Below the pieces are notes generated by a model. The model was not told where the DNA came from and made no database searches. It saw only the letters and a list, made by a program, of their open reading frames with translations. A stretch of DNA of 64,000 nucleotides from Lachnospiraceae bacterium (lineage in GTDB: Bacteria; Bacillota; Clostridia; Lachnospirales; Lachnospiraceae): NCBI GenBank assembly GCA_024695145.1, contig JAILIS010000006.1, positions 1 to 64,000 of the forward strand. The letters run 5' to 3'. Shown one piece after another: positions 1 through 64,000 of the stretch; positions within the stretch are counted from its first letter, which is position 1, and the number at the start of each line of letters is the position of its first letter. The translations under genes and the position numbers were made by a program.

Positions 1-237
1 TAAAGAACAGTTCCAACATAAAGACCCGTAGTGGGCTTTTATGGTACTTCCGAGCGCCACCACATCGGGATCACACCAATAGTACCTCTGCATTAACACA
101 GGAATATTAATGAGATATACCAAGAAATGTCGGATCTACACTCTTAATACTCCCGAGATCCGAAAAACTCAGAAATACTCAGGAACTATACCAATAATCG
201 AGTAGGAGGGGAAATTAGAATTTCCCCGACCTCTCAC

Positions 238-269
238 ACCACCGTGCATACCGTTCGGTACACGGCGGT
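238..269 (-). ncRNA. Group II intron domain V hairpin
   Basis: ACCGCCGTG...TACCGAACGGTA...CACGGTGGT two-level stem abutting the RT stop codon; CGC triad-like ACCGCCG. Confidence 0.75.
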
Positions 270-1562
270 TCAACCAACTTGACAAGTAACACACCTTGCG
301 GTGTAGTAGTCCACCATAGAGATTAGCCCGAAAGCGGCTAATCTCTTGTTATTCATGGCAACATTCACCGCACCCATACTGCATACATAGGCAATTCTCG
401 ATCCAGCGTATGCCGTACGGAACGCAGTTCTCCGATCGATGCCAAGCTTAATCAGGTTCATGGCTCGGTTCTTTGGCGTTTTCCAATGTTTCCAGATGCA
501 CATGCGCAAGCGGTAACGGATATGGCTGTCAAGCCGCTCGCACAAACCCTTCATGCTCCCGATTCTGAAATAGTTTATCCATCCTCGGATGAGTTGGTTC
601 AGCTTCTGCACCTTATAGGCGTTGCTCACTCCCCAGCTTCTGCATGTGAGTTTCTTCATCTGCGCCTTGAACTTAGCTACCGCCATGGGGTGAGGTCTGG
701 CTTTATATCCTTTGGCAAATGGGTCAAAGTAAAATCCGAACCCAAGATACTTGATACCTTTGGGCTTGTCGACCTTGCTCTTTTCGGCATTTACTTTTAG
801 TCCGAGTTTTTCCTCGATAAATCGGGTAACACTCTTCATTACACGCTCTGCCGCCTGTTTGCTTCCAACCATAATTATTAGGTCGTCAGCATATCGGACG
901 AAGTCCAACCCTCTTGCTACAAGTTCTTTGTCCAGCTCGTTGAGCATGATATTCGCTAACAGCGGCGAGATATTTCCGCCCTGTGGTGTGCCAACAATGG
1001 TATCTTCATACTCATCGTCTATCATCACGCCACTGACAAGAAACTTCCTTACCACCGATATGACATCTCCGTCCTTGATTGTGCGTCCAAGGATAGTCAT
1101 CAGCTTATCATGGTCGACGGTATCAAAGAATTTTGCAAGGTCGACGTCCACTATCCAGCTATGTCCATCATTCATCATTTCCAATGCTTTAAGGACTGCC
1201 TGTTGTGCACACCGATTAGGTCTGAACCCGTAGCTGTGGTCATGGAACTGCTCCTCAAAGATCGGAGTGAGTACCTGTGCTACCGCCTGTTGTACAAAGC
1301 GGTCTACGACTGTAGGCACTCCAAGGTTCCTTATACCGCCGTCTGGTTTGGGTATCTCCACCCTGCGGACAGGTCGCGGCTTATACTTTCTTGTCCGCAA
1401 CTGTTCTTTGATGATTTCGCCGTTTTCCGAGAGGTATGCGCCAAGTTCTTCGACGGTCATACCGTCTACGCCTGCCGCGCCTTTGTTTCTAACAACTTGC
1501 AAATAGGCCGCATTGAGATTATCTTTGCTTAGTATCTGCTCCATGAGACTACTTGTGTCCAT
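270..1562 (-). CDS. ltrA: Group II intron reverse transcriptase/maturase (no HNH endonuclease domain apparent)
   Basis: Motifs NKGAAGVDGMT, RRVEIPKPDGGIRNLGVPTVVDR, SYGFRPNR, GTPQGGNISPLLANI, RYADDLIIM; GIIM-like C terminus. Start chosen at MDTSSL (1562) behind AAAGGAAAC rather than the ORF-track start at 1652. Confidence 0.92.
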   Translation of the reverse strand: MDTSSLMEQILSKDNLNAAYLQVVRNKGAAGVDGMTVEELGAYLSENGEIIKEQLRTRKYKPRPVRRVEIPKPDGGIRNLGVPTVVDRFVQQAVAQVLTPIFEEQFHDHSYGFRPNRCAQQAVLKALEMMNDGHSWIVDVDLAKFFDTVDHDKLMTILGRTIKDGDVISVVRKFLVSGVMIDDEYEDTIVGTPQGGNISPLLANIMLNELDKELVARGLDFVRYADDLIIMVGSKQAAERVMKSVTRFIEEKLGLKVNAEKSKVDKPKGIKYLGFGFYFDPFAKGYKARPHPMAVAKFKAQMKKLTCRSWGVSNAYKVQKLNQLIRGWINYFRIGSMKGLCERLDSHIRYRLRMCIWKHWKTPKNRAMNLIKLGIDRRTAFRTAYAGSRIAYVCSMGAVNVAMNNKRLAAFGLISMVDYYTARCVTCQVG

Positions 1563-2046
1563 GCGTTGTTTCCTTTCTGCCCCTTTTGCCTTTGCCGCCT
1601 TTGAGGTTATCGACAGGCGTATGCTCCGGCTACGAAGTGGAACGTACTTCAACTGATTGATTGTTCAGCCCTTCGCTCCATTCCCATTACAGGAACTTCT
1701 TCACTACTATGGCTTCTGCTGACTTCTCACAGTTCGTTGTTACTACGGCTAATGAGACCGTCTGTGAGACCTCCCCAGTTAAGGTGCGTGTTCTTTCCCT
1801 CCATGTACCTGCCGCATTTACTCGTACTTCCGGCAACCTTTTGGACTTTAGTGTTATATGCCACCTTATCCGTAATTCCGAGCCTTGTATGCGGTTCCTG
1901 TCCGTCAGGCCAGAGGTTTGCTTACAGCTTCTTTCAGATCCCGCTTCACAACGGACACCCTTGCTGTTCGGCTATGTGCTTCGTCGTTGCCTACGCGCAC
2001 TCAGGACTTTCACCCGTTAGAAAACGCCCATGCTGGGCAAACATAT

Positions 2047-2080
2047 AAAGCCCCACAGGACATAACCTGCGGGGCTTTTG
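2047..2080 (-). terminator. Rho-independent terminator of pckA
   Basis: Minus strand AAAGCCCCGCAGG-TTATGT-CCTGTGGGGCTTT, 13-bp stem with one G-U, followed by TATAT and then the intron 5' end. Confidence 0.85.
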
Positions 2081-2102
2081 GTTTTATGCGATATGTCTGA
2101 TC

Positions 2103-3818
2103 TTACAGAGCGTCTACAAGCTTCTGTACAGCTGCAAGTGCCTCATCGGGAAGCTTATCATATCCTTCCTTCTTCTCGGCAAATCCCTTGACCGCATCAA
2201 CACGGTTCTGCATAGCGCTCTTAAGAGCTGCTTTGTATTCGGGATCGTTAAGATCAGGTGTGAAATCACCTGTCTTGCCGTTCCAGTCGTTCATGATCTC
2301 GATGTCTTCGAAAGGTCCCCACTGTTCAAACTTGGCCTTACCTTCAACGATAGTCTCAAGGATGCCGAGAGTATCTTCCTTCTGGCACTTGTGACCCATG
2401 AAATCACCGGTATTTACGATATAGCAGTCAACGTTCTTTTCTTCAACGAGCTTCTTGAACTTGTCATAGTCGTTAACAAGAGGATATGTCCTGAACGGGT
2501 TTGCATAAGGCACGATACGAAGAGCATTCATATCTGTTCCGGCCTTTACACGCTCGGCTGTTGAAGTCTTTGTAGCAAGAGTAGCACCCATAACGGAAGC
2601 AAGTGCCGCACCTTTAAGCTTAACAACAGGCGGGATTGCAGGATCCTTCATGATCCAGAATATCGCATTAACGGGGCTGTCAATCTTATCAACCCTGTTC
2701 GGGCTCCAGAGCTTGCTCTTGATCGCACGTCCGTTACCGTTACGGATATCTTCCGTTACGATCTGGATCTTTCCGTTCTCATCAAGAGTTGCCGAGCAGT
2801 TCTGAACAGTCAGCAGATAATCGTTATCGGGACATCCCGTAGGATAGTCATTTGTCTTATCGAAATATGTAGGCTCAAGAGCAATCGAAGCACAGGTATC
2901 CGAGTTGATGATGAACGCGTCATCATGAAGAACCTTGATACCGCCGAACTTGTCATATTTGCCGTCATGCTTTGCATGTGTAAGTGTTGACTTACCTGAT
3001 CCTGACAGTCCGTAAACGCTGGCAACGAACTTCTTGCCGCCTTCAAGCGAATATTCCTTCTGTCCGCCGTGGCATGATGCATAACCGTTTCTGTTTGCAA
3101 GAGCCCATGCCATCGTAAGTGTACCCTTCTTGTGTTCACCGAAGTACTTCATTCCGAGGATAGCCGCACAGTTCTGGTTTGTATCAAAGTAGCAAAGTGT
3201 AAGATCATCGGAAAGACAGCTGTAATCAACATCGGGAGCGGGCTCGGGAGTCCACTGGGGATCCGAGAAGATATAGATGTCAGGCTCATTACCGTCCGCA
3301 ATGGGCTTGCTCTTTGCATACATCTTGTTATATTCATCGCTCATGTACTGGAAATTGAGCATCCAGTTGTAAAGAAGGTTCTCTTCTCCTTCGGGAATGA
3401 GCAGATGAGCCTTTGCCATGAACTCGGGATCAAGACCTACGTAACACTCAGCATGATACAGTGTCTTCCAGCGGGTCTTATATATAGCATCCATAACAAC
3501 TTTATCAAGCTTAACCTCATCAACACCGGGCTCGCCTTTGATACGTCTTGCCTGTGCGTAACGGCCTGTTACTGCTCCGTCATTAAAAAGAAGAACCTTG
3601 GCATCCTTCTCAAGTCCGAAAAGCTCACCGTTCTTTACGGGCATATCCGTAACGATCGTTCCGGGAGAATTCTTTGCAAGCTCATAAGCTTCTTTCAATG
3701 TGTTGATCTTGATAACGTTGTTCTGATAGAAAGCACCTTCTATAATAGAACGCGTTCTCGAAAAACCAACTTTGTCTTTTCCGATCTCATTGATCGGGTA
3801 ATACGCTTTTGTTGACAT
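2103..3818 (-). CDS. pckA: Phosphoenolpyruvate carboxykinase (ATP)
   Basis: 571 aa; P-loop YGLSGSGKSTLTH, kinase-2-like HDDAFIIN, EGEENLLYNWMLNFQ, FRTYPLVNDYDKFKKL. Confidence 0.95.
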   Translation of the reverse strand: MSTKAYYPINEIGKDKVGFSRTRSIIEGAFYQNNVIKINTLKEAYELAKNSPGTIVTDMPVKNGELFGLEKDAKVLLFNDGAVTGRYAQARRIKGEPGVDEVKLDKVVMDAIYKTRWKTLYHAECYVGLDPEFMAKAHLLIPEGEENLLYNWMLNFQYMSDEYNKMYAKSKPIADGNEPDIYIFSDPQWTPEPAPDVDYSCLSDDLTLCYFDTNQNCAAILGMKYFGEHKKGTLTMAWALANRNGYASCHGGQKEYSLEGGKKFVASVYGLSGSGKSTLTHAKHDGKYDKFGGIKVLHDDAFIINSDTCASIALEPTYFDKTNDYPTGCPDNDYLLTVQNCSATLDENGKIQIVTEDIRNGNGRAIKSKLWSPNRVDKIDSPVNAIFWIMKDPAIPPVVKLKGAALASVMGATLATKTSTAERVKAGTDMNALRIVPYANPFRTYPLVNDYDKFKKLVEEKNVDCYIVNTGDFMGHKCQKEDTLGILETIVEGKAKFEQWGPFEDIEIMNDWNGKTGDFTPDLNDPEYKAALKSAMQNRVDAVKGFAEKKEGYDKLPDEALAAVQKLVDAL

Positions 3819-3867
3819 ATACTGTCCTCCTTTATATATATGAAACTACAATTAAAATCCAAAGTGA

Positions 3868-3896
3868 ATTATCGCAAAACTGCTACTTAATGTCAA
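3868..3896 (-). promoter_or_regulatory. Candidate sigma-A promoter of pckA
   Basis: Minus strand TTGACA-N17-GATAAT; -35 lies inside the 3' end of the upstream peptidase gene. Confidence 0.6.
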
Positions 3897-5661
3897 TATT
3901 CTCTTTTAACCATGCTTTGTGTTCTTCATCCAAAAGCGGAAAGACCTTATCCATAATAAGCTCGTTATACGCAGCCAATATCCGTTCTTCTTTATCATCA
4001 AGAAGGCTGTGATCTATAGCCTCTCGGTCAAACGGTACAAGTGTCAGCGGAACAAAACGGCACATCCTGTTGGAATCAATGCTCTCTGCCGGCTGAGTCA
4101 GAAGAATATTCTCAAGCCTTACTCCGAACTGTCCCTCGAGGTATACTCCGGGTTCATCACTTACCGTTACCCCGGGATGAAATTCACTCTCACACTGCGA
4201 TGAACTCCTTGATATCCGGGTTTCACTTTCATGAACCGAGAGGAAGTGTCCTACACCGTGTCCGATACCGTGCCCGCAGAAAAAACCTTCTTCCCAGAGA
4301 GGGGCCTCTGCCGCCTGATCGAGCAGCACTCCTTTAAAGCCTTCGGGAAAGATCATATCCATCAACCGGAGATTTCCTTTGAGTACAGTCGTATATACCT
4401 TCTTTTCAAGTTCATTCAGTTCTCCGAGACTGATCGTTCTCGTGATGTCTGTTGTCCCCTCCATGCTGTACTGTCCACCGGAATCAACGAGCAGAAATCC
4501 TTTCGGTTCCGGCTTTAGTGCCGATCCTTTATCTGCCCTGTAGTGGACGACGGCACTGTTCGGGCCGTAAGCACATATCGTCGAAAATGCCGGGGATTCG
4601 CATCCACCTTCAAGCCTCATGCCGTCGAGGATCTCTCCTATCTCATATTCATCGGGCAGTTCGTCTGATGCGGCCAGATCTTTTATCCGTTTTATGAATC
4701 TGCACATGATAACGGCATCTTTTAAATGACAGTCAGTCATACCCTTTATCTCGGTCTGATTTTTAACCGCCTTCTTAATGATCTTCTGATCAAGACACTC
4801 TTTATAAATACCGGCCGAATCAAATTTCAACGGGATGAGGCTGTTGTTTTTATACCGGTCGGCAAGTACAACATCTGTTGCCGTATCTTCAAGCTCCCTG
4901 TAGAAAAGGGAATACTCTTTTACCGTAACTCCCGCATCTTCGAGCATGTGCGCGGCTTCATCCGTAAGACTCTTTCTGTTGATGTAAAGTACAGCAGTAT
5001 ATTCGGTGATCTTTGCATATGAATATGCCACCGGGACATAAGCTATGTCAGATCCCCTCAGGTTAAAGAGCCACATTATCGAGGCAAGATCCGACACGAT
5101 ATATGTATAGCTGCCATCCCGAACGTAGGATCTTTTAATGTTGTTTCTTACATCGGCGAGTTTCTTTTCGGTGCTCTTCCCCGAAAAACTCTCAGGCATC
5201 ATTTGTACAGTGTTAAATACCCTTTTGGGCATATCGTCACAGACTTCGCGAAGGACAGCCGCTCCGTCGACTATCTGTACACTTTCGGGGAGTTTTTCCC
5301 TTATTTTCATATAGCGGTCATATGACAGGGTTTTAAGATCAAAAGCGATCACCTGACCGTCCCAGACGTGTTCGCGCAGATATTCCTCAAATGATAAAAC
5401 GCCGGCCATACCCTGCTTCATGAGGACGGTACCGCTCTTCTCAAGCTCTTTTGCGGCCTGGATATAATATCTCGAATCTGTCCACAGTAAAGTCCCGCTC
5501 TCACTTACAAGATAAATACCGGCAGAGCCCGTAAATCCGCTTAATTTTTTGCGATATCCGTCACATTCCCCTGTGTATTCACTAAGATGTGCATCTTCGG
5601 TAAATACCGCAAGATGATCGATTCCATGTTTTTCCATGGCGGATCTTATCTTATCTGTCAT
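3883..5661 (-). CDS. Xaa-Pro aminopeptidase (M24B family)
   Basis: 592 aa; LLVDSGGQYSMEGTTDITRTI, GHGIGHGVGHFLSVHE, GVTVSDEPGVYLEGQFGVRLENI. Confidence 0.92.
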   Translation of the reverse strand: MTDKIRSAMEKHGIDHLAVFTEDAHLSEYTGECDGYRKKLSGFTGSAGIYLVSESGTLLWTDSRYYIQAAKELEKSGTVLMKQGMAGVLSFEEYLREHVWDGQVIAFDLKTLSYDRYMKIREKLPESVQIVDGAAVLREVCDDMPKRVFNTVQMMPESFSGKSTEKKLADVRNNIKRSYVRDGSYTYIVSDLASIMWLFNLRGSDIAYVPVAYSYAKITEYTAVLYINRKSLTDEAAHMLEDAGVTVKEYSLFYRELEDTATDVVLADRYKNNSLIPLKFDSAGIYKECLDQKIIKKAVKNQTEIKGMTDCHLKDAVIMCRFIKRIKDLAASDELPDEYEIGEILDGMRLEGGCESPAFSTICAYGPNSAVVHYRADKGSALKPEPKGFLLVDSGGQYSMEGTTDITRTISLGELNELEKKVYTTVLKGNLRLMDMIFPEGFKGVLLDQAAEAPLWEEGFFCGHGIGHGVGHFLSVHESETRISRSSSQCESEFHPGVTVSDEPGVYLEGQFGVRLENILLTQPAESIDSNRMCRFVPLTLVPFDREAIDHSLLDDKEERILAAYNELIMDKVFPLLDEEHKAWLKENIDIK

Positions 5662-6298
5662 TTATATCACCCACTACAGCACTCGCTCCTATCCTGTCGC
5701 AGCCTTCTTCAATGAACATTGCAGCGTCTTTTGCTGTTCTGATACCGCCGGCGGCCTTGATCTTAACGTTTTTGCCGATGTTTTCTTTAAACAGCATAAC
5801 ATCTTCTGCCACAGCTCCTTTTGAGCCGAATCCGGTGGATGTTTTGATATAATCCGCACCGGCATCGGTAACACATCTGCAAAGGCGTATCTTTTCATCT
5901 TCCGTAAGATAACAGGTCTCGATTATCACTTTCAGTATCTTTCCTTTACACACATCCCGAAGCGTACTGATCTCATCCTGTACACGGTCAAAATTCCCGT
6001 TCTTAACCTCACATATGTTGATCACCATGTCTATCTCATCGGCCCCGTCGGCCAAAGCCTGTCTTGTGTCCGCCGCTTTTCCGCTCGTCGTCTCGTATCC
6101 GAGAGGGAATCCTACAACCGTACATATCGTCAGATCCGGGAAGTTTTCCCTAATCGCTTTGACATAACAGGGAGGAACGCATACGGAAGCGGTTTTATTC
6201 TCCAGCGCTTCCTCACACAGTTTTTTTATCTGATCCCATGTTGATGTCGGTTTTAAGAGCGTATGATCGATATGTGAGAGAATCTTTTCGTTATCCAT
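5651..6298 (-). CDS. deoC: Deoxyribose-phosphate aldolase
   Basis: 215 aa; DHTLLKPTSTWDQI, GFPLGYETTSGKAAD, EIDMVINI, DYIKTSTGFGSKGA, KAAGGIRT; overlaps the peptidase start by 11 nt. Confidence 0.93.
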   Translation of the reverse strand: MDNEKILSHIDHTLLKPTSTWDQIKKLCEEALENKTASVCVPPCYVKAIRENFPDLTICTVVGFPLGYETTSGKAADTRQALADGADEIDMVINICEVKNGNFDRVQDEISTLRDVCKGKILKVIIETCYLTEDEKIRLCRCVTDAGADYIKTSTGFGSKGAVAEDVMLFKENIGKNVKIKAAGGIRTAKDAAMFIEEGCDRIGASAVVGDINDR

Positions 6299-6363
6299 AA
6301 AAGCCTCCTTCAGAATATGGTTTTCGTGTGATCGTTTTACATTTATTTTATATATAAAACCCT

Positions 6364-6391
6364 TTGAAGTACAGTGCTTTTATGGTAAAAT
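6364..6391 (+). promoter_or_regulatory. Candidate promoter of the cheY-like/cheX-like pair
   Basis: TTGAAG-N16-TAAAAT, about 40 nt upstream of the ATG. Confidence 0.5.
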
Positions 6392-6433
6392 CGTATCATA
6401 CCATGAGAAGGGCATATCAATGGAGGTTACAAA

Positions 6434-6802
6434 ATGAATACGGATACAAAGATCCTTGTATGTGACGATTCGATCCTTGCCAGAAAGAACCTTTGCACCA
6501 TACTTGCCGGATTCGGTTACAATGACATTTCCGAAGTCAACAACGGTGAGGATGCTGTGAACTTCTGCAAAGAAAACAAGCCCGGGCTTATATTTCTTGA
6601 TATCGTGATGCCTGTCAAGGACGGTGTTACCGCAACAAAAGAGATCATGCAGGACAATCCCGATTCCAAGATAATAATCGTTTCTTCGGTAGGTACACAG
6701 ACTAATTTCAAAGAAGCGATAAAAGCCGGAGCAAAGGATTTTATTCAAAAACCCATCGATGAAGAATTGTTAAAACAGGTATTGGAGAATAATGATGGAT
6801 AA
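6434..6802 (+). CDS. CheY-like single-domain response regulator
   Basis: 122 aa; ILVCDDS, LIFLDIVMPVKDG, IIIVSSVGTQ, KDFIQKP. Confidence 0.93.
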   Translation: MNTDTKILVCDDSILARKNLCTILAGFGYNDISEVNNGEDAVNFCKENKPGLIFLDIVMPVKDGVTATKEIMQDNPDSKIIIVSSVGTQTNFKEAIKAGAKDFIQKPIDEELLKQVLENNDG

Positions 6803-7304
6803 CAGCAGATCGGTTTCCGGGATTCTGGAAGCTTCTAATTATCTCTCGCTTCCGAACATGTCCGAATTTGTCAAAACATATATTGAGAAGCTTGTTCACA
6901 ATATAAGCATGTATGTGGATCCGGACTTTTCACTGGGAACCATTGATATATTGAATGATTTTTCTGGGAAATGCGAACTCAGCCAGGCTATCACGGGTGT
7001 TCCGAGCGCATACTCATGTGTTGACGGCAAAGAGGATACGCTTGTTCAGTTTGCCGAGCACTATTCCCATCTCGGTGTCAAAACATTTGATGTGCTGGCC
7101 CGTGAAGCGATACTTGACTTTCTTAATCTGCATAACGGACTGTTTGTTGTTCTTCTCAGCAAGAACAACATATGTGAACTCTCGCTTGACGCACCGAAGC
7201 AAAACGGAAACTATACGATCGATCTTGCGCTTTACAAATCAATAACAGTTATACCGGTCATGTTCTCATACGGAACCGTGAAGTTCTATCTGTGTGAGTC
7301 CTAA
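6792..7304 (+). CDS. Putative CheX/CheC-like chemotaxis phosphatase-type protein
   Basis: 170 aa, overlaps the cheY-like gene by 11 nt; contains E-xxx-D-xx-N-x22-P (EAILDFLN...DAP), resembling the CheC/CheX/FliY signature [DS]xxxExxNx22P with the acidic residues exchanged. Confidence 0.6.
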   Translation: MMDNSRSVSGILEASNYLSLPNMSEFVKTYIEKLVHNISMYVDPDFSLGTIDILNDFSGKCELSQAITGVPSAYSCVDGKEDTLVQFAEHYSHLGVKTFDVLAREAILDFLNLHNGLFVVLLSKNNICELSLDAPKQNGNYTIDLALYKSITVIPVMFSYGTVKFYLCES

Positions 7305-8777
7305 TTCAGACCTTACCGTATTTTCCATATCCTCCACAGTACATACCGTATCGTGGAGGATATTTGCATTTCTGATACTGTTTATCGCAGCGGGAACATC
7401 CACTTTCGATATCCGGGACATTCTGTCGGCCATCTTGAAATCATCATCGGCAACAAGTGAAGGATCGATCGCTTTAAGAACGCTTCCGACAAATTTATAC
7501 GGGCTTGCCGTTGATATGATGACCGATCCGGCAGGTGACTTATCTTTGTATTGCAGTCCCGCATACGCGGCAACGGCCGTATGCGGATCGAGAACGTATC
7601 CGGAACGCTCATAATATCTTCTGATCGTGTCGGCGACCTGCTCTTCCGTCGCAAATATCCCCGTAAAATCAGCCATCTTCGACCTTGCGGATGAACTTAC
7701 GGTATATACACCTTTTTCGGTAAGATCCCGCATCAGTTTTGCACACTCTTTATGATCACCGTCAAGGCTGTGATAGATCAGCCTCTCTAAATTGCTAGAG
7801 ATCAGTATGTCCATAGACGGTGAAGTCGTCAGTATAAAATCACGTCGTCTGTCATAAGTCCCTGTTTCAAAAAAATCATAGAGCACTTTGTTCTCATTGG
7901 ACGCGCATATCAGTTTCCCTATATTAAGTCCCATCTGCTTTGCATAATACGCAGCAAGTATGTTTCCGAAATTACCTGTCGGAACAACAAAATCAAGGGC
8001 ATCTCCTTCTTTTATGGCGCCCTCTCCGATCATTTTGATGTATGCGTAAAAGTAGTATGCGACCTGGGGAAACAGTCTTCCTATATTGATGGAATTGGCA
8101 GAAGAAAAACGATATCCGTGCTTCAGAAGATCCTCTTTTAGCGCATCGTCGTTGAACATCTTCTTTACGCCGCTCTGGCAGTCGTCAAAGTTACCTTTTA
8201 CTCCGATGACTTTTGTATTACCGCCCTTCTGAGTGATCATCTGCAGCTCCTGGATCCGGCTGACGCCGCCCTTCGGATAGAATACGATGATCCGGGTGTC
8301 GCTAACATCGGAAAACGCCGCAAGAGCTGCCTTGCCTGTATCTCCGCTGGTCGCTGTCATGATAACGATCTTCTCTTTTATACCGTTTTTTGAAAGGCTT
8401 ACTTTTAACAGATGCGGAAGTATGGAAAGTGCCATATCCTTAAATGCGATAGTCGGCCCGTGAAACAGTTCGAGAAAATACTGGCCATCATGTTCGCACA
8501 GAGGTGCTATTAAATCGGTATCAAATTTGTCATCATATGCATTATCTATACAATACATAAGCTCTTCTTTTGAAAAATCGGTAAAGAAGAGCTTTAATAC
8601 CTCATATGCCGTCGCTTTGTATCCTTTTCCCACAAGCGAGGAAAGCTTAACATCAAATTTCGGAATGTATTCGGGAACAAACAGTCCTCCGTCATCGGCC
8701 AGCCCTTTTATCACGGCCTCCGACGGGCTGTATTTTATCCCGGCATCCCCACGGGTACTAATATATTTAAGATCCAT
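7266..8777 (-). CDS. thrC: Threonine synthase
   Basis: Starts MDLKYISTRGDAGIKYSPSEAVIKGLADDGGLFVPE (start 8777 behind AAGGAG; ORF-track start 8861 is over-extended); FHGPTIAFKDMAL, VIMTATSGDTGKAAL, ANSINIGRLFPQ, VPTGNFGNILAAY. Confidence 0.95.
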   Translation of the reverse strand: MDLKYISTRGDAGIKYSPSEAVIKGLADDGGLFVPEYIPKFDVKLSSLVGKGYKATAYEVLKLFFTDFSKEELMYCIDNAYDDKFDTDLIAPLCEHDGQYFLELFHGPTIAFKDMALSILPHLLKVSLSKNGIKEKIVIMTATSGDTGKAALAAFSDVSDTRIIVFYPKGGVSRIQELQMITQKGGNTKVIGVKGNFDDCQSGVKKMFNDDALKEDLLKHGYRFSSANSINIGRLFPQVAYYFYAYIKMIGEGAIKEGDALDFVVPTGNFGNILAAYYAKQMGLNIGKLICASNENKVLYDFFETGTYDRRRDFILTTSPSMDILISSNLERLIYHSLDGDHKECAKLMRDLTEKGVYTVSSSARSKMADFTGIFATEEQVADTIRRYYERSGYVLDPHTAVAAYAGLQYKDKSPAGSVIISTASPYKFVGSVLKAIDPSLVADDDFKMADRMSRISKVDVPAAINSIRNANILHDTVCTVEDMENTVRSELGLTQIELHGSV

Positions 8778-8941
8778 CAGTTCTCCTTCTCGCCGGCAGA
8801 TACCGCACCTTCTTCCGCTGTGGCTTTGGCATCTTTCATCTCGCGAAGCTTTTTGCCGCAAAGAACGGCAACGACAATGACGGCTGCATTTGCAATTACA
8901 AGTATTAAATATGTCAGGAATGTATTAACGAATGTGATCAT
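8777..8941 (-). CDS. Small membrane protein (54 aa), unannotated
   Basis: Hand-translated: MITFVNTFLTYLILVIANAAVIVVAVLCGKKLREMKDAKATAEEGAVSAGEKEN*; RBS GGAGGAAG; one hydrophobic helix then a charged tail; its TGA overlaps the thrC ATG (TGATG). Absent from the ORF track (below the size cut-off). Confidence 0.7.
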   Translation of the reverse strand: MITFVNTFLTYLILVIANAAVIVVAVLCGKKLREMKDAKATAEEGAVSAGEKEN

Positions 8942-8968
8942 TTTCTTCCTCCAGTCTTATGTATAATA

Positions 8969-9445
8969 TCATTGAACGGGCGTATCGTCCAGCAGATCCG
9001 ATGATAAAGCGGCTTCCACTGCCATTTTATCACATCTTTCGTTCTCCGGATTATCGGCATGTCCCTTTACCCATGTAAAAGTGACGTTATGCTCTTTCTT
9101 CGCATCAAGCAGCCGTTTCCACAGATCGGTGTTGAGTACGGGCTTTTTGTCTGATTTTTTCCAGCCGTTACTGATCCAGTTGTCTATCCATTTTTTGTTA
9201 AAAGCTTCTGTTACGTATTTACTGTCGGATATAACTTCGACATCACACGGCCTTGTCAGGCTCTCGAGTCCTATGATGACACCCATCAGTTCCATGCGGT
9301 TATTGGTTGTCTTTTTGTATCCGGCACTTTTCGTACGCTCATGAAGCTCACCTTTCGTGTCGACATACTGCAGTATAACGCCGTATCCTCCGGGCCCGTC
9401 GGGATTGCCTCTGGCACTGCCGTCCGTATATATTGTAACCTTCAT
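8969..9445 (-). CDS. rnhA: Ribonuclease HI
   Basis: 158 aa; YTDGSARGNPDGPGGYG, NRMELMGVI, SDSKYVTEAFNK, VKGHADNPENERCD. Confidence 0.95.
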   Translation of the reverse strand: MKVTIYTDGSARGNPDGPGGYGVILQYVDTKGELHERTKSAGYKKTTNNRMELMGVIIGLESLTRPCDVEVISDSKYVTEAFNKKWIDNWISNGWKKSDKKPVLNTDLWKRLLDAKKEHNVTFTWVKGHADNPENERCDKMAVEAALSSDLLDDTPVQ

Positions 9446-9446
9446 A

Positions 9447-11102
9447 CTAATCCATCCATTTTCCGGTTGTTTTGTATCTGTTTACAAGTTCATCCGCCGC
9501 ATTCACTATCCCGGGATCAAATCCGAGCATCGACAGAAGTCTTATTGCATTTGTTGTGTCACTGATGCCCTTTTGCAGTAAATAGGGGAACGTCACGTTA
9601 TTACCGTCTATCACCTCGGTAAAGTGATAACAGTCCATATAATCTTTCAGCATATAAGCAAGTTCAAGATCATGCGTTGCAGCAAAACACATTACCGTAG
9701 GTGCGCAAAGGGATCTGAGTATAACATTGCTTGCAGCTATCCTCTCTATCGTATTCGTACCTCGCAGAACTTCATCGATAATGCACAGACAATCGCCGTC
9801 CTTTGCACTTTCGCATATTCTGCGGATGGACTTGGCCTCTACGACGTAATAGCTCTCACCGCCGAGAAGATTGTCGGAAAGCGCCATCGATGTATAGATC
9901 GTATATGCGGCAGTCTCGAATTTATCGGCAAATGCGATACCGAGGCTTCTTGCAAACAGAACGTTCAGCCCGACCGCCTTCAGGAATGTTGATTTGCCCG
10001 ATGCATTTGAACCGGTCAGTATAATGCCTCTTGACGCCTTAAGGTCGTTTGCAACGGGATCATGCCTCGTAAGAGGATGATAAATACCCTTTGCATCGAT
10101 CTTCCTGCTTTCCGTGATCACTGCCCGGCAGAATTTTTTCGGTATCAGAAAAGACGCAACGGAAATAAGCGCATCAACCTTGCCTATATCGGCATATATC
10201 GACAGAAGTGGTCCGATCTGTTCTTTCAAGCGGCTGATCTTAATGCTGTAAACGATAAGATCGATATGCGTGATCATCCTCACATAATCGAAAATGATCG
10301 ATAAAGGATCAGATGTCGTCTGATCCTTATACGGGATAAGAAAATCACCCTTCTGCAGTCTGAACAGCATTTCGTATCTGTCAAAATCAGGGCATCCGTT
10401 TTCACGAAGCTTTTTGGCACATGCTATCATTTTAAGTGCAAGTGCCAGGCCTTTGAGATTTTCATCCATCACGGCCTTTCCCGAAAAGTATGACCCTATA
10501 CATATCGTGATCATAACGATCGCGGCGATCGTCCCGGCAACGGGTGATACGGCTATGAAACAGACGGCTGCGATCAGAAGTAGCACCGGTATCACATCGG
10601 CTATCGGATTTCTGACCCTTGCATCCTCAAGTTTTTCAACCAGTTCGAATTCGTCACAGTCTTCATGTTTCCCGTAAGAATCCAGTATATACATAAGCTC
10701 GATCGTATTATCCCGGTCATCGATGTAACGCTGTATCATATCATGGATAACGGAACTCTTTTGTGTATCCTTCGGCAGGATCCTGAAAAAACAGTACAGC
10801 ATGTCCTCACCGCATGAAGTCAGGCACCTGTTCATACGGCTGTAAATATCCTTCAGTCCGAGATCATTAACCGTAATATCATCCGGATAAAAATCTTCCG
10901 GAAAAGATCTTCGTATATATTCAAATAATGCGGGGTTCTTTTCAAATGGCTTATGATCCGAAAGTGTAGTTTCACTGCTTCCGAAACTGTTTTTAATCCT
11001 CTCCCGTCTTTTCAGGCGGCGTTTCTTTTCCCTTGAATAGCCCGTGAAGAAAAGAAGCACTGCAAGAAGCCAGAAAAGTATCCAAAAAACTGCTGTTCCC
11101 AT
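9447..11102 (-). CDS. MutS-related ATPase with N-terminal membrane segments
   Basis: 551 aa; Walker A LTGSNASGKSTFLKAVG, Walker B CLCIIDEVLRGTNTIER, FAATHD; hydrophobic N terminus plus two further hydrophobic segments; no mismatch-recognition domain evident. Confidence 0.85.
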   Translation of the reverse strand: MGTAVFWILFWLLAVLLFFTGYSREKKRRLKRRERIKNSFGSSETTLSDHKPFEKNPALFEYIRRSFPEDFYPDDITVNDLGLKDIYSRMNRCLTSCGEDMLYCFFRILPKDTQKSSVIHDMIQRYIDDRDNTIELMYILDSYGKHEDCDEFELVEKLEDARVRNPIADVIPVLLLIAAVCFIAVSPVAGTIAAIVMITICIGSYFSGKAVMDENLKGLALALKMIACAKKLRENGCPDFDRYEMLFRLQKGDFLIPYKDQTTSDPLSIIFDYVRMITHIDLIVYSIKISRLKEQIGPLLSIYADIGKVDALISVASFLIPKKFCRAVITESRKIDAKGIYHPLTRHDPVANDLKASRGIILTGSNASGKSTFLKAVGLNVLFARSLGIAFADKFETAAYTIYTSMALSDNLLGGESYYVVEAKSIRRICESAKDGDCLCIIDEVLRGTNTIERIAASNVILRSLCAPTVMCFAATHDLELAYMLKDYMDCYHFTEVIDGNNVTFPYLLQKGISDTTNAIRLLSMLGFDPGIVNAADELVNRYKTTGKWMD

Positions 11103-11105
11103 AGA

Positions 11106-12392
11106 TCATTCCCTGTATTTGTTTATCAGCTCATTTGCCTTGGCGTATATTTCCTCAGGATCCATACCTACATTGTATTTTCCGTCTTCATAAAGAATTT
11201 TGCCGTTGACCATTGTCATTTTGACATTGGTTTTGCTGCCGGAGTATACGATATTATCGACTATATTGTTAAGCGGCTGCATGTTGGGCTGATGAAGATC
11301 TATCATTATGATATCGGCCTTCTTACCCACTGAAAGTGTATCGCAGTCTTTAAGATTCATACATGCACTTCCGTTCACGGTCGCCATCTTTAATACCTCT
11401 GCAGGTACAACGGCTGCCGCATCCATATCGTGCAGTTTTGCAAGCCCCGTTACAAGGAACATTTCACGGAACATGTCAAGACAGTTGTTGGATGAAGGGC
11501 CGTCTGTTCCGATCGCCACTCTTATCCCGTTGTTTAAATATTTGGATATCGGAGCGATCCCGCTTGCCAGTTTTGTATTTGATCCCGGATTGGTCACGAC
11601 AGTAAGATCATGAGCTTTGAATATCTCTATGTCTTCATCGGAAAAATATACACAATGATAACCGCCGCCTCCGTATTTGAACATATCCATGCTCTCAAAC
11701 AGCTGCGTGGGTGTCATACCGTGCCGTTCAATACATTCGTCCACTTCTTTTTTCGTTTCGGAATTGTGTGTAAATACCGGTGAAGAATATTTGTGTGCTA
11801 TCTCGCTTATCGATTCAAGCAATTCCCTTGTACATGTGTATTCCGCATGAAAACCTATAAAATAGCTCGAAAATCCGTTGTTCTTGTTAAGCACCTTGAA
11901 TCTTCTCTCAACTTCCGAAAGAGACGGTCCGAACTTATTGATATCACAACAGCCCACATATCGGATCCCCATTTCTTCACATGCTCTCGACACTTCATCG
12001 GGATTCATATACATATCAAATACCGCCGTAATACCGCCACTGACGTATTCGAGTACCGCAAGCTTTGTAAACTCGTACATATCTTCCGCGGTAAGTTTTG
12101 CTTCAAGAGGAAATATCTTTGTCGACAGCCAGTCCCACAGCGGCATGTCATCCGCATATGATCTCATCCCCGTCATGGGCGAATGTGTATGCGCATCTTT
12201 AAATCCGGGCATAAGGACATTGCCTTCGCAGTTGATACTTCTGTCAAACGATATACCCTTCCCGGAGATATCATTATCACTTACCGCCGGGCCGGCGTAA
12301 CTTATCTTATCTTCGTCAACCCATATCTCTCCGTCATATAGCGTGCATCCGTTTTCCATTGAAAGTATGCGTGCATTATAAAGTCTTATCAT
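11106..12392 (-). CDS. Amidohydrolase, S-adenosylhomocysteine/methylthioadenosine deaminase-like
   Basis: 428 aa; HTHSPMTGMRSYADDMPLWDWLSTKIFPLEAKLT, FHAEYTCT, IGTDGPSSNNCLDMFREM. Confidence 0.85.
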   Translation of the reverse strand: MIRLYNARILSMENGCTLYDGEIWVDEDKISYAGPAVSDNDISGKGISFDRSINCEGNVLMPGFKDAHTHSPMTGMRSYADDMPLWDWLSTKIFPLEAKLTAEDMYEFTKLAVLEYVSGGITAVFDMYMNPDEVSRACEEMGIRYVGCCDINKFGPSLSEVERRFKVLNKNNGFSSYFIGFHAEYTCTRELLESISEIAHKYSSPVFTHNSETKKEVDECIERHGMTPTQLFESMDMFKYGGGGYHCVYFSDEDIEIFKAHDLTVVTNPGSNTKLASGIAPISKYLNNGIRVAIGTDGPSSNNCLDMFREMFLVTGLAKLHDMDAAAVVPAEVLKMATVNGSACMNLKDCDTLSVGKKADIIMIDLHQPNMQPLNNIVDNIVYSGSKTNVKMTMVNGKILYEDGKYNVGMDPEEIYAKANELINKYRE

Positions 12393-12412
12393 TATGATCC
12401 TCCATTCCTAAG

Positions 12413-12829
12413 TTAAAGATTATCCGGACCGAAACTGTCCGGGAACAGCTCTTCAAATGTATATTTACGGTAATCCGAAACGGATCTTGCCACTGCTACC
12501 GTAAATGTCGCCGGGTCTGCGAATTCCCTCATGACCTGACGGCATATCCCGCAAGGATATGCATAGTCCGACAGCTCATCCGTTTCGTCGGACGAGCCTC
12601 CGCATACGGCTATTGCAACCAGATCTTTATGCCCGGACGCTACGGCTGTAAAAATCGCAACTCTTTCCGCACATACCGTCGCACCGTACGATGCGTTCTC
12701 AATATTTGTCCCGGTAATAATGCTGCCGTCACGGCACAGTACGGCCGCGCCCACCATATAATGAGAATACGGGCTGTAGCTGTTTTGCCTTGCCGAAAAA
12801 GCACATTCGATCAGTTTCTTTAAATCCAT
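12413..12829 (-). CDS. cdd: Cytidine deaminase
   Basis: 138 aa; NIENASYGATVCAERVAIF and YPCGICRQVMREF zinc motifs. Confidence 0.93.
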   Translation of the reverse strand: MDLKKLIECAFSARQNSYSPYSHYMVGAAVLCRDGSIITGTNIENASYGATVCAERVAIFTAVASGHKDLVAIAVCGGSSDETDELSDYAYPCGICRQVMREFADPATFTVAVARSVSDYRKYTFEELFPDSFGPDNL

Positions 12830-12837
12830 GCTGTCTC

Positions 12838-13944
12838 CTACTCAAAAGGGATGAACGTTACTTCGGTGTTGATCAGGCTGAGCTCCTCGCACGTTCCGAT
12901 ATCTGTCTTGTTGTACGGAACTATCATTCCGTCGGCAAGATGCGAATATACATAATCATAATTGGCCTGATCGAATTTTACAAATCTGGATGTTTCCATC
13001 GGCAGACATATACCGTTCGTCTTTGCAGTCAGATTGGTATCAACTCCTCCGGGGAAAGTCCCTTCAAAATAGGCTTTGACATCGTTGTATACAGCGGTCT
13101 TTATGTCTTTCATGGCCGATGTGATGACCGTTTCCGATTCGGAAGATTCGTCAACGTCTACTCCGATAACCTTTCCGTTGTGATTTTCTGCGGCGCGGAT
13201 AACGGAACGGGTAATGGAACCGCCGCAGGCAAATATAACCTCGGTGTCATCTTCATACCATGTGCCGGACAGATCTTCTATGGCCTGATCCTCACTGAAA
13301 GTATTCGTGTACGTATATCTGATATGAACGTTGACACCCATCTCTATAGCGGCATAATCGGCTCCCTGGACGAAGCCGTAACCGAATCTTATGATCGGAT
13401 CGACAGGTATACCCCCTACAAACCCGAGTCCTTTATATCCGTCCCTGACTGCAGCATAACCGGCAAGAAAGCCTGCCTGTTCCTCTGCAAACGATATGAC
13501 GGATACATTTTCGGCGATACGTGTTTCCGTATTTTCCTCATTATGCGGAGCACCGTCAATGAGGATAAAACACTGACCATCATATTTGTCCATTGCCTCA
13601 TATACCGGTACTTCAAGCATAGATCCCGGACACACGAAGATCTTCGCCTTGTTTGAATCCCCTCTTTTAAACTGTGCTATGATGCTATCGGTGGCGGTAC
13701 CCTCAGGCTGGTAGTTCTCACACGTTATACCGCTTTCCTCGGCATACTGCTTGACGCCCTCCCATGCGGCCTGGTTGAACGAATTGTCATCAACCGTACC
13801 ATAGTCCGTTACCACCACGACATCAACGGGTGTATCTTTTGCATTGCTGTTCTTATCCTTGCATCCGGCAAAAGACATGACTGTCAAAAGAGCCGCACCA
13901 AACAGCGCTGTGGTTTTTCTGATCTTTTTGAAATTCACGGTCAT
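12838..13944 (-). CDS. BMP-family nucleoside-binding lipoprotein (ABC substrate-binding protein)
   Basis: 368 aa; lipobox MSFAGC, DYGTVDDNSFNQAAWEGVKQYAEE, GFVGGIPVDPIIRFGYGFVQGADYA. Confidence 0.9.
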   Translation of the reverse strand: MTVNFKKIRKTTALFGAALLTVMSFAGCKDKNSNAKDTPVDVVVVTDYGTVDDNSFNQAAWEGVKQYAEESGITCENYQPEGTATDSIIAQFKRGDSNKAKIFVCPGSMLEVPVYEAMDKYDGQCFILIDGAPHNEENTETRIAENVSVISFAEEQAGFLAGYAAVRDGYKGLGFVGGIPVDPIIRFGYGFVQGADYAAIEMGVNVHIRYTYTNTFSEDQAIEDLSGTWYEDDTEVIFACGGSITRSVIRAAENHNGKVIGVDVDESSESETVITSAMKDIKTAVYNDVKAYFEGTFPGGVDTNLTAKTNGICLPMETSRFVKFDQANYDYVYSHLADGMIVPYNKTDIGTCEELSLINTEVTFIPFE

Positions 13945-14771
13945 AAAGCTCCAATCCTGGCAATTGTTTCACGTACAAGCTGTTTGAACAGCGGAGCGGC
14001 TTTTGCTGCCGCTTCCTGTACTTCATCGTGAGTAAGCGGTACGGGCGATATTCCGGCCGCAAGATTGCATACACAGGAAACGGCACATATCTTCATACCC
14101 ATATGGTTGGCAGCGATAGCTTCAACAACGGTACTCATTCCGACCGCATCGACTCCGAGCTTTCCGAGCATCTTTATCTCGGCAGGGCTTTCAAACGACG
14201 GTCCGGTAAGCTGTGCATACACACCCTTTTGTATAGTAATGTTATAATCATTTGCCACATCAGAGATGATATCAACAAGAACAGGATTATATACATGGGA
14301 CATGTCGGGAAATCTCGTTCCGATCTCATCAATATTTGGACCTATAAGCGGATTGGGTGCAAAGATCGATATATGATCCGTAAGCACCATAAAATCGCCC
14401 GCTTTGAAATCACGGTTGATACCTCCCGATGCATTTGTCAGGAACAGATATTCGGCCCCCATCATTTTCATGAGCCGGACAGGCAACACTACATCCTCGA
14501 TGGGATAACCCTCATAATAGTGCACCCTTCCCTGCATACATACAACGGGAACACCTTCGACATATCCGAACACAAACTGTCCCGCGTGTCCAGGGACCGT
14601 TGACTGTGGGAAGCCTTCTATCTCGCTGTAAGAAAGAGTGGCTGTAACTTCCATATCTTCGGCAAACTTTCCCAGTCCGGAACCGAGTACAAGAGCAACT
14701 TTCGGTTCAAAATCAATCTTCTTTTTTACGCATTCATGGCAGCGCATGAGCTTTTCATATACTTTGTTCAT
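13941..14771 (-). CDS. punA: Purine-nucleoside phosphorylase
   Basis: 276 aa; LVLGSGLGKFAED, TVPGHAGQFVFGYVEGVPVVCMQGRVHYYEGYP, LTNASGGIN, VGMSTVVEAIAANHMGM. Confidence 0.93.
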   Translation of the reverse strand: MNKVYEKLMRCHECVKKKIDFEPKVALVLGSGLGKFAEDMEVTATLSYSEIEGFPQSTVPGHAGQFVFGYVEGVPVVCMQGRVHYYEGYPIEDVVLPVRLMKMMGAEYLFLTNASGGINRDFKAGDFMVLTDHISIFAPNPLIGPNIDEIGTRFPDMSHVYNPVLVDIISDVANDYNITIQKGVYAQLTGPSFESPAEIKMLGKLGVDAVGMSTVVEAIAANHMGMKICAVSCVCNLAAGISPVPLTHDEVQEAAAKAAPLFKQLVRETIARIGAL

Positions 14772-17556
14772 CTTTCCTCCTTTTCAGATCGGCCAGCAGT
14801 TCTTTGGCACCGTGGTAATCAAACACTTCAAGTTTCTTGTTTATCTCATAAAATGCTTCGTTGATCTGTTTGCCGTAATTAACCTTTGATATTTCCTTTG
14901 CCTGATCTTCCGTCTGTTTTATGTTAAAGTTGGTAAGCGCATCTATGAGTGTATCTATGACAGAATCATCAAATACTTCTTCTTCGCCTTCAGGCATTAC
15001 CGCTCCTTCATCAGACTCAAATATGTTGTTGTTTATCAGATAATCCCTGACGACATCAAGCACCTGTTCAAATACGGTAAATACCTGCCCGGAATGACTT
15101 TCTATAAACTCGATGTTATTTGCCTTTCCGGCAAATTCAAGTTCACGGAAAAGGACGGACATGGCATCGGCTCCGATAGCCGCACTGCTTGATTTCAGCG
15201 CATGGACACTGATGACATAATCACCGATATTGTTTTCAAGAAGGAGCTTCGGTACACTCTCAAGCTTGCTTTTGCCCTCTTTGTAATATGCATTTACAAC
15301 AGATGCAAACGCTTCCATGAGTCCGCCGACATTGGCAAGTCCGGCTGCGAAATTGATATCCTTCGGATCGGAAGGTGCCTCTTTTTCCGTTTCTTTTTCT
15401 TCGGTCTGCGTATTCTCGGGTGCAGGCACTTCATCTACGACTATGTTGACCGCAAGTTCCGCAGGCATGTATTTTCTGAGCATCCTCTCAAGATAGAATT
15501 TTCTGACGGGTTTTGCCAGATAATCCTGGAAGCCCTCATTGAGAAGCATCCTTGATACCTCCGGGCCGAAGTCAGCCGTAGCACATATTATTGGCACGAT
15601 TGCATTTGCGTTATCAAGCTTCCTGATAAGATGAAGAAGTTCGATACCGTCCATTTCGGGCATGCGCTGGTCCAATATGATGACATCGAATTCTTCTCTT
15701 CCGAGAACATCCAATGCTTCCGCTCCGCTCTTGCACTTTGTTACATTCGTGTTAAATGTCTGAAGCATCCCTTCTAGAACTTTAAGATTTACTATGGAGT
15801 CGTCGACGATTATTATCTTGCCTTCAGGGTAAGTAATGGCCTCTCTCTTCTGGGCCAGCTTATACATCGAAGCATCCCATGCATTGTTAAGTGCATTTGC
15901 AACACATATGCATGTCATCGGTTTGCGCAGAATCTTGCAGTTGTCAAAATCACTGTAGATACTTCCCGCTTCGGTGATGATATATACTTCATCATATATC
16001 TGCGCGGAACGTATGGTGTCTTTTAACATCGGATAGAACATATCGTCTATGAATATGTGCGTATACCGTCTGTTCTCTATAGCCTGTCTGAATGCATTGG
16101 GGCCGTTCAAAAAATTGGGATACAGCTGGAACTGTCCCAGAATATCGATCCAGACGTTCTGGTCTTCTGCATTCTTTGTATATATCAGGATATTAAAATC
16201 ATTAAGTGAACTTATCCTGACTATCGGAGAATCTTCTATGATATAGTTTAGGAACTCAAAGTGGACCGACATGCCGACGGATTCCACACTCTTGATGGAC
16301 AGACTTCCGCCCATGAGCTCAAGTATCTCCTTACATATTGAAAGCTCGAGCCCCATCCCTTTGTAATCGCTCTTCTGACGGCTGTCATATTTGGTATATG
16401 CCGAAAGCATTGCTTCTATCTCGACCTCTGACAGACCGAATCCCGATTCGGCTATCGTACATGAAAGCATCACGGTATTTGTGTTCATATCAACTTCTCC
16501 GGATACTTCCATCGACATACGGCTGTGCGGTAGTTTATGCACGGTCGAAAACAGCAGATACATGAATACCTGTTTGATCCTTATACTGTCACCGAACAGT
16601 GTCTTCGGAATATTCGGATCTATCTTGGCATAAAAATCAGTATTTTCGGCAGCATATTCATTGGATACGGCATCAATGATCTCCGTCATGAGATCCTTGA
16701 AGGCATACTTTACCGGATACAGTTCCATTTTGTTGGAATCAAGCTTTGAAAACTCAAGTATATTATTGATGATCTTCAACAGATGGTTCGATGAAAGCTT
16801 GATGTTCTCGGCAAGTTCTCTTGATTCCGGATCAAGATCCTCTCTTAAGATTAGTTCATTCATGCCGATGATCGCGTTCATGGGAGTCCTGATCTCATGA
16901 GTGACATTGGCAAGGAACCTGCTTTTGTTGAAACGGGCCGTCTCTATGACATGGCTGCTCTCATTAAGCTGCCTTTTGGTCCGCTCATAAGTGATCGTCT
17001 GGTATATGAATATGAAGATCGGTGCAAAAGCAGCCGAAATAAAGCTTGCAGGTACTCCGATATTTGACGGGATACCGGAATCGTACACCGAAAATTTGTC
17101 ATAATCGAGCAGCGGCAGAGTCAGTATCAAGCAATACCAGAGAAGTTCCGCGGCAAATATTATGTAAACCATCCTTTCCTTTATAAGGAAAAAGGTGATC
17201 ACTATACCGAGCGGGAAGAAAAGAAGTGCTCCGTTCGTGAAATTTCCGGTCATATAAAACAGCAGCGGAAAGATAAAGAAATTTGAGCTTATGACCATGA
17301 TATATTTATACAGATCAAGCTCATCAAATCTGTTCAGAAGATAATCCATGAGGATATAGAACACTGCTATGCCGACGGAAACATATATCCATGCATCGGA
17401 TACGGGCGCAATGAAAAACGCAAATGAATAGCCGATATTGACGATAATGCAGTAAATCACAACAAGATGAAGACTCTTTGTCTCCATCGACACTTCATCA
17501 TTTCTCAAAAAATCTATATAGTTTTTAAGTCTGTAAAATCCGTTTTTCATGATCAC
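14755..17556 (-). CDS. Hybrid histidine kinase-like protein (TM - HisKA - degenerate HATPase - pseudoreceiver - REC - Hpt)
   Basis: 933 aa; H-box NVTHEIRTPMNAI, REC VILDQRMPEMDG, Hpt VHALKSSSAAIG; N-box replaced by MYLLFSTVHKLPHS and G1 by ESGFGL. Confidence 0.9.
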   Translation of the reverse strand: MIMKNGFYRLKNYIDFLRNDEVSMETKSLHLVVIYCIIVNIGYSFAFFIAPVSDAWIYVSVGIAVFYILMDYLLNRFDELDLYKYIMVISSNFFIFPLLFYMTGNFTNGALLFFPLGIVITFFLIKERMVYIIFAAELLWYCLILTLPLLDYDKFSVYDSGIPSNIGVPASFISAAFAPIFIFIYQTITYERTKRQLNESSHVIETARFNKSRFLANVTHEIRTPMNAIIGMNELILREDLDPESRELAENIKLSSNHLLKIINNILEFSKLDSNKMELYPVKYAFKDLMTEIIDAVSNEYAAENTDFYAKIDPNIPKTLFGDSIRIKQVFMYLLFSTVHKLPHSRMSMEVSGEVDMNTNTVMLSCTIAESGFGLSEVEIEAMLSAYTKYDSRQKSDYKGMGLELSICKEILELMGGSLSIKSVESVGMSVHFEFLNYIIEDSPIVRISSLNDFNILIYTKNAEDQNVWIDILGQFQLYPNFLNGPNAFRQAIENRRYTHIFIDDMFYPMLKDTIRSAQIYDEVYIITEAGSIYSDFDNCKILRKPMTCICVANALNNAWDASMYKLAQKREAITYPEGKIIIVDDSIVNLKVLEGMLQTFNTNVTKCKSGAEALDVLGREEFDVIILDQRMPEMDGIELLHLIRKLDNANAIVPIICATADFGPEVSRMLLNEGFQDYLAKPVRKFYLERMLRKYMPAELAVNIVVDEVPAPENTQTEEKETEKEAPSDPKDINFAAGLANVGGLMEAFASVVNAYYKEGKSKLESVPKLLLENNIGDYVISVHALKSSSAAIGADAMSVLFRELEFAGKANNIEFIESHSGQVFTVFEQVLDVVRDYLINNNIFESDEGAVMPEGEEEVFDDSVIDTLIDALTNFNIKQTEDQAKEISKVNYGKQINEAFYEINKKLEVFDYHGAKELLADLKRRKDEQSI

Positions 17557-17558
17557 TG

Positions 17559-19661
17559 TCAGGACTTCGTAACTATCAGTTCCCTGCGAAGGTATTTCCT
17601 TAATATCTTTTCCATTCTGTCTATGGAGATCGGCTTTGCCATAAAATCATCAAAACCCGATTCAAGAAACATTTCACGTGCTCCGCTCACGACGTTAGCG
17701 GTAAGCGCTATAACGGGGATCGCCGCATATTTGGAGCCCGGCATCTTCCTGATATGTTCGAGTGTATCGATCCCGTTCATCTCCGGCATCATGTAATCGA
17801 GGAAGATCATATCAACATCCTGATCTTTCAGGATACGCAGACAGTCTTTACCTGAAAGAGCCGTAACAACATTTGCACCGTACTTCTCAAGGATCGCTCC
17901 GGCAACATTCAGATTCGTATAATTGTCATCAACAACAAGTATATTTGCACGCGGGCACGTGAATCCGCCTTTTCTCATAACTTCCCGTACATATGTATTT
18001 GTTTCGTTACGAAGAAGAGCTGCTATGTTCAGTGTATGAATGGGTCTTGTAAGTATCGTTGTTGCTTTCTTGATCTGAATATTGTCATCTATATCGAGGA
18101 ACGCGACTATATTTTCCTCAACGAGTCTGTTTGCAAGAATACTCTCACATTCTTCATATCTCTCATTTGATATGAAAACGTGAGTATAGCTGTTCACGTT
18201 CAACAGTCTTTCGACATCCTGACGGGTCCTGGCTTCATCATACATGATGTCGAAGGATTCAAGTATCTTTCCGACATGACGGGCATATTCGCCATCCTTC
18301 TCAAAAACGAGTATCCTGTACAGATGCGAATCCGGAATGAACGATACAGTATCCATCGACGTGAATCTCTGAGGAACCTTAAATGTGAACACGGAACCCT
18401 TATGATATTCACTCTGTACACTGATCTCACCCTTCATCTCATTAATGATCTCGGCACAGATCGCAAGTCCGAGTCCGGAACCGTCAACATTTGTACCCTC
18501 ATCCGCTTCCGTATCAGTTTCATTTCTCTTGAACAGATCGGTCATATCTTCTCTTCTGATGCCTATTCCCGTATCCTCGACATCAACAATGAGTTCAATG
18601 GAATCGTTATTTACGAGGCGGTAATCAACTCTGAGGATGATCTTGCCTGACGGAGTGAACTTGACGGCATTGTTTAAAAGATTAACAAAAAGCTGTCTCA
18701 GTTTTGAAGAGTCGCCATAGAGAAATCTGGGGATATTTTTATTGATATCCACAAAAAAGGCCAGATTGCTTTCCGTAAGCCTCACCGTCATCATATTGAT
18801 AACTTCCATCAATAGATCGGAAAGATCGTATGTTGATACAAACAGTTCAACCTCTCCGCTTTCGGATTTGGACAGATCCATAAGTTCATCGGTTATCGAA
18901 AGAAGCGCATTACATGAATTGAGTATGTTATAAACACTGTCGGATACATGCTCGGAAACATCCTGATCGAGCAACAGGTCAACGGTGCCGACTATCGCGT
19001 TCATCGGAGTTCTGATCTCATGAGACATGTTTATGAGGAACATATCTTTTGCAATATAAGCATCCATGGCTTCTGCCTTCATGTGTTCCGCACGCTCCTG
19101 AGTCCGACGGTAAAACATGAACCTGAACCGTACAGTTGCTCCGGCACATATTCCTACTATCACGAGAGTCACCATGGCTCCGAGAAAGTATGTATATACA
19201 TCAGCGCCGGCAGCATTTTCAAGTCCGGTTGACATCTTGTCACGGGACCATAACAGCAGCGCCGTATAACTTATCAGCTCAAGACTTCCGAGAATGGCGG
19301 CTGACTTTGCATCGAGCAATATGACCGAGTACATCAGGCCGAAAAGGAAAAACACCGGGATTATGCTTATATTCCTGTTGAACATCAAAAATACAAACGG
19401 CATATACAAAAAGTTAAAGGCTACAGACATGAAAATGATGGAACGCTTAAGCTTTAACGTTCTGTTGGCTTCAGCCATTGTCAGAAGGAACAGCACGGAC
19501 GTTCCGAAAGAAAGATAGACTGCCCCGGGATTATCAAAGAGCATACTGATAATACAACAAATAAATATCATCCCGATGATACAGATGGTATGTATGACAT
19601 TGAAGATATACATCTCTTCGTTATTCTCTTTACGATATAACGATCTTAAAAAATTCTTCAT
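17559..19661 (-). CDS. Hybrid sensor histidine kinase/response regulator
   Basis: 700 aa; multiple TM segments; H-box NMSHEIRTPMNAI, N-box NLLNNAVKFT, G1 DTGIGI, G2 GSGLGLAI, REC MIFLDYMMPEMNG. Confidence 0.93.
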   Translation of the reverse strand: MKNFLRSLYRKENNEEMYIFNVIHTICIIGMIFICCIISMLFDNPGAVYLSFGTSVLFLLTMAEANRTLKLKRSIIFMSVAFNFLYMPFVFLMFNRNISIIPVFFLFGLMYSVILLDAKSAAILGSLELISYTALLLWSRDKMSTGLENAAGADVYTYFLGAMVTLVIVGICAGATVRFRFMFYRRTQERAEHMKAEAMDAYIAKDMFLINMSHEIRTPMNAIVGTVDLLLDQDVSEHVSDSVYNILNSCNALLSITDELMDLSKSESGEVELFVSTYDLSDLLMEVINMMTVRLTESNLAFFVDINKNIPRFLYGDSSKLRQLFVNLLNNAVKFTPSGKIILRVDYRLVNNDSIELIVDVEDTGIGIRREDMTDLFKRNETDTEADEGTNVDGSGLGLAICAEIINEMKGEISVQSEYHKGSVFTFKVPQRFTSMDTVSFIPDSHLYRILVFEKDGEYARHVGKILESFDIMYDEARTRQDVERLLNVNSYTHVFISNERYEECESILANRLVEENIVAFLDIDDNIQIKKATTILTRPIHTLNIAALLRNETNTYVREVMRKGGFTCPRANILVVDDNYTNLNVAGAILEKYGANVVTALSGKDCLRILKDQDVDMIFLDYMMPEMNGIDTLEHIRKMPGSKYAAIPVIALTANVVSGAREMFLESGFDDFMAKPISIDRMEKILRKYLRRELIVTKS

Positions 19662-20722
19662 GGCTTGTCAAAACGGATCATAGCTATCTGTTTTTCTATG
19701 TTAAGGAATGCATCTACAAGTTCGGGGTCGTAATGAGTACCGCTCCAGAATCTGATCCTTTTGATCGCTTCATTATGCGTCAACGGCTCGGACCCGTCGT
19801 TAGTGGTCCTGAAGATATCATAACTGTTGACTATGGAAAGGATCCTGGCTTCTATCGGAATGTTAGTCGTCATCAGTTTATCCGGATAGCCCTTACCGTC
19901 CCATCTTTCATGATGTGATCTGCACATATTGTAAGCGTAGTTAAGAAATTTGTTGTCGGAAACAACACTCATGACTCTTTTTACGGCTTCGGCACCGAGT
20001 ACGGTATGCGCGTTATTGAACTCTTTTTCCTGGATGGACAGATCTCCCATATCCGCCAGACACCTGTCGGACAGACATATCTTTCCGATATCATGCATCT
20101 TTGATGCGAACTTAAGTATTTCGGCATCTTTTTCATCAATGGCAAACTGGCGTGATTCGATAAGGGAATCCAAAAATACCGACATATATCTTTCAACACG
20201 GTTACTGTGTTCGGAAATGATATACGATCTGTTGGACATAAGAGATGTGAACATCTCGACTATCGCGTATTCCAGTTCGACAATATTGTGGATCTTTTCG
20301 GAAAGCAGTTTCTGAAGTTTTTCATTAACTCTTTCGTTCTGCTTCTGCGATTCAACAAATTTGATATGGATATCAACTCGCTTCCGGAGAAGTGTTGCCG
20401 TAAAAGGCTTGCGGATATAATCGATCGCACCTAATGAATACCCTTCGATCTCGGTTGTGATATCTTCCTGTGCCGTCAGAAATACGACCGGTATTCCGGC
20501 CAGTTTAGGCACGTTCTTCATCTGCGATATAACGAAAAATCCGTTAACATCAGGCATATCGATGTCAAGAAGCACAACGTCCGGAGGCTCCGGCATCTCC
20601 TGTAAGAACTCAAGTGCGATCTTTCCCGAAGATACGGGTATTATCTCATACAGGTCTTCAAGAGCTTTTTTTGCCATGATAAGATTCGTCATATTATCAT
20701 CAACGATCATTACTTTATGCAT
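19658..20722 (-). CDS. Response regulator with HD-GYP domain (probable c-di-GMP phosphodiesterase)
   Basis: 354 aa; REC VVLLDIDMPDVNG; HDIGKI, HHERWDGKGYPDKL. Confidence 0.93.
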   Translation of the reverse strand: MHKVMIVDDNMTNLIMAKKALEDLYEIIPVSSGKIALEFLQEMPEPPDVVLLDIDMPDVNGFFVISQMKNVPKLAGIPVVFLTAQEDITTEIEGYSLGAIDYIRKPFTATLLRKRVDIHIKFVESQKQNERVNEKLQKLLSEKIHNIVELEYAIVEMFTSLMSNRSYIISEHSNRVERYMSVFLDSLIESRQFAIDEKDAEILKFASKMHDIGKICLSDRCLADMGDLSIQEKEFNNAHTVLGAEAVKRVMSVVSDNKFLNYAYNMCRSHHERWDGKGYPDKLMTTNIPIEARILSIVNSYDIFRTTNDGSEPLTHNEAIKRIRFWSGTHYDPELVDAFLNIEKQIAMIRFDKP

Positions 20723-20738
20723 ATGATACTGATCCCTC

Positions 20739-21950
20739 CTATCTGTTTAGCATCAGATATTTCATGCCTTCCTTGAGTCCTTCGACTGTCAGTCTGTACA
20801 TTGAAAACGTGTTCTTCACCGCTGTTTCGGCTTCTCTCCACGGAGCACTGCCCGGCGCCATTTTGGGATTGAGCCATATAACCCTTTTAAAATGCTTTTT
20901 CAGGCGCAGCAGCCATTCCATACCTGAATAACCGTCATTCGGTCCTCTGTAATTACCGGTCAGGCTGTACAGCTCCTCGGGTGCCATTGCGGCATCTCCC
21001 ACTATGATCACTTTATATTCGCTGTTTAAGTTTTTAAGCAGCCATTCGGTCTCGATCCAATCCCCGTATTCACATTCGGGCGTATTGTAAACATGCGAAT
21101 ATATACAGTTATGAAAGAAGTATGTCTTGATATCCTTAAAATGGTTGGATCTGTTAACCGAATGAAACAGTTCGTTTAACAGATTCGTATATGGGATCAT
21201 CGTCCCGCCGGAATCCATGAGCAGCAAAAGCTTGACGGAATTCTTCCTGGGCTTTTGCATCTCGATCTTCAGATGTCCTCCGTTATTACAGGTTGAATCT
21301 ATCGTTTTATCAATGTCAAGCTCGGTCTTGTCTATATCAAGCCGTGTGGAGAACTGCCGCAGTGACCGCAGTGCCATCTGAAACTGTCTGTTATCGAGAA
21401 CTCTGTCATTTCGAAAATCACGGAATTTACGTTCTCCTATTACCTGGAAGGCCGACTGATAACCTGTAGTGCCACCGACCCTTACGCCGCCCAGGTGGCC
21501 GCCGAGATTGCCGTATGAACTGTTGCCGGCTGTACCGACCCACTGGTTACCGCCCTGATGTTCGCTGTCCTGTTCCTTCTGACGTTCCCTGAATTTGGCA
21601 AGTACATCTTCATTATCAACGATAGGGATACCCTCTTCTTCGAGCAGTGCTTTTTTCTTCTCAAGATCTTCACGAAACGCCTGATATTCCGGTTTCTCAA
21701 GCCATTTGCGCATCTGTTCGGAAATATCGTCAAAATCGTGTTTGATCCCTTTGAAGTATTCCTCGAATATCATGTCATACTTGTCGAATTCATATTCGTT
21801 CCGGACAAGTATCATCCTGGATATCAGATAGAACTGCGTGAAACTGCCGCCTATCAGCCCCTTATCCATAGCCTCTACAAGGGACAGCCATTCGGACAGT
21901 CCTATATTCATTCCTTTTTCTCTTAAAAAGTAAAAGAATCCGGTAAACAT
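20739..21950 (-). CDS. VWA-domain protein (CoxE-like)
   Basis: 403 aa; VKLLLLMDSGGTMIPYTNLLNELF (non-canonical MIDAS), YFFHNCIYSHVY, IIVGDAAMAPEEL, RVIWLNP; adjacent to MoxR ATPase. Confidence 0.85.
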   Translation of the reverse strand: MFTGFFYFLREKGMNIGLSEWLSLVEAMDKGLIGGSFTQFYLISRMILVRNEYEFDKYDMIFEEYFKGIKHDFDDISEQMRKWLEKPEYQAFREDLEKKKALLEEEGIPIVDNEDVLAKFRERQKEQDSEHQGGNQWVGTAGNSSYGNLGGHLGGVRVGGTTGYQSAFQVIGERKFRDFRNDRVLDNRQFQMALRSLRQFSTRLDIDKTELDIDKTIDSTCNNGGHLKIEMQKPRKNSVKLLLLMDSGGTMIPYTNLLNELFHSVNRSNHFKDIKTYFFHNCIYSHVYNTPECEYGDWIETEWLLKNLNSEYKVIIVGDAAMAPEELYSLTGNYRGPNDGYSGMEWLLRLKKHFKRVIWLNPKMAPGSAPWREAETAVKNTFSMYRLTVEGLKEGMKYLMLNR

Positions 21951-21953
21951 CCG

Positions 21954-22778
21954 TCACCCGAAGCTGATATGAGAGACCGTCTCAAGGTCCTCATCCTTTT
22001 TTACAACCGTACCTATGAAAGGAAGCGCGGATCTGATCGTGTCGGCATCGATACCCCCGAGCTGCAAAGCATTCACCCAGTCAATAAGCTCAGATGTGCT
22101 GGGTTTTTTCTTTACGGATTTTTCTTCGCGTATCAGATAAAACACATCCATGGCTTCTTTCAGAATATGTTCATCGACCTTTTCAAAATGTGTCCTTACT
22201 ATCTCATCCATAAGTTCCCTGTCCGGAAACGCTATGTAATGGAATATACATCTGCGAAGAAAGGCATCCGGCAGCTCCTTCTCGGCATTTGAAGTGATGA
22301 TGACAACAGGTCTGTGCTTTGCCTTTATCGTCTCTTTGGTCTCATGTATATAAAACTCCATCTGGTCAAGTTCCCATAAAAGATCGTTCGGGAACTCCAG
22401 ATCCGCCTTATCTATCTCATCGATAAGAAGAACAACCTGATCATCACTTGAAAAAGCTTCTCCGAGTTTTCCAAGCTTGATATATCGTGCTATGTCATCT
22501 ACGCCTTCCTCACCAAACTGCCCGTCATACAGACGCTGTATCGTATCGTACATATACAGGCCGTCCTGGGCCTTGGTGGTCGACTTGATGTTCCATGTGA
22601 TAAGTGGCATATCAAGAGACTCTGCTATGGCCTTTGCCAGCATCGTCTTGCCCGTGCCCGGTTCACCTTTTATAAGAAGCGGCTTGGCAAGTGCTCTGGC
22701 AACATTGACCGCACTCATCAGTTCCGGTGATGCTATATATGTTCCGGTACTCTTGAATCCTCCGGCATTAATATCCAT
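21954..22778 (-). CDS. MoxR-family AAA ATPase
   Basis: 274 aa; Walker A IKGEPGTGKTMLAKAIA, Walker B VVLLIDEIDKADLEFPNDLL, TSNAEKELPDAFLRRC. Confidence 0.92.
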   Translation of the reverse strand: MDINAGGFKSTGTYIASPELMSAVNVARALAKPLLIKGEPGTGKTMLAKAIAESLDMPLITWNIKSTTKAQDGLYMYDTIQRLYDGQFGEEGVDDIARYIKLGKLGEAFSSDDQVVLLIDEIDKADLEFPNDLLWELDQMEFYIHETKETIKAKHRPVVIITSNAEKELPDAFLRRCIFHYIAFPDRELMDEIVRTHFEKVDEHILKEAMDVFYLIREEKSVKKKPSTSELIDWVNALQLGGIDADTIRSALPFIGTVVKKDEDLETVSHISFG

Positions 22779-22780
22779 AT

Positions 22781-23797
22781 CTAATCTTCCTTCCAGTCAA
22801 GTCCGAAATACTCGTCTTTCTTTTCCCTGCTCATAAGGGTCGTAACGGCATCTTTAACATCTGCCCCGTTAAACAGTATTTCATTGACGTATTCTATGAT
22901 CGGAACCTCGACATCATATTTTTTTGCAAGAGCCAGCGCTGCTTTGGCACTGTATACACCTTCAACGACCATATTTACTTCCTTCATGGCATCTTCGGGT
23001 GTATGCCCCTGCCCCATGAGCATTCCGGCTTTGCGGTTCCTTGAATGGCGGCTGGCACACGTGACAACCAGATCACCGATCCCCGTAAGTCCTGCAAATG
23101 TTTCTGCTTTGGCACCCATCTTTACTCCGAGACGTGAGATTTCCGAAATACCTCTTGTAATCAGGGCGGCTTTGGTATTGTCACCATACCCCAGTCCATC
23201 TGCCATCCCCGCTGCAAGAGCCACCACGTTTTTTAGGGCACCCCCGAGTTCTATCCCCAGCACGTCCGGGCTTGTATATACCCGGAATACCTTGTTCATG
23301 AACATGTTCTGAACAAATTCGGCTGTTTCCTTTCTCTTTGAACCGACCACACACGTTGTCGGTATATTCCTTGCGACCTCTTCCGCATGTGAGGGACCGG
23401 ACATCACTGCGACTTTGGCCTGTGGGATCTCCTGCTCGATAATATCCGAAAGGGTCATGAGGGAATCCTCCTCTATACCCTTTGCTACATTTACTATGAT
23501 CTGATCTTTTTCAACGAGCGGACTCATGAGGACCGCGGTACTTCTTGTATAAATACTCGGGACCGCCATTACGAGCAGTTCCTTGTTGTGACAAGCCATC
23601 TTCAGATCCGTCGTAAAGATCATATTCTCCGGCAGTTTAACGCCGGGAAGCTTATCTTTGTGTTCGTGATGTGATTTCAGCATATCTATCTCGTTTTGAT
23701 CGATGGACCAAACTGTAACATTGTGTCCGTTATCCGACAAAACGACAGATAATGCGGTGCCCCAGCTTCCTGCACCGATCACACTGACATCTGCCAT
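22781..23797 (-). CDS. gpsA: Glycerol-3-phosphate dehydrogenase [NAD(P)+]
   Basis: 338 aa; VIGAGSWGTALSVVLSDNGH, SGPSHAEEVA, GGALKNVVALAAGMADGLGYGDNTKAALITRG. Confidence 0.96.
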   Translation of the reverse strand: MADVSVIGAGSWGTALSVVLSDNGHNVTVWSIDQNEIDMLKSHHEHKDKLPGVKLPENMIFTTDLKMACHNKELLVMAVPSIYTRSTAVLMSPLVEKDQIIVNVAKGIEEDSLMTLSDIIEQEIPQAKVAVMSGPSHAEEVARNIPTTCVVGSKRKETAEFVQNMFMNKVFRVYTSPDVLGIELGGALKNVVALAAGMADGLGYGDNTKAALITRGISEISRLGVKMGAKAETFAGLTGIGDLVVTCASRHSRNRKAGMLMGQGHTPEDAMKEVNMVVEGVYSAKAALALAKKYDVEVPIIEYVNEILFNGADVKDAVTTLMSREKKDEYFGLDWKED

Positions 23798-23814
23798 GTC
23801 TTTTACCTCCGGTA

Positions 23815-24489
23815 TTATTTTACTTCTATTTCAGGGCGCTGTTTCAGATATGTCTTGCGCTCATTTCCGTTGATCAGCCGCTTGATGTTTTCCTTGTGCC
23901 GTACAAGCATAAGGATCAACATAACCAATATGACTCCTATATATTCCCTGTACAGATTACCCGCTCCCTGTGCAGTCCAGCCGTAGAAATCCGTCATCAT
24001 GAAAACAACCGAACATACTGCCAGTGCAAAATACAGCAATATGGATCCTAAAGAGACGTAATGAGTCAGGAAAAAGACGGAAAAGAATACAACTATCCCC
24101 ACAAGAGTCATTACCGGAGACAGTCCGAAAAGTATGAATCCGGCGGTGGCGGCTATCCCTTTTCCGCCTTTGAAGTTCATGTAAAAAGGGAAATTATGTC
24201 CGAGTATCGCTCCAAAGGAAGCATACAAAAACAAAAGCGGCAGAATATCCGCATGCGAAGCCTGATAGATGAGCCTTGTGATCAGAATGGCGACCCCACA
24301 TTTTACCGCATCCCCGAGCAATACTATTCCCGCATATTTGATCCCCATTGTCCTGAGGATATTGGTTGTGCCGGCATTGCCGCTGCCGTGTTCTCTAATA
24401 TCTATACCCTTTGCCTTTCCGACTATATATCCTGTCTGAAACAGGCCGCAAACATAGCCGATAACAAGGCATATCAGTCGCTGCGTCAA
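23815..24489 (-). CDS. plsY: Glycerol-3-phosphate acyltransferase PlsY
   Basis: 224 aa; REHGSGNAGTTNILRTMG, GHNFPFYMNFKGGKGIAATAG. Confidence 0.94.
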   Translation of the reverse strand: MTQRLICLVIGYVCGLFQTGYIVGKAKGIDIREHGSGNAGTTNILRTMGIKYAGIVLLGDAVKCGVAILITRLIYQASHADILPLLFLYASFGAILGHNFPFYMNFKGGKGIAATAGFILFGLSPVMTLVGIVVFFSVFFLTHYVSLGSILLYFALAVCSVVFMMTDFYGWTAQGAGNLYREYIGVILVMLILMLVRHKENIKRLINGNERKTYLKQRPEIEVK

Positions 24490-25808
24490 TTTTCTCCTCT
24501 TTCCCTGATAACGAACTTAAGCGGTGTTCCGACAAATCCGAAAGCATTCCGGATCTGATTTTCCAGATATCTGACATAGGAAAAATGCATCAGTTCTTTA
24601 TCATTAACAAATATAACAAAAGTAGGCGGTTTGATACCCACCTGTGTCATATAGAGCAGTTTAAGTCTCTTACCGCGATCACTTGGCGGCTGCTGAAGCG
24701 CTGTAGCTTCCGTCATGATCTCGTTGAGTACACCGGTGGCAATACGCATCGAAGCACTTGCACACACACTGTCGATGACATCATAGAGCTTTGTAAGCCT
24801 CTGTCCCGTGACCGCAGATATGAACATTATCTGGGCATACGGGATGAACGACAGAACATTGCGTATGTCCTTTTCAAACTTTTTGGCAGTCTTTCCGTCT
24901 TTTTCGACTGTATCCCATTTATTGACGGCGATAATGATGCCTTTTCCGCTGTCATGGGCAATACCCGCTATTTTGGCATCCTGCTCGGTCACACCTTCAG
25001 AGGCATCAATAACAATAACGGCAACATCGCATCTTTCAATTGCCGCAACCGTTCTGACGACCATATAATGCTCAAGATCTTCCTTGACGTTCTTTTTCCT
25101 GCGAAGACCGGCCGTATCTATGAAAATGTACTCTTTTTTATCATGCCGGACTGTTGTGTCAACGGCATCTCTTGTGGTACCCGCTATATCGGATACGATC
25201 ACACGTTCTTTGCCTGTCAGTTTATTGATTATGGATGATTTTCCGACATTCGGCTTGCCAACTATGGCTATCTTCGGACGCTCATCTTCTTCCTCATCAT
25301 CCGATGACGGAGGAAAATACGCCGTAACGGCATCAAGAAGCTCACCGAGGCCCTGTAGGTTTGCAGCCGATACGGCAACGGGATCTCCGATCCCAAGATT
25401 GTAGAATTCATATACGTCATTGCCGAATTTACGGATGTCATCAACTTTGTTGACACACAGAACAACAGGCTTCTTGCTGCGGCGCAGCATATCGGCCACC
25501 TTGGAATCCGAATCAACCAGTCCCTGTCTGACATCCACCATGAACACTATGACATCAGCCGTATCTATCGCCGTCTGAGCCTGTTCCCTCATCATCTGAA
25601 GGATCCTGTCCGAACTGTCAGGCTCGATCCCGCCGGTATCTATCAGTGTGAAATTACGATCCAGCCAGGAAACCTCGGCATATATCCGATCTCTGGTTAT
25701 TCCGGGCGTATCTTTTACTATCGATATGCGCTGTCCGCACAATACGTTGAACAGGCTTGATTTGCCTACGTTCGGCCGACCTACTATGGCCACAACCGGC
25801 TTACTCAT
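24486..25808 (-). CDS. der: Ribosome biogenesis GTPase Der (EngA)
   Basis: 440 aa; two G domains: GRPNVGKSSLFN...DTGG...NKVD and GKPNVGKSSIINKL...DTAGLRRK...NKWD. Confidence 0.97.
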   Translation of the reverse strand: MSKPVVAIVGRPNVGKSSLFNVLCGQRISIVKDTPGITRDRIYAEVSWLDRNFTLIDTGGIEPDSSDRILQMMREQAQTAIDTADVIVFMVDVRQGLVDSDSKVADMLRRSKKPVVLCVNKVDDIRKFGNDVYEFYNLGIGDPVAVSAANLQGLGELLDAVTAYFPPSSDDEEEDERPKIAIVGKPNVGKSSIINKLTGKERVIVSDIAGTTRDAVDTTVRHDKKEYIFIDTAGLRRKKNVKEDLEHYMVVRTVAAIERCDVAVIVIDASEGVTEQDAKIAGIAHDSGKGIIIAVNKWDTVEKDGKTAKKFEKDIRNVLSFIPYAQIMFISAVTGQRLTKLYDVIDSVCASASMRIATGVLNEIMTEATALQQPPSDRGKRLKLLYMTQVGIKPPTFVIFVNDKELMHFSYVRYLENQIRNAFGFVGTPLKFVIRERGEN

Positions 25809-27153
25809 AAAGCTTCTCTTTCAGTATAAAATCAATAAGGTCCAATCTGTTTGATTTTACAATATGTGTATTTACTTGTAAAGCCCCCTCAAGGTCCGAA
25901 ACCTTGATGTTATCAAGGAAAATGTCCTCATCTCTTTTCATCATCTGTGACGGTATGAAAAGACAGTCTCCGAGTTCTTTACCCTTAAGCTGCGCTATTA
26001 TGTCTCCTCCCGTAACAAGCCCCGTTACCGTGATCTTTTCCCCGAAAAAATCATTCCTTACGGCATATACGTTATACGAAACGTTTGGAAACAGGGCACA
26101 GATCTTCCCCACGGCCCTGTCGACATACGGCCGGGCAAGGGAACCGGTAACAATGGAAAACGAGGCAGAGCATGCATTTACATCTATCTTTCCTTCATTT
26201 ATGTAAGCTACTGCCCGTTCGTATGCGCTGTCATAATCATCCATCATAAGCCGCAGCATCCCGACTCCGTTCTCGAGCTGCGGATAGTCATCATATTCAT
26301 CAGCCGGCGGGATCGGCCTTTCTGCCAGTATGTATATCTCATCCGAAGCATGGGCAAAATGAATACCATGGTCTTTCATTGCCCGCTTTTGTATGTCTTC
26401 CGTTACAGCCAGTACCTCCAGGGCATCCTCTTTTACTATGGCTTCGAGAGGATACAGCCCCTCGCGGTATTTGGTAAGGCCCACCGGAACAACAGAGACG
26501 CTTTGCATGACCGGTGCATATTGAAGCAGATCGTTGAGCGATCTTTTGAGTTCATCCCCGTCATTTACGCCTTTGCAGAGTACTATCTGGGCATTCATGG
26601 TTATACCGGCTTCATAAAGCCTGCCGATCTTGGAAAGCGCCTGCCCTGCAAAACGGTTATTCAGCATCATACAGCGAAGTTCGGGATTGGTAGTCTGAAC
26701 GGAAATGTTTATCGGACTCAGTCTGTAGCGGATGATCCTGTCGATATCGTGATCGTCCATATTCGTCAGTGTCACGTAATTGCCCTGAAGAAACGACAGC
26801 CTTGAATCATCGTCCTTGAAATACAGTGTGGGTCTCATACCAGCGGGCATCTGGTCGATAAAGCAGAAGATACATTTATTTCTGCAGCTTCTGTACTCAT
26901 CCATGATCCCTTCACCAAAATCTATTCCGAGATCCTCTTCTTCATCTTTTTCAATCTCAAGATCCCAGATCTCGCCGTCGGTCTTTCGTATTGAAACGGT
27001 CAGTTCGCTGCTTTGAACGTAAAAACGGTAGTCAAGTATGTCTTCGATCACATTATCGTCAATACTAAGAAGAGCATCGCCGGCCTCAACTCCCATCTGG
27101 GCGGCAATGCTTCCTTCTTCTACGAATGTGATTATATGTTCGTGTTTATTCAT
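25801..27153 (-). CDS. DUF512-family radical SAM protein with N-terminal PDZ-like domain
   Basis: 450 aa; EEGSIAAQMGVEAGDALLSID; CRNKCIFCFIDQMPAGMRPTLYFKDDDSRLSFLQGNYVTLTN; VTGLVTGGDII. Confidence 0.9.
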   Translation of the reverse strand: MNKHEHIITFVEEGSIAAQMGVEAGDALLSIDDNVIEDILDYRFYVQSSELTVSIRKTDGEIWDLEIEKDEEEDLGIDFGEGIMDEYRSCRNKCIFCFIDQMPAGMRPTLYFKDDDSRLSFLQGNYVTLTNMDDHDIDRIIRYRLSPINISVQTTNPELRCMMLNNRFAGQALSKIGRLYEAGITMNAQIVLCKGVNDGDELKRSLNDLLQYAPVMQSVSVVPVGLTKYREGLYPLEAIVKEDALEVLAVTEDIQKRAMKDHGIHFAHASDEIYILAERPIPPADEYDDYPQLENGVGMLRLMMDDYDSAYERAVAYINEGKIDVNACSASFSIVTGSLARPYVDRAVGKICALFPNVSYNVYAVRNDFFGEKITVTGLVTGGDIIAQLKGKELGDCLFIPSQMMKRDEDIFLDNIKVSDLEGALQVNTHIVKSNRLDLIDFILKEKLYE

Positions 27154-27659
27154 CTGCCTGTGCTTCCGAATCCGCCGTTTCGCTCATCGGTAGTGTCATC
27201 ATCTTCAGTGATCCCGTACGGAAGGAATATCCCCTGGGCAAACCCGCCGCCTGCGGGAACATCAACGGTCTTTCCTTCTTTGGAATCGTTTGTTATCTTA
27301 ATGAAAATGTGTCCTTCATTATCGGAATTACAGTAGTCGCTGTCTATAACCCCGACAGTATTGTTAAGCTGCAGCCTGTATTTAAAACCAAGACCGCTTC
27401 TCGGGAAGATCATGAGCACCCAGTCGCTGTTCATCTCGGCTCTTATCCCCGTCGGGATCTTTACGGTCTGGCCCGGCTCCAGATGTATTGCCACCGGAGT
27501 GTAAAAATCATACCCGGCAGAGCCTGCCGTAGCCCTTTTCGGAAGGTCTATCGATTCATATATGGCACGTATCTGTTCATCATCTCCTCCGAAATCATCC
27601 TTATAAGCCGATAAGAATTGGGAAAAGCTTACTTTACTGAATCTGGCTATCCTGTTCAT
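27150..27659 (-). CDS. dut: dUTP diphosphatase (trimeric type)
   Basis: 169 aa; KRATAGSAGYDFY, PRSGLGFKYRLQLNNTVGVIDSDYCN, GGGFAQGIFLPY, NGGFGSTGR. Confidence 0.9.
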   Translation of the reverse strand: MNRIARFSKVSFSQFLSAYKDDFGGDDEQIRAIYESIDLPKRATAGSAGYDFYTPVAIHLEPGQTVKIPTGIRAEMNSDWVLMIFPRSGLGFKYRLQLNNTVGVIDSDYCNSDNEGHIFIKITNDSKEGKTVDVPAGGGFAQGIFLPYGITEDDDTTDERNGGFGSTGR

Positions 27660-27698
27660 ATTCCATCCTTTTCATGATTCAGACAATAGATCTGTCAT

Positions 27699-28208
27699 TT
27701 AATAATAATCGTCACAATAGATCACGGGAACTTCCGGGGTATCGGATGAAAGAGTTGCCGCGACATCGATAACCCGCTGGTTGGCACTTCCCTTCCAGAG
27801 AAGCTTCACATCCCGCTCTTCTGCATGAAATTCCCCGTCCACAAGTACGTCTATATACTTCATCAACGGATCGGTATACAGATCTTCCCACGAATCCCCG
27901 GTATACATCCATACAGTCTTGCCCGGGAATCTGTCCTTGATCTGCATGGCAAGATCTCTGATGTCCTGATAGTTCGTACAGTACATCGGATCTCCACCCG
28001 AAAAGGTCACTCCGCTGATGTAAGGTTTGCGAAGTTCCGTAAATATCTCTTCTCTGGCAGCGTCGTCAAAAGGCAGCCCGCCGTTCGGATCCCACGTCGA
28101 AGGATTCTGACATTCGCTGCAGCAGTGGGAACATCCGGCCACCCATAATACGACACGGAGACCATCGCCGTTGAGCATGTCGTCCTTGGTAATGTTATGA
28201 TATCTCAT
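27699..28208 (-). CDS. nrdG: Anaerobic ribonucleotide reductase-activating protein
   Basis: 169 aa; VAGCSHCCSECQNPSTWDPNGG, TFSGGDPMY. Confidence 0.95.
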   Translation of the reverse strand: MRYHNITKDDMLNGDGLRVVLWVAGCSHCCSECQNPSTWDPNGGLPFDDAAREEIFTELRKPYISGVTFSGGDPMYCTNYQDIRDLAMQIKDRFPGKTVWMYTGDSWEDLYTDPLMKYIDVLVDGEFHAEERDVKLLWKGSANQRVIDVAATLSSDTPEVPVIYCDDYY

Positions 28209-30412
28209 TACATGCTCTTCCTTTCGGCGATCTCAGCCATCTTGGCATCATTAAGACGCGTATCCCCGTGAACTCTCGAATATGACAGATATCCGTTCAT
28301 CCTGTCGATCTTTGTGAGATTACGGCTGCCGCACTTCGGACACACATCCATCTCGAGCTCCTGGTGACCGCAGTCGTCACAATATGCAAGTGACATATTA
28401 ACGCCCTCATACAGTCCCATATCCATGGCACGGTTGATAAGGGTACGGATAGCCCCGAGATTGTAGTCTATCGGATAACGCACATACTGGATCTTACCGC
28501 CGTTTGAAAGCTCCCAGAACCTGTATTCACTGTCCTGTTTCTCGATCGGAGTGATATCCTCCGTGACATGGCAGTGGAAACTGTTTGATACATAATCCCT
28601 GTCGGAAACATTCTCGATTATCCCGTATTTCTTACGGAACTGCTTGACCTGCAGTCCGCACAGATTTTCCGCGGGAGTTCCGTAGATGGCATAAAGGTTC
28701 CCGTCCTCTTCTTTGAACTGCGTGATCTTGGTGTTTATATACTCGAGCACTTCAAGAGCGAACTGTCCGTCCTCGTACAGTGATTTTTTGTTATAAAGCT
28801 GCTGGAGCTCGTTAAGAGCCGTGATACCGAAAGATGCCGTTGCATATTTAAGAAGCGGTTTGATCTTGTCGGTAAGCTTTAAGTGCCCCTGGTAAAATCC
28901 GCCCTCACAGTATGCAAGAGGATTGGTCGACGCACGCATCTCGCCGAGATATGCATATGTCCTTATATGAAGCTGTCTGATCAGATTGAGGTAGTAATCA
29001 AGTACCGAATAGAAGTCCTTACTCTCCTGACGTGACTTGGCAAGGATCATCGGAAGATTAAGTGATACCGCTCCTATATTGAATCTGCCGACAAACACGG
29101 GAACATCGTCATCATCAGCCGGATGCATCCCCCCGCGTTCGTACCATGGTGACAGAAAAGCCCTGCATCCCATGGGTGAGATGATCTTGCCGTATCTTTT
29201 GTACATTGATGCAATATAACCTTTTCCGGTAAGCGACAGCCAGTCGGGATACATCGTCTTGCTCGAGCATCTGACACCGGCTTCAAACACGTCCTCAAGT
29301 TCCTTGCCCGGACCGTGAAGATTCTCATCATACAAAAATACGATCTTCGGGAAGAGAACCGGCTTCTTGCATTCCTTCTTGCCCTGTCCGGCTCTTCTGA
29401 CATCGAGCATCGTGATCGTCGCCATCTTGGAAAACCTTGCCGTTCCTGTACCTGCAGTTACCGTGATGAACGGATAATCACCCCTGGAACTGGCAACCGT
29501 ATTGAACTTGTATTCCCATCCCTGGAAGCCCTGCTCAAAATCACGATGAACGTCCTTTTCGGCTTCCTCTTCGGCTCTTTTTTCATCTATTCCGAGCGCC
29601 TTATACTTATCTATATATTTCTGATAGCTCTTCTCGGCATAAGGTTCAAGGATAAGATCGACAGAAGGTACCGTGAATCCGCCATACTGCTGGCTTGCCG
29701 CCGACAGCACGATATCTCCTATCACATCAAATGCGACATCAAGTGTTTTCGGTTCGTTATACCAGATGTTACCCATCTCAAAACCGCCTTTTAAAACGCT
29801 TTCCACGTCAAAAAGACAGCAGTTCATCGTATCACGCCTGGCTGACATATCGTGAATATAAATATAACCGTCCCTGCAGGCCTGGATCTCTTCTGTCGTA
29901 AGGAAAAACTTCTGATACAGTTCTTTGTTGAACTGATTAAAGATAAGACTCCTCTTTGTCGATACAAGAGCAGAATCGGTATTTGCGTTTTCCTTGTCAC
30001 CCACGTACATGATGGACTGGCTCTTCATGTACACGTCATCAAGCATCCTGACAAAATCCTGCTTGTAGTTCCGGTAATCCCTGTAACTCTTGGCAACTAT
30101 CGGCTTGACTTCTTCAAGAGCCGATTCGACTATATTATGCATAACGGGGATCGGGATCTCGTCAGCACCAAGTTCATTGACCTTGTCAACAACCTTCTGA
30201 CATATAAAAGCCTTCTCTTCCTCGGAAAACTTCGTAAGTGCCCTGTATGCCGACTTGCCGACCGCATCAACGACTTTCTGGACGTTAAAATCCTCATGGG
30301 TCCCGTCCTTCTTGATCATCCTGACCGGTCTGTCAGGTTTGTAAAGCGATGCGTAATCAACCGAATCCTCAGTATTTTTGTTCGTGTCCTGATCAGTGGA
30401 TAATACAGCCAT
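28208..30412 (-). CDS. nrdD: Anaerobic ribonucleoside-triphosphate reductase
   Basis: 734 aa; ATP-cone RMIKKDGTHEDFNVQKVVDAVGKSAYRAL; zinc motif CDDCGHQELEMDVCPKCGSRN; glycyl-radical-region RMNGYLSYSR. Confidence 0.96.
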   Translation of the reverse strand: MAVLSTDQDTNKNTEDSVDYASLYKPDRPVRMIKKDGTHEDFNVQKVVDAVGKSAYRALTKFSEEEKAFICQKVVDKVNELGADEIPIPVMHNIVESALEEVKPIVAKSYRDYRNYKQDFVRMLDDVYMKSQSIMYVGDKENANTDSALVSTKRSLIFNQFNKELYQKFFLTTEEIQACRDGYIYIHDMSARRDTMNCCLFDVESVLKGGFEMGNIWYNEPKTLDVAFDVIGDIVLSAASQQYGGFTVPSVDLILEPYAEKSYQKYIDKYKALGIDEKRAEEEAEKDVHRDFEQGFQGWEYKFNTVASSRGDYPFITVTAGTGTARFSKMATITMLDVRRAGQGKKECKKPVLFPKIVFLYDENLHGPGKELEDVFEAGVRCSSKTMYPDWLSLTGKGYIASMYKRYGKIISPMGCRAFLSPWYERGGMHPADDDDVPVFVGRFNIGAVSLNLPMILAKSRQESKDFYSVLDYYLNLIRQLHIRTYAYLGEMRASTNPLAYCEGGFYQGHLKLTDKIKPLLKYATASFGITALNELQQLYNKKSLYEDGQFALEVLEYINTKITQFKEEDGNLYAIYGTPAENLCGLQVKQFRKKYGIIENVSDRDYVSNSFHCHVTEDITPIEKQDSEYRFWELSNGGKIQYVRYPIDYNLGAIRTLINRAMDMGLYEGVNMSLAYCDDCGHQELEMDVCPKCGSRNLTKIDRMNGYLSYSRVHGDTRLNDAKMAEIAERKSM

Positions 30413-30425
30413 AATTACCTCCCGG

Positions 30426-30441
30426 AAACAATATCTTGTAT
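30426..30441 (-). promoter_or_regulatory. NrdR-box-like palindrome 2
   Basis: AAACAATATCTTGTAT (+ strand); 13/16 by hand against the same consensus; 32 bp from box 1. Confidence 0.55.
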
Positions 30442-30452
30442 CATAAACTATA

Positions 30453-30481
30453 ATTTAACACTACATAATGTTTGCTGTCAA
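30453..30481 (-). promoter_or_regulatory. Candidate sigma-A promoter of nrdDG
   Basis: Minus strand TTGACA-N17-TTAAAT, about 40 nt upstream of the nrdD ATG. Confidence 0.65.
30458..30473 (-). promoter_or_regulatory. NrdR-box-like palindrome 1
   Basis: ACACTACATAATGTTT (+ strand); 13/16 by hand against acaCwAtATaTwGtgt; lies in the promoter spacer. Confidence 0.55.
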
Positions 30482-30543
30482 CGCGTTTTTTTTGATCAAA
30501 GAACGTAAAAAATGATTTTATTAATGCAATCAAATGAAAGTCG

Positions 30544-30552
30544 TGTTATATT
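30544..30552 (+). promoter_or_regulatory. Candidate extended -10 promoter of the AP2-domain gene
   Basis: TGTTATATT (TGn-TATATT) about 30 nt upstream of the first ATG; no good -35. Confidence 0.4.
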
Positions 30553-30582
30553 AATGTAGACGTTGGTTACTGAATCTTATAC

Positions 30583-31389
30583 ATGAAAGGTAATGGAAGT
30601 ATGGCACTTGCCGGCGCATTCAAGGCACAGCTCAAGAACGGGAAATACTATTACAGGAGTTCCGTCACCTATAAGAACAAGCATATAAGTCTCGGAAGCT
30701 ACAGTACCGAGGATGCTGCTCACAATGCCTACAGGGTTGCCAAGGAGCTGATCTCCAACAGGTCAATAACCATTGATGCTTACCGCACGGATACGGCACT
30801 TGATTTTGACAAATTCGTTACCATTATCAATTTCAGGGATAACAATGTTTATATCAAGAATCCCATCTATCTTGAGAAGACTTACTTTTCCTACTATCTC
30901 ACTCCTTCAATGGTTTTTAAGTTCGATATAGACGATCTGTTTTATTTTGCCAGCCACAAGATCAGCCGCAGGCGTGGTCATCTGTGGGTAGCCGATTACG
31001 GTATGCAGGTCAATCTGTACAGCAGGTACGGGATCAAGCCCCATGCGGTGCTCGGCCGTGACTACAGATTTATCAACGGTGACAGATATGATTTCAGGTA
31101 TGACAATATAGAGATAATCAACCGCTACACAGGTGTATATGCCGTCAAGCGCGGTGTTTATACGAAGTATTCGGCCCGTATTCTCGTAAACGGACTGTAT
31201 ACGATCGGTACATATGATACAGAGACCGAGGCTGCCATTGCATACAACAAAGCAGCGGATATCATCAAAAAAGCACGCCCCGGCAAAAACTTCAGACAGA
31301 ATTATATAGATTCCCTGTCTGCCAAAGACTACGCTCTTATGTACATCAAGGTTCCGATATCAGACAGGATATTTGCCGATTTTACTTAA
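30583..31389 (+). CDS. Two-AP2-domain protein with degenerate HNH-like core (putative DNA-binding protein)
   Basis: 268 aa (or start 30601, MALAGAF); AP2-like repeats GKYYYRSSVTYKNKHISLGSYSTEDAAHNAYRVAKELI and GVYAVKRGVYTKYSARILVNGLYTIGTYDTETEAAIAYNKAADII; central FINGDRYDFRYDNIEII. Confidence 0.7.
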   Translation: MKGNGSMALAGAFKAQLKNGKYYYRSSVTYKNKHISLGSYSTEDAAHNAYRVAKELISNRSITIDAYRTDTALDFDKFVTIINFRDNNVYIKNPIYLEKTYFSYYLTPSMVFKFDIDDLFYFASHKISRRRGHLWVADYGMQVNLYSRYGIKPHAVLGRDYRFINGDRYDFRYDNIEIINRYTGVYAVKRGVYTKYSARILVNGLYTIGTYDTETEAAIAYNKAADIIKKARPGKNFRQNYIDSLSAKDYALMYIKVPISDRIFADFT

Positions 31390-31397
31390 ACGTTATC

Positions 31398-32651
31398 TCA
31401 CTTCTGTTCGTAATTGATAAAGCTTATGTCCAGATCGATATCCTGGTCTATCCCGTCTATCCTTCCTTTTTTGTTGTACTGCCACATAGTGAACTTATAA
31501 GGAAAATCTGTGGGAACATTTTCATCAGACAGCCAGATATCATAATCTCCGAGTTCCACAAGATCCAGCCCCGTTATGATCATATCCCTTGTTGCATAAA
31601 CAACGGGCTTGTAACCGTAGCCCTTTACTGTATCGCAAAATGTCTTTACGACCGCGGTACGCTCCTTTGATGTGAGTTTGTCTGTCCTGGCCTCATCACC
31701 GCTGACTGTCTCTATATCAATGGCAATGGGATATTTGATGTTAAACCCGGAAACGGCACCCACGATATAGTTTGCTTCCTCTATGGCTTCAGCCTCACTT
31801 ATCGCCTGTGAATAAAAATAAGCACCTGTCTGGATCCCGGCAAGCTGGGCGTTCTGAGCATACTCCACAAACTTCTCATCAAGTGTGATGGTTCCGGTAC
31901 CGTAGCCGCGACTGCCGAGCCGCAGCATGGCAAATCTCACGCCTGCATCCTTTAACTTTGCAAAATCAACAGTTCCGTTATACTTGGACAGGTCGACACC
32001 CTTGATCCCTTCCCGCTTGCTGTCTTTGTATGAGACCATACCGTTCTCGTGGATCAGGTTGCTCTCAAAGTCATAATCGTTCTTGGGAACATCGGATAAT
32101 ATCTCATAATATGTTTTCTTGCCGTTGTAACCTTCAACGGCAAGGTAGTTTTCTTTATCTTTCGGAGCATCATCCTTTGAATCCTTGTTAAGGGATCCTT
32201 CACCCTCTTCGCCCTCATCACGCTTTTTTTTGGGTGTTGACGATGATGAATCATCGTCCGAATCATCATCTTTATCTTTATCTTTTTCTTTATCGGTATC
32301 TTTGTCGGAAGATGATCCTTCTTCGGATTCGGAATCGGGATCCTTGTAAGGAGTAAGTTCTCCTTCGTCCTCTTTCGGATCGGCCTTGGCTGTGCGGCTC
32401 TCCTTTTTTGCGTCTTCCCAAAATTCAAGCTCGGAAGATGTTATGTTGTGACTGTCACTTAAAAAATCATCCTCCCTCTCTTCTTCTTTTGTTTCGGGGG
32501 GCTTTACGGCCGTTTTTTTCGGCTCTGTATTGACATACAGAACGACAAGGAACAGCAGTATCACAAGTGATGCCGCTGCCACGCACATAGCAACAGTCTT
32601 CTTATACGATCTGTTATCATCCGGGTCCTGATTCATGTAAGATGATGCCAT
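31398..32651 (-). CDS. GH25-family lysozyme with N-terminal TM anchor and acidic linker
   Basis: 417 aa; GVDLSKYNGTVDFAKLKDAGVRFAMLRLGSRGYGTG, YPIAIDIETV, TMWQYNKKGRIDGIDQDIDLDIS. Confidence 0.92.
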   Translation of the reverse strand: MASSYMNQDPDDNRSYKKTVAMCVAAASLVILLFLVVLYVNTEPKKTAVKPPETKEEEREDDFLSDSHNITSSELEFWEDAKKESRTAKADPKEDEGELTPYKDPDSESEEGSSSDKDTDKEKDKDKDDDSDDDSSSSTPKKKRDEGEEGEGSLNKDSKDDAPKDKENYLAVEGYNGKKTYYEILSDVPKNDYDFESNLIHENGMVSYKDSKREGIKGVDLSKYNGTVDFAKLKDAGVRFAMLRLGSRGYGTGTITLDEKFVEYAQNAQLAGIQTGAYFYSQAISEAEAIEEANYIVGAVSGFNIKYPIAIDIETVSGDEARTDKLTSKERTAVVKTFCDTVKGYGYKPVVYATRDMIITGLDLVELGDYDIWLSDENVPTDFPYKFTMWQYNKKGRIDGIDQDIDLDISFINYEQK

Positions 32652-32681
32652 ATGATACCTCTTTATCCGTCAAATAATCCT

Positions 32682-32710
32682 TTGACCTTTTAATATACTT
32701 GTGATAGATA
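32682..32710 (+). promoter_or_regulatory. Candidate promoter of apbE, possibly leaderless
   Basis: TTGACC-N17-TAGATA; predicted TSS near 32717, ATG at 32718; no Shine-Dalgarno. Confidence 0.5.
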
Positions 32711-32717
32711 ATAATGT

Positions 32718-33710
32718 ATGAAAAAAACTGTGTTTATAATATCCGTCCTGATCATTACGGTGCATATGTGTGCCTGCTCGTCCCCTGTTTCTTCATCCCG
32801 TTCGGGCATATATTTTGACACCATAGTAAATATCGATATTTACGGTGCTCCGGCAGAAGAATCCGAACAGATCCTCGATGAATGCATGAATATATGCGAC
32901 CGATACGAAAAACTCTTTGACAAAAACAGTGCCGGCGGTGATATTTCAAAGATAAATTCAAGTGACGGAAAAAGTGTTACCGTCTCGGAAGATACCATAT
33001 CTCTTCTAGGTACTGCCCTTAAGTACTGTGATCTTACAGACGGCCGGTTTGATATAACCATATATCCTGTTTCGGCCCTGTGGGATTTTCATGAAGAAAA
33101 CCCGTCCGTTCCCGATGATGATAAGATCAAAAATGCATTGTCCCATGTCAACTGGCATGATCTTATTGTTGATGAAGACAATATGACAGTCACTGCCAAA
33201 GACAATGTCACGATCGATGCCGGTGCCGTCGCCAAAGGATATATTGCAGACAGGATAGCCGACTATTTATCTGCATGTCCTCTTACCGGTGCCGTAATAA
33301 ACATCGGAGGAGATATACGCCTTGTCGGGAGCAAGGCAGAAAATACACCCTTTACGATCGGGATAAACGATCCGTTCAACAAAGGCAGTGTCGCTGCCGC
33401 CCTTACTCTTTCCGATGCGGCTGTTGCGACGAGCGGTATATATGAACGTGCCTTTACCGTTAACGATACTTTATATCATCATATCCTTGATACCAAAACC
33501 GGATACCCGGTTGATACCGATCTGGAATCCGTGACCGTGATCACATCTGATGCGGTTGATGCCGACTGTCTGTGCACTGTATGTATACTGCTGGGATCTG
33601 AAAAGGGCATGGATCTTATCGAAAATACCGCTGATACCGAAGCCGTCTTCATACGAAAGGACGCTTCTATGATCTTCTCTTCTGATGCCGCAGAATATAT
33701 CAGACAGTGA
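32718..33710 (+). CDS. apbE: FAD:protein FMN transferase (lipoprotein)
   Basis: 330 aa; N-terminal signal/lipobox MCAC, SGIYFDTIVNIDIYG, DITIYPVSALWDF, IDAGAVAKGYIADRIADYL, INIGGDIRLVG, HHILDTKTGYP. Confidence 0.94.
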   Translation: MKKTVFIISVLIITVHMCACSSPVSSSRSGIYFDTIVNIDIYGAPAEESEQILDECMNICDRYEKLFDKNSAGGDISKINSSDGKSVTVSEDTISLLGTALKYCDLTDGRFDITIYPVSALWDFHEENPSVPDDDKIKNALSHVNWHDLIVDEDNMTVTAKDNVTIDAGAVAKGYIADRIADYLSACPLTGAVINIGGDIRLVGSKAENTPFTIGINDPFNKGSVAAALTLSDAAVATSGIYERAFTVNDTLYHHILDTKTGYPVDTDLESVTVITSDAVDADCLCTVCILLGSEKGMDLIENTADTEAVFIRKDASMIFSSDAAEYIRQ

Positions 33711-34494
33711 TGATCTTCTTCGGACACTTTTCGGCGCAGGCTTTACAACGAACGCATTTATCGTAATCTATGTGTGCAATGTTATTTTCAACCGTGATCG
33801 CACCGTACTGGCACGTCTTGACGCAGATCCCGCAGCCGACACATCCGGCCTTACATGCTTTTGCGGTTACCGCCCCCTTATCCTTCGATGAACATGCAAC
33901 TCTTACATTCGATTCATATGGTACAAGCTCGATAAGGCCCATCGGACATGCATTGACACATTTCCCGCATGATCCGCATTTTTCGGGATCTATAACTGCG
34001 ATGCCGCCCACTATGCTGATGGCATCATTATCACAGACCTTTTGGCATGAACCGAATCCCAGACATCCGTAATTGCATGACTTGCTTCCTCTTCCGGGTA
34101 CTATGGCCGCACTTTTACAATCCTGCGGTCCGGTGTATGAATAGTCTTCTCCCGCCACTTCACACGTACCGTTGCATTTTACAAAGGCAACTTTTTTAAC
34201 GATATTCCCGGCTTCGACACCCATGATCTTTGCTATCGCTTCAGCGACATCCCTGCCTCCGACTGGACAGCCTGAAACCTCGGCTTCTCCTTTTACTATC
34301 GCAGCGGCAAGGCCGGAGCATCCAGGAAATCCGCATCCGCCGCAGTTGTTGCCCGGAAGCGCCTCAAGGACAGCTTCTTCTTTTTCATTGACCGCAACGG
34401 CAAATCTCTTTGCAAATATACTCAAGAATATACTGATCAGAAGACCGCATCCTCCGACGACGATCACCGAGATCAAAATACTGTTAAACTCCAT
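33700..34494 (-). CDS. rnfB: Rnf complex subunit B
   Basis: 264 aa; ALPGNNCGGCGFPGCSGLA; ferredoxin-type clusters CGSCGKCVNACP, CVGCGICVKTC, CVRCKACAEKCP. Confidence 0.95.
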   Translation of the reverse strand: MEFNSILISVIVVGGCGLLISIFLSIFAKRFAVAVNEKEEAVLEALPGNNCGGCGFPGCSGLAAAIVKGEAEVSGCPVGGRDVAEAIAKIMGVEAGNIVKKVAFVKCNGTCEVAGEDYSYTGPQDCKSAAIVPGRGSKSCNYGCLGFGSCQKVCDNDAISIVGGIAVIDPEKCGSCGKCVNACPMGLIELVPYESNVRVACSSKDKGAVTAKACKAGCVGCGICVKTCQYGAITVENNIAHIDYDKCVRCKACAEKCPKKIITV

Positions 34495-34536
34495 TCCGTG
34501 TTTCCCCCGTAATCGGTAAATTTACTTAAAAAGATC

Positions 34537-35115
34537 TTATTTAAGGCCCGAAAAGCCGAAAAAGGCGATTGCCATAAGGCAGGCCGTAAGAAGAACAACG
34601 GGCATGCCGCGAAAAGGCTTCGGTATGTCATTGTATTCCATCTTCTCGCGCAGTCCCGCAAGAATGACGATCGCCACAAGAAATCCGACTGACGTGGCCA
34701 GTCCGTTCACTACTCCTTCCAGGATCGTGTAATCCTTCTTGACATTGGTAAGAGCAACACCGAGAACCGCACAGTTCGTCGTGATAAGCGGAAGATACAC
34801 TCCGAGCGCCTGATACAGGCCTTTCATCCTCTTCTTGAGAAACATCTCAACGAACTGGACGAGTGCCGCTATGACCAGGATGAATACAATGGTCTGAAGG
34901 TATGTTATGTCAAAAGGTACAAGCAGATACTTATATATCGCTCCTGCAACAAGAGAAGCCAGTGTTATGACAAAGACAACCGCACTTCCCATTCCCGCCG
35001 CGGTATTGATCTTCTTCGACACGCCGAGAAACGGACATATCCCGAGAAATTGCGACAATACCACATTATTGATAAATGCCGATCCGATGGCTATTATGAT
35101 CAGTTCTTTTATCAT
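34537..35115 (-). CDS. rnfA: Rnf complex subunit A
   Basis: 192 aa; NNVVLSQFLGICPFLGVSKKINTAAGMG, YLPLITTNCAVLGVAL. Confidence 0.95.
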   Translation of the reverse strand: MIKELIIIAIGSAFINNVVLSQFLGICPFLGVSKKINTAAGMGSAVVFVITLASLVAGAIYKYLLVPFDITYLQTIVFILVIAALVQFVEMFLKKRMKGLYQALGVYLPLITTNCAVLGVALTNVKKDYTILEGVVNGLATSVGFLVAIVILAGLREKMEYNDIPKPFRGMPVVLLTACLMAIAFFGFSGLK

Positions 35116-35804
35116 CTTACCGCCTCCGTATCAATCCTTTTTCCGGCACATCCGGTGTTGGGACAGTTCCTGCACAGTTTGTCACAGTCCCCGGTAATAC
35201 CGGTATCCCTGCCCTTCTTAAGTTTGATTGCATTCATAAGCGCCACAAGAAATGCAAGTACAAGAAAAGCCCCCGGCGCGAGTATGAATATTGTCAGCGG
35301 TTCATATGATTCGCCAAGCACGGCAATATCAAATACCGACCCGTTTCCGATAAGCTCCCTGACTATACCTATGCATGTAAGTCCAAACGTAAATCCCAGT
35401 CCCATTCCGAGGCCGTCAAAAGCCGAATGGATAACATTGTTCTTCGAGGCAAAGCTCTCGGCGCGGCCGAGGATAATGCAGTTTACGACTATAAGCGGGA
35501 TATAAAGCCCTAAAGATTCGTAAAGCGACGGTATATAAGCCTCTAGAAGAAGTTCGGTTATTGTAACAAAGCTTGCAATAACGACTATGAACGCAGGGAT
35601 CCTCACTCCGTCGGGAATGACTTTCCTGAGCATTGAGATTATGATATTTGACAATATAAGTACAGCCGTTGTCGTCAGACCCATGCCGACTCCGTTTATG
35701 GCCGATGTCGTAACGGCAAGTGTGGGACACATACCGAGCATCAGAACAAATGTGGGGTTTTCTTTAATCAGTCCGTTAAACAGACGCTCAAAACATTTCT
35801 TCAT
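35112..35804 (-). CDS. rnfE: Rnf complex subunit E
   Basis: 230 aa; FNGLIKENPTFVLMLGMCPTLAVTTSAING, YIPLIVVNCIILGRAESFA. Confidence 0.95.
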   Translation of the reverse strand: MKKCFERLFNGLIKENPTFVLMLGMCPTLAVTTSAINGVGMGLTTTAVLILSNIIISMLRKVIPDGVRIPAFIVVIASFVTITELLLEAYIPSLYESLGLYIPLIVVNCIILGRAESFASKNNVIHSAFDGLGMGLGFTFGLTCIGIVRELIGNGSVFDIAVLGESYEPLTIFILAPGAFLVLAFLVALMNAIKLKKGRDTGITGDCDKLCRNCPNTGCAGKRIDTEAVR

Positions 35805-35806
35805 AT

Positions 35807-36397
35807 TCAGTCTCCTCTGACCGATCCTAAAAATGACAGTCCGCAGTTAACCGCATTGACCACAGCCTTTGTTGTGATCGTGGCTCCGCTTATCGCATCG
35901 ATCTCAAAATCCGATTTGGCTCCGCTCTTGGTATACGAAAACATAGTGACGTTCTTGTCCTTAAACTGATCTTTGAATTTGGGCTCGGTCGCTTTCATGC
36001 CGAGTCCAGCCGTCTCGGATATCTTGAGTATCTCAACACCCCTGACCGTTCCGCTGTTATCCGCGCCCATGGATATACTTATATCCCCACCGTAACCTTC
36101 ATGTGTAGTGACGTTTATAACATAACCTATATCATTTCCGGAAGCATCCGAGGCGATGACCACGGAGTCTATGTCACAGCCGTCTATCGTACCTGCAACG
36201 GCAGCTTTTTCGTTAAGATCATCATCCTCCTTAAACTCAGCCGCATCCGGGAATACAGCCCTGTAAGCCTTAAGTTTTGTATTCTCCTCCATCTGCCTGA
36301 TAGGCTCCTTGGTGACATCATATACGGCACCCAATCCTACTCCGGCAACAAGTGTGATAATCGTCAGACACAATACGTTCTTAACAAAACTGCCCAT
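35807..36397 (-). CDS. rnfG: Rnf complex subunit G
   Basis: 196 aa; GYGGDISISMG, KISETAGLGMKATEP, IDAISGATITTKAVVNAVN (SGAT flavinylation motif). Confidence 0.95.
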   Translation of the reverse strand: MGSFVKNVLCLTIITLVAGVGLGAVYDVTKEPIRQMEENTKLKAYRAVFPDAAEFKEDDDLNEKAAVAGTIDGCDIDSVVIASDASGNDIGYVINVTTHEGYGGDISISMGADNSGTVRGVEILKISETAGLGMKATEPKFKDQFKDKNVTMFSYTKSGAKSDFEIDAISGATITTKAVVNAVNCGLSFLGSVRGD

Positions 36398-37326
36398 CAG
36401 ATCTCACCTCCCTTTCCGAAACATTTCGGGAGAGTCATCCTCTCTATGAGAGGGACAAGAAGATTGCTGATAATAATGGCATAGCTGACACCCTCTGCCG
36501 ATGACGAGAACACTCTGAACAGTCCCGTCAGCAGTCCGCAGCATATACCGAATATGATACGTCCGGTCCTGGTGATCGGACTCGTGACATAGTCTGTTGC
36601 CATGAAAAATGCGCCGAGCATCAGTCCGCCACCGCAAAGCTGAGCGGCAAGATATGTTATATCCCATCCGTGACCGGCAAATAACCCCATAAATATCACA
36701 AATGAAACAAGATATGCACACGGGATGCGAAAATCGATCACTCCGGTTATTATCAGAAACGCTGCCCCTATAAGCAGTGCAAGTGTGCTGACTTCTCCTA
36801 TCGTACCCGGAATACGTCCGAGGAACATATCGGTAAGCTGTACATAACCGCCTTCCCTTATCGTATAAAGCGGTGTTGCACAGGTGACTCCGTCAAAAGA
36901 AAAAGATGTCATCCTGGCCGTGAAGCATATCATCAGAAAACATCTTCCCGCCAGAGCGGGATTCATGAAGTTCTGCCCCAGTCCGCCGAAAAGCATCTTC
37001 ACAACGATAATTGCAAACGCACTTCCTATGATGCCCATCCACCAGGTCGCATCGCACGGAAGGTTCAGTGCAAGCAAAAGGCCCGTCACAACCGCACTTA
37101 AGTCACTGATCGTCGGGCGCTTTTTGATGATAAGCTCAAACAGCAGCTCAAAGATCACGCACGAAGCTATACATACGGCTACAAGAAGCGCGGCGTTAAA
37201 ACCGAACTGATATATGCCGTATCCACAAGCAGGCAGAAGGCTTACCGTGACAAAAAACATTATTTTGGATGTTGAGACCGCACTCCTTACATGAGGGGAT
37301 GCGGAAACATTATATGATTCGCTCAT
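36397..37326 (-). CDS. rnfD: Rnf complex subunit D
   Basis: 309 aa; SPHVRSAVSTSKIM, MFGGLGQNFMNPALAGRCFL, DGVTCATPL (flavinylation-type DGVT/SAT region), FMATDYVTSPITRTGRIIFGI. Confidence 0.95.
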   Translation of the reverse strand: MSESYNVSASPHVRSAVSTSKIMFFVTVSLLPACGYGIYQFGFNAALLVAVCIASCVIFELLFELIIKKRPTISDLSAVVTGLLLALNLPCDATWWMGIIGSAFAIIVVKMLFGGLGQNFMNPALAGRCFLMICFTARMTSFSFDGVTCATPLYTIREGGYVQLTDMFLGRIPGTIGEVSTLALLIGAAFLIITGVIDFRIPCAYLVSFVIFMGLFAGHGWDITYLAAQLCGGGLMLGAFFMATDYVTSPITRTGRIIFGICCGLLTGLFRVFSSSAEGVSYAIIISNLLVPLIERMTLPKCFGKGGEI

Positions 37327-37341
37327 GTTGCTCTCCTGTAG

Positions 37342-38664
37342 TTATTTCTTCTTCCTTTTGGCAAGAACACTCTGACGCATCATCTTGATCTCCTGAGTCA
37401 GATGACGTCGTGCGGGACATATGTAACTGCAACATCCGCACTCGACGCATTCGAGTCCGTTCATCTTTGTGAACCTGTCCTCATCATAGTGTTCCGCTAT
37501 ATCGGCAAGCTTTGAGGGAAGAAGCCGTGAAGGACATGCTTCCACACATCGTCCGCAGTTGATACAGGCACCGGGCGGATTTTCCGATACGGGATCTTTT
37601 AAAAATGCAGTGACAGCAGATGATGATTTGGTGACCGGAACATTCGTGTCAAACAGAGCAAACCCCATCATCGGACCGCCTGAAATGATCTTGCCCGGAG
37701 GGGATTTGAAGCCTCCCGCCGCTTCTATCAGATCATTATAGTTTGTCCCGGTGTATACGCGGAAATTCTGCGGATATCTGACGGCATCTCCGGTAACGGT
37801 CACTATCCTCTCCATGAGAGGTCTTCCTTCTATGACGGCATGATAGATGGCAACGATGGTGTCAACGTTATTGACTATACAGCCTGCATCGGCAGGAAGC
37901 ATGCTCGAATTGATCGCCCTTCCCGTTGTCGCATAGATGAGCTGTCTTTCGGAACCCTGGGGATATTTGGTCTTAAGCACTTTGACGCTTATCCTCGGCT
38001 CATCGATACACAGGTCTTTGAGGATCCTGATACAGTCGGGTTTGTTGTCCTCCACTGCAAGTATACCTTTGGCATGTTCAAACAGGCAGAGGATTATCTT
38101 CAGTCCCGCGACAAGTTTCTCCGGCTCTTCTATCATCCTGCGGTAGTCAGACGTAAGATACGGCTCACATTCGGCGCAGTTTGCGATAACAAAATGTATC
38201 TTGCCGGGATTCTTGGGGGACAGCTTTACATGTGTGGGGAATCCCGCTCCTCCCATTCCGATTATACCGGCACGTCTGATGATCTCTATGACTTCTTCCT
38301 TGGTCATCTCGTTGATCGGCCTGACGGGGATACCGGGAGCTTCCTCGTAGAGTTCATCATTTTCTATAACTATTGACATAGTCATGACGCCCTGCACGTT
38401 CCGCCTGTTCTCGATTGCCTTAACGGTTCCCGATACTGCCGAGTATATGGGCGATGATACAAATCCGTTCGCATCGGCTATCATCTGCGCGCGAAGAACA
38501 CGGTCACCGACGTTTACAACAGGAACGGCCGGGGCTCCTATATGCTGGGAAAGTGGATATACAAGTTCGGGGGAAACAGGTTGCAGATCCGTGATCTTTT
38601 TGTCTTTGGTAAGCTCTTTGCCCTCATATGTATGTATTCCGCCTTTGAAAGTAAGACCTGACAT
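37342..38664 (-). CDS. rnfC: Rnf complex subunit C
   Basis: 440 aa; GGIHTYEGKELT, QHIGAPAVPVVNVGDRV, GMGGAGFPTHVKLSP, ANCAECEPYLTSDYR, CINCGRCVEACP, CVECGCCSYICPA. Confidence 0.96.
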   Translation of the reverse strand: MSGLTFKGGIHTYEGKELTKDKKITDLQPVSPELVYPLSQHIGAPAVPVVNVGDRVLRAQMIADANGFVSSPIYSAVSGTVKAIENRRNVQGVMTMSIVIENDELYEEAPGIPVRPINEMTKEEVIEIIRRAGIIGMGGAGFPTHVKLSPKNPGKIHFVIANCAECEPYLTSDYRRMIEEPEKLVAGLKIILCLFEHAKGILAVEDNKPDCIRILKDLCIDEPRISVKVLKTKYPQGSERQLIYATTGRAINSSMLPADAGCIVNNVDTIVAIYHAVIEGRPLMERIVTVTGDAVRYPQNFRVYTGTNYNDLIEAAGGFKSPPGKIISGGPMMGFALFDTNVPVTKSSSAVTAFLKDPVSENPPGACINCGRCVEACPSRLLPSKLADIAEHYDEDRFTKMNGLECVECGCCSYICPARRHLTQEIKMMRQSVLAKRKKK

Positions 38665-38702
38665 GCTTTCCTTCTCCTTGGATTGGTATATAGATCCCGT
38701 AT

Positions 38703-38731
38703 ATTATACAATATTTTGTATTTGAGGACAA
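38703..38731 (-). promoter_or_regulatory. Candidate promoter of the rnf operon
   Basis: Minus strand TTGTCC-N17-TATAAT. Confidence 0.6.
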
Positions 38732-38760
38732 TTGATATAGCAAAAAAACTGTATTATTAT
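38732..38760 (+). promoter_or_regulatory. Candidate promoter of the YprB-like gene, possibly leaderless
   Basis: TTGATA-N17-TATTAT; -35 abuts the rnf -35; predicted TSS about 38767, ATG 38770. Confidence 0.55.
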
Positions 38761-38769
38761 AGAGTGAGT

Positions 38770-39879
38770 ATGAAGACCATTGACAGAACATACAAAGGCG
38801 TTACGCCGTTATATCCGATGGAACGATTTTGCGATCCGGCATCCTCACTGTTTATCGACATAGAAACAACCGGTCTTAAAAAAGAGACTACCACTTTATA
38901 TCTTATCGGCTGCGGACATTACAGCGATCAGGGATTTGTGACAAGACTCTTCTTTGCTGACAGTCCCGATGAGGAATACGATATACTTCGGCAGTTTGAG
39001 GAGTACTCAGAAAACTTTACGACACTCATACACTTTAACGGTCTCAAATTTGATATCCCTTATCTGAAATACAAAGCTTTGCTTTATGATATGAACGACT
39101 TTACGGACCGGTTCTCACAGATAGACGTATATAAAATGTGCGCCCCTCTTCGTTATCTTCTTTTCCCCGGTTCCATGCGTCAGAAAGCGATAGAATCATT
39201 TCTCGAAATAAGCCGTGAGGATAAATACGGCGGCGGCGAACTGATACAGGTGTATAAAGATTATGTTGCATACAATCATGAGGCCGATCTGTCGCTCCTT
39301 ATCACTCATAACCTCGAGGATGTGCTCGGTATGCACCGTATCATGCCCATACTTTATTACCTCGATCTTTATAATGTATCACTTTCATTCAAAGGATACA
39401 GGCTCGACAAATATAAAGATCTGTACGGGGACGAATGTGAAGAGGTGATCTTCGAATACATAACAGATGTTTTTGTACCGAAATCTTTTATTGCCAAAAC
39501 CGACAGTATGTATATTAAGTTTTCTTCGGAAAACGGCAGGATGCTCATACGGCTTCCCGTCATACATGATGATATGCTGCTTTTTTTCGATAATTACAAA
39601 GACTACTGTTATCTTCCGGAAGAAGACACGGTCATTCCCAGGGCATTGGCCGGTTCTCTGCCGAAAAACAGATACCAAAAGGCGACAAGACAGAACTGCT
39701 GTCAGAAAGTCACGGGCTCCTTTTTAAAACAGCCGGCTGAGATTTTTTATCCCGTACTTAAGACTTCATATAAAGATAAAAGAAAGTATTTCCGCTTTCC
39801 TGAAGATTTTGATGAAAAAACGGCCGAAGAATTCGGCCGCAAACTGATTAACGTATTTTTCACGATGAAACATCGCTGA
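38770..39879 (+). CDS. YprB-like RNase H-fold exonuclease domain protein
   Basis: Starts MKTIDRTYKGVTPLYPMERF; SSLFIDIETTGLKKETTTLYLIGC, HFNGLKFDIPYLKYK, HNLEDVLGMHRI. ORF-track start 38683 lies upstream of the best promoter. Confidence 0.85.
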   Translation: MKTIDRTYKGVTPLYPMERFCDPASSLFIDIETTGLKKETTTLYLIGCGHYSDQGFVTRLFFADSPDEEYDILRQFEEYSENFTTLIHFNGLKFDIPYLKYKALLYDMNDFTDRFSQIDVYKMCAPLRYLLFPGSMRQKAIESFLEISREDKYGGGELIQVYKDYVAYNHEADLSLLITHNLEDVLGMHRIMPILYYLDLYNVSLSFKGYRLDKYKDLYGDECEEVIFEYITDVFVPKSFIAKTDSMYIKFSSENGRMLIRLPVIHDDMLLFFDNYKDYCYLPEEDTVIPRALAGSLPKNRYQKATRQNCCQKVTGSFLKQPAEIFYPVLKTSYKDKRKYFRFPEDFDEKTAEEFGRKLINVFFTMKHR

Positions 39880-39882
39880 TGA

Positions 39883-40668
39883 TCATTTGAGAAGTTCGTC
39901 CTTCTTCTCGTAATAGAATGAATTTCTTCTCTCAAACCCGTATTTCCTGTGGTTCATTATCTGCTCGGTACTGCCGATAAAGAATATCCCGCCGTTACAA
40001 AGACTCTGTCCGTACTTCATGAATATCTCATCTTTCGCTTCTTCGGTGAAATATATCAGTACGTTTCTGCAGATGATAAAATGATAACCCTTCTGGTACG
40101 GATCCTTTAACAGGTTATGTTCCTTGAACTCAACCCTGGACTTGATCTCATTGCTTATCTGATAGGAATTACCGACTTTGGTAAAATACTTGTCCCGCAG
40201 ATCCTTCGGAACTCCCGCAAGACTCTTCTCGGCATATATACCCGTCTTCGCCGCTGCAAGTACCTGTTTGTCAAGATCTGTTGCATGGATCTTGATCTGG
40301 TTGAGCGGAAGATGTCTCGACAGCGCCATGACAAGTGAGTAAGGCTCGTCACCGGTCGAGCATGCTGCACTCCAAATCTTTAAGTTCTTGCCGAACTTGC
40401 CGATAAGCTCAGGTATAAATACCTTGTCCATAAGATCCCACTGATCGGGATTTCTGTAAAATTCGGATACGTTGATCGTAAGATAATTGACAAATTCCTC
40501 GAAAAGGCTCTTGTCGGTCTTGAGTGCATTTACAAATTCCTCATATCCGGAGATCTTGTGTTTATCAATAAGTGTATTGATCCTGCGCTTCATCTGATTC
40601 TCTTTGTATGCGCTCAGATCGATCCCTGTCATCCGAAGAATCGAAGATTTAAATTTCTCGTAATCCAT
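39883..40668 (-). CDS. cheR: CheR-type chemotaxis methyltransferase
   Basis: Starts MDYEKFKSSILRMTGIDLSAYKENQMKRRI; WSAACSTGDEPYSLVMAL, IHATDLDKQVLAAAKTGIY, FIICRNVLIYF. Confidence 0.92.
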   Translation of the reverse strand: MDYEKFKSSILRMTGIDLSAYKENQMKRRINTLIDKHKISGYEEFVNALKTDKSLFEEFVNYLTINVSEFYRNPDQWDLMDKVFIPELIGKFGKNLKIWSAACSTGDEPYSLVMALSRHLPLNQIKIHATDLDKQVLAAAKTGIYAEKSLAGVPKDLRDKYFTKVGNSYQISNEIKSRVEFKEHNLLKDPYQKGYHFIICRNVLIYFTEEAKDEIFMKYGQSLCNGGIFFIGSTEQIMNHRKYGFERRNSFYYEKKDELLK

Positions 40669-40681
40669 ATCAGCTATCAGA

Positions 40682-41815
40682 TTATTCCTCCGTAGAATCT
40701 GCAGTTTCTTCTGCTGCGGCTTCGACATCAACCGATTCCGCTTTCTTTTCGGGCTCGGGATCATCCGGAAGAAGTGCTTTCATCGAAAGTGATATTTTCC
40801 TGTTATCAAGATCAAAATCAACTATCTTTGCGGTAACTTCCTGCCCTATGGAAAGAATGTTTGAAGGCTTGTCTATATGATCTCTGGATATCTGTGATAC
40901 GTGAAGGAGTGCATCGATACCTTCTTCAAGTTCTATAAATGCACCAAAATCGGTCATTCTTGCAACTTTACCCGTAACCTCTTTGCCGACCGCAAATTTG
41001 CTTTCTGCATCAACCCACGGATTCTCATCATCAAATTTACGTGAAAGAGCGATCTTGGTTCCGTTGATCTCTTTAACAAACACACGAACTTCCTGCCCGG
41101 GCTTGTAGACCTTGCGGGGATTCTCCACACGGCCCCAGCTCATCTCCGATATATGAAGAAGACCGTCTGCTCCGCCGAGATCGATGAACACACCGAAATC
41201 GGTAACGTTCTTGACAACACCGGTGATGACATCGCCGACCTTGAGACGCTCGAACAGCTCTTTCTGAAGCTTTTCACGCTCAGCCATAAGAAGCTGCTTG
41301 CGGTCACCGATGATACGGCGTTTTCTCGGGTTGAACTCCGTGATGACAAATTCGATTTCCTGTCCGAGATACTTGGACAGATCCTTTTCATATCCGTCAG
41401 ATACAAGACTGGCGGGAATAAACACTCTTGATTCCTCGACGAGAACACTTAATCCTCCGTCAAGTACCTGGGCAACCTCGGCCTTTAAGACTTCTTTGTT
41501 CTCAAATGCCTCTTCAATCCTCTTGTTACCTTTATCAAAAGCAACACGCTTGTACGAAAGCAACACCTGACCGTCACCGTCATTTACTTTGATGACCTTT
41601 GTGTCCATCTTGTCGCCGACATTGACAACAGTAGTAAGATCAATATTGGGCGTATTGGAGTACTCGTTACGGGTAACTATACCATCTGCTTTATAACCTA
41701 TGTTGAGAATGATCTCATCAGGTTTGACCGCGATAACAGTTCCTTCAACTACCTCTCCGTTGTGTATTGTTTTGCAAGATTCTTCTAACATTTGTTCAAA
41801 AGTTAATTCTGACAT
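40682..41815 (-). CDS. rpsA: 30S ribosomal protein S1-like (four S1 domains)
   Basis: 377 aa; repeats GDVITGVVKNVTDFGVFIDLGGADGLLHISEMSWG and GKEVTGKVARMTDFGAFIELEEGIDALLHVSQIS; C-terminal acidic tail. Confidence 0.93.
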   Translation of the reverse strand: MSELTFEQMLEESCKTIHNGEVVEGTVIAVKPDEIILNIGYKADGIVTRNEYSNTPNIDLTTVVNVGDKMDTKVIKVNDGDGQVLLSYKRVAFDKGNKRIEEAFENKEVLKAEVAQVLDGGLSVLVEESRVFIPASLVSDGYEKDLSKYLGQEIEFVITEFNPRKRRIIGDRKQLLMAEREKLQKELFERLKVGDVITGVVKNVTDFGVFIDLGGADGLLHISEMSWGRVENPRKVYKPGQEVRVFVKEINGTKIALSRKFDDENPWVDAESKFAVGKEVTGKVARMTDFGAFIELEEGIDALLHVSQISRDHIDKPSNILSIGQEVTAKIVDFDLDNRKISLSMKALLPDDPEPEKKAESVDVEAAAEETADSTEE

Positions 41816-42650
41816 AATTTTGAACCTCCTCGATAATATTTTTAGGGGTGGAAGCCCCTGCAGTTATGCCTACACGTCGGAGCGATCTCAACGGATCAGT
41901 TACAAGGTCATCCTTGGTCTGTACATACTGAGTGCACCTGCATTCACGACTGCAGATTTCGTATAGCTTTTGTGTGTTGGAGCTCTTGCTATCTCCAATA
42001 ACGATCATCATGTCAACTTCCGATGCGATCTTTCTTGCTTCTTCCTGCCTCGCCTCGGTAGCATTGCAGATCGTGTTCACAACGTTAACATTGTACCCTT
42101 TTTTACGCAAGATTTCAACTAATTCTTTAAATTTGACAGCCCTGAATGTGGTCTGAGAAACAACGGTTATTTTTTTGTCATATTCGGCATCAAAAGTATA
42201 TGCTTCTTCTTCGTTTTCGATGACCGTGGCGGGGTTCGAATCATCACACCAGCCTATGATCCCCTGCACTTCCGGATGATCTTTGCTCCCGATAACGATG
42301 ACCTTATCACCCTGCGCGCTTGCCGTCTTTACGATACCGTGTATCTTCTTCACAAAAGGACATGTCGCATCTATTACTTTTTTTGATGCTTTTTTAAGCT
42401 CTTCTTCCGTTTTTTTGGATATTCCGTGTGATCTGATTATGACAGTGGCACCGCTTATCCCATCAAGTTCGGAAATATCGTTTATAACATGAACTCCCTT
42501 TCTATCAAGATCCGAAACAACGGCGTCGTTATGAATGATAGGACCTAATGTGTATATCCTGCCGCCCTCTTCGATCTCTTTATACACGGTGTTCACGGCT
42601 CTTTCAACTCCGAAACAAAAACCTGCCGATCTTGCCAGTATGATATCCAT
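41796..42650 (-). CDS. ispH: 4-hydroxy-3-methylbut-2-enyl diphosphate reductase
   Basis: 284 aa; ARSAGFCFGVERAVN, GPIIHNDAVVSDL, IRSHGI, DATCPFVKKIH, ITAGASTPKNIIEEV. Confidence 0.95.
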   Translation of the reverse strand: MDIILARSAGFCFGVERAVNTVYKEIEEGGRIYTLGPIIHNDAVVSDLDRKGVHVINDISELDGISGATVIIRSHGISKKTEEELKKASKKVIDATCPFVKKIHGIVKTASAQGDKVIVIGSKDHPEVQGIIGWCDDSNPATVIENEEEAYTFDAEYDKKITVVSQTTFRAVKFKELVEILRKKGYNVNVVNTICNATEARQEEARKIASEVDMMIVIGDSKSSNTQKLYEICSRECRCTQYVQTKDDLVTDPLRSLRRVGITAGASTPKNIIEEVQNYVRINF

Positions 42651-43315
42651 TAAAGCTTCTCCTTCGCAATAGTCAGTATGGCGTCCTTAACTTCATCTAT
42701 CGTCATATCGGAGCTGTCGATCAGAACTGCATCTTCTGCCTGACGAAGGGGCGAATTGCTCCTCGTCATATCCCTCTGGTCTCTTTTTATGATATCTTCT
42801 TCTATACGGGCAAGATCTTCTCTTAGCCCTTTTTCAGTCAGCTCATCATAGCGTCTTTTTGCCCGTACGGCACTTGATGCGGTCAGATATATCTTGCATC
42901 TGCTGTTCGGAAGTACAACCGTGCCGATATCCCTGCCGTCCATGACAACATCCTTTTCGTCTGCAAGCTTTTGCTGCAGTGCAACGAGCTTTTTGCGGAC
43001 CTTACCGTTTGTACTTGATACCGATGCCATATTTCCGACCTCTTCCGTACGAAGAAATGCGTTGACATTTTCCCCTCCCAGAAGGATGACCTGCGTATCA
43101 TTCTCGTAACTTATCGATATATCCGCATCTTCACATGCTTTTTCTATGCCGGCGGTATCATCCGCATCAATCCCCCTGCGTATAAGATAAAGCGCCATTG
43201 CACGATACATGGCCCCGGTATCGACATAGATAAAGCCAAGCTCCTTGGCCACCATTTTGGCGATCGTACTCTTTCCTGCTCCCGCAGGACCGTCAATTGC
43301 AATACTTTTACCCAT
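42650..43315 (-). CDS. cmk: Cytidylate kinase
   Basis: Starts MGKSIAIDGPAGAGKSTIAKMVAKELGFIYVDTGAMYRA behind AGGAGG; MDGRDIGTVVLPN, RDQRDMTRSNSPLRQA. ORF-track start 43366 is over-extended. Confidence 0.96.
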   Translation of the reverse strand: MGKSIAIDGPAGAGKSTIAKMVAKELGFIYVDTGAMYRAMALYLIRRGIDADDTAGIEKACEDADISISYENDTQVILLGGENVNAFLRTEEVGNMASVSSTNGKVRKKLVALQQKLADEKDVVMDGRDIGTVVLPNSRCKIYLTASSAVRAKRRYDELTEKGLREDLARIEEDIIKRDQRDMTRSNSPLRQAEDAVLIDSSDMTIDEVKDAILTIAKEKL

Positions 43316-43329
43316 AAAATCCTCCTGAA

Positions 43330-44568
43330 TTATCTGCTTCTTCCCGCCAGATGTCCGGTTGACCATGCTATCTGCAGGTTAAACCCTCCGGTCAGCGCAT
43401 CTGTGTCGATCATTTCTCCGGCAAAGAACAGCCCTTTTATCTTCCTGCTTTCCATTGTGGATGGTACTATATCCGATACCCCAACACCGCCTCTCGTTAT
43501 TATCGCTTCATCAAAACCTCTGTTACCGTCTATTTTGATCTCAAACGATTTAAGTATGCGGCAGAGTATATTCCGCTCCTCTTTTGTTATGGAATTTACC
43601 TTTTTATCCGCCGGGATACCCGTCTTTTTGATAACTGCTGTTATCATTTTAGCGGGGAGCAGTTTGTTTAGCGAATTCGAAAAATTCTTATTACGGCTTT
43701 CCTCAAAATCCCTTAATATTCTTCTGTCAAGCTCTTCAAAAGAAAGTGCACTCTTAAGATCGATAAAAGCCTTTAATCCCTTCCTGTAATCGCTCTGTCT
43801 TATGCATGTGCTGGCGGTCAGTACAAGCGGACCCGATATTCCGAAATGCGTGAACAGCAATTCACCGAAACCCGAGTACAGCATTTTATCATCTTTTGAA
43901 ACACAAAGACCTACATTTTTCAAAGTCAGCCCCTGCATGCATGTTATGTCTTTGTCATTGCATGTAAAAGGTACAAGTGAGGGCTCGCACGTTTTTACTT
44001 CGATCCCAAGAGCCTCGACAAGACCGAACCCGGATCCGTCCGAACCCGTCAGGGGATACGACATTCCTCCGGTTGCCATGATAACTTTATCAGCTGTTAT
44101 CTGTTTTGTTTTATTATCGTGCTTTATAATAACACCTGATATCGAACCTGATATTTCATCCGTAAGAAGTTTTGTGACTTTTGTGTTCAGATACACCTCT
44201 ACGTTTTTTCTTTCAAGTTCTCTCCGAAGTATCTTTATTACATCGGATGAATGATCGGATACCGGAAATACCCGAAGTCCCCGTTCCACCTTTGTCTCAA
44301 GTCCGCGGTCATTGAAAAACCGGATCGTTTCACTGTTATCAAAGCCGTAAAAGGCACTGAAGAGAAATTTACGATTGGTCGCAATATTAGCAAAAAGCTC
44401 TTCCACACTACAGGCATTGGTCAGATTACATCTGCCTTTTCCTGTAAGGAACAGCTTTTTTCCAAGCTTTTCGTTCTGTTCGAAAAGCATCACTTTATCA
44501 TTATATCCCGCAGCTTCTATAGCTGCCATCATGCCGGCCGGTCCGCCGCCAACGACACATACGGTCAT
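43330..44568 (-). CDS. HI0933/YhiN-family FAD-dependent oxidoreductase
   Basis: 412 aa; VVGGGPAGMMAAIEAA, LGKKLFLTGKGRCNLTNAC, ATGGMSYPLTGSDGSGFGL, GVGVSDIVPSTMESRKIKGLFFAGEMIDTDALTGGFNLQIAWSTG. Confidence 0.93.
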   Translation of the reverse strand: MTVCVVGGGPAGMMAAIEAAGYNDKVMLFEQNEKLGKKLFLTGKGRCNLTNACSVEELFANIATNRKFLFSAFYGFDNSETIRFFNDRGLETKVERGLRVFPVSDHSSDVIKILRRELERKNVEVYLNTKVTKLLTDEISGSISGVIIKHDNKTKQITADKVIMATGGMSYPLTGSDGSGFGLVEALGIEVKTCEPSLVPFTCNDKDITCMQGLTLKNVGLCVSKDDKMLYSGFGELLFTHFGISGPLVLTASTCIRQSDYRKGLKAFIDLKSALSFEELDRRILRDFEESRNKNFSNSLNKLLPAKMITAVIKKTGIPADKKVNSITKEERNILCRILKSFEIKIDGNRGFDEAIITRGGVGVSDIVPSTMESRKIKGLFFAGEMIDTDALTGGFNLQIAWSTGHLAGRSR

Positions 44569-44571
44569 ATT

Positions 44572-45120
44572 CTAAAAGAATCCCTCTATGGTCTCTTTGA
44601 GAGTAGGCAATATCTCCTCTGTCGTAAGATCAAGTTCGCCGCATATTGCCATACAGGCCATGCCGTGCATAAAGATGAACACTTTCATGAATATATCACC
44701 GGCTCTGTTCATATCAAGATTCTTGATACGGCGAAGCTGTTTGATGACAAAACCGTTCTCTGATCCGTTGATAAGATCATACATGGTATTGTTGTCATCA
44801 TGAGGCGTCAGGAAAAGCAGCTTGAAAAGATTCAGTTCCTTCTTGGCAAATGAGATATAGCACAGTCCGAGATCTACAAAGGGAGTCTCTTCTTTCTGTT
44901 CGAATTCGAGACAGAACTGCTCATAAAACTTCTTTGCAGCATCAAAAACCTCATTTGACAGCTCTTCCATATTCGTATAAACGCGAAAGATCGGCTGCGT
45001 ACTGCATGAAATATGAGCGGCAAGCTTTCTCGCCGTAAGCATCTCAATACCCTGAGTCCTTACAAGGTCAAAAGCACCGTCTAAGATCATCTGCTTGGTA
45101 ATCTGTTCTTTTCTAGCCAT
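44572..45120 (-). CDS. TetR/AcrR-family transcriptional regulator
   Basis: Starts MARKEQITKQMILDGAFDLVRTQGIEMLTARKLAAHISCSTQPIFRVY (HTH) behind GGAGG; ORF-track start 45183 over-extended. Confidence 0.88.
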   Translation of the reverse strand: MARKEQITKQMILDGAFDLVRTQGIEMLTARKLAAHISCSTQPIFRVYTNMEELSNEVFDAAKKFYEQFCLEFEQKEETPFVDLGLCYISFAKKELNLFKLLFLTPHDDNNTMYDLINGSENGFVIKQLRRIKNLDMNRAGDIFMKVFIFMHGMACMAICGELDLTTEEILPTLKETIEGFF

Positions 45121-45129
45121 AATACCTCC

Positions 45130-45167
45130 ATCCCCCATAAAACGGGCAGCCAAAAAATTGACTGCCT
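45130..45167 (-). terminator. Hairpin between oadA and the TetR gene; possible terminator
   Basis: Minus strand AAACAGGCAGTCAATTTTTTGGCTGCCCGTTTTAT, imperfect stem with G-U pairs followed by a short T run. Confidence 0.45.
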
Positions 45168-45188
45168 GTTTATTGTAACACACGTTAT

Positions 45189-45210
45189 GATATTTTGCAT
45201 CACAAATATC
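45189..45210. promoter_or_regulatory. Inverted repeat upstream of the TetR gene, candidate operator
   Basis: GATATTTtgcatcacAAATATC: perfect 7-bp arms, 8-bp spacer. Confidence 0.4.
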
Positions 45211-45225
45211 AAATTTATCGAAAAT

Positions 45226-46683
45226 TTATACCGGGTATGCTCCTGCTTCGGTATTGGCTTTCTTCAGATCGACTTTGCTCTGCTGGGCCTCACGGTATTT
45301 GAAGAAATCAACTGCAACCTGAGGGAAAAGTGCATATGAGAGAACATCCTCATCCTGCTGCTTGTACTGTTTCATCTCCGATTCAAGAGTTTCAAGCTCG
45401 GGCTTATCATGTCCTGTAGCTTCCGCAGATCTTGCAGTACTTCTCTTCTCACCGGGTATGACTTTCTTGATTACATCCTCACTCATGGGCTTAACGGTCT
45501 GGCCGTAATTACCGCGGAGCAGATCCTTGAACTCTCCGGTTGCCATCTTGTATCTCTCACCCATAAGAACATTGAAGATAGCCTGTGTTCCGACAATCTG
45601 AGATGAAGGTGTTACAAGAGGCGGCTCGCCACAGTCCTTTCGAACTCTGGGGATCTCTTCGAGAACTTCCTGATATTTGTCTTCTGCATTCTGTTCCTTG
45701 AGCTGGGATACCATGTTGCTGAGCATTCCACCGGGAACCTGGTAGAGAAGTGTCTTGATGTTAACACCGAGTACCTTTGTACTCATAAGACCTGATTCTA
45801 TGCATTCCTCCCTGTAAGGACGGAAATAATCTGCGATCTCGGCAAGTTTTGTCTGAGACAAACCGGTATCATAAGGCGTTCCCTTAAATGCCTCAACCAT
45901 AACTTCCGTAGCCGGCTGGCTCGTTCCGAGTGCGAACGGTGATATCGCACAGTCGATCACATCAACACCCGCCTCAACAGCCTTTAAGTAAGTCATTGAA
46001 GCTTCACCTGATGTATAATGGGTATGAAGCTGTATCGGAAGCTTGGTGTTCTCCTTCATTGCCTTGATAAGCTCTTCAGCCCTGTAAGGAAGGAGCAGAC
46101 CTGCCATATCCTTGATACAGATCGAATCAGCGCCCATATCTTCTATCTTCTTGGCCATATCAGCCCAGTATTCAAGAGTATATGCATCTCCGAGAGTATA
46201 TGAAAGCGCAACCTGTGTGCTTCCTCTTCCTTCCTGCTTCTTGACACGGTTTGTGGCATCAACCGCAGCCTGAAGATTTCGAAGATCGTTAAGGCAGTCA
46301 AATATACGGATTATATCGATACCATTGGCGATCGATTTTTCAACGAATGCATTAACAACGTCATCGGCATACGGTCTGTATCCGAGGATGTTCTGTCCGC
46401 GAAAGAGCATCTGAAGCTTGGTCTTCTTAAATCCGTCCTTTAATTTACGAAGTCTCTCCCAGGGATCTTCCTTGAGGAAACGAAGGGATGCGTCAAATGT
46501 AGCACCACCCCAGCACTCTATCGAGTGGTAACCGATCTGGTCCATCTTGTCTACGATGGGAAGCATTATCTCGGTAGGCATTCTTGTGGCGATAAGACTC
46601 TGATGCGCATCACGAAGAACTGTTTCCATAATGCCGACAGGTTTCTTTTCAACACTTTTCTCTTTCTTTTTATCTTCAGCCAT
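45226..46683 (-). CDS. oadA: Oxaloacetate decarboxylase alpha / 5S transcarboxylase-type carboxyltransferase
   Basis: 485 aa; LRDAHQSLIATRMPTEIMLPI, ECWGGATFDASLRFL, RGQNILGYRPYADDVV, SICIKDMAGLLLPY, QLHTHYTSG; no biotinyl domain at the C terminus. Confidence 0.93.
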   Translation of the reverse strand: MAEDKKKEKSVEKKPVGIMETVLRDAHQSLIATRMPTEIMLPIVDKMDQIGYHSIECWGGATFDASLRFLKEDPWERLRKLKDGFKKTKLQMLFRGQNILGYRPYADDVVNAFVEKSIANGIDIIRIFDCLNDLRNLQAAVDATNRVKKQEGRGSTQVALSYTLGDAYTLEYWADMAKKIEDMGADSICIKDMAGLLLPYRAEELIKAMKENTKLPIQLHTHYTSGEASMTYLKAVEAGVDVIDCAISPFALGTSQPATEVMVEAFKGTPYDTGLSQTKLAEIADYFRPYREECIESGLMSTKVLGVNIKTLLYQVPGGMLSNMVSQLKEQNAEDKYQEVLEEIPRVRKDCGEPPLVTPSSQIVGTQAIFNVLMGERYKMATGEFKDLLRGNYGQTVKPMSEDVIKKVIPGEKRSTARSAEATGHDKPELETLESEMKQYKQQDEDVLSYALFPQVAVDFFKYREAQQSKVDLKKANTEAGAYPV

Positions 46684-46705
46684 TTATTTGTCCTCCATAA
46701 AATAT

Positions 46706-47857
46706 TTAGAATAATCCGAAGATCGCCATGAATGTACCGGCTGCGACCGCAGTACCGATAACGCCCGCAACATTCGGACCCATCGCATGCATCAGCAGGA
46801 AGTTAGTGGGATCTTCTTCAGCTCCCACCTTCTGTGAGACACGCGCAGCCATAGGAACCGCAGATACACCCGCCGAACCGATAAGAGGATTGACCTTTCC
46901 ACCGGTCAGGACGCACATTATCTTGCCGAAAATGACTCCGGCCGCAGTTCCGAAGGCAAATGCCACGAGACCGAGAACGACGATCTTAAGTGTATTGGCA
47001 TTAAGGAAAGCAGCTGCCGATGTTGTTGCTCCGACACTGGTACCGAGCAGGATTACAACGATATACATAAGAGCGTTGCTTGCGGTATCCATAAGCTGTC
47101 TTACAACACCGGATTCTCTGAACAGGTTACCCAGCATCAGCATTCCGACAAGGGGTGCTGTAGTGGGAAGTATCATACATACAACGATCGTAACGATGAT
47201 CGGGAACAGTATCCTCTCAAGCTTGCTGACCGGACGGAGCTGTTCCATCTTGATCTTTCTCTCCTTCTCCGTTGTCAGAAGCTTCATGATAGGCGGCTGA
47301 ATGATCGGCACTAGCGACATATACGAATATGCCGCAACGGCAATGGGACCGAGCAGTGCGGTCTGTCCGAGCTTACTTGCAAGGAAAATGGATGTAGGAC
47401 CGTCAGCACCGCCGATTATAGCGATAGCAGCCGCAGCCTTATCATTGAATCCCATGGCTATCGCCATGAAGTATGCGGCATATATGCCGAACTGGGCAGC
47501 AGCGCCCAGAAGGAAACTCTTGGGGTTTGCTATAAGAGGACCGAAATCGGTCATGGCTCCGACGCCCATAAATATAAGGGACGGCAGTATGGCCCATTCG
47601 TCCAGCTTGTAGAAATAATACAACAGCCCGCCTGTACCGTTTGCTGCTTCTTCGATCTTCAGCATGATGTCCGGATAGATGTTGACCAGCAGCATGCCGA
47701 ATGCAATGGGCGTAAGAAGCAACGGTTCAAAGCCCTTGGCTATCGCCAAATATAGGAAAACACATGCAACAGCTATCATCAGATAGTTTCCCCAGGACAA
47801 TCCGAAGAATGCGGTCTGATGCAACAGGTTTCCCATTGTATTTGTTACATATGACAT
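46706..47857 (-). CDS. oadB: Sodium-translocating decarboxylase beta subunit
   Basis: 383 aa; membrane protein; LPSLIFMGVGAMTDFGPLIANPKSFLLGAAAQFGIY, IIGGADGPTSIFLASKL, MHAMGPNVAGVIGTAVAAG. Confidence 0.95.
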   Translation of the reverse strand: MSYVTNTMGNLLHQTAFFGLSWGNYLMIAVACVFLYLAIAKGFEPLLLTPIAFGMLLVNIYPDIMLKIEEAANGTGGLLYYFYKLDEWAILPSLIFMGVGAMTDFGPLIANPKSFLLGAAAQFGIYAAYFMAIAMGFNDKAAAAIAIIGGADGPTSIFLASKLGQTALLGPIAVAAYSYMSLVPIIQPPIMKLLTTEKERKIKMEQLRPVSKLERILFPIIVTIVVCMILPTTAPLVGMLMLGNLFRESGVVRQLMDTASNALMYIVVILLGTSVGATTSAAAFLNANTLKIVVLGLVAFAFGTAAGVIFGKIMCVLTGGKVNPLIGSAGVSAVPMAARVSQKVGAEEDPTNFLLMHAMGPNVAGVIGTAVAAGTFMAIFGLF

Positions 47858-47889
47858 TTTATGACCTCCACAGATTCATTCTTCGTCCC

Positions 47890-48267
47890 TTATTCAAGCG
47901 TTGCAAGAAGCTGTCCTGCAGCACAGGGATCACCAACGGAACAGTCGATAGATGCAACCTTTCCGTCCTTGGGTGCAACTACGGGGATCTCCATCTTCAT
48001 GGCTTCAATGATTACAACAGCATCTCCTGTTTTAACGGAATCACCGACATTAGCGGCGATCTTGAATACCTTGCCTGCGGCACCGGCTTCGATCTTAACC
48101 GATCCTGCTCCCGATGATGAGCTCTTGGGTGCTGCTGCAGGTGCTGCCTTGGGAGCTGCCTTAGGAGCTGCTGCTGCAGGTGCAGGTGCAGCTGCTCCCG
48201 ATGAAGCGCCTTCTTCTACTGTTACATCATATACGTTGCCGTTTACGGTGATTGTATAGTTTTTCAT
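47890..48267 (-). CDS. Biotin carboxyl carrier protein (1.3S/gamma-type) with Ala-Pro-Lys linker
   Basis: 125 aa; VVIIEAMKMEIPV biotinylation motif; linker APAPAAAAPKAAPKAAPAAAPKSSSS. Confidence 0.93.
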   Translation of the reverse strand: MKNYTITVNGNVYDVTVEEGASSGAAAPAPAAAAPKAAPKAAPAAAPKSSSSGAGSVKIEAGAAGKVFKIAANVGDSVKTGDAVVIIEAMKMEIPVVAPKDGKVASIDCSVGDPCAAGQLLATLE

Positions 48268-48278
48268 TATCTATCCTC

Positions 48279-49091
48279 CTATCTGTTCCACACACTGTTT
48301 GGTCTTCTTACGATACTTCTTACAACAAAATCATCGGATGATCCCGATCCTCCGCCGCCTGCGGACGCCGCAGCAATAGCAGCCGTGATCACGGCAACGA
48401 TCTCCAGATCATCTTCCTCCTGTTCCTCTTTTTCCACGATCTGCGCTATGGTATTGTCCACAGCCTGAGCTTTAACATCGGCTTTGTCATCTTTGTTAAA
48501 GGCTTTCTGGATCTTCGGAATAAGATTGAACAGGCTTATTATTATCGATATGATTATAAGAACGCAGAATACCGTTCCCATACCGAGTAATGTGTTAAGG
48601 CCGGCTTTTTCCATCTTCTCACCGAATGTCCAGTTGATATTGGTGGTAAGAGAAGTAAGGGTCTTGTAGAGATCATCTTTGTAAATAGCCTCTATCTGAG
48701 CCGTTCTTTTTGTTCCGACCACATCAAGAGTGACAATTATGTTCCTGTCCGAATCATCGTATGCGGCATTCATACCTGTAACGGAAACAAATTCGCCGAG
48801 ATCGGCTTTCGCACCGTTCCAGGAATTCAGAGCATTGACAAGACCGTTTCCTTCTGCTTTGACGCCGAAATAATTCGAGACAACATATTCAAGATATTCA
48901 GGTCCCTGACTGACAATATCCGCCGTCTGCTCTTCATTGAGAGCTACAAGGAATTCCGTGATCAGACTCCCTGTAGTCTGTTCGAGGGTGGTGGCCATTT
49001 CGGGATCCAGGCTTTTCCTTGTTTGCGTATTGCATGCGGTCAGACAAAAGATGCAGACAAGAAAACATAACAATAATCTGATTCTTCTCAT
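48279..49091 (-). CDS. OadG-family gamma subunit with extra N-terminal lipoprotein domain
   Basis: 270 aa; lipobox CLTAC, about 150-aa exported domain, then TM GMGTVFCVLIIISIIISLFNLIPKIQKAF and a cytoplasmic tail DDFVVRSIVRRPNSVWNR. Confidence 0.8.
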   Translation of the reverse strand: MRRIRLLLCFLVCIFCLTACNTQTRKSLDPEMATTLEQTTGSLITEFLVALNEEQTADIVSQGPEYLEYVVSNYFGVKAEGNGLVNALNSWNGAKADLGEFVSVTGMNAAYDDSDRNIIVTLDVVGTKRTAQIEAIYKDDLYKTLTSLTTNINWTFGEKMEKAGLNTLLGMGTVFCVLIIISIIISLFNLIPKIQKAFNKDDKADVKAQAVDNTIAQIVEKEEQEEDDLEIVAVITAAIAAASAGGGGSGSSDDFVVRSIVRRPNSVWNR

Positions 49092-49111
49092 ATTACGTAT
49101 CCCATCCCTTT

Positions 49112-50539
49112 CTAAACTGTCCCATGCTTTTTGGCAGGTCTGTCCTCTCTTTTTGTATAAAGCATCTCAAACGCTCCGATGACATACTTTCTCGTGTCTT
49201 CGGCAGCGATAACCTGATCCACATATCCGCGTCTTGCAGCGGCATCAACACTGTTCTGAAGCTTGTCATATTCCTTCGCTCCCTTATCTACAGCATCACT
49301 TCCCTTGCCGTCAAAGATAACCTTTGCTGCAAGATCGGCATCCATCATACCTATCTTCGCATTATCCCATGCTATCGTGACATCACATCCGAGCGGCTTG
49401 GAATTCATTACAATACCTGCTGTTCCGAAAGCTTTTCCTATGATCACGTTAACCTTGGCAACAGTAGCATTTGCGAATGCGTATGTAAGCTTTGAAGCTG
49501 CTCTTGCAAGCTTTTTCTCACTGTTAACATCAGCTTCAAACCCTGTTACATTTGTAAGTGTAAGAATGGGAATATCAAACGAATCGCAGAGATTGACAAA
49601 TCCGGCAGCCTTTGCAAGAGCATCGACTGAGAATACACTGTCATTGTCCCATACTTTTTCGCCTTCATCGTCATAGCCTTCGCATCTGTTTGCGATACAT
49701 CCGACAGTCTGGCCGTTGAGTCTGATAAATCCAGTTGTGATCTCCCTGCCGAATCCTGCTTTTACTTCATAGTAGGAATTGTCATCTGCAATCATCGAAA
49801 GAGCTATGGATGTATCACCGGTGCAGCCTGATATTTCGGAAACTGCTCTGTTGAGATCATCCGTGCAGTCACTTACAGCACCGAACTCATCATTGTTGGA
49901 CGGAAGAAGTGATACGTAACTTCTTACTTCCGCGTATATCTCCGATTCACTTGCAACAACATCGACGTTACCGGCTTCATCTGTCTGAAATTCGGATGAT
50001 GAAGTATCATTCTTCTCTTCGTAATTTCCCGCAAGAGCATTGGGAGAATTAACAAAGAGCTTTGCATTTCCTTCCATAAAAGTAAGATCGGTCATGCCGG
50101 TAAACAGAGAAAGACCTCCTCCGCATTTTCCGAAGATGACCGTGATCTGGGGAATGACACCGCTGGCCATTGCCTGTGCCTTGTAAATCCTTCCGAATGC
50201 GGAAAGAGCATCCGTGGATTCATTCAGACGAAGTCCCGCGGAATCGATAAGGCCGATAACAGGTGCTCCCACTTTAAGGGCGAGATTGTAAAGACCGATG
50301 ATCTTTTTCGCATGCATCTCACCTACGGAACCGCCGAGTACGGATGAGTCCTGACTGTACACATATACAAGTCTGCCGTCTATAAGACCGTAGCCTGTAA
50401 CAACGCCATCTGCAACTGCGTCCTTCGGTTCCATGTTAAAATCAGTGGATCTTGCCGTAACCTTTGCGCCGATTTCAACGAAACTGTTTTCATCAAGCAA
50501 ACTCTCTATACGTTTGCCTGCAAGTGAAGAATTACTCAT
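49112..50539 (-). CDS. mmdA: Acyl-CoA carboxyltransferase subunit (methylmalonyl-CoA decarboxylase alpha / 12S transcarboxylase type)
   Basis: 475 aa; GRLVYVYSQDSSVLGGSVGEMHAKKI, GLIDSAGLRLNE, GFGREITTGFIRLNGQTVGCIANR, GKAFGTAGIVMNSK. Confidence 0.85.
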   Translation of the reverse strand: MSNSSLAGKRIESLLDENSFVEIGAKVTARSTDFNMEPKDAVADGVVTGYGLIDGRLVYVYSQDSSVLGGSVGEMHAKKIIGLYNLALKVGAPVIGLIDSAGLRLNESTDALSAFGRIYKAQAMASGVIPQITVIFGKCGGGLSLFTGMTDLTFMEGNAKLFVNSPNALAGNYEEKNDTSSSEFQTDEAGNVDVVASESEIYAEVRSYVSLLPSNNDEFGAVSDCTDDLNRAVSEISGCTGDTSIALSMIADDNSYYEVKAGFGREITTGFIRLNGQTVGCIANRCEGYDDEGEKVWDNDSVFSVDALAKAAGFVNLCDSFDIPILTLTNVTGFEADVNSEKKLARAASKLTYAFANATVAKVNVIIGKAFGTAGIVMNSKPLGCDVTIAWDNAKIGMMDADLAAKVIFDGKGSDAVDKGAKEYDKLQNSVDAAARRGYVDQVIAAEDTRKYVIGAFEMLYTKREDRPAKKHGTV

Positions 50540-50642
50540 TGCAAAACCTCCATATAATGATTTTATAAACAGAGTTTTTTATACACACTTTTGATATTTT
50601 AACATAGGAAGGGGATTTTTCAAAGAGAAAAATAAAAAGAAA

Positions 50643-50660
50643 AAGAGCCCGAAGGCTCTT
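50643..50660 (-). terminator. Rho-independent terminator of scpAB
   Basis: Minus strand AAGAGCC-TTCG-GGCTCTT then TTTTC; C(UUCG)G-type tetraloop. Confidence 0.85.
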
Positions 50661-50661
50661 A

Positions 50662-51321
50662 TCATATATCAAGCTTTAACTGTATCTCTTCAGCCGCTTC
50701 TTTTTTGAATTCTTCGAGTCTGTCCGGAGCTATGTCAGGCAGATCTTCGATCGACTTGACCCCGAAACTTCGAAGGAACTGTTCCGTCGTTCCGAACAGA
50801 AGGGGTCTTCCGGGAGCGTTGAGTCTGCCAAGCTCTGTTATCAGACCGAACTCAAGCAGTTTGTTGATGGGATGATCGCACGACACTCCTCTGATCTTTT
50901 CGATCTCGGCCCTTGTGACCGGCTGCTTGTATGCAATGATCGAAAGTGTCTCGAGTGCCGTATCCGACAAATGCATATCTTTAGGGATCTTGGCAACCTT
51001 TATCAGGTATTCGTACATCTCGGTCTTCGAGCACATCTGTACACTTCCGTCGAGTTCGACGATCGTCAGTCCGAAGTCCTTGTTCTTCTCAAACCTGTTC
51101 TTCATCATGCCGATGATCTTTCGTGTCTCATCCTCATCATAACCGATCGCTCCGGCAAGCTTTTTGATCTCTACCGAATCTCCCATGGCGAACAATATGG
51201 CGGATATTGCCGCTTCAGGATGTTCTGCCCGTCTGACCTCTTCTTCCCTCTCTTCGACAGGCTGTGCAAGATCCATATCATCAATATTCTCTTTGAACGA
51301 CTGTTCAAAATCCTGTTTCAT
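50662..51321 (-). CDS. scpB: Segregation and condensation protein B
   Basis: 219 aa; AAISAILFAMGDSVEIKKLA, LSDTALETLSIIAYKQPVTRAEIEKIRGVSCD, GRPLLFGTTEQFLRSFG. Confidence 0.95.
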   Translation of the reverse strand: MKQDFEQSFKENIDDMDLAQPVEEREEEVRRAEHPEAAISAILFAMGDSVEIKKLAGAIGYDEDETRKIIGMMKNRFEKNKDFGLTIVELDGSVQMCSKTEMYEYLIKVAKIPKDMHLSDTALETLSIIAYKQPVTRAEIEKIRGVSCDHPINKLLEFGLITELGRLNAPGRPLLFGTTEQFLRSFGVKSIEDLPDIAPDRLEEFKKEAAEEIQLKLDI

Positions 51322-51333
51322 ATTTAAATCATC

Positions 51334-52080
51334 CTATGCAGCCATTGATGTGATCATGATATCATCGAACAGGTTGTCCTGTACGATACGTATCTTTCCC
51401 ATTTTCATCATCTCGAGCACAACGAGAAAAGTAACCACGATCTCCATCTTGGTGGGCTGCGCTTCAAGAAGGGCCCTGAAAGAAAACCTCTTATGCGTTC
51501 TTATATACATCTCGATATACAGCTGCTTCTCTTCAAGATTGATCTCATCCTTTTCGATCTTTCCGAAATTGCTCCTGAGCGGATCGATCTTATCCTTCTG
51601 TTTGCGGACAACGGACTTGAATATCTGATTGAGCTTCGCAAGATCGATGTCTCCGACCAGTTTCTCATAATCTATCGGTTCAACATATTCAAGAACTTCT
51701 TTCGGAAGTGTGGCTCTCTTGTATACGTTTCTTCCGGCATCGAGCTGTCTGTCCTTGAGCTCGAAAGACATATACTTGTACATCTTGTATTCGATAAGCT
51801 TTTCAACGAGCTCGGCTCTCGGATCCTCTTCCTCTCCGTCTTCATTGACTTCTGCGGGAAGCAACATCTTCGCCTTGATATCAAGAAGCGTGGCTGCCAT
51901 CACAAGGAATTCGCTCATTACGTTGAGATCCTCGATCTTCATTTTTTTCAGATAATCAAGATACTGATCCGTAATGAGTGCAATGGGGATATCGTAGATA
52001 TCCACCTTGTTCTTCTCGATAAGATGCAGCAGCAGATCGAGAGGTCCTTCAAATTTTTCAAGTTTAACATTTATCGCCAT
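51334..52080 (-). CDS. scpA: Segregation and condensation protein A
   Basis: 248 aa; LEKFEGPLDLLLHLIEKNKVDIYDIPIALITDQYLDYL, FLVMAATLLDIKAKMLLP. Confidence 0.95.
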   Translation of the reverse strand: MAINVKLEKFEGPLDLLLHLIEKNKVDIYDIPIALITDQYLDYLKKMKIEDLNVMSEFLVMAATLLDIKAKMLLPAEVNEDGEEEDPRAELVEKLIEYKMYKYMSFELKDRQLDAGRNVYKRATLPKEVLEYVEPIDYEKLVGDIDLAKLNQIFKSVVRKQKDKIDPLRSNFGKIEKDEINLEEKQLYIEMYIRTHKRFSFRALLEAQPTKMEIVVTFLVVLEMMKMGKIRIVQDNLFDDIMITSMAA

Positions 52081-52949
52081 TTTGTGCTCCCCCCTGATGT
52101 GGATCTGATCGTGACTGACACGATCTCCGCCTTATTAAATATCCTGATCGGGATCGAATGCCATCCGATCCCGCGGCTGACTATCATTGTTGTGTTATCT
52201 TTGTTATATTTCCCGAAATCATATTTTGGGAAAAGTTTTAGCTGCGGTGAGATCACTCCGCCGATACCCGGGATCGCAACGATCCCGCCGTGAAGATGGC
52301 CCGACAGAACAAGATCGCAGTTCCAGTTCGCATATTGCTCAAAACAGTCAGGATCATGTGCGATAAGGATGTTGTACCTGCTTTTGTCAACCTCACCGAA
52401 TGTATCCGGCAGGACATCATCACCGAGCCGTGGCGGTGCAACCCTTCTGTAACTGTCCATAGGGACATCAAATCCGTAGATCCTTATATTCTTATCCTCA
52501 AGATCGACATATCTGTCAGAAAGAAATTCTACACCGAGTCCCTTGACAAACTCTTCAAGTTCTTCAAACTTACCCGGAAATCTGTCGGGATCTTCCCTGT
52601 ATCGCTGTTCATGATTTCCGAGGCCGTAATAAATCTTATTTCCCGCAGCCAGATCCCTGATAAAACCGAAGGCTCTCGAAGGCTCTCTTACCGGCTCCAA
52701 GTAACTGGTGATCATATCGCCCGCAAAGATGATAAAATCAGGATGCAGACTGTTTATCGAAAAGATAAGTCCCGCGTTACCGTCATTCGTAACATCCGTA
52801 TCGTGAAGATCGCTGAGCATCACAAATCTGACGTCCGGGATATCCTTATCAGTCACGATATCGTATTCTACCGTCTGGTATCCTCTGCTCTGGAAATATA
52901 CAAATAAGACCAAAAGCAGGATAAGTACTAAGATGAATATGTATAACAA
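52071..52949 (-). CDS. Membrane-anchored metallophosphoesterase
   Basis: 292 aa; N-terminal TM; LSDLHD, FAGDMI, GNHEQR, LSGHLHGG. Confidence 0.92.
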   Translation of the reverse strand: MLYIFILVLILLLVLFVYFQSRGYQTVEYDIVTDKDIPDVRFVMLSDLHDTDVTNDGNAGLIFSINSLHPDFIIFAGDMITSYLEPVREPSRAFGFIRDLAAGNKIYYGLGNHEQRYREDPDRFPGKFEELEEFVKGLGVEFLSDRYVDLEDKNIRIYGFDVPMDSYRRVAPPRLGDDVLPDTFGEVDKSRYNILIAHDPDCFEQYANWNCDLVLSGHLHGGIVAIPGIGGVISPQLKLFPKYDFGKYNKDNTTMIVSRGIGWHSIPIRIFNKAEIVSVTIRSTSGGSTKWR

Positions 52950-53083
52950 AGCCGTGATAGTTCCTGCAATATTTTGTTACTGTCTCTTTTGCCAATACAA
53001 CATATGGCATTATAGCACGCATTCGGGAATAAAAAAAGAAGATTTTACAAAAGACCGGAAGTTTATTGATATGTCACAAAAAT

Positions 53084-53103
53084 CCCCCGGCTTTTGCCGG
53101 GGG
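53084..53103 (-). terminator. Rho-independent terminator of rpsU
   Basis: Minus strand CCCCCGGC-AAAA-GCCGGGGG followed by ATTTTTG. Confidence 0.9.
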
Positions 53104-53109
53104 TGATGA

Positions 53110-53286
53110 TCAATTATACTTTCTCTTTCTGGCTGCTTCGGACTTTTTCTTGCGCTTAACGCTGGGCTTTTCATAATGCTCTCTCTTACGGATCTCCTGC
53201 TGGATACCCGCCTTGGCACAGCTTCTCTTGAAACGGCGCAGTGCACTGTCCAAGCTTTCATTCTCTTTTACAATTACTTCTGCCAT
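53110..53286 (-). CDS. rpsU: 30S ribosomal protein S21
   Basis: Hand-translated: [68 protein letters not shown]. Missing from the ORF track. Confidence 0.96.
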
Positions 53287-53353
53287 CTTCCAAACCTCCC
53301 CTCAAGTCATAGATTGTGCAGACCCGTGGGCATCAATTCGCACTGACCTGATT

Positions 53354-53383
53354 ATAATAATCATAACTGCCCTTATAAGTCAA
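53354..53383 (-). promoter_or_regulatory. Candidate promoter of rpsU
   Basis: Minus strand TTGACT-N18-TATTAT. Confidence 0.6.
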
Positions 53384-53396
53384 GCAGAAAAATTCA

Positions 53397-56039
53397 TCAC
53401 AGCATCTCTTCAATGATATCTTTTGCAGATGACAGCATCGAATCGATACCCGAAGGATCTTTTCCGCCGGCCTGAGCCATACCGGGTCTGCCGCCGCCGC
53501 CACCGCCTATCATCGGAGCGAGCTTCTTGATGATGTTACCGGCATGGGCTCCGGATCCCGTCGCTTTATCGGAACACATTACAACCAGATTGGCCTTGCC
53601 GTCCGATTCCGAACACAGAACAAATATGCCGTCGGGATATTTTTCCTTCATACTGTCTGCAAGATCTCTGAGTTCATTCATGCCTGCCGACGGAACGGAT
53701 GTTGCTATGAGCGTTAACCCTTTAACCGTAACGGCTTTATCCCCGACATCCTGTGCGGCTTCCTTTGCCGCCTTGGATCTGAGTGATTCAAGCTGTGAGT
53801 TCAGGTCTTTTATCTGCGCGTTCATCTTCATGAGTCTGTCCGAAAGCGTTGCGGGAGTCGCCTTGATGACGGCAGAACTTGCCTTGAAATCATTTTCCAT
53901 CTGCCTGTAGTGATCAAGGACAAATGATCCCGTGATACCTTCTATCCTTCGTACCCCGGCAGCTATACCGCCTTCCGATATTATCTTAAAGCATCTGATC
54001 TTACCTGTTGACGAAACATGGGTTCCTCCGCACAGTTCTATCGAAAAATCACCCATATTTACAACTCTGACGACCTCACCGTACTTTTCACCGAACAGTG
54101 CCATGGCACCGGTCTTTTTTGCTTCCTCTATGGACATCGTAAGAGTTTTCACTGGAAGATCCTCGGCGATCTTTTCATTTACTATATCCTCAACCTTTGC
54201 GATCTCTTCGTCAGTAAGTGCTCTTGAGAATGAAAAATCAAATCTTGTCCGAGATCCGTCCTGATAGGAACCCTGCTGTCTGACCTCATCTCCGAGGACC
54301 GTCTGAAGTGCCTTTTGAAGAAGATGCGTTGCGGAGTGGTTCATGCACGTCGTCATTCTGTTGGCCTTATCAACGCTCAGGCTGACTTTATCCCCTGTAC
54401 GAAGCGTTCCCTGTGTGATACGGCCGACATGTCCGATCCTGTCTCCGGCAAGCTTTACAGTATCGCATACCTCGAACGTACCTTTGCCGCATATAAGGCC
54501 GAAATCTCCCTTCTGTCCTCCCATGGTCGCATAGAACGGACTGCGGTCCGTAACTATCGTACAGTCGGTACCGTCGGAGACTGACTCAACAAGAGTATCC
54601 GTTGCTATCGCAATGATCACTCCTTCATCTTCTATCTTCTCGTATCCCGTAAATTCCGTTACGGCCGAAGCGGGAAGATCATCAAATGCGGCAAAATCAT
54701 CCGAAGAGGATCTGAGCGAGAAATTGGCATTATCCCTTGCCTTTTGCTTCTGCTCCTCCATGGCTGTTTCAAACCCTTTCTCATCGACGCCGAGCCCTTT
54801 CTCGGCAGCCATCTCGACCGTCAGCTCAAGAGGAAATCCGAATGTGTCATACAGATAAAACGCATCTTTACCCGAAACAGTCTTTGCCGAAGGATTCATA
54901 TCAAGGATCTTTACGAATTCCTTCATTCCGTTTTCTATCGTTGATGAGAACCTTTCTATCTCTTTACCGAGCTCGGACAGGACAAATTCCCTGTTTGAAA
55001 CAAGATTGGGAAAGCTGTCCGAATACACTTCATCGATAAATATCTTTGCTATGTTTAACAGATCGTTCGTTTTGAGCCCCAGTATTCTTGCGTGTCTTAC
55101 CGCACGGCGTATGAGTCTTCTGAGCACATAGCCGGCACCGTTGTTTGACGGAACGAGCCTTGCTTCATCACCGATGAGCATGACCGAAGTCCTCATGTGA
55201 TCCGAGAGCACACGCATCGATCGGGTCTTTGCTTCATCAGCGTCATACTGTGATGAGGATATCTTTTCTATATACGAAATGACCGGTGCGAACAGATCGG
55301 TCCTGTATACATCCTTTGTACCGTTAAGGAACGCGAGGTTTCTCTCAAGTCCCCATCCCGTATCCACATTTTTCTTGGCAAGCGGAGTGAGATGCCCGTC
55401 TTTGTGCTTCTCATACTGCATGAACACATCATTTCCAAGTTCCGTATATTTTCCGCATGAACATCCCGGCCCGCAGTCCGGTCCGCAGTCAGGAACATCG
55501 GCAATATAAAACATTTCCGAATCAGGGCCGCAGGGACCGTATTCCAGTCCCCACCAGTTGTCCTCGGCAGGAAGATAATGTATGTTTTCCGGCAGGAATC
55601 CTGAATCTATACGGCACTTCGCACCTTCCTCATCTCTCGGAGCATTTTCATCTCCCGCAAATACGGTAGCTGCAAGATGTTCCCTGTCAAAACCAAATAC
55701 CTGGGTGAGCAGTTCATAACTCCATTTACATCTTTCCTCCTTGAAATAGTCTCCAAGGCTCCAGCTTCCCATCATTTCAAAAAAAGTTACGTGGGATCTG
55801 TCTCCGACGGAATCGATATCGTTCGTCCTGACACATCCCTGAACATTACATAGTCTTGTTCCCATGGGATGTTTCTGCCCGAGAAGATAAGGCATGAGCG
55901 GCTGCATGCCGGCTACGTTGAACATTACGCCGGTCGACCCGTCTGATACGAGCGACACCGCTCCGACATCCTTATGTCCCCTCTCTTCATAGAATTTCTT
56001 CCACGTATTTCTCAATTCTTTTGATGTGTACTGTTTCAT
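53397..56039 (-). CDS. alaS: Alanyl-tRNA synthetase
   Basis: 880 aa; HKDVGAVSLVSDGSTGVMFNVAGMQPLMPYLLG, RTNDIDSVGDRSHVTFFEMMGSWSLGDYF, NHSATHLLQKAL, CGGTHVSSTG, GGGGGGRPGMAQAGGKD. Confidence 0.97.
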   Translation of the reverse strand: MKQYTSKELRNTWKKFYEERGHKDVGAVSLVSDGSTGVMFNVAGMQPLMPYLLGQKHPMGTRLCNVQGCVRTNDIDSVGDRSHVTFFEMMGSWSLGDYFKEERCKWSYELLTQVFGFDREHLAATVFAGDENAPRDEEGAKCRIDSGFLPENIHYLPAEDNWWGLEYGPCGPDSEMFYIADVPDCGPDCGPGCSCGKYTELGNDVFMQYEKHKDGHLTPLAKKNVDTGWGLERNLAFLNGTKDVYRTDLFAPVISYIEKISSSQYDADEAKTRSMRVLSDHMRTSVMLIGDEARLVPSNNGAGYVLRRLIRRAVRHARILGLKTNDLLNIAKIFIDEVYSDSFPNLVSNREFVLSELGKEIERFSSTIENGMKEFVKILDMNPSAKTVSGKDAFYLYDTFGFPLELTVEMAAEKGLGVDEKGFETAMEEQKQKARDNANFSLRSSSDDFAAFDDLPASAVTEFTGYEKIEDEGVIIAIATDTLVESVSDGTDCTIVTDRSPFYATMGGQKGDFGLICGKGTFEVCDTVKLAGDRIGHVGRITQGTLRTGDKVSLSVDKANRMTTCMNHSATHLLQKALQTVLGDEVRQQGSYQDGSRTRFDFSFSRALTDEEIAKVEDIVNEKIAEDLPVKTLTMSIEEAKKTGAMALFGEKYGEVVRVVNMGDFSIELCGGTHVSSTGKIRCFKIISEGGIAAGVRRIEGITGSFVLDHYRQMENDFKASSAVIKATPATLSDRLMKMNAQIKDLNSQLESLRSKAAKEAAQDVGDKAVTVKGLTLIATSVPSAGMNELRDLADSMKEKYPDGIFVLCSESDGKANLVVMCSDKATGSGAHAGNIIKKLAPMIGGGGGGRPGMAQAGGKDPSGIDSMLSSAKDIIEEML

Positions 56040-56057
56040 GTCTTCTCCCGTAAATAT

Positions 56058-57065
56058 TTACAATAATCTGATGCCGGCAAGTTCCGCGGCTTTTTTGTCT
56101 TCATCCAGCCATATCGAACTTTGAACTTCTCCGATATGAGCTTTTCTCAAAAAGAACATGCATATCCTTGACTGGCCGATCCCTCCGCCGACCGTATAAG
56201 GCAGCCTTCCTTCAAGTATATCCTTGTGGAAAGGATACTTTTCCCTTTCGATACATCCGGCTTTTTGAAGCTGATCACGGAGGCTGTCTTCGTCAACTCT
56301 TATACCCATGGATGACAGTTCAAGGCCCGTATCGAGCAGAGGATAATAAACTATGATATCTCCGTTCAGACTCCAGTCATCATAATCGGGAGCTCTTCCG
56401 TCATGAGGTTCCCCGTTTGAAAGCTTATCACCGATCTGCATCAGAAAGACCGCTTTATACTTTTTCGCCGCTTCCTTCTCGCGTTCCTTCGGTGTCTTGT
56501 CGGGCCACATATCAAGCAGTTCCTGTGTCGTGATGAACTTTATGTTCTCAGGCAGAATGCATTTTATTGAAGGATATCTTGAGTTGATAAAAACCTCCGT
56601 ATTCCTTATGGCTTCATATACTTTTCTGACAATACTCTTCAGCGTACTGACAGTCCTGTCTTTTTTACCTATTATATATTCCCAGTCCCACTGATCCACA
56701 TAAACGGAATGAAGGTTATCGGTATCCTCGTCACGCCTGATGGCCGTCATATCGGTATACAGCCCTTCGCCTTTTTTAAATCCGTAGTCCCGAAGAGCTT
56801 TTCTTTTCCATTTTGCTAGGGAATGAACAATCTCAACCTTTTCATCGGCTCTCTCTTTTATCCCGAATGAGACCGGGCGCTCGACACCGTTTAAGTTATC
56901 GTTCAGACCGGATTCGGGAAGCACAAAAAGAGGAGCCGAAACACGTGTCAGATTAAGCTCCTTTGCCAGCATTCTCTCAAAGCAGTCTTTAACATCCTTT
57001 ATGGCCACCTGCGTTTCTTTATAAGAAGTCGTACTTTTGTATCCTTCCGGGATAATAATGCTCAT
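56058..57065 (-). CDS. asnA: Aspartate-ammonia ligase (AsnA type)
   Basis: 335 aa; VSAPLFVLPESGLNDNLNGVERPVSF, LAKWKRKALRDYG, YVDQWDWEYII, GGIGQSRICMFFLRKAHIGEVQSSIW. Confidence 0.95.
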   Translation of the reverse strand: MSIIIPEGYKSTTSYKETQVAIKDVKDCFERMLAKELNLTRVSAPLFVLPESGLNDNLNGVERPVSFGIKERADEKVEIVHSLAKWKRKALRDYGFKKGEGLYTDMTAIRRDEDTDNLHSVYVDQWDWEYIIGKKDRTVSTLKSIVRKVYEAIRNTEVFINSRYPSIKCILPENIKFITTQELLDMWPDKTPKEREKEAAKKYKAVFLMQIGDKLSNGEPHDGRAPDYDDWSLNGDIIVYYPLLDTGLELSSMGIRVDEDSLRDQLQKAGCIEREKYPFHKDILEGRLPYTVGGGIGQSRICMFFLRKAHIGEVQSSIWLDEDKKAAELAGIRLL

Positions 57066-57076
57066 CTTTTTTCCCC

Positions 57077-57448
57077 TCAGCCGTTATGCGACTGTATCCT
57101 TTCCGGTATGATTTCGATCAGTCTTTCAAGTTCATTTACAAGGGGTTCGTGAAGACTGTATGCTTCTTCAAGCTGCCCGCTCTTGATCAGATCATTTGAT
57201 CTTGTGGCAAGTTCCACAAGATGCTTTGCGCCTACCGATCCTCCCGCACCTTTTAAACCGTGGACGAAAATCCTGTAATTTTCAACATCTTTGGCGGCGA
57301 ACGTCTCTTTCATCCCATTCAGTGTTCTGATAATATCCTGAAGAAATGTATCAAGAACAAGCTTGTAGAAATCATAATCGTTGTCGTACATTCCCAGACA
57401 TACATCTTCATCCATTCCGTCGTTTTCATTGAAAAGTCTTTCACTCAT
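57077..57448 (-). CDS. Stand-alone Hpt domain protein
   Basis: 123 aa; RIFVHGLKGAGGSVGAKHLVELA phosphoacceptor-His motif. Confidence 0.88.
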   Translation of the reverse strand: MSERLFNENDGMDEDVCLGMYDNDYDFYKLVLDTFLQDIIRTLNGMKETFAAKDVENYRIFVHGLKGAGGSVGAKHLVELATRSNDLIKSGQLEEAYSLHEPLVNELERLIEIIPERIQSHNG

Positions 57449-57518
57449 AGTTTTTTTCCTTTCGGATCAGTGATCGATGTGCAAAAAACAATGACTTATT
57501 ATAAACTTTCGAGCAGGA

Positions 57519-58277
57519 TTACGCAAGATTCATATAATCCCAGATAATGCGTATCTCACCGTCATAGCATGTGATACTGCCTTCATCCGTCTCAAGCACT
57601 ATGCCGCCGCCATCATCAATACCCGAAACTTTTGCCCGTCTGATACTGTTACCGCTCATATACTCCACATCACGTCCGATCATGATACAGTGTTCCCTGT
57701 ATATTCCGACAGCTTCTTTATAAAGATCCTTTTCATAAAAATAAGAAAATCCGTTTATGATATGACGTGCCATCCGTTCGGCAAACGAGAGCATCTGATC
57801 ATGCGAAAGATCGCATGGTATTCCTAAAATTGTCCCGTATTTGCCTGTCAGATCTTTCGGGACATCAGGGCTTTCATATACATTGATCCCGATCCCGAGG
57901 ATCACATAGCGGCTGATCTTTCCGGCATCTTGCATTGAAGCGAGTATACCGCACACTTTCCTTTGGCGGTATATGATATCATTGACCCATTTGATACCCG
58001 CATCTATTCCAAGAACTTCCTTTATTGCCCTGACAGTCGCAACCGCAGCCGTGATCGTGATCATATCGATCTGCGAATCTGCTTTCGGCCTGAGCAGAAG
58101 GCTCATATAAACATTTCCTCCGCCGGGAGAAAAAAAACTCCTGCCGCTTCTGCCATGTCCTTTTCTCTGGCTGAGTGCCAAAACACATGTGCCTTCGGGC
58201 GCCCCTTCGTCTGCGAGTTCCTTAAGGGTATCGTTTGTGCTGTCCACAACATCAAATATCTTCAGATCTGCTTCCAT
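57519..58277 (-). CDS. birA: Biotin-[acetyl-CoA-carboxylase] ligase (no HTH domain)
   Basis: 252 aa; VDSTNDTLKEL, LSQRKGHGRSGRSFFSPGGGNVYMSLLL, IKWVNDIIYRQRKVCGIL, GIGINVYE. Confidence 0.92.
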   Translation of the reverse strand: MEADLKIFDVVDSTNDTLKELADEGAPEGTCVLALSQRKGHGRSGRSFFSPGGGNVYMSLLLRPKADSQIDMITITAAVATVRAIKEVLGIDAGIKWVNDIIYRQRKVCGILASMQDAGKISRYVILGIGINVYESPDVPKDLTGKYGTILGIPCDLSHDQMLSFAERMARHIINGFSYFYEKDLYKEAVGIYREHCIMIGRDVEYMSGNSIRRAKVSGIDDGGGIVLETDEGSITCYDGEIRIIWDYMNLA

Positions 58278-58444
58278 ACAACCTCATATTCATTGGCGAA
58301 TCTGTAATAAGGACATTTATAGTCCCCGTCATAAGCGACGCGTCCGTATTCATCCTCGTCAAGATCCATACGACAGTAATATTCGTCGTACTCCTCATCA
58401 TATATAAAATTATCACATGTCTCACAATTAACCTGCGTACTCAT
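58262..58444 (-). CDS. Small acidic Cys-containing protein (possible zinc-binding; conserved hypothetical)
   Basis: 60 aa from MSTQVNCETCDNFIYDEEYDEYYCRMDLDEDEYGRVAYDGDYKCPYYRFANEYEVVWKQI; Cx2C plus two more Cys; GGGGGTGGG RBS within the upstream ABC gene; overlaps birA. Confidence 0.7.
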   Translation of the reverse strand: MSTQVNCETCDNFIYDEEYDEYYCRMDLDEDEYGRVAYDGDYKCPYYRFANEYEVVWKQI

Positions 58445-60248
58445 TATTGCCCACCCCCGCCATATAGAGTTTTTTATAAAATCCGCCTGCCGCAAGAAGT
58501 GTTTTGTGATCACCGGTCTCAATTATCTTTCCGTCCTTCATGACCAGTATGATATCGCAGTTCCTGATCGTTGACAGCCTGTGCGCCACTATAAAACATG
58601 TTCTGCCCTGCATCAGTTTGTAGAAGGCGCTCTGTATCTTCATTTCCGTACGGGTATCTATCGAACTGGTAGCTTCATCGAGAATAAGCATCGGCGGAAT
58701 ATTAAGCATCACCCTTGTTACGCACAGAAGCTGTTTTTGTCCGACAGACAATCCTTCGCCGTCCTCACCTATCATCGTATCGTATCCTTTTTCCATACGT
58801 CTGATAAAAACATGTGCATGACAGGCTTTTGCAGCCTCTATTATCTCCTCTTTGTCCGCATCGGGCTTTGCCAGCCTGAGGTTATCCATTATGGTCCCTT
58901 TCTTCAGCCATGTATCCTGAAGGACCATACCGTAGGAACTTCGAAGTGACTTTCTGGTGAGGTTTCTGATATCCTTATCATCCACACACAGTGTGCCGGC
59001 ATCCACATCATAAAATCTCATCAGCAGGTTTATGATCGTCGTCTTACCGCATCCGGTCGGTCCGACTATGGCTACTCTCTGGGCGCTTCCGGCACTGATG
59101 TTCAGATCCTTTATCAGTTCCTTATTCTTATCATATGAAAAATCGACCCCTTTTATATCCACGTTTCCTTCACAGTTTTTGAGCGTTTCAGCCGTATCCA
59201 CATCACTCTCTGTCTCTTCATCCATCAGTTCGAACACTCTTGCCGCGCATGCAAGAGCATTCTGAAGCTCGGATATTACAGAGGATATCTCGTTAAAAGG
59301 TTTGGTGTACTGATTGGCATATGACAGAAATACCGTAAGTGTTCCAACCGTGATTCCGGAAATACTGCCTTTACCGCTTATCGAGAACATGGCGCCGGTA
59401 AGTGCCACAAGAGCATAACATACGGCATTTACAAATCTGGTGCACGGATTGGTAAGTGATGAGAAAAAGATCGCTTTTAACGATGATGCCGCAAGCCTTT
59501 CATTTATCTCATCAAACTTTTTGATCACATCAGCTTCCTTTGAAAATGCTTTTACGGTCTTTTCGTTCCCGATCATCTCATCGATAAGACCGGTCTGCTG
59601 TCCGCGCTCTGTGCTCTGTATCCTGAACATGTCATAAGTATGTTTTGAAATAAATCTGGCTATGAATATCGAAAGCGGCGTTACAAGTACAACCACGACC
59701 GTGATGACAACGTTCATGGAAAGCATTATGGCAAGTGTTCCCACAATTGTCATCACTCCCGTAAACGCCTGGGTAAATCCCATAAGAAGCCCGTCGGCAA
59801 ACTGATCGGCATCGGCAACTATGCGGCTTACTATGTCTCCGGATGGATGTGAATCGATATATGAAAGAGGAAGATACTCGATCTTCTCTATCGCACTGTT
59901 GCGCATATCTTTTACGGTGTGATATGTCACGGAATTATTCAGAAGATTCATCGCAAACTGGGATATGCCGACGATCAGCGCAAACAATACGGCCAGCAAA
60001 AGCTCATGATATACGGACTTCGGATCGGCTCCGATCATATCAATGGCCTCACCTATCTTTATCGGAACAAGCAGCGTATAAATGACGGATACCGCCGCAA
60101 GTATGAGAGACAGTAAGATCTTCGGTCTGTAACTTTTAAGATAGACCCATATCCTTTTTATCGTGCCTCTTTTGCCTGTCTTTTTCAGTGCGTCGGCATC
60201 GGCATTCAGATTTCCCTTGGGCACAAAGCCCGATGTGTCCATAGCCAT
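58428..60248 (-). CDS. ABC exporter half-transporter (permease-ATPase), consensus Walker B
   Basis: 606 aa; Walker A GPTGCGKTTII, signature LSVGQKQ, Walker B PPMLILDEATSSID. Confidence 0.93.
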   Translation of the reverse strand: MAMDTSGFVPKGNLNADADALKKTGKRGTIKRIWVYLKSYRPKILLSLILAAVSVIYTLLVPIKIGEAIDMIGADPKSVYHELLLAVLFALIVGISQFAMNLLNNSVTYHTVKDMRNSAIEKIEYLPLSYIDSHPSGDIVSRIVADADQFADGLLMGFTQAFTGVMTIVGTLAIMLSMNVVITVVVVLVTPLSIFIARFISKHTYDMFRIQSTERGQQTGLIDEMIGNEKTVKAFSKEADVIKKFDEINERLAASSLKAIFFSSLTNPCTRFVNAVCYALVALTGAMFSISGKGSISGITVGTLTVFLSYANQYTKPFNEISSVISELQNALACAARVFELMDEETESDVDTAETLKNCEGNVDIKGVDFSYDKNKELIKDLNISAGSAQRVAIVGPTGCGKTTIINLLMRFYDVDAGTLCVDDKDIRNLTRKSLRSSYGMVLQDTWLKKGTIMDNLRLAKPDADKEEIIEAAKACHAHVFIRRMEKGYDTMIGEDGEGLSVGQKQLLCVTRVMLNIPPMLILDEATSSIDTRTEMKIQSAFYKLMQGRTCFIVAHRLSTIRNCDIILVMKDGKIIETGDHKTLLAAGGFYKKLYMAGVGNNEYAG

Positions 60249-60251
60249 CTT

Positions 60252-61985
60252 TTATTCCACCTCATCCGCAACGCGGTTTTGCGAGTCGTATATCTCTTTA
60301 TATACGGGACATGTTTCAAGCAGTTCCTCATGTGTACCAAGTCCCGCCATCTGCCCGTCTTCAAGTACAAGTATCCTGTCACAGTCCTGAACCGATACCG
60401 TCCTTTGGGCGATCATTATCACTGCCGGATCATTCGGCAGATTTGCTATGTTCTGCCTCAGCTTTTGATCGGTAAGATGATCAAGTGCCGATGATGAGTC
60501 ATCAAAAATCAGGATATCTGCTCTGCCAGCCAGAGCTCTTGCGATTGACAGTCTCTGCCTCTGACCGCCGGAAAGGTTTTTCCCGCCTGCCTCAATACCG
60601 GCATCAAGACCTCCTTTGACAGATACGACTTCAGAACAGACCGCGTTTTCGACTGCCTTCATCAGTTCATCATCCGATGCATCCTCATTCCCCCATTTAA
60701 GATTTTCCCTTATGGTCCCTTCGAACAATACCGCTTTCTGCATCACTGTATGAACCGACTTTCGAAGTGAAGTAAGATCATACTCCTTTACATCTCTTCC
60801 GTTTATCAGCACTTTGCCGCCGGTCGCATCATAGAATCTTGGTATGAGTGAGCAGACACTTGTCTTGCCCGAACCGGTTCCGCCTATGATGCCGAAGGTC
60901 TCTTTCCTGTTTATCGAAAAGGTTATATTACTGATCGCCTCATCGGCATTCTGATGATACTTAAGCGAAACATCTTTAAATTCGATGAGCGGAACGTTAC
61001 TCTCATCACTGCTTTCATATTGAATACTGCCGTTTTTCATGGACGGCTGTGTGTCAAATATCTCGTTTACTCTTATGGCTGATGCAAAAGATCTGTTAAG
61101 TGTTACTATGAGATTTGCAAACTTGATCAGCTCCAGCAGTATCTGGGACATGTAATTATACAGCGCCACAACCTGACCCGTTGTGATAATACCTGCATCC
61201 GTCCTTACATCTCCCACTTTTATCAGGATAACGATCGCGATATTGATCATCACATATGTCAGGGGATTAAGCAGTCCGGATATGCTTCCCGCGCGCATCT
61301 GCACACCGGTAAGCTCACTGTTTGCTCCGTGAAAATCATTTATCTGATGTTCTTCGAGCGTGAACGCTCTGATAACCCTGGCGCCCGACAGATTTTCACG
61401 GACAAGTCCGAGGACTCCGTCAAGTTTGGTCTGCGCCATTTTCAGCATCGGGATATTTGCCCTCATGATAAGAGTAACGGCTATACCAAGCAGTATTATC
61501 ACAAAAACAAATACAAGGGCACTGACTGCATCGATCGTAAACGCCATGATCATCGCACCCAATACGATAAAAGGGGAACGAAGAAACAGCCGCAGGAACA
61601 TGTTGACACCGTTCTGCAGTATGTTGACATCGGAAGTGCATCTTGTTATAAGCTTTGAAGTACCCGTATTATCGATCTCGGAAAAACCGAATGTCAGGAT
61701 GTGTGAAAAAAGATCATGTCGCAGATCCTTTGAAAATCCCGTTGCCGCCTTGGCCGCAAAATACTGTGCCGTAACGGATACGGCAAGACCGCACAGGCCG
61801 AGTAAAAGGAGTATGACAAAACAAACGGTTATCGTCTTCGGTTCCGATCCTTTTATACCTCTGTCGATCATATAGGCGATCACCAAAGGCACGATCAGTT
61901 CGAATACAGCCTCCAGCATTTTAAAAAGAGGCGCAAGAACGCACTCTTTTTTATAATTATTTAAATATTTTAACAGTTCACGCAT
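60252..61985 (-). CDS. ABC exporter half-transporter, partner with degenerate Walker B
   Basis: 577 aa; Walker A GGTGSGKTSV, signature LSGGQRQRLSIARAL, Walker B ILIFDDSSSALD (Glu to Asp). Confidence 0.93.
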   Translation of the reverse strand: MRELLKYLNNYKKECVLAPLFKMLEAVFELIVPLVIAYMIDRGIKGSEPKTITVCFVILLLLGLCGLAVSVTAQYFAAKAATGFSKDLRHDLFSHILTFGFSEIDNTGTSKLITRCTSDVNILQNGVNMFLRLFLRSPFIVLGAMIMAFTIDAVSALVFVFVIILLGIAVTLIMRANIPMLKMAQTKLDGVLGLVRENLSGARVIRAFTLEEHQINDFHGANSELTGVQMRAGSISGLLNPLTYVMINIAIVILIKVGDVRTDAGIITTGQVVALYNYMSQILLELIKFANLIVTLNRSFASAIRVNEIFDTQPSMKNGSIQYESSDESNVPLIEFKDVSLKYHQNADEAISNITFSINRKETFGIIGGTGSGKTSVCSLIPRFYDATGGKVLINGRDVKEYDLTSLRKSVHTVMQKAVLFEGTIRENLKWGNEDASDDELMKAVENAVCSEVVSVKGGLDAGIEAGGKNLSGGQRQRLSIARALAGRADILIFDDSSSALDHLTDQKLRQNIANLPNDPAVIMIAQRTVSVQDCDRILVLEDGQMAGLGTHEELLETCPVYKEIYDSQNRVADEVE

Positions 61986-62005
61986 TTAAAGCACCGTGTC
62001 AAGTA

Positions 62006-63019
62006 TCAGCGATACCCCTCCGGATTGTTCTTCTGCCAGTTCCAGGAATCGGCACACATATCCACTATATTATACTTAGCTTCCCATCCGAGTTCCCTTT
62101 TGGCCTTTGATGCATCGGCATAGCATGTTGCTATATCACCGGCACGTCTCGGTTTGATCTCGTAAGGAATGGTGATACCGTTTGCCTTCTCAAAGCTTTT
62201 TACGAGTTCAAGCACCGATACTCCTTTTCCGGTACCGAGATTGTATATGCACAGTCCGGCCTTTTCATTTATCTTTTTCAGTGCTTTGATGTGACCGTCG
62301 GCAAGATCCGAGACATGGATGTAGTCCCTGACACCCGTACCGTCCGGTGTGTCATAATCATTTCCGAATACGCCGAGCTTCGGAAGTTTTCCGACGGCAA
62401 CCTGTGTGACATAAGGCATGAGGTTGTTCGGTATCCCTTTTGGATCCTCACCTATACGCCCCGATGCATCCGCACCGATCGGATTAAAGTAACGAAGAAT
62501 AACGATATTCCAGTCGCTGTCGGCTTTGGCCATATCCATAAGTATCTGTTCGATCATTGATTTGGTCCAGCCGTAAGGGTTGGTGCATGTTCCTTTCGGA
62601 CACTCTTCCGTAATGGGAATGATCTCGGGATCCCCGTATACAGTTGCGGAGGATGAAAATATGAAATTCTTCATGTTGTGATCCCGAAGAGCTGCCAGGA
62701 GGTTCAGCGTCCCGGTTATATTGTTGTTGTAGTACTCCCACGGTTTTTCAACGGATTCTCCGACAGCTTTAAGACCCGCAAAATGGATACAGCAGTCAAA
62801 TGAATTCTCGCTGCATATTTTATCAAGACATTCTTTGTCAAGTATATCTCCCACATACAGTCTGGCCTTTTTGCCGGTAAGCTCTTCCACCCTGTCAAGT
62901 GACTCCTCGGATGAATTGGAAAGATTGTCAAGCACAACCACGTCATGACCTTCTTTTAACAGCTGAAGAACAGTATGTGAACCGATATAACCCGCACCGC
63001 CCGTTACGAAAATATTCAT
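62006..63019 (-). CDS. galE: UDP-glucose 4-epimerase
   Basis: Starts [73 protein letters not shown]. Confidence 0.95.
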
Positions 63020-63053
63020 TGTCTTCTCTCCTTGAACCAATAGTTAATATGCC

Positions 63054-63098
63054 GTATACAAAAAGAATCCGGGTATGAATCGGATCCTTTTCGTATAC
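63054..63098 (-). terminator. Long-stem terminator downstream of ppdK
   Basis: Minus strand GTATACGAAAAGGATCC...GGATTCTTTTTGTATAC, 17-bp imperfect stem. Confidence 0.65.
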
Positions 63099-63110
63099 CT
63101 TTGTTAAATG

Positions 63111-64000
63111 TTATTTCTGAGCTATAGCTGCCTGAGCTGCCGCAAGTCTTGCAATGGGTACCCTGAAAGGTGAGCACGAAACATAATCAAGTCCCAGACT
63201 GTTGCAGAACTCTACGGATGAAGGATCTCCGCCATGTTCGCCGCATATTCCGACATGAAGCTTGGGATTGACGGGCTTGCCGAGATCGATGGACATCTTC
63301 ATAAGTTTGCCTACGCCGTCCCTGTCAAGTTTTGTGAACGGATCGTTCTCAAAGATCTTCGTATCGTAGTATGCATTTAAGAACTTGCCCGCATCATCTC
63401 TGGAGAATCCGTATGTCATCTGAGTAAGGTCATTTGTTCCGAAGCAGAAGAAATCTGCGTTTGCAGCGATCTCATCAGCGGTAAGACATGCTCTGGGGAT
63501 CTCTATCATCGTACCCACTTCATATTCAAGCTTGAATCCCGCTGCCTTGATCTCTTCATTTGCAACTTCAACAACGATATTCTTTACGAAATTGAACTCC
63601 TTGACATCTCCTACGAGAGGGATCATTATCTCGGGCTTGACACTCCAGTTCGAATGCTTCTTGGAAACATTGATGGCGGCACGTATGACCGCTCTTGTCT
63701 GCATCTTGGCGATCTCGGGATATGTTACCGACAGACGGCATCCACGATGTCCCATCATCGGATTGAACTCGTGAAGAGCATCTATGATCGCTTTAATATC
63801 CTCAACTTTCTTGTTCTGAGCTTTTGCAAGCTTTTCGATATCGACGTCTTCGGTAGGAACAAACTCATGAAGAGGCGGATCAAGGAAACGGATCGTTACC
63901 GGATAACCTTCAAGAGCCTCATAAAGCTTTTCAAAGTCTCCCTGCTGGTAAGGAAGTATCTTCTCAAGTGCCTTCTCACGTTCTTCTACGGTATCGGAAC
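63111..64000 (-). CDS. ppdK: Pyruvate, phosphate dikinase, C-terminal part (runs off window)
   Basis: FNPMMGHRGCRLSVTYPEIAKMQTRAVIRAA, GTMIEIPRACLTADEIA, FCFGTNDLTQMTYGFSRDD, GICGEHGGDPSSVEFCNSLGLDYVSCSPFRVPIARLAAAQAAI; the frame stays open to 64000 with PPDK-like sequence (DPPLHEF). Confidence 0.95.
   Translation of the reverse strand, partial: SDTVEEREKALEKILPYQQGDFEKLYEALEGYPVTIRFLDPPLHEFVPTEDVDIEKLAKAQNKKVEDIKAIIDALHEFNPMMGHRGCRLSVTYPEIAKMQTRAVIRAAINVSKKHSNWSVKPEIMIPLVGDVKEFNFVKNIVVEVANEEIKAAGFKLEYEVGTMIEIPRACLTADEIAANADFFCFGTNDLTQMTYGFSRDDAGKFLNAYYDTKIFENDPFTKLDRDGVGKLMKMSIDLGKPVNPKLHVGICGEHGGDPSSVEFCNSLGLDYVSCSPFRVPIARLAAAQAAIAQK

Follow-up and report, generated by a model that had tools for sequence, protein, structure and literature searches.

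A chromosomal AP2 – degenerate HNH – AP2 protein family of the Lachnospirales as a candidate domesticated homing endonuclease

Disarmed or dismantled endonucleases have been recognized in, or proposed as the origin of, several regulators. WhiA, a host transcription factor of Gram-positive bacteria, contains a LAGLIDADG domain that has lost its metal-binding and catalytic residues (PMC3781837). For the AP2 factors of plants, an origin from HNH-AP2 endonucleases has been proposed (Magnani 2004, as cited in PMC10448857), and CapR, a repressor carried by a phage satellite, is derived from T5orf172 endonucleases (PMC10448857). Among the active enzymes, I-HmuI (1u3e), the HNH homing endonuclease of Bacillus phage SPO1, uses D74, H75, and N96 as its catalytic residues (PMC12724721).

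Here we describe a gene found in the window, by which we mean the whole stretch of 64,000 nucleotides of Lachnospiraceae DNA that was analysed. The open papers searched contained no published description of its AP2 – dead HNH – AP2 family, which others may describe, and no host protein of bacteria that documents the passage from nuclease to regulator with the dead core retained.

Domain architecture of the protein

An uninterrupted open reading frame of 268 codons extends on the + strand from an ATG at 30583 to the stop at 31389. The homologues all begin with MALAGAF or MSxAGVF, and in each case a ribosome-binding site lies at the usual, equal distance upstream. Consequently, the real start of the gene is most likely the ATG at 30601, which would give a protein of 262 aa, and residues are numbered here from that Met. 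The first-pass annotation had assigned the gene a promoter of its own with an extended -10, and such an element is present (Table 1).

Table 1. Positions of the gene, its promoter-like element, and segments of its product within the window
Feature	Position	Strand	Remarks
Extended -10-like promoter of the AP2 gene, TG-T-TATATT (TGTTATATT)	30544..30552	+	Element kept by several close relatives
Longer ORF, as in the first-pass annotation	30583..31389	+	268 aa, ATG to stop
Likeliest true CDS, MALAGAF...	30601..31389	+	262 aa; homologue starts and RBS AAAGG upstream
N-terminal AP2 module, residues 5-53	30613..30759	+	Strand motif YYRSSxTYxNKHISLGS, conserved order-wide
Family-specific conserved block NFRDNxVYIKNPIYL, residues 77-91	30829..30873	+	Matches no known domain
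Degenerate HNH (His-Me finger) segment, residues 105-175	30913..31125	+	Best-conserved part of the family
S141 codon, at first His of the HNH motif (I-HmuI H56)	31021..31023	+	
R156-F157 codons, at the I-HmuI catalytic pair D74-H75	31066..31071	+	
F165 codon, at the Asn of the D-N-R motif (I-HmuI N83)	31093..31095	+	
C-terminal AP2 module, residues 176-224	31126..31272	+	Directly after the HNH segment

When scanned as a single sequence against Pfam, the protein gave weak matches to AP2 and HNH_3, of which AP2 fell below the gathering cut-off; the PHROG scan identified HNH endonuclease families at E 3.6e-13 and 2.2e-8. These two scans yielded AP2 and HNH rather than any LAGLIDADG or WhiA match, and no known family name was obtained from NCBIfam or PADLOC. 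Comparison by hhalign of a 34-member alignment of the family with 14 phage HNH-AP2 enzymes gave a probability of 97.8% (E 1.3e-12) over 119 columns that span both HNH and AP2. With AP2 removed from both sides, the HNH-only comparison still scored 29.2, and the highest score among column-shuffled templates (n=200) was 20.7. Furthermore, profile matches to phage-type AP2 reach E ~5e-13 for each AP2 module, and the N- and C-terminal modules match each other at E 1.6e-12. The best solved match to AP2 in the profile search was WRI1 (E 1.4e-7). Profile matches to designed TIM barrels in the PDB, whose individual stretches are very weak, were dismissed as chance. Judged by these profiles, the product of 30583-31389 has the architecture AP2 – degenerate HNH – AP2. 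Thus, the two AP2-like modules proposed from the first inspection of the sequence are real, and the segment between them, which had been aligned with the HNH-AP2 motif, is a real relative of HNH. In one family of the order, the same protein carries a third, C-terminal AP2 module (L050 5195-6229; G062, G184).

It had also been suggested that the fold is kept, for which an AlphaFold comparison was proposed. Models obtained with AlphaFold2 from 15 sequences have a pLDDT of 76 for the whole protein and 81 for residues 96-231, the HNH + AP2 fragment. Foldseek searches of the PDB retrieved plant AP2 structures, with the AP2 domain of TEM1 at E 1.3e-3 and a probability of 1.0, and returned no HNH structure for either the whole model or the HNH + AP2 fragment, both of which are built from few sequences. 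Against a viral library, the matches were mostly to HNH-AP2 proteins, and the HNH hits had low TM scores. The comparison therefore recovered AP2 but did not find the HNH fold among solved structures, and because the PDB search returned no HNH structure, assignment of this fold comes from sequence profiles and not from structure.

The nuclease active site

To place the residues of the family in register, the profile of the phage HNH-AP2 enzymes was aligned to I-HmuI, so that the invariant D-H pair of the profile corresponds to D74-H75, N83 of the profile to N87, and N92 to N96. In this register, the two Phe that the first-pass annotation had reported at the catalytic His and at the first Asn are F157, at I-HmuI H75, and F165, at I-HmuI N83. 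Other losses accompany these: D74 has become R156, and the stretch bearing N96 is deleted, which explains why the C-terminal AP2 module directly abuts the HNH segment. Among 106 distinct family members, the position of H75 is occupied by Phe in 105 and by His in none, that of D74 usually holds R, I, L, or K (Asp in three), and the segment that bears the metal ligand N96 is deleted in the family. The refuting condition set in the first-pass annotation, homologues with an intact catalytic His elsewhere, was examined on the same 106 proteins and did not overturn its reading; at the site itself, none has a catalytic His. Some of the motif is nevertheless retained, since N169, the equivalent of N87, is present in all 106 members and R142, the equivalent of R57, in 105; R166 is also kept.

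The nuclease site has thus been lost family-wide, as far as the Asp-His pair and the N96 equivalent are concerned. In contrast, the Asp-His pair is intact in all 14 of the phage HNH-AP2 enzymes compared. Because the changes are common to the members of the family while the phage enzymes keep the pair, the catalytic loss is old rather than a defect of one gene.

Distribution, selection, and genomic setting

The source genome contains one copy of the AP2 – HNH – AP2 gene, as do 35 of its 36 congeners. In the remaining congener (G008), the nrdD orthologue is missing as well, and consequently the locus is probably unassembled there. Across the order, the gene is carried by 111 of 392 genomes, in 48 of 173 genera and six family-level groups, and it is single copy in all but one carrier, in which a frameshifted gene yields two pieces. 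This split gene (G282:C1:3450508-3451283, L111), in a genome that is 99% complete, is the only clearly broken copy seen. No match was detected in the sampled genomes of other orders of the class, and a sample of 392 genomes drawn from across the class had all of its matches in the gene's own family.

Carriage by plasmids was not found, and records of the viral collection with the gene are largely pieces of bacterial chromosome. Two UNVERIFIED records labelled 'Bacteriophage sp.' were considered as possible phage carriers and rejected. Since MT836856.1 (L057) carries thrC, citrate synthase, and leuD, and MT837267.1 (L058) carries leuC and leuD, all of the Lachnospiraceae type, both are taken to be chromosomal contigs. 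The search of related genomes thus bears out the earlier description of a free-standing chromosomal gene and extends it to a single-copy chromosomal family across the order. The sequence evidence strongly supports an ancient, vertically inherited, single-copy family.

The gene is under strong purifying selection, with a rough dN/dS of ~0.03. For 12 orthologues (that of the window and 11 others at 86-91% identity), the mean dN is 0.076, with dS close to saturated. This puts the ratio of means at 0.034 overall and 0.023 in the HNH-like segment, values that are rough because of the saturation and because many pairs were not computable. The lowest ratios are found in the HNH-like and C-terminal AP2 parts. 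In addition, the mean pairwise column identity of the 106 proteins is 0.62 in the HNH-like segment versus 0.46-0.48 in the AP2 modules. Given that the HNH-like segment is both the best conserved and among the parts with the lowest ratios, the dead core probably has a job.

Within the genus, the gene order is nrdG-nrdD followed by AP2, (Hydrolase_2), GH25, ApbE, and the Rnf genes. The Hydrolase_2 gene lies between AP2 and GH25 in L036, L051, L054, and L055, and is missing here (31389-31398). In many other genera and families, the AP2 gene is divergent from a Hydrolase_2 (PF07486) gene and threonine synthase; within two genes of AP2, Hydrolase_2 is found in 23 of 48 loci and threonine synthase in 32 of 48. 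Distances among the AP2 proteins correlate with those of the neighbours Hydrolase_2 (r 0.86), GH25 (0.89), ApbE (0.91), and thrC (0.53), and in each case the value was reached in none of 999 permutations; no correlation with RnfB was observed over seven loci. The gene is therefore without the mobility features of a homing endonuclease, being chromosomal and single copy, at a conserved locus, and with distances that follow those of its neighbours.

The first reading of the window placed the gene divergent from nrdD. This holds in the window and in the closest relatives, to which the direct divergence is limited, and no constant divergent target gene was found, since nrdD, a WYL regulator, Hydrolase_2, thrC, or other genes occupy this position. 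The idea that the AP2 protein regulates nrdD is consequently unsupported: a regulator gene of the WYL/WCX type intervenes between nrdD and AP2 in L051, L054, and L055, and other genera have other genes. On the nrdD side of the intergenic region, two NrdR-box-like 16-mers, 31 bp apart, can be seen by eye at 30427-30442 and 30458-30473, a position expected for control of nrdD by NrdR. Close upstream of AP2 in ten congeners, there is an element of ~40 bp, AAAAAAATCTAyAcCrrACwACAAnATATrGTGTATACT, which occurs in either orientation and has an NrdR-box-like core.

The Hydrolase_2 neighbour also raised the idea of a sporulation-specific role. Neither the source genome nor the congener G025, which is 99% complete, yielded a match to Spo0A_C, which suggests that the genus is non-sporulating. 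Since these and many other genomes without Spo0A retain the AP2 gene, a role specific to sporulation is unlikely.

Candidate functions and comparison with known systems

Taken together, the profile evidence and the distribution support well a model in which the family descends from an HNH-AP2 homing endonuclease whose site was destroyed family-wide and which became a stable, selected host gene. The sequences strongly support an origin in which a free-standing HNH-AP2 homing endonuclease lost its metal and general-base residues plus part of the HNH finger, gained a second AP2 module at the N-terminus, and was retained by the host. The two AP2 sheets would read double-stranded DNA without cleavage, and the protein would repress or activate a small set of promoters. 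The dead HNH segment may serve as a rigid spacer, as a DNA clamp that does not cut, or as a surface for a dimer or partner. We therefore consider it probable that the protein is a domesticated HNH-AP2 homing endonuclease working most likely as a site-specific regulator that binds double-stranded DNA.

The first-pass annotation had likewise suggested repurposing as a DNA-binding regulator. Its premises of HNH-AP2 descent, a dead site, and a selected host gene stand up, whereas a count of spaced 4+4-mers in 72 thinned upstream regions revealed no shared operator upstream of the AP2 gene; its output consisted only of pieces of the extended -10, start codons of neighbouring genes, and a genus-specific element. 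Because the strand motif of the N-terminal AP2 module is kept across families, the sequences suggest that this module has one conserved DNA target across the order. A more ambitious proposal, which we put forward tentatively, is that of an order-wide AP2-type transcription regulator with one DNA motif and regulon, in which the former nuclease core would be the functional heart, used for effector sensing, dimerisation, or contact with RNA polymerase.

The evidence for domestication applies equally to a DNA-binding protein whose role is architectural or lies in replication or repair rather than in regulation of specific promoters. Such a role would fit the outcome of the operator search and the differing neighbours among genera; however, the presence of two AP2 modules whose reading face is conserved suggests that binding is sequence-specific, and we regard such a role as unlikely. 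It is a good deal more doubtful that the protein is still a nuclease, with an active site rebuilt from residues such as D109, Q136, D154, R166, and N169. Little or no variation is seen in these residues, and the HNH-like segment is the best-conserved part of the protein, but all members lack the general base H75 and the metal ligand N96, only three have Asp at the position of D74, and a conserved His is missing from the site. Even less probable is a chromosome shield, that is, a protein that occupies the target sites of invading HNH-AP2 homing endonucleases without cutting them; a dead homologue could compete for such sites, and related enzymes of the active type are found in phages, but there is neither a match to a defence system (PADLOC) nor a defence-island setting. 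Finally, a selfish or decaying remnant without host function, despite its clear kinship to phage homing endonucleases, is already largely refuted by the fixed single copy, the conserved locus, the low dN/dS, the intact gene in nearly all carriers, and a catalytic loss common to six families.

Roughly one in four of the genomes sampled from this large order, which comprises bacteria of the gut and rumen, thus retains the gene as a single, stable chromosomal copy. If the protein is a regulator, it would be a second bacterial case, beside WhiA, in which a whole lineage retains a disarmed homing endonuclease, it would give bacteria that abound in gut and rumen a core DNA-binding protein that is as yet unannotated, and it would provide a direct way to ask why a dead nuclease scaffold is retained. 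If the order-wide reading is also true, the family would constitute an independent bacterial parallel to the origin of plant AP2, with the nuclease core retained.

Of the known systems, the phage HNH-AP2 homing endonucleases (IPA-HNH type, PHROG 99 and 953) share with the family an HNH segment followed by AP2, as seen in the profile match. Unlike them, the family is chromosomal, single copy, and apparently vertically inherited, it is without the catalytic Asp and His and the N96 equivalent, and it has an extra AP2 module at the N-terminus. I-HmuI is linked to it through the phage enzymes and shares the register of the HNH motif, but D74, H75, and N96 are all missing here; the C-terminal DNA-binding part of I-HmuI is not known to be AP2. 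CapR is a repressor that originated in the DNA-binding portion of a homing endonuclease, but the domain is a different one, and CapR is borne by a satellite and acts on a phage. Plant AP2/ERF factors such as TEM1 and WRI1 have AP2 modules, two in some cases; however, plants kept AP2 only, whereas the bacterial proteins retain a degenerate HNH core as their most conserved part.

As in WhiA, purifying selection maintains a dead endonuclease scaffold that is encoded by a host gene, and both are retained in non-sporulating lineages. The protein is nevertheless not a member of the WhiA family proper, with its LAGLIDADG domain and C-terminal helix-turn-helix. The endonuclease family is LAGLIDADG in WhiA and HNH here, WhiA is taxonomically far wider, and it binds DNA mainly through the added helix-turn-helix, a task that would fall here to the two AP2 modules. 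Furthermore, the function of WhiA has been tested, whereas the role as a regulator is a putative one here. The family is thus best described as an order-level case of the WhiA and plant AP2 kind, a domesticated HNH-AP2 homing endonuclease.
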